DNA from: Candidatus Omnitrophota bacterium
Lineage (GTDB): Bacteria; Omnitrophota; Gorgyraeia; Duberdicusellales; 4484-171
Direction: 5' to 3'
NCBI GenBank assembly: GCA_021735405.1
Contig: JAIPHC010000005.1
Span: 1-32,156, forward strand
Length of the DNA stretch: 32,156 bases
Shown piece by piece: positions 1 through 32,156 of the stretch; within the stretch, counting starts at the first letter, position 1, and every line of letters begins with the position of its first letter. Under the pieces are notes generated by a model. The model made no database searches. It was not told where the DNA came from and worked only from the letters and a program-made list of their open reading frames with translations. The translations under genes and the position numbers were made by a program.

Positions 1-1767
1 AAGCAACCCTCGCACTGAATTCCCTATATATATTTTATCTGCCTCTTTTAAGTCTTTTAGATAAAGCTTTTTTTCAAAGGCTTTCTTTTCCTTGATTAAA
101 TGCTTTCTCAAAACTCCCTCCAGAAGGCCGCAGGAGACAGGCGGGGTAAGAAGTTTTTTCTTTTTTTCCAAAAATATATTTGTAATTGTTCCTTCAGTAA
201 CTTCTTTGAATTTGTTTAAAAAAATAGTTTCAAAAAACCCTTCTTTTTGAGCCTTTTTTCTTTCCCGGTCATAAAAACTTCGATTGGTTGTTTTATGGTA
301 AAGAAAAATATCGTTAGGGTCAATTGTTTGAGAATTTATTTTAACCTTAACTGGCTGCCGTGTTTTTTCCAATCTTGCCGCAAAAGAATCGATTTTGCCT
401 TTTGAATCAACTAAAAGCCTGATTTTAATATCTTTTTTTTTGCCTTTTACTTTCTTTTCTAACTCTTTTTTTATCTTATCTTGATAAAAAGGAAATGAAA
501 AATAAGCAGATGACCTTTTAAGCCTCGCTAAATGCAGGTCAAGAAGCCAAAAGCCTTTGTCTTGCGACCACAATATAGTTTCAACCAACTTTAAGGATTT
601 CTTGGGTTTAATAAAAAAATCTGCCTTAAGCAGGGCTTCGCGGTATTCTGAGTTTTTTTTAGAATCATATAAAATCCCGCCTCCCACACCCAGTTCGCCT
701 CTTTCTTTTTCCAACTGAACAGTCCTTATCGCTACATTAAAACAACTTTTCCTTTTGGGAGCGATATACCCGATTGAACCCGTATAGGCGCGGCGCGGTT
801 CTTTTTCCAATTCTTTAATTATCTCCATTGTTTTAATTTTGGGGGCGCCGGTTACCGAGCCACAGGGAAAAAGCGAAGAAAAGATGTCTTTTAAGTTTTT
901 CCTCTTATCCAGTTTTGCTTCGACCGTAGATGTCATTTGATAAAGAGTCTTATGCTTTTCTACGCTAAAAAGAGCCGGCACAGACACCTCGGTCGAAATT
1001 CTTCCCAAATCATTGCGCAAAAGATCGGTAATCATAACATTTTCGGCTTGCGTTTTTTTGCTGCTGGCAAGTTTATTTTTTTCCTTTTTATCTTTGGAGT
1101 GATTTGCCCCGCGCGCGGCTGTCCCTTTCATCGGCCTGGTTGTAATTTTTTTCCCGTCGCTTCTAATAAACAGTTCCGGAGAAAAAGAAAGTAAAGATTC
1201 ATTTTCGCTAGGCCTTACCAAAGCTGTATAGGGAGTCGGCTGGCTATTGCGCAAATAGCTATAAAGCGTAACCGGATTGCCTTGAAAATCAAATTTGATC
1301 TTAAAAGTAAAATTAACCTGGTAGCTAAAACCCTCTTTTAAAAAATACTTGATTTTTTCTACTTTTTTTATATATTCGTTTTTACTTATATTTGCTTTAA
1401 AATTTTTAACAAAAGGGTATTTACCCTGCTGATAAGGCGGGTTTTCTAATTCTACTTTGTCGGGAGCCGCGGTAACCAGAAACCATGCTAAAGGAAAATC
1501 ATTTTTTTCTTGCAGCTTGCCTAAAGCGCCCTCTAGATAATAACCGAATTCGTAACAAAAATACCCTGCCAGCCAAAAACCCTTTTTTAAATAATTTTCT
1601 ATTTTTTCAAAAAAAAGTTCGGTTGAATCATTATGTTTGAAGGTAAGGATGTCGATAGCATCAGAAAAAAGAAACGACTTGCGATTTTCCCCGTCTTTTT
1701 TTGCTGTATCCAAAAAAACATAAGGCGGTTTTAACTTAGACAATTTTTCCAAAGATAAAAATAACAT
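1..1767 (-). CDS. pabB: Aminodeoxychorismate synthase component I fused to aminodeoxychorismate lyase-like domain (PabB-PabC fusion), 3' end truncated by window edge
   Basis: Manual minus-strand translation from ATG at 1767 is open to base 1. It contains PabB-like segments (TRPMKGTAARG, DLLRNDLGRIS, FPCGSVTGAPKIKTMEII, YTGSIGYIAP) followed by a class IV aminotransferase-like C-terminus (EVTEGTITNIFLEK ... IYIGNSVRGLL). It is absent from the ORF track because no stop lies in the window. Confidence 0.9.
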   Translation of the reverse strand, partial: MLFLSLEKLSKLKPPYVFLDTAKKDGENRKSFLFSDAIDILTFKHNDSTELFFEKIENYLKKGFWLAGYFCYEFGYYLEGALGKLQEKNDFPLAWFLVTAAPDKVELENPPYQQGKYPFVKNFKANISKNEYIKKVEKIKYFLKEGFSYQVNFTFKIKFDFQGNPVTLYSYLRNSQPTPYTALVRPSENESLLSFSPELFIRSDGKKITTRPMKGTAARGANHSKDKKEKNKLASSKKTQAENVMITDLLRNDLGRISTEVSVPALFSVEKHKTLYQMTSTVEAKLDKRKNLKDIFSSLFPCGSVTGAPKIKTMEIIKELEKEPRRAYTGSIGYIAPKRKSCFNVAIRTVQLEKERGELGVGGGILYDSKKNSEYREALLKADFFIKPKKSLKLVETILWSQDKGFWLLDLHLARLKRSSAYFSFPFYQDKIKKELEKKVKGKKKDIKIRLLVDSKGKIDSFAARLEKTRQPVKVKINSQTIDPNDIFLYHKTTNRSFYDRERKKAQKEGFFETIFLNKFKEVTEGTITNIFLEKKKKLLTPPVSCGLLEGVLRKHLIKEKKAFEKKLYLKDLKEADKIYIGNSVRGLL

Positions 1768-1780
1768 ACAATTCTAGTCC

Positions 1781-1869
1781 TTTTTGTCCACCTCGTAGGT
1801 GGACAATAGGTGGACAAAATTAGGCCTTGCCTGGCTTGCTTTTTTTCATTCCACCTACGAGGTGGAATG
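1781..1869. repeat. Paired palindromes CCACCTCGTAGGTGG and its inverted copy
   Basis: GTCCACCTcgtAGGTGGAC (1786-1804), an extra AGGTGGACAAAA (1808-1819), and CATTCCACCTacgAGGTGGAATG (1847-1869). Confidence 0.85.
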
Positions 1870-1871
1870 GT

Positions 1872-2672
1872 TCATTTTTGGCAATTAGGGCAAAAACAAG
1901 TTCCTCTTCCTGCTATAGTTGTTTTTTTAAGTGGTTTCTTGCAGATGGGGCATGGTTGATTTTTTTTCCCGTAGACTTTAAGCCTTTTTTCCATGCCTCC
2001 AGCTTGGCCTTCTAAGTTTCTATAAGAATCAACCGAAGATCCTCTGTATTTTATCGCCTCAGCTAATACTGCTTTAAGTTTTTCATAAAGCTTATCCTTT
2101 TCTTTGACAGTTAAACTCGTTGCGCTCCGGCGCGGATCTATCTTAGCTAAAAATAAAGCTTCTTGAGCATAAATATTACCAACTCCGGCAATAAAATTTT
2201 GGTTCATGATTAAAGACTTAACATTTGCCTTCCTGCGCTTTAGCATTTGCTTGAATTGATTAGAGGTTAGCTGAAAAATTTCCGGGCCCAGCCTTTGTAA
2301 AAAATTCAAGTCTTTGTATTCCTTCCTCAGCCGCAGGTGCCCCAGAAGGCGGGAATCCATATAATTAAGAAAATTTCCGTCTGAAATTTTAAATAAAACT
2401 CTTGCTTTGGGTTCTTCTTTCCCGTATCTAAGCCAGCCGGTTATCCTTAAGTGAATAATTAAAAAACAGCCTGGTTGTAATTTAAAAATTAAAAGTTTGC
2501 CTTTTCTTATTATTTTTTCTATTTTCTTGCCGATAATTTCTTTTTTGAATTTGGCAACCGAAGGTTCTTTTATTACTCTGGATTTTTTAATTTTCAACCC
2601 AACAATTTTTTTTCCTGCTACTTTCTTTTCTAAATCTTTTTGTATAGTTGCAACTTCCGGTAATTCGGGCAT
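1872..2672 (-). CDS. mutM: Formamidopyrimidine-DNA glycosylase (Fpg/MutM)
   Basis: N-terminal MPELPEV catalytic motif, GVGNIYAQEALF, and C-terminal zinc finger CPICKKPL...GRGTCFCPNCQK. Confidence 0.97.
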   Translation of the reverse strand: MPELPEVATIQKDLEKKVAGKKIVGLKIKKSRVIKEPSVAKFKKEIIGKKIEKIIRKGKLLIFKLQPGCFLIIHLRITGWLRYGKEEPKARVLFKISDGNFLNYMDSRLLGHLRLRKEYKDLNFLQRLGPEIFQLTSNQFKQMLKRRKANVKSLIMNQNFIAGVGNIYAQEALFLAKIDPRRSATSLTVKEKDKLYEKLKAVLAEAIKYRGSSVDSYRNLEGQAGGMEKRLKVYGKKNQPCPICKKPLKKTTIAGRGTCFCPNCQK

Positions 2673-2718
2673 CAGCCTCTCCTGATTGACTCAATTCGTT
2701 GCCAGCCAATATCGCTCG

Positions 2719-3117
2719 TTAACATTGATTGATAATCTTTACATAAACTTTCCTGCTTCGGGGCCCGTCGAACTCACAAAAATAAATTCCCTGCCAGGTT
2801 CCCAAAGCAAGTTTTTCCTTTTCAATAATTATCTGCAAATCCGCCCCCAGCAATGAACTTTTTATGTGCGAATCAGAATTGCCTTCCGCATGTAAATAAC
2901 CTTCATCAGCCGGAACTAACCTGTTTAAATAATTAATAATATCTTTTTGAACCGAAGGGTCGGCATTTTCGTTTATAGTCAAAGCGGCTGTGGTGTGAGC
3001 GCAAAAAAGAATACAAACCCCTTCTTTAACTCCCGATTTTTTTACAACTTCTTTTACCTTTAAGCTTATATCCACCAATTCATTTCTTTTTTTCGAATTA
3101 ACGGCAATAGATTCCAT
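2719..3117 (-). CDS. YjbQ/UPF0047 family protein
   Basis: Family-like CAHTTAALTINENADPSVQKDI, HAEGNSDSHIKSSLLG, LGTWQGIYFCEFDGPRSRKVYV. Confidence 0.9.
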   Translation of the reverse strand: MESIAVNSKKRNELVDISLKVKEVVKKSGVKEGVCILFCAHTTAALTINENADPSVQKDIINYLNRLVPADEGYLHAEGNSDSHIKSSLLGADLQIIIEKEKLALGTWQGIYFCEFDGPRSRKVYVKIINQC

Positions 3118-3164
3118 ACCTGCCTCCCGGTTTTGTTAACCCTCTCGGTTGAAAATGGTTTTTA

Positions 3165-3389
3165 TTAAAAAATAATAAAATAACTTATCAACAAAACTAT
3201 CAAAAACAAAATCAGCCAACCAACCCGCTTGCTTTTTTTTCTAACGATTGCGTCTTTGCCGCAGTAATAACAGGAAGTAGCATCTTGAGGAATTGGCTTG
3301 CCGCAATGAGGGCATTTTACTAAATGGTTAAAATCCAAATCTTCTTCTTGCTCGTTTTCCTGGTAATATTGAAAAAATCCTTCGGGCAT
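3165..3389 (-). CDS. Small zinc-ribbon protein with C-terminal transmembrane helix
   Basis: CPHCGKPIPQDATSCYYCGK followed by basic residues and the hydrophobic stretch VGWLILFLIVLLISYFIIF. Confidence 0.7.
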   Translation of the reverse strand: MPEGFFQYYQENEQEEDLDFNHLVKCPHCGKPIPQDATSCYYCGKDAIVRKKSKRVGWLILFLIVLLISYFIIF

Positions 3390-3415
3390 TTTATCTCTCG
3401 GGTTATTATTTATCT

Positions 3416-3928
3416 TTAGGTCAGATTTTTGTGAATCCCATTATACTTTTCGGTTTGTTTAATTTTATAAAAAACAAGCTGAACCAGGCGGGCATTTTCT
3501 TTTATTTCTACTCCAGCCGGATTATGAACCATTAAGATAAATTCTCCTTTCCCTGAGAACCCGGCATCCCAGACGCCATGCTGGGTAAGGCAACCGATTC
3601 GCAATAAAGAGGTCCGGCTAAAAGCCAAAGCAATTAGATCATCGGCTAAATTAACAATCTCATTGGTTTTTACCTTATAAGGCCCGGGGGCCAGGCGCCA
3701 CCAGCCGTACTTATCTTCTTTGTTTTTTTTCTTAACGCTAATTTCTTCTGCCTCAGGGATAACTCTTTCCTTATTTGAAAAATCCAAGGACCCGGTTTTT
3801 GAAAACCTTGAAAGCGTAGCTGCGGTCAAATCAATCCCGTTAGGAGTTAATTGCTTTTCAAGGTTTATGTAACCTTCGACTATTTTTTTTCTTTCGATTA
3901 ACTCTTGGATTTCTTTTTTATTTAACAT
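3416..3928 (-). CDS. dUTPase / dCTP deaminase family protein
   Basis: LTPNGIDLT, FSRTSLLRIG, GVWDAGFSGKGE, NPAGVEIKENARLVQLVFYKI match the dUTPase/Dcd fold motifs. The sequence alone does not settle dUTPase versus deaminase. Confidence 0.85.
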   Translation of the reverse strand: MLNKKEIQELIERKKIVEGYINLEKQLTPNGIDLTAATLSRFSKTGSLDFSNKERVIPEAEEISVKKKNKEDKYGWWRLAPGPYKVKTNEIVNLADDLIALAFSRTSLLRIGCLTQHGVWDAGFSGKGEFILMVHNPAGVEIKENARLVQLVFYKIKQTEKYNGIHKNLT

Positions 3929-4361
3929 CCTCTTTTATCACCTCCACCGCTTGTTCGGGGGTAGCCGCTTCTTTAACTCCTTCTATCTGCCAGCTCCCAA
4001 TCCCAATTACTTTTTTGCCTTCGGATAAAGCAAAACCTATTTCTGAAAGCGTACCGTATTTCCCGCTGACCGCCACTATATAATCTGCTGCCCTAACCAC
4101 CAAAGTATTTCTAATAAAACCAAGGCCGGTGGGTATCTTTACATCCAGATAATTATTTGCTTCCTTGCCGTCATAAGACGGTAAGATTCCAACGGTTAAA
4201 CCTCTTTTATTCTTTGCGCCCCGGCAAGCCGCCTCCATAACCCCCGGCCCGCCTCCGCAAATTAAAATCCATCCATTGCGGGCAATAAGCTCGCCTAGCT
4301 TTTCTGCTATCTGGTAATATTTTTTTAAACAAGTTGAACCGCCAACTACTGCTATATTCAT
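3918..4361 (-). CDS. TIGR00725/LOG-like Rossmann-fold protein
   Basis: CGGGPGVMEAACRGAK, VGILP, VAVSGKYGTLSEIGFALSEGKKVIGIG; overlaps the next gene by 11 nt. Confidence 0.85.
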   Translation of the reverse strand: MNIAVVGGSTCLKKYYQIAEKLGELIARNGWILICGGGPGVMEAACRGAKNKRGLTVGILPSYDGKEANNYLDVKIPTGLGFIRNTLVVRAADYIVAVSGKYGTLSEIGFALSEGKKVIGIGSWQIEGVKEAATPEQAVEVIKEDVK

Positions 4362-4477
4362 GATTATGATTAGTATATGAGTATATGAGTTGATGAGTAT
4401 ATGGGAAAATAATATTCGCTTTCATAAACACTTTTACCCATACACCCATTTACCCATATACACATTAACTTAGAAAT

Positions 4478-4548
4478 GTCCCCGGCAGGATTCGAACCTG
4501 CATTTTTGGCTCCGGAGGCCAACGCTCTATCCATTGAGCTACGGGGAC
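4478..4548 (-). tRNA. tRNA-Arg (CCG)
   Basis: Minus strand GTCCCCG TA GCTCAATGGATAGAGC G TTGGC CTCCGGA GCCAA ... GCAGG TTCGAAT CCTGC CGGGGAC; cloverleaf closes; anticodon CCG; CCA not encoded. Confidence 0.95.
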
Positions 4549-4551
4549 TTT

Positions 4552-5799
4552 TCAAAACAAAGTTAATTGATTTTCTTGGTTATCTTTTCCTTGATTCCCT
4601 TTTCCTTGAAAAACTTTGACTTGGCCGTATTCGCCGTCATAGCCCGGAATAAGCTCAACCTGTTTTTCCCTTACCTTCCTTATACCACTTGCAAGCCGAT
4701 CCGGCAACTTTAAGCTCAGCTCTTCTGGGGAAAGCTTATCGAGCAGTTCAAGTTCCGGCCCGATGTTTGCAACTAAATCCAGGTAAATTTTGGCAACAGT
4801 CTTTGTATTTTTGCCTACCCCTTCAGCCTCGGCAATTATTTCATCTAAAGGCACCAGGCTTTTATACCCTATTGCGCCCTCGGGAACAAAGCCTTCTTCC
4901 CTGTCGGCTAGCTGATTCACCCGGTTTAATACTCCTTTGGTCAGCGGCTTTTTACATAGCGGGCAAATCCCGTTATATTCTTTTGTCTGCTTAGGGTGGA
5001 AACTTTTCTTGCAATTCCGGTGGCCGTCATAATGATACTTTCCTTCCTGAGGGAAAAATTCTATAGTATAAAGAAATTTACTTTTATCCTTTTTTTCCAA
5101 AGCTTCCTTTATCTGCCAATAATTTAGCTCGCAGTCAAACACATTAGCTTCCCTGCCGACGCGGTTAGGAGAATGGGAATCTGAGTTGGATACTAAAGAA
5201 AATTTGTCTAAAGCCGAAACCATCCAGTTCATGGCAGGGTCCGAAGATAAGCCGGTCTCAAGAGCGGTAATATTGTCTCTATATTTTCCGAAAGCTTCTT
5301 CTAATGAATCAAATCCCGAACGCGACCCGAACACCGAAAACCAAGGAGTCCAAATATGAGCCGGAATAAGCATTATCTGGTCGGAAATTCTAAACAATTC
5401 TTCTGCGAGGCGAAAACAGCTAATTCCTAAAATCGGCCTTCCGTCTGAAGCGATATTACCGTAGAAAGAAAGCATTCGATTTATCTCTTTCACAACTTTA
5501 AACGAAGGCGCCAGCAGTAAATTGTGAACTCGGTAGGTTTTACCGCCTTGTGAGTATATACTGGATATTTCTCCGGAGAGAATAAAATTTACCCCCTGAT
5601 ATTGATAAAGCCCGGTTTTTTCTTTTGGCCTAAGGCAGCTTTGCAGCTCCTGGAGCCAGAGATGATGGGTAAAATCCCCTGTGCCTAAAAGATCGACCCC
5701 TTTTCTTTTTGACCATTCAGCAAGATGCTCAAGGTCCATATTTTTAGATGTAGCCCGTGAATATTTCGAATGAATATGAAAATCTGCGATAAATTGCAT
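4552..5799 (-). CDS. PHP-domain endonuclease Q-like protein (often annotated 'DNA helicase UvrD'-like)
   Basis: DFHIHSKYSRATSKNM, GTGDFTHHLW, PAHIWTPWFSVFGS, SNSDSHSPNRVGREANVFD, zinc-finger-like cysteines (C...CPLCKKPL), C-terminal QLTLF. Confidence 0.88.
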   Translation of the reverse strand: MQFIADFHIHSKYSRATSKNMDLEHLAEWSKRKGVDLLGTGDFTHHLWLQELQSCLRPKEKTGLYQYQGVNFILSGEISSIYSQGGKTYRVHNLLLAPSFKVVKEINRMLSFYGNIASDGRPILGISCFRLAEELFRISDQIMLIPAHIWTPWFSVFGSRSGFDSLEEAFGKYRDNITALETGLSSDPAMNWMVSALDKFSLVSNSDSHSPNRVGREANVFDCELNYWQIKEALEKKDKSKFLYTIEFFPQEGKYHYDGHRNCKKSFHPKQTKEYNGICPLCKKPLTKGVLNRVNQLADREEGFVPEGAIGYKSLVPLDEIIAEAEGVGKNTKTVAKIYLDLVANIGPELELLDKLSPEELSLKLPDRLASGIRKVREKQVELIPGYDGEYGQVKVFQGKGNQGKDNQENQLTLF

Positions 5800-5803
5800 C
5801 TGA

Positions 5804-7078
5804 CTAAATAAACCTTCCTTTATAAAAAACCCTCTCGATTTTTCCTTTTAGCTTCCTTCCTAAAAAACAAGAGTTTTTTGATTTAGAAAAAAAATTGTTT
5901 TTTTCGACCACCCACTCTTTTTTAGGGTCGAAAACTATAAGTTCAGCTTTTCTGCCTTCTTTAATCTCTGGTTCGGGTATTTTCAAAACTTCGGCCGGCT
6001 TAGCTGTAAACTTATTAACTAAATCCGGCCAATCCAAGAATTTTACCTCTATTAACTCTGTAACCGCAACCGCTAATTCAGTTTCCAACCCAATTGTTCC
6101 GAATTCAGCTCTTTCGAATTCTATGTCTTTTTCATTTTCGGTATGAGGAGCATGATCGGAAGCAATCAAATCAATAACACCTTCTCTTAAAGCTTGTTTA
6201 ATGGCTAAAGCGTCATCCCGGCTTCGCAAGGGCGGATTAATTTTTTTATTAGTATCAAAATCCCAAAGGTCTTCTTCGGATAAAGAAAAATAGTGCGGCG
6301 CGGTTTCTGCGCTGACCCTAACGCCTCTTTTTTTAGCTTGAGAAATAATCTCAACCGATTCTTTGCAGCTTAGATGAGCAATATGTATTCTCGCTTCTGC
6401 CTCTTCTGCCAGCCTTATATCTCTGGCTACTCTCTCAAACTCTGCTGATTTCGGTATCCCCCGCAACCCTAAACAGGTAGAACTAAAACCTAAATTAAGC
6501 ACACCCTTTTTCGATAACGACCTGTCCTCGCTGTGGCAAATTACAATAATATCATTTTTTTTAGCTTGCTCAAAGGCTTTAAGCATTAATTGGCTGTCGT
6601 CTACCGAACTGCCGTCATCGGTTATTGCCTTTACCCCTTCTTGGGCCAAGCCTTCTATATCAACAAGTTTTTTACCCTTTCTGCCTTCGGTTATTGCTGC
6701 TGAAATCAATACATTGGAATGAGCTTTTTCTTTAAGCTTTTCTTTAAGCAGCTTTACGGCTTCCCGGGAATCTATAGCCGGTTCTGTATTCGGCATAGCC
6801 AAAATAGTGGCAGCCCCTCCGGCTAAAGCCGCCTTAGTTCCGGTTTCGATAGTTTCTTTATCCTCTCTGCCCGGTTCACGTAAATGCACATGCATATCTA
6901 TAAGGGTTGGCATTATTATTTTCCCTGCTGCGTTAATCTCTTTTTCTATCCCCTCACAGCTTATCTGCGGCGCTATTTTTGCTATTTTCCCTTTATCGAT
7001 TAAAATATCGGCTACTCTCGGCTTCCTTTCTTTAGAATTGACTATTTTTCCTTTTTTAATTAATATCTTCATAAACAA
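5804..7078 (-). CDS. pyrC: Dihydroorotase
   Basis: DMHVHLREPGREDKETIETGTKAALAGG, AMPNTEP, IASDHAPHT. ORF M at 7078; likely start MKILIKKGK two codons in. Confidence 0.96.
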   Translation of the reverse strand: MFMKILIKKGKIVNSKERKPRVADILIDKGKIAKIAPQISCEGIEKEINAAGKIIMPTLIDMHVHLREPGREDKETIETGTKAALAGGAATILAMPNTEPAIDSREAVKLLKEKLKEKAHSNVLISAAITEGRKGKKLVDIEGLAQEGVKAITDDGSSVDDSQLMLKAFEQAKKNDIIVICHSEDRSLSKKGVLNLGFSSTCLGLRGIPKSAEFERVARDIRLAEEAEARIHIAHLSCKESVEIISQAKKRGVRVSAETAPHYFSLSEEDLWDFDTNKKINPPLRSRDDALAIKQALREGVIDLIASDHAPHTENEKDIEFERAEFGTIGLETELAVAVTELIEVKFLDWPDLVNKFTAKPAEVLKIPEPEIKEGRKAELIVFDPKKEWVVEKNNFFSKSKNSCFLGRKLKGKIERVFYKGRFI

Positions 7079-7087
7079 ACTCCAAAA

Positions 7088-8080
7088 CTATATACCAACA
7101 TCTTTATTCTTAGCTCCCGCAACAAGATATAAAGCAGCCATCCGGACCGCAATCCCGTTGGTTACTTGTTCTAAAATAACCGAGTTCGGCCCGTCTGCCA
7201 CTTGAGAGGATATCTCGACTCCTCTATTAATCGGGCCCGGGTGCATAACCAATATATCTTTATTGGTTTTTTCGATTCTTTTTTGAGTAATTCCGTATTT
7301 TTTAAAATATTCTAATTTTTGCGGAAAAGCTGAAAGTTGGTCTCTTTCGAATTGCATCCTCAAAACATTTACCGCATCAGATTGGGACAAAGCCTCGTCT
7401 ATATCCGGAATTATCGAAACGCCCATTTTTTCGACTTCCGGAGGGATAAGTATCTCCGGAGCGCAAACTATTACTTTTGCTCCCAGCTTAGTCAATCCCC
7501 AAATATTTGAACGCGCTACCCGTGAATGCGCGATATCTCCCACAATGGTTACGGTTAATCCTTTAATTTTTCCTTTCTTTTCTCCTAAAGTAAAGATATC
7601 CAGCAAGGCTTGGGTCGGATGCTCATGCCATCCGTCTCCGGCATTAACCACGCTTATATTTACGTGGCGGGAAAGCATGGCCGCTGCTCCGGCCGCATTA
7701 TGCCTGACTACAATTATATCTGCTTTTAAAGCTTCGATATTTCTGCCGGTATCGTTAAGAGTTTCGCTTTTACGTACGCTTGAATATTCAGTTGCTATAT
7801 TTATTACGTCTGCCGAAAGCCTTTTAGCCGCTACCTCAAAAGAAACTCTGGTTCTTGTCGAAGGTTCATAAAATAAATTAACTATGGTTTTACCGCGTAA
7901 AGCCGGGACTTTTTTAATCTGGCGGGTAGTAACCTCTTTAAAAGAGGCGGCTGTTTGAAGTAAATTTTCTATCTCTTTTTTACTTAGCTCCCTTAAGCCC
8001 AATAAATCTTTCTTGCGCCATTTTTTAAAATCTTTATTTTTTTTAGCTGCTTTTTCCATAAATGATCTAAGCGGGTTCAC
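7088..8080 (-). CDS. pyrB: Aspartate carbamoyltransferase catalytic subunit
   Basis: FYEPSTRTRVSFEVAAKRL, HPTQALLDIFT, VMHPGPINRGVEI. Confidence 0.97.
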   Translation of the reverse strand: MNPLRSFMEKAAKKNKDFKKWRKKDLLGLRELSKKEIENLLQTAASFKEVTTRQIKKVPALRGKTIVNLFYEPSTRTRVSFEVAAKRLSADVINIATEYSSVRKSETLNDTGRNIEALKADIIVVRHNAAGAAAMLSRHVNISVVNAGDGWHEHPTQALLDIFTLGEKKGKIKGLTVTIVGDIAHSRVARSNIWGLTKLGAKVIVCAPEILIPPEVEKMGVSIIPDIDEALSQSDAVNVLRMQFERDQLSAFPQKLEYFKKYGITQKRIEKTNKDILVMHPGPINRGVEISSQVADGPNSVILEQVTNGIAVRMAALYLVAGAKNKDVGI

Positions 8081-8622
8081 TTCCCCCGCAATACCACCTT
8101 ATCTTCTGAGTCTATCTCCTTTAACTTCACCTCAACAATCTGGCCTCTGGCAGTAGGAATATTTTTGCCGGCAAAATCAGCCCTAAAGGGGAGCTCCCTG
8201 TGGCCCCTGTCAATTAAGGTTAAAAACCGAATTTTTTCCGGCCGGCCAAAATCCATAATTTGATCTAAAGCGGCTCTTACGGTCCTGCCGGTAAACAAAA
8301 CATCGTCGATTAAAATAATTACTTTTTGATAAATATCAAAACCGATTATAGTCTTTTTAACTATCGGTTTTGGCCCGATAACGGTTAAATCATCCCTATA
8401 AAAGGTAATGTCTAATTCCCCCAGAGGCAGGTCGGCTCGGCTTATATCCTTAATTATCTTTTTTATTCTTTTAGCTAAAGGAACTCCTCGGGTTTGGATC
8501 CCCACTAAAGCTAACTTGGCTGGATCGGGATTTTTTTCTAAAATCTGGTGAGAAAGCCTTTTTAAGCTTCTTTCGATATCTTGGGAAGTTAAAATTATCT
8601 TTTCTTGTTTGTCTTTTTTCAT
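8077..8622 (-). CDS. pyrR: PyrR (pyrimidine operon regulator / uracil phosphoribosyltransferase family)
   Basis: LVGIQTRGVPLAKRI, VILIDDVLFTGRTVRAALDQIMDFGRP, LIDRGHRELPFRADFAGKNIPT; overlaps pyrB start by 4 nt. Confidence 0.96.
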   Translation of the reverse strand: MKKDKQEKIILTSQDIERSLKRLSHQILEKNPDPAKLALVGIQTRGVPLAKRIKKIIKDISRADLPLGELDITFYRDDLTVIGPKPIVKKTIIGFDIYQKVIILIDDVLFTGRTVRAALDQIMDFGRPEKIRFLTLIDRGHRELPFRADFAGKNIPTARGQIVEVKLKEIDSEDKVVLRGK

Positions 8623-8633
8623 AATAATCCTTC

Positions 8634-8651
8634 CTGGCCTCGCCGAACCAG
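8634..8651 (-). promoter_or_regulatory. Candidate PyrR-binding hairpin in the pyrR leader, overlapping the Shine-Dalgarno
   Basis: Minus strand CTGGTTCGGCGAGGCCAG: CTGG/CCAG stem with TTCGGCGAGG loop; resembles PyrR-binding consensus ARUCCNGNGAGGYU; SD-like AGGAAGG (8630-8636) overlaps the 3' arm; ATG at 8622. Confidence 0.45.
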
Positions 8652-8733
8652 TTTAAAGGTTATTTAATACTATTATCTCTGCCCCTGCCTGTCAAGGATA
8701 AAAAGTTAAACTCTCATTAAATCTAACTACTTT

Positions 8734-8798
8734 GTCATCCTGAGGATCTCTGCAACGGTTTTTAGATTCTTCGGTCGCTGCCGCCCCCTCAGAATGAC
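8734..8798. repeat. REP-like palindromic element, copy A
   Basis: GTCATCCTGAGG ... AGATTCTTCGG ... CCTCAGAATGAC; ends are near-perfect inverted repeats and match copy B at 21974-22133. Confidence 0.7.
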
Positions 8799-9457
8799 GC
8801 TGAGGACAAAACAAGGGTAAATTCTCCCTTTGGCTTTTTTTCCCTGAAATGCTCAACTGCTTCTTTTAGGCTAGATTCGACAACCTCTTCAAACTTTTTC
8901 GTTAATTCACGGCAAACTGTTATTTTTTTATCTCCTAAAACTCTCTCTAATTCTTCTAAGGTACGTACGATTCGATAGGGCGATTCAAAAAAAACACTGC
9001 TCCCCGGACAATTTGGTATTTGAGCAATAAGCTTGCGCCGGGCTCCTTTTTTCCTCGGCAGATAACCGAAAAAAGTAAATTTATCTGAACTTATGCCGCT
9101 TAACGAAAGCGCTGTGATTAAACTGGATGCCCCCGGCAAAGAAGTGACTTCAACCTTTTCTTCTCTACAGCGGCGGATCAGTTTAAAACCCGGATCCGAG
9201 ATAGTAGGAGTGCCGGCGCTGGAGACTAAAGCTATCTCTTTTCCTTTTTTTAATTCATTTAAAACCCGGGCGGTTTTTTTGTCTTCATTATGGTCATAAA
9301 AACTTATCAATTTATTCTTTATATTAAAATGTTTTAACAAGGTTCCTGTTTTACGCGTGTCTTCGGCTAAAACAAAATCGACCTCTCTTAAAACGCCTAA
9401 GGCCCGCAAGGTTATGTCTTCTCGGTTTCCAATTGGGGTAGCAACTATATACAACAT
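8789..9457 (-). CDS. rsmI: 16S rRNA (cytidine(1402)-2'-O)-methyltransferase
   Basis: MLYIVATPIGNREDITLRAL, AEDTRKTGTLLKHF, SLPGASSLITALSLSGI, FGYLPRKKGARR. Confidence 0.96.
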   Translation of the reverse strand: MLYIVATPIGNREDITLRALGVLREVDFVLAEDTRKTGTLLKHFNIKNKLISFYDHNEDKKTARVLNELKKGKEIALVSSAGTPTISDPGFKLIRRCREEKVEVTSLPGASSLITALSLSGISSDKFTFFGYLPRKKGARRKLIAQIPNCPGSSVFFESPYRIVRTLEELERVLGDKKITVCRELTKKFEEVVESSLKEAVEHFREKKPKGEFTLVLSSASF

Positions 9458-9464
9458 ATTCCTC

Positions 9465-11294
9465 TCATTCGACCGTTACCGATTTTGCTAAGTTGCGCGG
9501 CTGGTCTATCTCTGCTCCTAAATTTTTTGCCACAGAATAAGCAAAAAGCTGAAGGGCGACCGCTACAAGCAGGGGAGAAAATTCTTGGAATTTTAGCTTA
9601 GGAATATAGACCGCCTGGTCGGCAAAAGAGAAAATCTCTTTATCGGCCGGATTGATAACCGCTAAAATTTTTCCTTTGCGGGCTTTTATCTCTTGCAGGT
9701 TGGATGCCATCTTTTCGTGCAGATAATCCATCGGGGCGATGCAAACCACCGCCCGGTATTCATCGATTAAAGCAATCGGGCCGTGCTTCATCTCTCCGGC
9801 CGGATAACCCTCTGCGGGTATATAAGAAATCTCTTTGAGTTTAAGGGCTCCTTCTAAAGCCGAAGGAAAATTAATACCTCTTCCTAAAAAAAGAAAACAG
9901 CCCATTTTTGAAAATTTTTTGGCGATAGACGCAATTTTTTTGCTTTGTTTTAAAATCTTTTTTTGATAAAAAGGTATCCGGGATAACTCTTTCAACATTT
10001 TATTTTTTTCCCGGGCGGTTATAGTATTTTTTATATTGGCTAGATATAAAGAAAATAAATAAAGGCAGAATAGTTGAGTGGTGTAAGCTTTAGTCGAAGC
10101 AACGCCAATTTCCGGGCCGGCAGGAGTATAGATAAAACTATCGCTTTCTCTGACTAAACTTGAACCTAAAACATTACAAATTGACAACACTTTCGCTTTG
10201 CGCTTTTTTGCTTTCTTTAAGGCAGCTAAAGTGTCTGCGGTTTCTCCCGATTGAGAAATAGCGATAAACAAATCCCCTTTATCTACATTAAAATCCCGAT
10301 AGCGGAATTCCGAAGAAGTGTCGACCTCGATTTTAATTTTGGTATGCCGTTCTAAAAAATATTTGGCTACACAAGCCGCATGAAAAGCCGTGCCGCAGGC
10401 AGTAATAAAAATATTTTTTATCCCTTTTAAATAGCTTTTGCTTAATTTTAACTGGTCGAAGCTAATTTGATTCTTCCTGGTATAAATATCTAAGGTATCC
10501 TGCAATACTTTCGGCTGTTGGTGGATTTCTTTAAGCATAAAATGCTTAAATCCTTTCTTTTTAGCTTCTTCGCTTTTTATTTTTATTTTTTCTTTGTTGA
10601 CTTTTATTTTTTTATGCTGAAAATCATAAACTTTTATCTTTTTTGACTCCAAAACGACTATTTGCTTTTCTTTTAAGTAAACCGCTTCCTTGGCTAAAGG
10701 CACTATAGCCGGCAAATCGGAAGCAAGAAAATAACCTTGGGGTGAAACCCCGACAAGAAGCGGGCTCTTGTGACGAACTCCCACCATTTTATCTGGTTCG
10801 GATTCGGAAAAAACCGCTAAAGCAAAAGACCCTTTTAATTCCTTTACTGCGGAAAAAACCGCTTCTTCTACCGACCCCCTGTAATGGCTGGCAATCAGGT
10901 TTACCGCCACTTCCGAATCTGTATTGCTTATAAACTTATAACCTTTTTTTCTTAACTTATTTTTTAAGTTAAGATAGTTTTCGATAATTCCGTTATGAAC
11001 TATATAAAGATTCTTTTTAGAACTTTTATGAGGATGGGCGTTGACTTTAGTCGGCTGGCCGTGGGTAGCCCAACGGGTATGGAGCAAGGCCAAAGAATAT
11101 TTGCTGCCTAAATTAGCCTTAAGGCCGGCTTTCAACTTATGGATCTTTCCCGAGTTTTTCTTGCAGAAAAATTTGCCTGAATCATAAGCTGCGACTCCGC
11201 AAGAATCATAACCTCTGTATTCTAATCTTTGCAACCCGTCAAGAAGGCGGGAGAGTTTAATTTTTTTTCCTTTATATCCAAAAATACCGCACAT
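9465..11294 (-). CDS. glmS: Glutamine--fructose-6-phosphate aminotransferase (isomerizing)
   Basis: MCGIFGY, EYRGYDSCGVA, TRWATHGQPTKVNAHPH, SQSGETADTL, C-terminal DQPRNLAKSVTVE. Confidence 0.98.
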   Translation of the reverse strand: MCGIFGYKGKKIKLSRLLDGLQRLEYRGYDSCGVAAYDSGKFFCKKNSGKIHKLKAGLKANLGSKYSLALLHTRWATHGQPTKVNAHPHKSSKKNLYIVHNGIIENYLNLKNKLRKKGYKFISNTDSEVAVNLIASHYRGSVEEAVFSAVKELKGSFALAVFSESEPDKMVGVRHKSPLLVGVSPQGYFLASDLPAIVPLAKEAVYLKEKQIVVLESKKIKVYDFQHKKIKVNKEKIKIKSEEAKKKGFKHFMLKEIHQQPKVLQDTLDIYTRKNQISFDQLKLSKSYLKGIKNIFITACGTAFHAACVAKYFLERHTKIKIEVDTSSEFRYRDFNVDKGDLFIAISQSGETADTLAALKKAKKRKAKVLSICNVLGSSLVRESDSFIYTPAGPEIGVASTKAYTTQLFCLYLFSLYLANIKNTITAREKNKMLKELSRIPFYQKKILKQSKKIASIAKKFSKMGCFLFLGRGINFPSALEGALKLKEISYIPAEGYPAGEMKHGPIALIDEYRAVVCIAPMDYLHEKMASNLQEIKARKGKILAVINPADKEIFSFADQAVYIPKLKFQEFSPLLVAVALQLFAYSVAKNLGAEIDQPRNLAKSVTVE

Positions 11295-11749
11295 TATCGA
11301 TTATTATTTTTGCCTTTCTTTTTTTCTGCAAAAATTTTTTTTGTATCTCTATTAGTAAAATAAAGGATGATTATTGAAAAAAACAAAAACTGAGGAAAGA
11401 GAAAAACGATTGAACTTGGCTGGACTATAGCTGCCAAAAGAAAAGCGGCAACTATAACGGCGGAAAAATAAACCAGTGCCTTCCTGGCTTTTTCTTTATG
11501 ATAGATAATTCCAATACCCGAAAACAAAAGAAACCCGGAAAAGAGCAAAGAAATAGTATTAATTGTTTTAATCTGGTTGGGGCTGATTTGAGAACTAATT
11601 TCTCCCTGGCCGATTTTTTCCAAAGAATCCCGATAACGGTTGTAATCTAAATTAATATGGCTAACTAAAGAAATCGCCCCTAAAACAATAGTTAACATTC
11701 CTAAAATTGCAATCCCTTTGGGGGCTTTTCTTGCTTTTTTATTCTGCAT
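11294..11749 (-). CDS. Hypothetical multi-pass membrane protein
   Basis: Four hydrophobic segments; stop overlaps the glmS ATG by 1 nt (TAATG). Confidence 0.6.
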   Translation of the reverse strand: MQNKKARKAPKGIAILGMLTIVLGAISLVSHINLDYNRYRDSLEKIGQGEISSQISPNQIKTINTISLLFSGFLLFSGIGIIYHKEKARKALVYFSAVIVAAFLLAAIVQPSSIVFLFPQFLFFSIIILYFTNRDTKKIFAEKKKGKNNNR

Positions 11750-11791
11750 GGGAAGGTTGCATCCGTTAGTGCTGTTGATAAAAATAAAAGC

Positions 11792-11869
11792 TGGCGTCCC
11801 CAGCCGGATTTGAACCGGCGCCGCAGGCTCGAAAGGCCCGTGTCCTAGACCAGGCTAGACGATGGGGAC
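11792..11869 (-). tRNA. tRNA-Glu (TTC), CCA encoded
   Basis: Minus strand GTCCCCATCGTCTAGCCTGGTCTAGGACACGGGCCTTTCGAGCCTGCGGCGCCGGTTCAAATCCGGCTGGGGACGCCA; anticodon loop CTTTCGA. Confidence 0.95.
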
Positions 11870-11919
11870 ATTTTTAAAACTAGTTAATTTTAAGTTTTTA
11901 AAAAAATTTGTCAACAAAA

Positions 11920-14361
11920 TTATCCATCCAAAACGACATGCGCTATAGCGGCAAGCTTATCTCCCTTGCCTAAATTTATCACCTTAACCCCTTGAGTGGA
12001 GCGTCCGGAAGTGCGGATATCTCCTACCTTGGTTCTAATCAAAATTCCTTTTTCAGTAATATACATTACCTCATCCTGGCTTTCAACCAAAAGGATTCCC
12101 TTTACCTCGCCCACCTTAGGAGAAAGTTTTATATTGATTATCCCTTTCCCCCCTCTGGATTGGCTTCGATATTCCTTGATTTGAGTTCTTTTCGCAAACC
12201 CTTTCTCGGTTGCGGTAAGAAGAAATAAATCTTCTTTTTTTAAGCTTGGTTCGATAGCTTCCATGCCTAAAACTATATCTGTTTTTGCAAGCTTAATCCC
12301 GCGGACCCCTTGTGACTGCCTGCCGGTAGCTCTGGCTTGTTTAACCCCAAAGCGGATTGAATGCCCTTTTTTAGTCGCAAGCACTATATCTTCTTTTTCG
12401 CTGGAAAGCTGTACCCCGATAAGCCTGTCTTGTTTTTTTAAACTTATCGCGATAATCCCGCTTTTGCGCGCGTTGGCAAACAATTCTAAGGAACATCTTT
12501 TCACCATGCCCTGTTGGGTGGCCATAATAATAAAAGAGCTCGATTCAAACTCTTTTACCGCCAAAACAGCAGTGGTTTGGACATTATTGTTTAATTTTAA
12601 AACATTGACAATTGCTCTTCCTTTAGAAGTCCTGGAGCCTTGAGGAACCTCATAGGTTTTCAGCGGATAAGCTTTTCCTTCATCGGTAAAAATTAAAAGA
12701 GTATCTTTGCTTGAAGCCACAAAAAGATGCTGGACAAAATCAGCATCCCCTGTCGCCATAGCCGTAACTCCCCTGCCGCCTCTCTTTTGATGCCGGTAGG
12801 TAGTAAGCGGCATTCTTTTTATATACCCCAGCCGGCTGATAGCGATTACCATCTCTTCTTCGACTATTAAATCCTCTACCTCTATTTCTTCCTTTTCCGC
12901 AACAATATCTGTGCGGCGCGGATCGGAAAACTTTTCCCTTACTTCTTTCAGTTCTTCTTTTATTAAACTTTCCTGTTTTTTCTGTGAAAAAAGAATACTT
13001 TTTAATTCTTCGATTTTTTTCAGCAGCTCTTCGTACTCTTTCTCAATTTTTTTTCTTTCTAAAGCGCATAATCTTTGCAGCTGCATCTGTAAAATAGCCT
13101 GCGCCTGCAGATGAGTTAATTTGAATTCTTTTATTAAGGTTTTTTCGGCCGCGGCCGGATCTTTAGCTTTTTTGATTATTTGAATTATTCTATCTAAATT
13201 TCCTAAAGCTATCTTTAACCCTTCTAAAACATGAGCCCGCCTTTCCGCTTTTTTTAGGAGAAATTTGGTGCGCCGGACAATAACCTCTTTCCTAAAGCTT
13301 ATATGATGAGCCAGCATATCTTTTAATCCAAGCAGCTGAGGAGTCCGGTTAACCAAAGCTAAAAATATTGCCCCAAAAGTCGTTTCCATACTGGTATGTT
13401 TAAAGAGTTGGTTTAAAATTATCTCGGCTTGCGCTCCTCTTTTTAATTCAATTACAACCCTTATGCCGTCTCGATCGGATTCATCTCGTAAATCCGAAAC
13501 TCCTTCTATTTTTCCTTTATTGATGATGTTGGCTATTTGTTCTAAAAGGGTGGTTTTGTTCAATTGATAAGGTATTTCGGTGATTACGATATACTCTCTG
13601 TTTTTTTCTTTTTCAACGGCAGCCCTGGCTCTTACCGTAAGTTTCCCCCGTCCGCTTTTATAAATATTCAGTATATCTGTTTTGCCGCAAATAATTCCTC
13701 CGGTAGGAAAATCAGGGCCTTTTATATATTTATGGAGTTTTTTAACTGAAGCTTTCGGATTGTCGATTAAATAAATAAGCGCATCGCAAACTTCCCCTAA
13801 ATTATGAGGCGGAATGTTGGTCGACATCCCCACAGCAATACCGCTGGCCCCGTTACAAATAAGATTAGGCAAAACTGAAGGGAGCACTTCCGGTTCTTTA
13901 AGGGAGTTATCAAAATTGGGAAAAAATTTTACCGTATCTTTTTCTATATCCTGCAATATATAGTCTGACGGCTTAGACATGCGGCATTCGGAGTAACGCA
14001 TCGCCGCGGCCGGGTCTCCGTCGATTGAACCAAAATTACCTTGGCCGTCGATTAAGGGATATCGCAGAGAAAAATCCTGAGCCATTCTTACCAAGGCATC
14101 ATAAACCGCTGAATCACCATGCGGATGGTATTTACCTAACACTTCCCCCACTACTCTGGCGCTTTTTTTATAAGATTGATTGTAGCGCAGGTGCAGCCCT
14201 TCCATAGCATAAAGAATCCGCCTTTGAACCGGTTTAAGGCCGTCTCTTATATCCGGCAAGGCCCTCCCCACGATAACGCTCATCGCATAAGAGAGGTATG
14301 ACTCCTTCATTTCCTCTTCTAAAAACCGAGTTATAATTTTTTCTTTATAGTTTTTTTGCAT
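11920..14361 (-). CDS. gyrA: DNA gyrase subunit A
   Basis: [69 protein letters not shown], GyrA-box-like HQKRGGRG. Confidence 0.98.
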
Positions 14362-14389
14362 AATAACTTTTAACTTTTAACTTCTCTTT

Positions 14390-16744
<2,355 letters not shown>

Positions 16745-17020
16745 TTATCCTGCCTTTATTTTTATTTTTTTAATTTCCGGAAGTTTTTCTTTAATTTTAT
16801 TTTTTATTTTTTCTTCTTGAAGCCTAAATTCATAAACAGCGCTGGATGAATCTAACACAAATCTTAATTCTTCGTTGTTTGTTGATTCTATTTTAACTTG
16901 TTTTAACACCTGTTCTTTTAATGTATTTTTTAGAATTTTTTTTACCTCTTTATGTTTTTTATTTTCTTTTTGTTTTTTCCCCACATACCTGTCTACTATT
17001 GTTTTTATGTGTTCTGCCAT
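16745..17020 (-). CDS. DUF721 / DciA-like small protein
   Basis: 91 aa, C-terminal pattern (LRFVLDSSSAVYEFRLQEEKIKNKIKEKLPEIKKIKIKAG) and position between dnaN and gyrB typical of DUF721/DciA-like proteins. Confidence 0.65.
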   Translation of the reverse strand: MAEHIKTIVDRYVGKKQKENKKHKEVKKILKNTLKEQVLKQVKIESTNNEELRFVLDSSSAVYEFRLQEEKIKNKIKEKLPEIKKIKIKAG

Positions 17021-17022
17021 CT

Positions 17023-18120
17023 TTATGTTTTCATTGGTAAAAGCAAGTAAGTGTGGTTTTCTCTTTTGATAACCGCTGGCTTTTCTGTCCCGAAAAAATC
17101 AATTGTAATTTCTTGGTCTTTTATTTGTTTTAAGATGTCGATAAAATAATTTGGGTTAAACTCTATCTCCAGCGCCGGCCCTTGGTATTTTGTGTTTATC
17201 TCTTCTTTCGCCTCCCCTAACTGAGGTGTTGTTTTATAAACTATCATTTTGTTTTTCTTAAGGCTGAACTTAACCCCTTGGTATTCTGCTGTGGTAAGCA
17301 GCCCGATCCTTCTTAAAGAAGCTGTAAAATCATTTTTATCAACAGTTAGTTGATTCCCTTTTTGTTTAGGTATATATTGCGAGTAGTTAGGGAAATCACC
17401 CTCTATCGGGCGGGCAATAATTTTTGTTTCTTTAAAATCAAATTCTATGTTCTTTTTTGAAAACGATAAATAAAAAGGGTTTTGTTTTTCTTTGGTTATC
17501 CTTGCTATTTCCCCCACTGTTTTATTAGGTAAAATAAAAGCTATTTTTTCTTCTATTTCCGCTTGGTTATCGGGAAAATCCCTCGCGGCGCAAGAAAGCC
17601 TTTTACCGTCGGTGGCAACCAATTTTATTTTATTTCCTTTAATCTCAAACAACACCCCGCTTAAGACATAATTAACATCTTCGTAGCCGGCGCAAAAAGA
17701 AGTTAACCTAACCATTTCTTCTAAAGCTTCCGGCAGCATTTTTATGGTAACCGCTTCTTTTTTTTCTTGAATCCTGGGGAATTCTTCTTCTTTTAGCGTG
17801 TTTATCTTAAACTCAACTTTTTCACATTTTATTAAGAGGTTGTTTTTAACTTTTTCTAAATTTATTTTAGTATCGGGCAGCTCTCTGGCAATAGAAATAA
17901 ACCTGCGCATTGGCACCAGCGCTTTCCCGGGTGTTTTTATATCCCCTTTGGTTTGAGTGGTTATGGTTAAATTAAGGTCTGTGGTTATAAATTTAATTTG
18001 GTTTTTTTCTGTAGTAATTAAAACACTGCTTAATGCAAGAAAGTCTTGTTTGGTTGTGGTCGGGCCGACTACACTCTTTAAACTCTCTACTAAATCTCTT
18101 CTATCAATAATTAAATTCAT
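17023..18120 (-). CDS. dnaN: DNA polymerase III subunit beta (sliding clamp)
   Basis: Sliding-clamp-like MNLIIDRRDLVESLKSVVGPTT...ALSSVLI, FPRIQE, LSGVLFEIKGNKIKLVATDGKRLS; location next to dnaA. Start moved from ORF M at 18180 to MNLIIDR at 18120. Confidence 0.95.
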   Translation of the reverse strand: MNLIIDRRDLVESLKSVVGPTTTKQDFLALSSVLITTEKNQIKFITTDLNLTITTQTKGDIKTPGKALVPMRRFISIARELPDTKINLEKVKNNLLIKCEKVEFKINTLKEEEFPRIQEKKEAVTIKMLPEALEEMVRLTSFCAGYEDVNYVLSGVLFEIKGNKIKLVATDGKRLSCAARDFPDNQAEIEEKIAFILPNKTVGEIARITKEKQNPFYLSFSKKNIEFDFKETKIIARPIEGDFPNYSQYIPKQKGNQLTVDKNDFTASLRRIGLLTTAEYQGVKFSLKKNKMIVYKTTPQLGEAKEEINTKYQGPALEIEFNPNYFIDILKQIKDQEITIDFFGTEKPAVIKRENHTYLLLPMKT

Positions 18121-18216
18121 AGTATTAGTATAAGTAGTTCTTGTTAAAACTGTTAACTTCTGTTTTTGTGTAATAAACACCTAAAGAAAAAAGATTAAAA
18201 CAAGTAAGAAAGATTA

Positions 18217-19563
18217 TCATAAGTTTTTAATTTCCTGTGTAAGGCTGTTAACGGTTGTTTTTAATTTATCATCTTTAGGCAAAGTTTTTTTAATTTTTTT
18301 ACAAGCGTATAAAATATTGGTATGGTGCTTTCCTCCAAAAAAACTGCCTATTTCAGGAAGCGAGTTTTCTGTCAACTCCCTGGTTAGATACATAGCCACC
18401 TGCCGCGGCAAAACCAAAGTTTTGCTTCTTTTGTTTTTTTTCAGGTCTTCTTTTTCAACGCCGAAAAAATTACTAACCCTAGTTAAAATAACATCAGGAG
18501 TAACCCTTGCGCCAATTTCTTTAACCATGTCTTTTAAAATCCCTTTAGCTAAATCAACAGTTATTGTTTTGTTTTCTATCAACGAGTAAGCTATGATTCT
18601 TACCAAAGCGCCTTCTAATTCACGGATGTTTGATGAAATATTTTCTGCTATAAAACGGATAACTTCCGGTTCTACCTTTACTGCTTCATTTTCTAGTTTT
18701 TTCTCTAATATAGCTACTCTGGTTTCATAGTCCGGAGGCTGGATATCAACCACCAAACCCCAGTTAAACCGGGAAACCAGCCTTTCTTCTAAGTCGGGGA
18801 TTTCTTTAGGCGGCCGGTCCGAAGACACGACAATTTGCTTATGGTGGTCGTATAACACATTAAAGGTATGGAAAAATTCTTCTTGGGATGCCTCTTTGCC
18901 CGATAAAAACTGGATATCATCAATTAATAATATATCTATCTCTCTGTATTTTTTTCTAAACTTATCAGTGTTTCTCTGCCGGATAGAAAGAATCAGGTCA
19001 TTAGCAAAGCTTTCGGAAGAAATATATTTTACTCTTGTTTGGGAATTTAAAGAAAGCAAATGGTTAGAGATGGCTTGCATAAGGTGGGTTTTCCCCAACC
19101 CGACTCCTCCATAAATAAAAATAGGGTTGTATGATTTCCCCGGAGCTTTAGATACAGCCAGAGATGCGGCGTGGGCCATTCGGTTTGAAGAGCCAACCAC
19201 AAAGTTATCAAAAGTAAAACGAGGGTTAAGGCGCAAAGATGTCTGGCTTTTTTCCCCAAAACTTTTGTTGAAGGAGCGGAAAATTTTTGTGGTCTTACTC
19301 TTCAAAATCCCCGGATTGACTCTAAACTCTATGGTTATTTTTTTCCCGGATACTTTCTCAGAAACTTCCTCCAAAGAAGAAAGGTAGTTGCTTTCTACCC
19401 AGCTCTTAAAAAAACTGTCGGGAGCTTCTAAAACTAAACAGTCCCGCGAAGCTTCTTTTAATTGCAGCGGCGATATCCACGTGTCAAAAGAAGTCTCCCC
19501 TAACCGGTCTCTAAGCTTTTTTTTACAATTTTCCCAGATATCTTTTTTCATGCCTGTTTTCAC
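18217..19563 (-). CDS. dnaA: Chromosomal replication initiator protein DnaA
   Basis: NPIFIYGGVGLGKTHLMQAISNHLL, IDILLIDDIQFLSGKEASQEEFFHTFN, SRFNWGLVVDIQPPDYETRVAIL, PRQVAMYLTRELTENSLPEIGSFFGGKHHTNILYACKKI. Confidence 0.98.
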   Translation of the reverse strand: MKTGMKKDIWENCKKKLRDRLGETSFDTWISPLQLKEASRDCLVLEAPDSFFKSWVESNYLSSLEEVSEKVSGKKITIEFRVNPGILKSKTTKIFRSFNKSFGEKSQTSLRLNPRFTFDNFVVGSSNRMAHAASLAVSKAPGKSYNPIFIYGGVGLGKTHLMQAISNHLLSLNSQTRVKYISSESFANDLILSIRQRNTDKFRKKYREIDILLIDDIQFLSGKEASQEEFFHTFNVLYDHHKQIVVSSDRPPKEIPDLEERLVSRFNWGLVVDIQPPDYETRVAILEKKLENEAVKVEPEVIRFIAENISSNIRELEGALVRIIAYSLIENKTITVDLAKGILKDMVKEIGARVTPDVILTRVSNFFGVEKEDLKKNKRSKTLVLPRQVAMYLTRELTENSLPEIGSFFGGKHHTNILYACKKIKKTLPKDDKLKTTVNSLTQEIKNL

Positions 19564-19575
19564 AAAGTTAACAAG

Positions 19576-19584
19576 TTATTCACA
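19576..19584 (+). promoter_or_regulatory. Candidate DnaA box TTATTCACA
   Basis: Matches relaxed consensus TTATNCACA, just upstream of the dnaA start. Confidence 0.5.
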
Positions 19585-19687
19585 TTTTGCGGAAGGTTGA
19601 TTGTGTTTAAGAGTAATAAATTATACCTCAATAAAATATCTTTGCAACTTTTTTTACTTATTCCAGTAATCGCTCAAACTTTTCTGG

Positions 19688-19715
19688 TTGACACCCAAAT
19701 ATTTTATGCTACAAT
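19688..19715 (+). promoter_or_regulatory. Sigma70-like promoter for rpmH-yidD-yidC
   Basis: TTGACA - 16 nt - TACAAT, oriented toward rpmH. Confidence 0.65.
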
Positions 19716-19729
19716 TTCAACTTACCGGA

Positions 19730-19811
19730 TAATGTATTAGGCTCACAAACAACGATGGCTATATAAGCACAGCTGATTTTTGATAATAAAGATAGATAAC
19801 CAATTACAAAA
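19730..19811. repeat. 82-bp imperfect direct repeat, copy 1 (dnaA-rpmH intergenic)
   Basis: TAATGTATTAGGCTCACAAACAACGATGGCTATATAAGCACAGCTGATTTTTGATAATAAAGATAGATAACCAATTACAAAA aligns with 19881-19962 with a few substitutions and two single-base indels. Confidence 0.95.
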
Positions 19812-19814
19812 TGT

Positions 19815-19875
19815 ATGCGTTTTTTTGCCGCAGGCAAAACATTCTCCGGATATTACCTAAGAGAATATAACGCAT
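19815..19875. repeat. Nested inverted repeats able to form a three-way junction
   Basis: ATGCGTT (19815-19821)/AACGCAT (19869-19875) enclosing TTTTGCC-gca-GGCAAAA (19823-19839) and ATTCTC...GAGAAT (19841-19866). Confidence 0.75.
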
Positions 19876-19880
19876 CCATG

Positions 19881-19962
19881 TAATGTATTAGACTCACAAA
19901 CGGCGATGAGCTATATAAACATAGCTGATTTTTGATAAAAAGATAGATAACCAATTACAAAA
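19881..19962. repeat. 82-bp imperfect direct repeat, copy 2 (immediately 5' of rpmH)
   Basis: TAATGTATTAGACTCACAAACGGCGATGAGCTATATAAACATAGCTGATTTTTGATAAAAAGATAGATAACCAATTACAAAA. Confidence 0.95.
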
Positions 19963-19964
19963 AC

Positions 19965-20102
19965 ATGAAAAAAAACCTAAAAACCCCCACTAAACTTAAA
20001 GGTAAGAGAAAACACGGGTTTCGTAAAAGAATGAGCTCTAAAAACGGCAAAAAGATTGTCAATCAGCGCCGGAAGAAAGGGCGGCATAAAATTTCTTTAT
20101 GA
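19965..20102 (+). CDS. rpmH: 50S ribosomal protein L34
   Basis: Manual translation MKKNLKTPTKLKGKRKHGFRKRMSSKNGKKIVNQRRKKGRHKISL* (45 aa; below the ORF track length cut-off). Confidence 0.97.
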   Translation: MKKNLKTPTKLKGKRKHGFRKRMSSKNGKKIVNQRRKKGRHKISL

Positions 20103-20305
20103 ACCGGATTGCCCTTTTTTTTATTAATATATACCAAAACTTTTCCAGGTTTTTCCCTGGCTCTTGCATCTATGCTCCTACTTGTTCAGAGTATGCAAAA
20201 CAAGCTTTTAGAAAACACTCTTTTTTAAAGGCTTTATCTTTAGCTGTTTTACGGATTTTACGTTGTAACCCTTTTTTCCGGGGCGGGTTTGATCCTGTGG
20301 AATGA
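20099..20305 (+). CDS. yidD: Membrane protein insertion efficiency factor YidD
   Basis: IYQNFSRFFPGSCIYAPTCSEYAKQAFRKH...LRILRCNPFFRGGFDPVE; ATGA overlap with rpmH stop. Confidence 0.95.
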   Translation: MNRIALFFINIYQNFSRFFPGSCIYAPTCSEYAKQAFRKHSFLKALSLAVLRILRCNPFFRGGFDPVE

Positions 20306-20319
20306 TTTAGATTTTTAAT

Positions 20320-21768
20320 ATGGAAAAAAGAACACTTTTTGCATTTCTTCTCTTGATTGGATTTTTCTTGGTTTGGTCGCAGTTTGCCCCAAAGCAATCT
20401 ACGCAACCTGTTGATAATCAAGAAGTTAGCACTGATACTTTAAATAATTCAATTCAAGAACAAACCCGGCCGCAGTCAACAGAGCCGGCTCAAAACCGCT
20501 TACCCTTCGAGGCAGGCGCCTTAGAAGAAACAAGGATCGGGCCTTATTATATTACCTATTCTAGTAAGGGGGGCTACCTTCATTCAATTGCTCTCAACAC
20601 CCCCGCCAACACCCTGCCTTTTCAGGATTTGGGTTTTCAGCCCTCTACCCAAAATATAAACTATAGGGTTAGTATTAATCAAAACACTATTTCTTTTCTC
20701 AGCCAAGATTCTCCTCCCAAAAAGTTTGTTTTTAAGGGTGATATTGTTGAGGTAAAAAACATTGACAACTCCTCTATTTTATTTTTCTCTTTTCCTCTCG
20801 ATTCAGCGAAATCCCACATTAGTAAACGTTATTTTGAATCGTTTTATAAAAAAGGCGATTCTCTTGAACGCAGGCACCCTAAAAAAGTTCAAAATGAGAA
20901 ATATTCAGAAGTAAGATTTGCCGGGGCAAGAAGCCGTTATTATGCGATTAGCCTGCTCCCAGACAGCTATAATCTTGAATTAACAAAAAAACAAAAAAGA
21001 GCTAATTTCTATTTAGATAATCCTCCATCAACAATATCTTTTTATCTTGGCCCGCAGGTGGCCAAAGAGATGGGAAAATATGGCTTAGAAGAGATTGTTT
21101 ATTATGGATTTTGGCATTTTCTCGCGGTTGGAATCATAAAAGTTTTATATTTTTTCTACAGTTTTCTCCATAACTGGGGATTAAGCATAATTTTCCTTTC
21201 TTTTTCCACCTACGCGCTTCTTTTTCCTTTTACCTCCAAAAGCACCCAGGCAATGAAGAAGATGCAGGAAATTCAGCCTTTGATGCAGGAGTTAAAGGAA
21301 AAACATAAAGATAACCCTCAAAAAATGCAGAAAGCAACTGTAGAGTTATATAAAAAGCACAAGGTCAATCCTTTAGGGGGCTGCCTTCCCCTTTTGTTTC
21401 AATTTCCCATAATTATCGCTTTTTATCAAGTGGTTTTTAGATTCAGCCGTCTTCAAGGGGCTTCTTTTCTTTGGATTAAAGATTTGTCGATGCCGGACAG
21501 GCTTTTTCGCCTCCCCTTTGCTATTCCTGTTGTAGGTGTGGAGTATTTTAATCTTTTGCCCATTTTGGTAATGGCTTTAGGCCTTATCCAGCAGCACATA
21601 ACAGCTTCATCCTCAAATCCCCAACAGAAAAAAATAGGATTATTTATGGGGGTTTTTATTGGGATAATTTTTTATAAATTTCCTTCTGCCTTAGTTTTAT
21701 ACTGGTTTGTCCAGAATTTGCTTACCCTTCTTTACCAAGTCCGGCTAAAAAAAGCCCGCACCACCTAA
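20320..21768 (+). CDS. yidC: Membrane protein insertase YidC
   Basis: N-terminal TM plus periplasmic domain; LHNWGLSIIFLSFSTYALLFPFTSKSTQAMKKMQEIQPLMQELKEKHKDNPQKMQKATVELYKKHKVNPLGGCLPLLFQFPIIIAFYQV. Confidence 0.97.
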   Translation: MEKRTLFAFLLLIGFFLVWSQFAPKQSTQPVDNQEVSTDTLNNSIQEQTRPQSTEPAQNRLPFEAGALEETRIGPYYITYSSKGGYLHSIALNTPANTLPFQDLGFQPSTQNINYRVSINQNTISFLSQDSPPKKFVFKGDIVEVKNIDNSSILFFSFPLDSAKSHISKRYFESFYKKGDSLERRHPKKVQNEKYSEVRFAGARSRYYAISLLPDSYNLELTKKQKRANFYLDNPPSTISFYLGPQVAKEMGKYGLEEIVYYGFWHFLAVGIIKVLYFFYSFLHNWGLSIIFLSFSTYALLFPFTSKSTQAMKKMQEIQPLMQELKEKHKDNPQKMQKATVELYKKHKVNPLGGCLPLLFQFPIIIAFYQVVFRFSRLQGASFLWIKDLSMPDRLFRLPFAIPVVGVEYFNLLPILVMALGLIQQHITASSSNPQQKKIGLFMGVFIGIIFYKFPSALVLYWFVQNLLTLLYQVRLKKARTT

Positions 21769-21820
21769 AAAAATCAGCCAAAACCAAAAACGCTTATTTT
21801 TCAAGGCCTTTCTGCGTTTT

Positions 21821-22336
21821 CACGTGGAAACTCTCGTCATTTTAGCAATTGAGAGTTTCCACGTGGATCTTTCAGCTCTCTTTTGTAGCTGGAAAGATAC
21901 ACGTGAAAACCTTATTATTGCCGTTGCGAGCGGAATGAGCGAAGCGAATGAAACGAAGTAGTCTCTCTATGGTGTCATCCTGAGGAGCTCCGGGCTCAAA
22001 AGCTGCGGAAGCGACGAAGGATCTCCCGCTTTAGCGGGACCCCGCTATATAAATATGGGAGCGGGGAATTCGGCTACATCCGCCTCTGGCGGATAAGCCT
22101 CATTGAGATTCTTCGGCTTCGCCTCAGAATGACATTAAGGTTGTTTTGTCTTAAGTGGTTAGCGGGAAAAGTCCACGTGCCAATTTCTTCCGTATAGGCG
22201 ATTAAATTGCCATATGGAAACGCTCCAGCGTTAGCATAAGAGAGTTTTCACGTGCACTTTTCGCATTCACCAATCGAGCGGAAAAGTCCACGTGGAAATT
22301 GTCTGGAGATTAAGCAGAAAAGACAATTTTCACGTG
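21821..22336. promoter_or_regulatory. Cluster of seven parS-like CACGTG palindromes upstream of parAB
   Basis: CACGTG cores at 21821, 21860, 21900, 22174, 22249, 22289, 22331; site 7 is TTTTCACGTGAAAA, close to the Bacillus-type parS core TTTCACGTGAAA. Confidence 0.75.
21974..22133. repeat. REP-like palindromic element, copy B, lying inside the parS-like cluster
   Basis: GTCATCCTGAGG ... GATTCTTCGG ... CCTCAGAATGAC with internal hairpins (CCCGCTttAGCGGG, ATCCGCCtctGGCGGAT); ends match copy A. Confidence 0.75.
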
Positions 22337-22415
22337 AAAACGCTAAAACTCCCTGATTCTATTAACGATTTTCATTTTCGCTGTTCATTTTTAACTAAGG
22401 CAGGGATAAAAATAG

Positions 22416-22444
22416 TTGCAATTTGGCCAAGATAGTATTAAAAT
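22416..22444 (+). promoter_or_regulatory. Candidate promoter of parA
   Basis: TTGCAA - 17 nt - TAAAAT, ending 8 nt before the parA ATG at 22453. Confidence 0.4.
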
Positions 22445-22452
22445 GAAAAAAC

Positions 22453-23244
22453 ATGGGTAAAATAATCGGCATTTGCAATCAAAAAGGCGGGACTGGTAAA
22501 ACTACTACCGCTATTAATTTTAGTTCGTTTTTAGGGCTGGCGGGGGAAAAGACGCTTCTTATCGATATGGATCCGCAGGGGAATGCTTCTTCAGGAGTGG
22601 GGGTAGATCCTCAAGATAAGAATTCAGTTTATGAGGTGATTTCCGGAGATCTTTCCGTCGAAGAGGCAATTTATTCTACTGATTGGCCCAATCTCTCGGT
22701 TATGCCTTCGGATATCTCTCTTACCGGGGGAGAAGTTGAGCTGGTATCTTTAGCTAATCGAGAAACTCTTCTGCGCCAAAGCCTTGAGAAAATTAAGGAC
22801 CTTTATTCTTATATAGTTATCGATGCCCCGCCGTCTTTGGGACTGCTTACCGTTAATGTTTTGTCTGCCGCAGACAGCTTACTTATACCGATACAATGCG
22901 AATACTATGCCTTAGAGGGAGTTTCAAAACTAGTCCAGACGGTGGAGCTTATAAAAGAAAGGTTGAATCCCGAACTAGAAATAGAGGGGGTTTTATTGAC
23001 TATGGCTGATTTCCGGACTCGGCTTACTTTGCAGGTGATAGAGGAAGTAAAAGCTTATTTTCAAAGTAAAGCTTTTCGCATTATTGTGCCGAGAAACGTA
23101 AAATTAGCCGAAGCTCCCAGTTTTGGCAAACCAATTCATTTTTATGATTCAAATTGTGTAGGGGCAAAAGCCTATTTAAGTTTAGTTAATGAAGTTAGAG
23201 GACAAGGCAAAGATTCAGTTAATTTTGCAAAACAAAGAGGTTAA
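22453..23244 (+). CDS. parA: Chromosome partitioning ATPase ParA/Soj
   Basis: GICNQKGGTGKTTTAINFSSFLG, LLIDMDPQGNASSGVG, YIVIDAPPSLGLLTVN. Confidence 0.97.
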   Translation: MGKIIGICNQKGGTGKTTTAINFSSFLGLAGEKTLLIDMDPQGNASSGVGVDPQDKNSVYEVISGDLSVEEAIYSTDWPNLSVMPSDISLTGGEVELVSLANRETLLRQSLEKIKDLYSYIVIDAPPSLGLLTVNVLSAADSLLIPIQCEYYALEGVSKLVQTVELIKERLNPELEIEGVLLTMADFRTRLTLQVIEEVKAYFQSKAFRIIVPRNVKLAEAPSFGKPIHFYDSNCVGAKAYLSLVNEVRGQGKDSVNFAKQRG

Positions 23245-23246
23245 TT

Positions 23247-24068
23247 ATGGGTAAAAAAGTATTAGGGAAGGGGCTGGACGCCTTAATTCCCAAAAAGAAG
23301 ATTTCTGGGGGAGACCGATTCGTCTATATTCCGGTAAAAAAGGTTGATCCCAACAAATTTCAGCCGCGTAAGGATATGAACCAGAAGGACTTAGCTGAAC
23401 TAACTCGATCGATTAAAGAAAAAGGGTTTATCCAGCCGATTTTGGCCCGGGATACTAAAGAGGGGAGATATGAAGTTGTAGCCGGCGGAAGAAGGCTGGA
23501 GGCAGCTAAGTTATTGGGCATCAAGGAGATACCCGCAATAATCCGTGATTTGGACAATAAAGATTCTTTTACGGCCGCGATAGTTGAAAATTTACAGCGA
23601 AAAGACCTTAACCCTCTTGAAGAAGCCCAGGCTCTCCAGCGCCTAAAAGACGAATTTAACTTTTCTTTAGACGAAATCGCTCAATTTGTAAGTAAAGATA
23701 AAACCACTGTTTTAAACACAATTCGCCTGCTCAAGCTTCCCGAAAAAGTTAAAAGCGCTTTAGAAAAAAAACTGATTAATCGAAGCCAGGCGAGGACAAT
23801 ACTTTCTTTTAAAAGCAAAAACCAACAGGAAAAGGTATTTTATAAAATTTTAGAAAAAGGCCTTACGGTAAGGGATGTGGAAAAACAAGCGTTCCGGAAA
23901 AACAAGAAGGCAAAGACAGATCCTTTTATCGAAGAAGCCCAGGAGCATCTGCAAAAAAAATTAGGGACGAAAGTAAAAATTACCAGCTCAAAAAACAAAA
24001 GGGGCAAAATCACTCTTCATTATTACAACTTAAATGATTTCGAAAGAATTATTAAACGAATTGGCTAA
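23247..24068 (+). CDS. parB: Chromosome partitioning protein ParB/Spo0J
   Basis: LGKGLDALIP, NKFQPRKD, VVAGGRRLEAAKLLG, AAIVENLQRKDLNPLEEAQALQRL, helix-turn-helix SLDEIAQFVSKDKTTVLNTIRLLKLP. Confidence 0.97.
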   Translation: MGKKVLGKGLDALIPKKKISGGDRFVYIPVKKVDPNKFQPRKDMNQKDLAELTRSIKEKGFIQPILARDTKEGRYEVVAGGRRLEAAKLLGIKEIPAIIRDLDNKDSFTAAIVENLQRKDLNPLEEAQALQRLKDEFNFSLDEIAQFVSKDKTTVLNTIRLLKLPEKVKSALEKKLINRSQARTILSFKSKNQQEKVFYKILEKGLTVRDVEKQAFRKNKKAKTDPFIEEAQEHLQKKLGTKVKITSSKNKRGKITLHYYNLNDFERIIKRIG

Positions 24069-24098
24069 AAAATAAATGGTTTTATTAGAGGAGGAGCT

Positions 24099-24605
24099 AT
24101 GGATCAAGAAGCAACATTAGTTATTATAAAACCGGACGGGCTGAAAAAATCCTTAACCGGAAATATTCTAACTCGTCTTTCCGAGGCGAAATTAAAGATA
24201 ATCGGAGCCAAAGTGGTTGAGGTTAAAGAAGACTTGGCCAACGCCCACTACCGCCACCTTCAGGATAAGCCTTTTTTCCAAGAGCTGATTAAATATATTA
24301 GCGGGAAGCTGCACGGAGAAAATCGAGTGATGCCTTTGGTCTATTGGGGAGAAAACGCGATTGGGAAAGTTCGGCGTATTGCCGGCGCCACCAACCCGGA
24401 AGAGGCCGATCCGATATCTATCCGCGGCGCCTACGGCAGGATACTCACTACCGGCCTTTATGAAAATGTTATCCATGCTTCCAGTGATCCGAGCGAAGCC
24501 GAAAGAGAGATAAAACTTTGGTTTGGCCCCGATGAGATAGTTTATGATCTTTATCCTGCTTTGGAAAAACAATTTTCTCATGAAAGCAGGAGGGTTTGGC
24601 AATGA
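24099..24605 (+). CDS. ndk: Nucleoside-diphosphate kinase
   Basis: TLVIIKPDGLKK, ENAIGKVRRIAGATNPEEADPISIRGAYG, active-site NVIHASSDPSEAEREI. Confidence 0.93.
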   Translation: MDQEATLVIIKPDGLKKSLTGNILTRLSEAKLKIIGAKVVEVKEDLANAHYRHLQDKPFFQELIKYISGKLHGENRVMPLVYWGENAIGKVRRIAGATNPEEADPISIRGAYGRILTTGLYENVIHASSDPSEAEREIKLWFGPDEIVYDLYPALEKQFSHESRRVWQ

Positions 24606-25384
24606 GGTCGATGACAGCTTATTCTGCGGCCCAAGAAGGCAACAAGGCCGGCAAAACTAAAATTGTTTTAAGGTCTTTAAACTATAAACATCTTGATATT
24701 TCGGTTTACAATCTTCCCCAGCAGGCTCTCGTTTTGGAAGAAAAAATACAGGAAGAGATTAAAAAAAATATAACCAGAGGAAAAATTGAGGTTTATTTTT
24801 ATCAAAAATCCAAAAATCAGAATAAATTTTCCGTCAACAAAAAAGAATTCGCCAGCTATGTAAAACAAATAAAATCTTTAGCTAAAGATTTCAATTTAGA
24901 AGGAAAAATATCAGCGCTGGAAATATTGAATTTACCGGGAGTAATTTCGGCCTATAGCAAAAGCGGTCTTTCCAAAACACAGTTAGTTTCTGTTTTAAAA
25001 AAATCCTTAAAAAAGCTGGTTGAATTTAAAAAAGAAAAAGGCCGGGCGATAAGCAAAGAAATAACTAAAAATTTAAGGTTGTTAGACGGCAATATTAGCA
25101 AAATTAAAAAAGCGAAAAAAAGGCCTTCCCGGGAAGTAGACGGCAAAGAGGATATCGAAGAAGAATTGTCTTTAGTCGAGTTCTATTCTAAAAAAACAAA
25201 AACAATAATAAATGCGAAAAAACAAATACGCAAAGGGAAAGCGATTAATTTTTTAAGCCAGGAAATCCTGCGCGAATTGAATGCGGCATCGAGTAAAACC
25301 CGGCAGCAAAAACTGGCGAGTTTAATAGTGGAGGCAAAAAACTACTTAGGCCGTATCCGTGAACAAGCGCAAAACATAGAATGA
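24602..25384 (+). CDS. YicC/YloC family protein
   Basis: N-terminal MRSMTAYSAAQ, LRSLNYKHLDI, C-terminal AINFLSQEILRELNAASSKTRQQKLASLIVEAKNYLGRIREQAQNIE. Confidence 0.93.
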   Translation: MRSMTAYSAAQEGNKAGKTKIVLRSLNYKHLDISVYNLPQQALVLEEKIQEEIKKNITRGKIEVYFYQKSKNQNKFSVNKKEFASYVKQIKSLAKDFNLEGKISALEILNLPGVISAYSKSGLSKTQLVSVLKKSLKKLVEFKKEKGRAISKEITKNLRLLDGNISKIKKAKKRPSREVDGKEDIEEELSLVEFYSKKTKTIINAKKQIRKGKAINFLSQEILRELNAASSKTRQQKLASLIVEAKNYLGRIREQAQNIE

Positions 25385-25408
25385 TAGATAAATAATAAAT
25401 TACACGAT

Positions 25409-25978
25409 ATGCAAAAACCCAAAATTTTTATTTTATCCGGGCCGGGAGGAGTAGGGAAAACTACTTTAGTAAAGCATCTTTTCCGCAAAAAAGCTATCCG
25501 CGCTGTTTTACTAAGGTCGGTTACCGTTACAACCAGAGAAGAAAGGCCTCAGGAACATGACGGCACTGATTATTTTTTTGTGAGCAAAGATGAATTCTTA
25601 TACTTAAAAAAAAGAAAGTTTTTTCTAGAAAACGAAAAGGTTTTAAACAATTACTACGGCACTCCTAAGCTTTATTTAAAAGTTGCGCGGCTTAAAAACA
25701 AAAGCCTTCTTTTATGCATAGATGTCAAAGGGGCAATGGCTTTAAAAAATCGTTACAAAACCAGGGTAACCAGCATATTTATCAGCGTTGCTAAAAAACG
25801 CGAGTTATATGAACGGATGAAGAAACGGGAAGAAGCTAAAGATATAATTGATAAGAGAATTAAGCTTGCAAAAAAAGAGTTGCAATTTTCTAAAAAATAT
25901 GATTATTTAATACAAAACAAAAACATCAACACTACAGCGAAAAAGGTAAAAGATATAATAATAAAACATCATAAATAA
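25409..25978 (+). CDS. gmk: Guanylate kinase
   Basis: LSGPGGVGKTTLVKHLF, RSVTVTTREERPQEHDGTDYFFVSKDEF, NYYGTPK. Confidence 0.95.
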   Translation: MQKPKIFILSGPGGVGKTTLVKHLFRKKAIRAVLLRSVTVTTREERPQEHDGTDYFFVSKDEFLYLKKRKFFLENEKVLNNYYGTPKLYLKVARLKNKSLLLCIDVKGAMALKNRYKTRVTSIFISVAKKRELYERMKKREEAKDIIDKRIKLAKKELQFSKKYDYLIQNKNINTTAKKVKDIIIKHHK

Positions 25979-26017
25979 CAAAATTGCATAAACCATTTGC
26001 TGATTAAAGGAGGCAGA

Positions 26018-26245
26018 ATGTTTGGAGATTATATACCGCGGGAAAAATTGTTAGGGGCAACAAACGGATCTATTTATAAATTAACAGCGTTAGCTGCAAA
26101 GCGGGCCATGCTTCTTGCAGGAGGAGAAAAATCTTTGGTAGAAAAAAGAACCGAGAAATTGTTGGATATAGCTTTGGAAGAAATAGCTCAAAAGAAGATT
26201 GCGGAACCCAGGGGAGAAAAAAAGAAAAAGGCAAAAAAGGAGTAG
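26018..26245 (+). CDS. rpoZ: RNA polymerase omega subunit
   Basis: KLTALAAKRAMLL...KRTEKLLDIALEEIAQKKI; AGGAGG SD before ATG at 26018; follows gmk. Confidence 0.85.
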   Translation: MFGDYIPREKLLGATNGSIYKLTALAAKRAMLLAGGEKSLVEKRTEKLLDIALEEIAQKKIAEPRGEKKKKAKKE

Positions 26246-26260
26246 TCCTTTTCTGCGATT

Positions 26261-26332
26261 GGCGCGGTAGCCAAGGGGCAAGGCAGTGGTTTGCAAAACC
26301 ATTATTCACCGGTTCGAATCCGGTCCGCGCCT
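26261..26332 (+). tRNA. tRNA-Cys (GCA)
   Basis: GGCGCGGTAGCCAAGGGGCAAGGCAGTGGTTTGCAAAACCATTATTCACCGGTTCGAATCCGGTCCGCGCCT. Confidence 0.95.
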
Positions 26333-26358
26333 TAGTCGGCTATTAACTTAGAGTTTTT

Positions 26359-26386
26359 GCATAGCGCAAAGCGCTTAGCGCTATGC
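26359..26386. repeat. Palindrome GCATAGCGC...GCGCTATGC
   Basis: 9-bp perfect arms; follows tRNA-Cys. Confidence 0.7.
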
Positions 26387-26410
26387 TTTAAACTGATAAA
26401 TTAAAGGGGA

Positions 26411-26705
26411 AACTTACCGCCGGGGTGTTGGCAAGAACTTCTTGCCGGAGGCAAGCTAGTTTGTTTATACGTGCATAGTTCTTCCCAAAGACTTTGGATA
26501 TAAAATGAAACTATTGCTGGTTTGATAAACTAAAAGATTGAAGATAAACTTACCGCCGGGGTGTTGGCAAGAACTTCTTGCCGAAGGCAAGCTAGTTTGT
26601 TTATACGTGCATAGTTCTTCCCAAAGACTTTGGATATAAAATGAAACTATTGCTGGTTTGATAAACTAAAAGATTGAAGATAAACTTACCGCCGGGGTGT
26701 TGGAA
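26411..26705. repeat. 136-bp tandem direct repeat (two full units plus partial third) carrying the first 13 nt of tRNA-Leu
   Basis: AACTTACCGCCGGGGTGTTGG recurs at 26411, 26547 and 26683 (exact 136-bp period); the two full units are almost identical (GCCGGAGG versus GCCGAAGG). Confidence 0.95.
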
Positions 26706-26776
26706 TTGGCAGACAACTCGGACTTAAAATCCGGTGTTCCGAAAGGGACGTGCGGGTTCAAGTCCCGCCCCCGGCA
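26691..26776 (+). tRNA. tRNA-Leu (TAA)
   Basis: GCCGGGG...TCGGACTTAAAATCCGG, long variable arm, GCGGGTTCAAGTCCCGCCCCCGGCA. Confidence 0.96.
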
Positions 26777-26779
26777 TTT

Positions 26780-26853
26780 GGGCGGTTAGCTCAGCTGGTT
26801 AGAGTACTACCTTGACATGGTAGGGGTCACAGGTTCGAATCCTGTACCGCCCA
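26780..26853 (+). tRNA. tRNA-Val (GAC)
   Basis: GGGCGGTTAGCTCAGCTGGTTAGAGTACTACCTTGACATGGTAGGGGTCACAGGTTCGAATCCTGTACCGCCCA. Confidence 0.96.
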
Positions 26854-26977
26854 GAGCTTTATTGGCAATTTTTAATAAATTGGCTAGGCGTTGCAAGATT
26901 GCAGCTAAAGAAAACTTGCTTGATTTTTTGTTGATTATATGTACAATTAGCTATTAGTTATAAGCCATTGGTTCAAT

Positions 26978-27042
26978 TCGGGGCCGTCGATTAGTATGGC
27001 TTCCCCGCTCTTGATGGCAGGAGATAAATGAGCGGGGCCCCG
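26978..27042 (+). pseudogene. Partial tRNA-Asp-like fragment (5' end duplicate plus acceptor-complementary 3' segment)
   Basis: TCGGGGCCGTCGATTAGTATGGCTT (26978-27002) is identical to 27171-27195; followed by CCCCGCTC...GAGCGGGGCCCCG, whose GGCCCC can pair with the 5' GGGGCC. Confidence 0.7.
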
Positions 27043-27172
27043 ACGACCTCAATAAAAATATTTAGGAATTTTTTGACTGTAAGCGAAATGCTTTAATTCG
27101 AGAAAAAGAAATAAAACGAAAGAAAAGCCGTATTTATATAAAACATCTTGTTGAAAATTGTAAAAGTAGATC

Positions 27173-27251
27173 GGGGCCGTCGATTAGTATGGCTTAAGTC
27201 CCCTGACTGTCGATCAGGTGATCGTGGGTTCGAATCCCATCGGCCCCGCCA
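27173..27251 (+). tRNA. tRNA-Asp (GTC), CCA encoded
   Basis: GGGGCCGTCGATTAGTATGGCTTAAGTCCCCTGACTGTCGATCAGGTGATCGTGGGTTCGAATCCCATCGGCCCCGCCA. Confidence 0.93.
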
Positions 27252-27296
27252 TATTTTGGCTGAATTGAAACAGGGTATTGTTACCTTTTAAGCATT

Positions 27297-28160
27297 ATGC
27301 TAAAAAAGATTATTTGGCTTACCTTTATTTTTTTATTAAGCGCGGCTTTTTTTCTCGTTTATCAAAAATATTCTTTTTCCCTTAAAAGCGTTTCTTTTGT
27401 CTTGGTCCCGCTTGTTTTAGTTGGAACAGCTTTAATCTATTTTTGTAAATATAAAAACATCATTTTACCCGATGCCGGCTTTATAAAATCGGATCTTAAT
27501 CTGCCTTTTTTAGGAGAAGTTCCTTGCGTAAAAAAAGAAGGCCAAAATATTTTTAAACTACGGGAAAAAACAGCCGATTTGAAAAGTTCTTTTGCAAAAA
27601 TTAAAGAAACCACAATTTCTTTGGTGGAAAAAAAAGACCCGGTTGTTTTAGGAGTTGCTAGCGTATTTCCCAAAGAAGGTAAAAACTTTTGCGCGGCTAA
27701 CTTAGCTGTTGCTTTTGCCGAAGGCAAAGAAGACACTTTATTGATTAATGCTAACTTGCGAAAACAATCTTTATCCGTTTTAGGTGTCAAATCGAATAAA
27801 GGGTTAAGCGATTTTTTGCTGAAGAAATCTTCTTTTGAAGAAGCAATATCTTCTACTGGTTTAGATCATTTTTTCTTTTTATCCCAGGGGCCAGTTTCTT
27901 CTAATCCCCAAGAGCTGCTTAAAATAAAAAATTTTGATAACTTGATTGAAGCGGCAAAGGAAAAATTTAAAAAAATAGTTATAAGTTTACCGCCGGTTTT
28001 AACTTGCGCCGACGCTTCCTTAATCGGAGATAAGTGCGATGGATTGATTTTAGTGTTTTCAGCGCAAAAAAACCATTTAAACTCATTAGTGAAAGGAAAA
28101 GATATTTTAAATCGGAATACAAAAATTATCGGGGCTCTTTTAAACAAAACTCCCTTTTAA
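27297..28160 (+). CDS. CpsD/Wzc (BY-kinase)-like P-loop protein with degenerate nucleotide-binding motifs
   Basis: Two N-terminal TM segments; GVASVFPKEGKNFCAANLAVAFA, LLINANLRKQ, IVISLPPVLTCADASLIGDKCDGLILVF align with BY-kinase Walker A / A' / B regions. Confidence 0.75.
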   Translation: MLKKIIWLTFIFLLSAAFFLVYQKYSFSLKSVSFVLVPLVLVGTALIYFCKYKNIILPDAGFIKSDLNLPFLGEVPCVKKEGQNIFKLREKTADLKSSFAKIKETTISLVEKKDPVVLGVASVFPKEGKNFCAANLAVAFAEGKEDTLLINANLRKQSLSVLGVKSNKGLSDFLLKKSSFEEAISSTGLDHFFFLSQGPVSSNPQELLKIKNFDNLIEAAKEKFKKIVISLPPVLTCADASLIGDKCDGLILVFSAQKNHLNSLVKGKDILNRNTKIIGALLNKTPF

Positions 28161-28181
28161 AATCAGGCAAAGAATAGTTTT

Positions 28182-28255
28182 GGCGGCGTAGCTCAGTCTG
28201 GCAGAGCAAACGGCTCATACCCGTTATGCCACAGGTTCAAATCCTGTCGCCGCCA
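28182..28255 (+). tRNA. tRNA-Met (CAT) (elongator or Ile2; not resolved)
   Basis: GGCGGCGTAGCTCAGTCTGGCAGAGCAAACGGCTCATACCCGTTATGCCACAGGTTCAAATCCTGTCGCCGCCA. Confidence 0.93.
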
Positions 28256-28326
28256 TATATTTGTCTAAACCGCTTTGTTTTAAAGGTATTTATAGTATAA
28301 TAATAGGCGGTTTTTAAATAAAAGTT

Positions 28327-28776
28327 ATGAAAAAAATATCTCTAATAATATTTTTATTTTTGCTTACCATGGTGATTATGCCTGCTGGCCTTTTTGCCGA
28401 AGCTGTCCTGTCTGGTTCGGAAGAGGCTGCAGGGGCAGATCAGCCGGAAACAGCTCAAGCTTTAAAAGAACTAAAAAAGCCCAAGCAGATAGAAAATCTT
28501 TTAGAAGAAAAGAGAAAAGAATTAAAAATGGAGAAAAAAGAATACGGAAAAGCGAAAAAAAGCCTTAAAGAGGCTGCCAGAACCGGTTTTTTTGGTTTTG
28601 GCCGGTCCCAGGAAGAAACCCGCGCTTTGGTAAGAGCAAAGAAAAGGGTGGAAGGGTTAAAAAGAGGGGTCGGCGCTTTAAAACGGGAAATTAATTTATT
28701 AAAAAAAGAATTAAGCCTAGCTAGAAAAATAAAAATATTGCGGGAAAGGCAAAAAGAGATAGATAGTTTGCTTTAG
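28327..28776 (+). CDS. Hypothetical exported coiled-coil protein
   Basis: Signal-peptide-like MKKISLIIFLFLLTMVIMPAGLFAEA then a Lys/Glu-rich heptad-like region. Confidence 0.65.
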   Translation: MKKISLIIFLFLLTMVIMPAGLFAEAVLSGSEEAAGADQPETAQALKELKKPKQIENLLEEKRKELKMEKKEYGKAKKSLKEAARTGFFGFGRSQEETRALVRAKKRVEGLKRGVGALKREINLLKKELSLARKIKILRERQKEIDSLL

Positions 28777-28798
28777 CCGGCGTCGTTTTGCGATAATT

Positions 28799-29248
28799 AT
28801 GGAAAGTTTTTGGCCTCAAATTTTTGCTAACAAAGCTTTATGGATAACCTTATTAAGCTGGGCTATAGCTCAGGGAATAAAAATTATTATCGGGTTGTCC
28901 CAGGGGAAAAAATTTAATTTTTATTGGATTTTAAGAACCGGCGGGCTGCCTTCTGCTCACAGCGCCGCGGTTGTGGCTTTAGCCGTAGCTTTGGGGCAGG
29001 AGCTGGGTTTTCAGTCGTCTATTTTTGCTCTCTCGGCTATTTTTGCCTTGATTACAATGTTCGATGCCCAGACTTGGCGCCGTTCGATTGGGGTGCAGGC
29101 GAGGATATTAAATAAGATTATGGAAGATTTCCAAGAAGGGAAAAAATTGAAAGAAAAAAGAATGAAAGAACTGGTAGGCCATACTCCTGTAGAGATTTTT
29201 GCCGGAGGCCTAATCGGAATTATTACGGCAATAGTTTTTTATATATAA
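28799..29248 (+). CDS. Divergent PAP2 / DUF212 family membrane protein
   Basis: LSWAIAQGIKIIIG, RTGGLPSAHSAAVVALAVALG, FDAQTWRRSIGVQARILNKI, KELVGHTPVEIFAGGLIGI. Confidence 0.9.
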   Translation: MESFWPQIFANKALWITLLSWAIAQGIKIIIGLSQGKKFNFYWILRTGGLPSAHSAAVVALAVALGQELGFQSSIFALSAIFALITMFDAQTWRRSIGVQARILNKIMEDFQEGKKLKEKRMKELVGHTPVEIFAGGLIGIITAIVFYI

Positions 29249-29264
29249 TTAGGGAGGACAAGAT

Positions 29265-30080
29265 TTGAATAAAAAAATTATTTTTGTTATAGCCGCAGTA
29301 GTAGTTTTGGGGTTAATCGCCGGGTTAATTTTTAGTTCCGGAGAAAAAGAAGAAGCCAAACAAGAAGAAGTTAAACAAAAAAAATCTTTCTCTTTTGCTT
29401 CTGTGAACGGATTGATAAAAAAGAATAAGTACAAGGAAGCGAAAAACCTTCTGGAGAAAAAAAAGAAAGAAATAGTTGACCCTTTAATGATTAATCAGAT
29501 TCAAGATAAAATATATGAGATTAATATAAAGATGCTATTTTCTCCTTACAGAGAAGAGGAGTGCAGCAAGGTCTATACAGTAAAACGGGGAGACGCTTTG
29601 GTAAAAATCGCTAGAAAATTTGACACTACCGTGGAGTTAATTAAAAAAGCGAATAATTTATCTTCGGTTAAAATTATTCCCGGCCAGGAATTAAAAGTCA
29701 ATACGTGTGAATTTTCTCTAGTGGTGGATAAGTCGCAAAATTTACTTTTTTTAAAAAGGGACGGAAAAATATTTAAAACCTATACTGTTGCTACCGGCAA
29801 AAACGGGAGAACTCCGGAAGGAAGTTTTAAAATAATAAATAAACTGGTTAAGCCGACCTGGTATAAAGCGGGGGCGGTAGTGTTGCCGGATAATCCGGAG
29901 AATATTTTAGGGTCACGTTGGTTAGGTATAGATAAATCAGGTTATGGCATCCACGGCACTACCGAACCGGATAGCTTAGGGCAGCAGGTAACTCTGGGAT
30001 GTGTCCGTATGGCTAATCAAGAAGTAGAAGAACTTTATGATATCGTCCCGACAGGGACAGAAGTTATCATAGTAGAATAA
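29265..30080 (+). CDS. LysM-domain L,D-transpeptidase (YkuD family)
   Basis: YTVKRGDALVKIARKFDTTVELIKKANNL (LysM), YGIHGTTEPDSLGQQVTLGCVRM (YkuD HG..GCVR). Confidence 0.93.
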   Translation: MNKKIIFVIAAVVVLGLIAGLIFSSGEKEEAKQEEVKQKKSFSFASVNGLIKKNKYKEAKNLLEKKKKEIVDPLMINQIQDKIYEINIKMLFSPYREEECSKVYTVKRGDALVKIARKFDTTVELIKKANNLSSVKIIPGQELKVNTCEFSLVVDKSQNLLFLKRDGKIFKTYTVATGKNGRTPEGSFKIINKLVKPTWYKAGAVVLPDNPENILGSRWLGIDKSGYGIHGTTEPDSLGQQVTLGCVRMANQEVEELYDIVPTGTEVIIVE

Positions 30081-30084
30081 ATTT

Positions 30085-30180
30085 GATATATCAACGAATT
30101 TACTAATCTCTACGAATATACGAACATTTGTCTTTTCTTATTTGTAAATTCGTAATTGATTCGTATATTCGTTGATCATA
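30085..30180. repeat. AT-rich nested inverted repeat (ACGAAT/ATTCGT family)
   Basis: ACGAATATACGAA (30112-30124) / TTCGTATATTCGT (30160-30172), 13 bp perfect; ACGAATTTAC (30094-30103) / GTAAATTCGT (30144-30153), 10 bp perfect. Confidence 0.85.
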
Positions 30181-30204
30181 AGCAAAGCTAACCAGGAGAG
30201 TGTG

Positions 30205-31155
30205 ATGCAGGGCTGGGATTTCGAAAAACCTATAATTGAACTTACCGAAAAAATAGAGGAATTAAGAAGTTTTTCTACGGATGAAAAAGTAGAAATGTCT
30301 TCGGAAATTAATAATTTAGAAAAAAAGCTAAAAAGCTTAAAGAAAGATATCTATTCTAAGCTTACTCCTTGGCAAAAAGTACAGATTTCTCGCCACCCCA
30401 GGCGCCCGACCACCTTAGATTATCTCCAAAATATAACCGATGATTATATTATCCTTTCGGGAGACAGGTTTTTTAAAGACGATCAAGCTTTAATTTGCGG
30501 GCTGGCAACCATAGAGGGGAAAAAAATCGCTTTTGTGGGGCATCAAAAAGGCAGGGATACATCCGAAAACATAAAGCGTAACTTTGGCTGCGCCCATCCG
30601 GAAGGCTACCGGAAAGCGATGCGGATTATGAAGTTGGCCGAGCGTTTCCGGCTTCCTTTGGTTTGTTTTATCGATACCCCCGGGGCATATCCTGGGATTG
30701 GGGCTGAAGAAAGAGGCCAGGCTCAAGCCATCGCTGAGAATATCAGGGATATGTTTAGCTTAAAAATTCCGATTATAGTGACCGTAATCGGAGAAGGCGG
30801 AAGCGGCGGGGCTTTGGGAATCGGAGTCGGCGACAGGGTGCTTATCACCCAATACGGCTACTATTCCGTGATATCGCCGGAAGGCTGCGCGGCTATTCTT
30901 TGGAAAGATGCGGCAAAAAGAGAAGAGGCGGCCAGAGTTTTAAAGTTAACCGCGCCGGAGCTTTTGGATTTAGGTATCGTAGATCAAATTATTCCCGAAG
31001 CGGAAGGAGGCGCCCATTGGAATCCAGATAAATCGGCAGCTAACCTTAAAAAATTCCTCTTAAAAAATCTTTCCCAACTTGACGAGCTAAATTCAGATCA
31101 GTTGATGGAGGAGAGGTATCAGCGCTTTAGAAAAATCGGTAAATTCGTAGAATAA
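30205..31155 (+). CDS. accA: Acetyl-CoA carboxylase carboxyltransferase subunit alpha
   Basis: RHPRRPTTLDYL, GHQKGRDTSENIKRNFGCAHPEGYRKAMRIMKLAERF, FIDTPGAYPGIGAEERGQAQAIAENI, GEGGSGGALGIGVGDRVL. Start set at ATG 30205 after CAGGAG rather than the TTG at 30172. Confidence 0.96.
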   Translation: MQGWDFEKPIIELTEKIEELRSFSTDEKVEMSSEINNLEKKLKSLKKDIYSKLTPWQKVQISRHPRRPTTLDYLQNITDDYIILSGDRFFKDDQALICGLATIEGKKIAFVGHQKGRDTSENIKRNFGCAHPEGYRKAMRIMKLAERFRLPLVCFIDTPGAYPGIGAEERGQAQAIAENIRDMFSLKIPIIVTVIGEGGSGGALGIGVGDRVLITQYGYYSVISPEGCAAILWKDAAKREEAARVLKLTAPELLDLGIVDQIIPEAEGGAHWNPDKSAANLKKFLLKNLSQLDELNSDQLMEERYQRFRKIGKFVE

Positions 31156-31160
31156 AATTT

Positions 31161-31682
31161 ATGCAAATCCAAGAAATAATAATTTTAGGTTTGCTTAAAG
31201 AATCATCCCGCCACGGTTACGAAATAAAAAAAATCGCTAAAGAAAGATTGGGTATATTTAGTTCTTTGGAAAATAAATCATTTTATTACCCCCTTAAAAT
31301 AATGGAAGAAAAAGGGTTCATAACTAAGAAAAAAAGCCAGAGCCGGGAGGGCCCGTCCCGCTATATCTATTCAATAACCGAGGAAGGTAAAAAGGAATTT
31401 TCAAGCCTTGCCTTAAAAACTCTTATGTCCCAAAAACGCCCTTTTATAGATATAGATATTCCTTTATATTTTTTACCCTATTTGGAAAAAAAAGAAGTTT
31501 TGTCCCGCCTCAGGCTGAGAAAAAGATTTCTTGAAAAAGTAAAAGAGTGGCTTGCTGACAACCTCGAACTGCCAAAAAAATTTCCAATTCACCAACGGAT
31601 GCTTCTCCGGCATCATCAAAACCTTCTTAATGCCGAAGAAGGTTTCATCGAAAACATCATAGAAATTATAAAAAACTATTAA
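31161..31682 (+). CDS. PadR family transcriptional regulator
   Basis: EIIILGLLKESSRHGYEIKKIAKERLG...SFYYPLKIMEEKGFITKKKSQSREGPSRYIYSITEEGKKEF. Confidence 0.88.
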   Translation: MQIQEIIILGLLKESSRHGYEIKKIAKERLGIFSSLENKSFYYPLKIMEEKGFITKKKSQSREGPSRYIYSITEEGKKEFSSLALKTLMSQKRPFIDIDIPLYFLPYLEKKEVLSRLRLRKRFLEKVKEWLADNLELPKKFPIHQRMLLRHHQNLLNAEEGFIENIIEIIKNY

Positions 31683-31816
31683 GGGGACGTTTCCCTCCTT
31701 TATAACCTTTTGCTGGACAAGAGGTTATAAACCCGCATTTTCCGTTTATTTCCGGAAAACGTTGCTTCATAACTCTTTTATCTGCAGTAACTTATAACAG
31801 AGGGAAACGTCCCCTT
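31681..31816. mobile_element. MITE/REP-like element with 17-bp terminal inverted repeats
   Basis: AAGGGGACGTTTCCCTC (31681-31697) and GAGGGAAACGTCCCCTT (31800-31816) are exact reverse complements; internal TTATAACCT...AGGTTATAA hairpin. Confidence 0.75.
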
Positions 31817-31836
31817 TTAAGCAGAAGACAAGATAA

Positions 31837-31865
31837 TTGCAACTTAGCTCCAAAGGTGGTATATT
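31837..31865 (+). promoter_or_regulatory. Candidate sigma70 promoter for prepilin gene
   Basis: TTGCAA - 17 nt - TATATT, upstream of ATG at 31886. Confidence 0.5.
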
Positions 31866-31885
31866 TTAGATGAAGGGAGTTTTTT

Positions 31886-32156
31886 ATGGAAGTCAAAACA
31901 AGGAAATCGTTTACCTTAATAGAGCTAATGGTAGCTATTGCGATATTAACTCTATTAGCCACCAGTTTGCTTACCGCTTATAGTTCCTGTGTGTTTTTAA
32001 GCCTATCCAATAATAATTTAGCTAAAGCGGCAAATAATGCTCAACATGTTTTAGAAGAACTGGCTGCGGGGCCATATGATCAAATAACAACCCAGACTCA
32101 TTCTGGATTTAATAACTTAAGAAATGAAACCATAACAATTAACGTTACACCGGCAA
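31886..32156 (+). CDS. Prepilin-type N-terminal methylation domain protein (type IV pilin/pseudopilin-like), truncated at window end
   Basis: Manual translation MEVKTRKSFTLIELMVAIAILTLLATSLLTAYSSCVFLSL...; open to window edge. Confidence 0.88.
   Translation, partial: MEVKTRKSFTLIELMVAIAILTLLATSLLTAYSSCVFLSLSNNNLAKAANNAQHVLEELAAGPYDQITTQTHSGFNNLRNETITINVTPA

Follow-up and report, generated by a model that had tools for sequence, protein, structure and literature searches.

The window (the whole stretch of DNA analysed here, 32,156 nucleotides) is contig C47 of an 861-kb Omnitrophota assembly and carries, in order, dnaN and dnaA on the minus strand, yidC, a 684-bp gap, parA and parB. The adjoining parA and parB, the latter with ParB_N, HTH_ParB and dimerisation domains, have the make-up of a ParABS system, and ParB retains both CTP-binding motifs (GxxRxxA as GGRRLEA and ENxxR as ENLQR). 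Chromosomal ParABS systems usually have few, dispersed parS near oriC, and ParB sites normally read as simple 16-bp palindromes. Here, the yidC-parA gap harbours an array of CACGTG sites that begins at 21821, about 2 kb from dnaA (dnaN/dnaA, 17023-19563) and thus close to the origin. A promoter-like TTGCAA..TATTAAAAT at 22400-22452, conserved in the genus, lies past the last site and before parA. The features are as follows.

20320-21768, plus strand: yidC, membrane protein insertase (Pfam 60KD_IMP, E=6.6e-52), preceding the array
21814-21826, plus strand: outer left parS half GCGTTTT with site 1 CACGTG (21821-21826)
21821-21865, plus strand: unit 1-2, type A hairpin with a perfect 15-bp stem (covariance model E=9e-12)
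21860-21905, plus strand: unit 2-3, type B hairpin (GATCTTTCAGCT / AGCTGGAAAGATA) with one bulge
21906-22161, no strand, approximate limits: insertion, a mosaic of dispersed genomic repeats (TGTCATCCTGAGG...CCTCAGAATGACA)
22162-22179, plus strand: leftover half of a B unit (gcgggaaaagtc) with site 4 CACGTG (22174-22179)
22174-22216, minus strand: decayed unit from site 4 to CATATG (CCAATTT / AAATTGC)
22211-22254, minus strand: inverted type A unit that reaches from CATATG to site 5, with partly mismatched arms (E=1.1e-7 with the covariance model, which this unit had itself helped to build)
22249-22294, minus strand: unit 5-6, type B, present in exact reverse complement in the related genome G004
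22289-22336, minus strand: unit 6-7, type A, 16-bp arms with one mismatch (covariance model E=1e-10)
22331-22343, plus strand: site 7 CACGTG with outer right parS half AAAACGC
22453-23244, plus strand: parA (Pfam AAA_31, E=6.4e-62)
23247-24068, plus strand: parB (Pfam ParB_N, HTH_ParB and ParB_C; Spo0J 1vz0 match, E=3e-44)

CACGTG occurs eight times in the window (1.0 expected) and 13 times in the genome, with seven of the 13 in the yidC-parA gap (at 21821, 21860, 21900, 22174, 22249, 22289 and 22331); the five copies on other contigs were inspected, and none is parS-like. A preceding sequence-only reading had placed the seven sites, and a CATATG at 22211, correctly, and all the arms that it quoted are present (15/15 between sites 1 and 2, bulged between 2 and 3, imperfect between 5 and 6 and with one mismatch between 6 and 7). 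Its description of a chain of consecutive hairpins holds for most neighbouring sites, but not for sites 3 and 4, whose 274-bp interval is due to the insertion. The CATATG that it took for a decayed member does have matching arms with site 4, and the stretch from CATATG to site 5 is in addition a unit of its own; the chain thus reads A-B-(insert)-?-A-B-A. The insertion has 17 matches in its own genome, several of them 90-100% identical, and an insertion with 83% identity sits at the same place in G004. The outermost halves, GCGTTTT and AAAACGC, are mutually complementary, so that the entire array closes on itself.

Of 58 relatives, 52 yielded a ParB, and their upstream gaps were compared. The yidC-(array)-parA-parB order is conserved among them, and CACGTG sites with RAAAC half-sites occupy the yidC-parA gap of nearly all genomes of the family. 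The canonical 16-bp parS palindrome TGTTTCACGTGAAACA is absent from the array; the family consensus is GTTTTCACGTGAAAAC, with one extra A before C in each half, and by this comparison the array sites are variant rather than canonical parS. The parS/centromere reading is thus well supported by position, parAB and half-site consensus, and the array is probably the chromosomal ParB-loading site, or centromere, of one genus of uncultured Omnitrophota; as ParB is of the ordinary chromosomal type with intact CTP motifs, the array is most probably where it loads.

The ParB residue at the position of Caulobacter R173, which contacts base 1 of parS (PMC7383237), is K in all readable members of the family of the window genome (f1), where parS is longer by one A per half, and the sister family f2 keeps R together with GTTTCACGTGAAAC; K for R plus the longer parS half looks like a co-evolved shift in ParB specificity. 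Another genus of the family carries four near-identical 44-bp tandem parS repeats (L182, G034:C4:1-250) without such linking hairpins, and a distant class member (L157, G043:C9) has many TGTTCCACGTGGAACA sites about 46-70 bp apart beside parAB.

The units of the array measure 31-36 bp between sites, the sites lie about 40 bp apart and the stems are about 15-16 bp long including CACGTG. Two types alternate along the arrays: type A, (A/G)AAA(C/T)NNNN-loop-NNNN(G/A)TTT(C/T), whose arms are parS halves, and type B, GATAT/GATCT/GACTT...ATATA/AGATA/AAGTG, whose arms are not. Because of this alternation most inner CACGTG sites join a good half to a poor one. P. aeruginosa ParB binds half-parS in vivo, although such binding was not observed in B. 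subtilis and Caulobacter shows it weakly (PMC10419367); array sites with one good half may therefore still count. CACGTG-centred palindromy at positions 1-5 is 3.00/5 in the genus vs 4.48 in the rest of the family, and sites that lost palindromy across the site have kept pairing across the spacer: the B arms changed jointly (ATAT/ATAT, ATCT/AGAT, ACTT/AAGT). CACGTG-centred palindromy was also considered as a driver and rejected (genus at chance, 1.45/5; family slightly higher, 2.02/5).

Arm positions 1-5 pair between any two parS sites, adjacent parS always being inverted repeats, yet an origin of the hairpins by chance or as a by-product of parS symmetry is hardly credible and is refuted by the pairing at arm positions 6-10 (81% in the genus vs about 34% in controls) and by B arms that are not parS halves. 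For the genus, every distinct spacer of 26-48 bp that separates one CACGTG from the next was scored without selection (n=14), and 4.07/5 of these positions matched, vs 1.72/5 in the parS pairs of other genomes (n=18) and about 1.6/5 in chance pairs from viral contigs (n=139); a scan of these contigs for triples of CACGTG gave 120 stretches whose arms match no better than chance and which served as control. In the parS pairs of other genera, whose half-site arms are also inverted and whose spacing is similar, pairing did not reach past the half-site. Within the six window units, 19/24 matched at arm positions 6-9, vs 6.1 in shuffles that retained the first five bases of each arm (0/50,000 reached 19). 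The single strand of 21811-22345 (535 nt) folds with z=-12.0 as DNA and z=-11.2 as RNA, part of which is owed to the insertion between sites 3 and 4. The hairpin layout of the spacers is real.

The genus sample consisted of five genomes, apparently all draft metagenome assemblies: G000 (the window genome) and G001 to G004, of which G001 has plain parS sites only and the other four have hairpins. The array repeats assemble poorly, and G002 carries two partial copies of the locus. The finest array is that of G002 (contig C129), which runs A-B-A, a 118-bp interval and A-B-A-B-A with a spacing of 37-41 bp; G004 has A-B, the repeat insertion and A, and in G003 a degenerate B is followed by an A-like unit and then A-B. 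The complementary arms and compensated changes that the sequence-only reading had proposed to look for in orthologous yidC-parA gaps are accordingly present in G002, G003 and G004. Units also occur inverted among relatives: reverse-complemented, window unit 5-6 matches a G004 unit exactly, in a gap that is otherwise just 79-84% identical, and window unit 2-3 recurs in G003 reversed and almost unchanged, the three differences lying close to the loop.

The units were aligned (15 in total, manually turned to one orientation), among which two with a degenerate border were taken in for their unit-like look and from which some other decayed candidates were omitted. In this alignment, which lies within a single genus and takes in related units, 96.2% of stem cells are paired, both sides have changed in 37 cells (vs 10.9 in shuffles) and a single side in two, and the covariation score is 0.486 vs 0.163 when shuffled and at most 0.143 when slid. 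Arms match their own partner and not the partners in other units: those of A units do so in 71/72 cells (0/20,000 permutations as high) and those of B units in 43/48 (115/20,000), and G-U (G-T) cells number only two among 210. Of the 15 units, 13 have a mismatch at the base adjoining CACGTG, mostly A-C in A units and G-A in B units; this base is flanked by pairs on both sides, with mismatches in only 6/120 cells at positions 2-9.

The sequence-only reading had held that compensatory covariation would support selected hairpins. The covariation is there, but template switching between inverted repeats during replication is reported to give one-event stems, multi-base compensated changes, arm homogenisation and spacer inversion (PMC8794818, PMC8604942), so compensated changes by themselves are no proof of selection. 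Multi-base compensated changes and spacer inversion were both found among the relatives, and the unit flips, missing G-T intermediates and unalignable A stems fit template switching, the near-absence of G-T intermediates being as expected of arm copying in one step (PMC8794818). Whole-arm homogenisation was not found, given the mismatched first arm base; copying through the stem should repair the base beside CACGTG, so either selection protects it or the stems changed base by base. Moreover, since the parS pairs of other genera are not homogenised past the half-site, template switching alone is insufficient for the genus.

The account that we prefer, at about even chances, is that the parS array expanded as A-B dimers and that its spacers are kept self-complementary via template switching, probably with some selection. 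The array would have grown as an 80-bp A-B dimer was duplicated in tandem; neighbouring sites being inverted repeats, template switching or recombination would copy arm onto arm and flip spacers; this copying would let each spacer drift in sequence yet stay a DNA hairpin; and a modest selective benefit would retain the geometry and the mismatch beside CACGTG. The array, its hairpins, their covariation, the A/B alternation, the inversions and the presence or absence of a dimer are observed; that ParB binds the sites, that template switching is the leading force and that there is a modest benefit are inferences.

Ranked second, and tentative, is that the hairpins are purely selected, as short cruciforms in supercoiled origin-near DNA or as single-stranded folds during replication, with the 15-16 bp stems and the mismatch serving ParB loading, ParB clamp confinement or SMC recruitment. 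The uniform geometry (units of 31-36 bp, stems of about 15-16 bp), the A/B alternation, the 96% pairing, the mismatch kept in 13/15 and the B arms that departed from the parS half-site together and still pair all speak for it, but the plain parS sites of G001 show the hairpins to be dispensable, and they are absent from all other genera examined. Rather doubtful is the specific form of a centromere whose inter-site DNA is selected to form hairpins, in which half-sites would coevolve across the spacer and not across the ParB site, the stem-base mismatch would be conserved and ParB loading or retention would depend on an extruded or single-stranded fold.

Very improbable is a mobile hairpin element, resembling the mitochondrial double-hairpin elements, that would insert at CACGTG and end up bordered by CACGTG on either side; the sequence-only reading had raised an element propagating via CACGTG ends. 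Its best case is G003, which reads ...gaaggaggcgtttt-CACGTG-A-CACGTG-B-CACGTG-aaaacgct... where G001 reads ...gaaggatggtttt-CACGTG-aaaacgcc... and which is thereby longer by an 81-bp A+B dimer, exactly from CACGTG to CACGTG, precisely within a parS that is plain in G001. However, two copies of CACGTG always form a direct repeat, and slippage or recombination between them is enough for gain or loss of a dimer, so that no element is required. Neither the covariance model nor scans for CACGTG pairs recovered units outside the parA locus in the genomes of the genus, and the search for CACGTG-stem-loop-CACGTG units elsewhere that had been suggested came out negative there. The weak matches that the covariance model gave at other places in the family come from parS pairs or from palindromes of no relation, and among 384 phylum genomes nothing convincing was found beyond the genus; matches in G175 and G215 were rejected as plain parS pairs and those in G427 and G032 as unrelated palindromes. 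With hairpins confined to one locus and no extended pairing in the parS pairs of other genera, a roaming element is unlikely and largely refuted. A dispersed REP-like small palindromic repeat with ends TAGACGTCCTA...TAGGACGTCTA and a variable interior was also seen (G001:C35:4671-4705, G002:C13:31487-31533, C34, C64 and C80), with one copy inside the parS gap of G001.

Very improbable, too, is that the array is transcribed and works as structured RNA, for example as a parA leader. It lies upstream of parA and folds well as RNA (z=-11.2), but it matches no Rfam family (tRNAs are the only matches in the window), G-U cells are nearly missing and relatives carry units in both orientations; in addition, the conserved promoter-like sequence between the last site and parA would leave the array outside the parA transcript.

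Pairing has here moved from within the parS site to between sites, and it covaries strongly across several species. Two possibilities follow: DNA hairpins are put to use by a centromere, or arrays that look exactly like selected structure can be built and maintained where template switching acts on inverted binding sites of a protein, in which case caution is due for all covariation arguments.

Hairpin-linked parS arrays were the subject of no paper found in the open-access literature, and the layout is apparently undescribed. Like chromosomal ParABS, the locus has parAB beside the sites, a CACGTG core, RAAAC half-sites and a position 2 kb from dnaA; unlike it, the array is tight (about 40 bp), each inner site has one poor half and the spacers are hairpins. 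Mitochondrial double-hairpin elements are dispersed hairpin pairs with variable stems and presence/absence between relatives; the array shares the pairing of hairpins, the variable stems and the presence/absence, whereas its hairpins are confined to one locus. In F plasmid parS (sopC), twelve 43-bp tandem repeats carry inverted-repeat motifs for ParB (PMC6238139). Both arrays have tandem ParB sites at near-equal spacing beside a par operon, but the F repeats are direct copies of one sequence, while here only CACGTG and the half-sites recur and the spacers differ, each being self-complementary. With template-switch (quasipalindrome) hairpins, finally, the array shares multi-base compensated stem changes, spacer inversion and few G-T intermediates; the described cases (PMC8794818, PMC8604942) concern RNA genes and yeast coding DNA, whereas here an array of protein-binding sites carries one lasting mismatch.

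Follow-up and report, generated by a model that had tools for sequence, protein, structure and literature searches.

A predicted origin-proximal parS array beside parAB in a Candidatus Omnitrophota genome, with lineage-specific sites and inverted-repeat spacers

The window (the whole stretch of DNA that was analysed, 32,156 nucleotides of contig JAIPHC010000005.1) comes from a Candidatus Omnitrophota MAG of 861,188 bp in 51 contigs, 76.9% complete, and carries an array of CACGTG palindromes in the gap between yidC and parA. As in ParABS systems, the array is adjoined by genes encoding a ParA ATPase and a ParB with three domains (ParB_N, HTH and C-terminal dimerisation), the best solved relative of the latter in a phmmer search being Spo0J (1vz0, 3e-44). 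The genes dnaA, dnaN, gyrB and gyrA, named from their translations, all lie within about 10 kb of the array, and the window also carries other housekeeping genes named in the same way. These four genes mark an oriC-type neighbourhood and, judged by such gene neighbours, the array is origin-proximal; a single exact DnaA box was found in the window. The features flanking the array are as follows.

18217..19563, reverse strand: dnaA, named from its translation
20320..21768, forward strand: yidC (60KD_IMP), bounding the array upstream; its synteny is kept in relatives
22453..23244, forward strand: parA, ParA-type ATPase (AAA_31, 6e-62)
23247..24068, forward strand: parB, with ParB_N, HTH_ParB and ParB_C (Pfam)
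23700..23702, forward strand: codon 152 of ParB (Lys), equivalent of Caulobacter R173

An exact motif search of the window returned seven CACGTG cores at 21821, 21860, 21900, 22174, 22249, 22289 and 22331, matching at every position the seven listed within about 516 bp by the initial annotation, and one extra copy at 19478, within dnaA. From dinucleotide shuffling of the window, 1.03 CACGTG are expected in 32 kb, and thus about 0.02 in 516 bp, so that the rarity claimed earlier stands but its chance figure of about 0.1 was too cautious. Over the 861,188 bp of the assembly, 7 of the 13 CACGTG fall within the 516-bp array and no second dense cluster was found, a check that had been proposed against the centromere reading and that leaves it intact. 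The individual sites differ in the state of their arms:

21815..21832, no strand: predicted parS site 1, CGTTTTCACGTGGAAACT, core 21821-21826, both arms kept
21854..21871, no strand: predicted parS site 2, AGTTTC-CACGTG-GATCTT, core 21860, left arm alone
21894..21911, no strand: predicted parS site 3, AAGATA-CACGTG-AAAACC, core 21900, right arm alone
21915..22150, no strand: dispersed genomic repeat material, dividing the array into two blocks
22168..22185, no strand: parS-like site 4, AAAGTC-CACGTG-CCAATT, core 22174, no good arm
22211..22216, no strand: probable degenerate eighth core, CATATG, proposed from spacing and arms
22243..22260, no strand: predicted parS site 5, AGTTTT-CACGTG-CACTTT, core 22249, left arm alone
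22283..22300, no strand: predicted parS site 6, AAAGTC-CACGTG-GAAATT, core 22289, right arm partial
22325..22342, no strand: predicted parS site 7, AATTTT-CACGTG-AAAACG, core 22331, both arms kept

Both arms are retained in two of the seven sites, the outer pair at 21821 and 22331; roughly one good arm is left at 21860, 21900, 22249 and 22289, and none at 22174. The T-rich left and A-rich right flanks described initially thus hold for the outer sites, but the inner arms are weaker, and the inner sites, being mostly half-sites, may be weaker loading sites for ParB. The CATATG is in register with the array, 37 bp past the core at 22174 and 38 bp ahead of that at 22249. The repeat, which fills most of 21915-22150, has 17 matches in the genome including the array copy, some of them 99-100% identical over about 117 bp, and the sister genome G004 has related repeat material at the same place.

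The named relatives of this bacterium in public genomes are also Candidatus Omnitrophota MAGs, the closest being from isolates with the label Tobar, and a first search of relatives found ParB in 37 of 39 genomes. The order dnaA-yidC-gap-parA-parB is common to the relatives wherever contigs are long enough. Sites resembling parS occur in the yidC-parA gap of all 24 genomes of the family, spanning 20 genera, with 1 to 10 sites each (in G023 the gap is deduced to be divided between two contigs). Depending on the genus, these sites are anywhere between about 30 bp and several hundred bp apart, with a constant core and constant arms. All 75 matches to the pattern TTTYCACGTGRAAA in these 24 genomes are inside the gap or at its edge, as compared with 2 matches in total for the reversed control pattern. 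Most of these assemblies are fragmented MAGs, and the site counts cover the assembled part; however, two family genomes are single contigs, which makes the lack of dispersed sites more than an assembly effect. Repeated CACGTG palindromes with conserved arms recur in relatives and are near-absent elsewhere in the genome. The conservation that the initial annotation had called for is found across the family, and its picture of a single compact cluster next to parAB, in place of scattered sites, is valid for the family to the extent that MAGs can show it. The genome G032 (L069), a member of the same class, has twelve TGTTCCACGTGGAACA-type sites at 7340-9488 on the reverse strand and two more further downstream, a total above that of the window, with no hairpin spacers.

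The family consensus is CGTTTTCACGTGAAAACG, with T at position -4 and usually G at -5 from the core. The arms read GTTTY-CACGTG-RAAAC, against TGTTY-CACGTG-RAACA in the canonical site, the outer G being shifted 1 bp outward; the GTTTY-type site contrasted here with canonical TGTTTCACGTGAAACA is GTTTTCACGTGAAAAC. The G at -4 of each arm that defines canonical 16-bp parS is thus missing from the family sites, and the resemblance to parS noted initially is borne out for the CACGTG core and the presence of arms, but the arms are GTTTY instead of TGTTY and most sites of the window are half-sites. In Caulobacter, ParB residue R173 hydrogen-bonds guanine 1 of parS (PMC7383237). The ParB of the window has Lys152 at the equivalent position, within the motif VSKDKTTVLN, as assigned from the alignment and from the five-residue distance to a conserved Asn.

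Among 175 Omnitrophota loci, G stands at -4 in 67 of the 68 scorable genomes that have Arg at this position, whereas T stands there in 45 of the 45 that have a residue other than Arg (Lys, Val, Ile or Phe); the sole combination of Arg with T, in G037, involves a doubtful site 2.9 kb away. Of the 175 loci, 62 do not enter these counts, as 47 lack a CACGTG site flanked by parS-like arms and 15 have mixed arms (a group that takes in all three Pro genomes), so the covariation holds where sites are recognisable by a fixed-CACGTG search. Sites were defined by a fixed core and inner arm with -4 left free, so the association is not built in. On a ParA+ParB tree from which the DNA-binding columns were removed, we count about 10 changes of the residue and about 11 of the base. 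A ParA-only tree had given 4 supported contrasts and the first ParA+ParB tree 5, too few for significance, and 57 more loci were therefore added before the last test; there, all six supported independent contrasts are concordant, with a median sign-test p of 0.031 that, this test of 175 loci being a second look, is to be taken loosely as about 0.03. The residue-base covariation supports the reading of the array sites as predicted targets of ParB, and the Lys-type version of the site, with its repeated residue-base switches, is a new part of the finding. The phylum thus offers a natural experiment in which contact residue and parS base apparently changed together some ten times; these repeated joint changes make the Caulobacter contact between R173 and guanine testable in evolution with ready-made pairs.

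In G103 (L127, family f25), Pro is found at the R173 position, together with four sites having unequal arms, AGTTTC and ACATTC. G028 (L065) carries, in its yidC-parA gap, two parS-like TGTTTCATATGAAACA palindromes with a CATATG core, 37 and 170 bp before parA, possibly a core switch in a related family. Most Arg-type loci of families f4 and f12 of the class (L147, L151 and L209, for example) have no CACGTG site flanked by parS-like arms close to parAB; the parS core may have changed in these families, G038 having TGTTCCCCGTGGAACG.

Compared with known systems, the array shares with the Spo0J/ParB parS of Bacillus, Caulobacter and other bacteria (TGTTTCACGTGAAACA) the CACGTG core, the T-rich and A-rich palindromic arms, the location near dnaA and beside parAB, and a ParB with ParB_N, HTH and C-terminal dimerisation domains; it differs in its GTTTY arms, in Lys in place of Arg at the guanine-1 contact and in its several half-sites. 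A compact cluster of 22 parS in 3 kb is known upstream of parA in Myxococcus xanthus, with canonical-type TGTTCCACGTGGAACG sites about 4 kb from that gene (PMC3899335, PMC3778016), whereas the array described here sits inside the yidC-parA gap with tighter spacing and inverted-repeat spacers. In Pseudomonas aeruginosa, ParB binds half-parS sites with a single good arm (PMC10419367); those are scattered over the genome, unlike the half-sites here, which are packed in a predicted centromere. As compact parS clusters and half-parS binding are already known, the array belongs to a known kind of system. In the switch between ParB and Noc, too, residue 173 and parS position 1 change together; there, Gln goes with adenine and position 6 is changed as well (PMC7383237), whereas here Lys goes with T (Val, Ile or Phe elsewhere in the phylum) and the core is unchanged. 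An identity of the window system as Noc/NBS was rejected, the core being CACGTG and not of the CCCGGG type and the residue Lys and not Gln; the NCBIfam Noc model scores the window ParB at 203.8 bits, under its 315-bit cut-off.

The sequences separating the cores have a structure of their own. The source genus is represented by five genomes, and in four of them the cores within blocks are mostly 37-42 bp apart. There, 15 distinct short spacers form inverted repeats that reach past the parS arms, with complementarity at 4.0 of 5 positions, against 2.1 in shuffled pairings, the observed value being reached in none of 5000 shuffles. Two types of spacer mostly alternate, type A with parS-like arms and type B with GATATTC, GATCTTTC or GACTTTTC arms, those of the window being:

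21827..21859, no strand: hairpin spacer type A; with its flanking cores, 15-nt arms, 100% complementary, and a 15-nt loop
21866..21899, no strand: hairpin spacer type B, GATCTTTC...GAAAGATA
22255..22288, no strand: hairpin spacer type B
22295..22330, no strand: hairpin spacer type A, GAAATTGTCT...AGACAATTTT

Folded as single-strand DNA, the stretch 21815-21911 gives z = -7.9, another block of the window -4.4 and a third stretch a weaker -2.4. Thirty base pairs of one type B spacer (22257-22286) are identical in the sister species G004 and inverted relative to parA, and a copy similar to the type B spacer at 21866..21899 is found in opposite orientation in the sister species G003, with the caveat that short-read assembly error at palindromes may produce such inversions. 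Hairpin spacers were rejected as a general trait, as inverted repeats are not in excess either in 15 spacers taken from sister genera within the family or in the closely packed arrays found in G032 and G066. The sopC locus of the F plasmid is an array of palindromic partition sites with a period of about 40 bp, made of near-identical direct repeats; the period is alike, whereas the spacers here differ from one another and are inverted repeats. The hairpin-spaced array is likewise a new part of the finding, and the literature search returned nothing relevant on parS with hairpins.

We propose that the array in the source genus grew as cores about 37-42 bp apart with mutually inverted spacers, probably by template switching or inversion at palindromes, which is the origin that we prefer. 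The spacers could instead be under functional selection, for example as cruciforms or single-strand hairpins presenting paired cores to ParB or to the replication machinery. The occurrence of inverted repeats of different sequence in four of five genus genomes, which suggests that structure and not sequence was kept, speaks for this; however, sister genera have closely spaced sites without inverted repeats, G001 of the same genus has merely two plain sites, and palindrome-templated mutation suffices without selection, so that we regard such selection as rather unlikely. The hairpins might also be small mobile or insertion-like elements that inserted into parS cores, duplicating CACGTG in the process and leaving an array made mostly of insertion debris. 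Removal of a type B spacer and one core would restore an intact parS, GTTTC-CACGTG-AAAAC, and the arms of type B are unlike those of parS. On the other hand, type B spacers differ from each other beyond their arms, one 30-bp type B spacer has no copies outside the array in the five genus genomes (up to 3 mismatches allowed), and the type A spacers, which themselves bear parS arms, are hairpins as well, making an insertion origin improbable. These arrays raise a testable question, namely how centromeric repeats expand.

A reading of the CACGTG elements as regulatory operators or terminator hairpins (parAB autoregulation, yidC terminator) and not as a centromere would suit their position immediately upstream of parA and their capacity to form hairpins, but we dismiss it as highly improbable because site number (1-10) and spacing (about 30 bp to several hundred) vary with fixed core and arms, G032 has its twelve sites between parA and parB, and the arms follow the DNA-contact residue of ParB. 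ParB at the array could nonetheless also repress parAB.

The seven palindromes are most likely the parS handle for chromosome segregation in the source bacterium, and the chromosomal centromere near oriC proposed by the initial annotation gains support from rarity, conservation, synteny and residue-base covariation. In model bacteria, the general mechanism comprises clamp loading, sliding and ParA-driven movement. Here, ParB dimers would load onto the CACGTG-centred sites, close as CTP-bound clamps and slide to neighbouring DNA to form a partition complex, which the adjacent ParA would move; the lineage-specific parS, GTTTYCACGTGRAAAC, would be read by a ParB in which Lys replaces the usual Arg at the contact with the outer guanine. 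We infer ParB binding, clamp loading and the segregation role of the array from sequence comparison. As a whole, the reading as an origin-proximal chromosomal ParABS centromere with lineage-specific sites, a Lys-type ParB and an inverted-spacer array appears very probable to us. It would provide a sequence-level centromere for the uncultured phylum Omnitrophota, for which the open-licence literature searched held no description of parS. Far more tentatively, one could envisage a centromere in which hairpin spacers alternate, cassettes bounded by parS become inverted and reordered from one species to another, and the hairpins aid ParB loading or centromere expansion, combined with several joint switches of ParB and parS within this phylum that hinge on one contact residue; we consider this wider picture doubtful.

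In G002, parA is present on two contigs (C102 and C129; L038 and L122), with 79% and 78% identity to the parA of the window, and the arrays upstream of the two copies differ; this could stem from strain variation within the MAG or from a genuine duplication.
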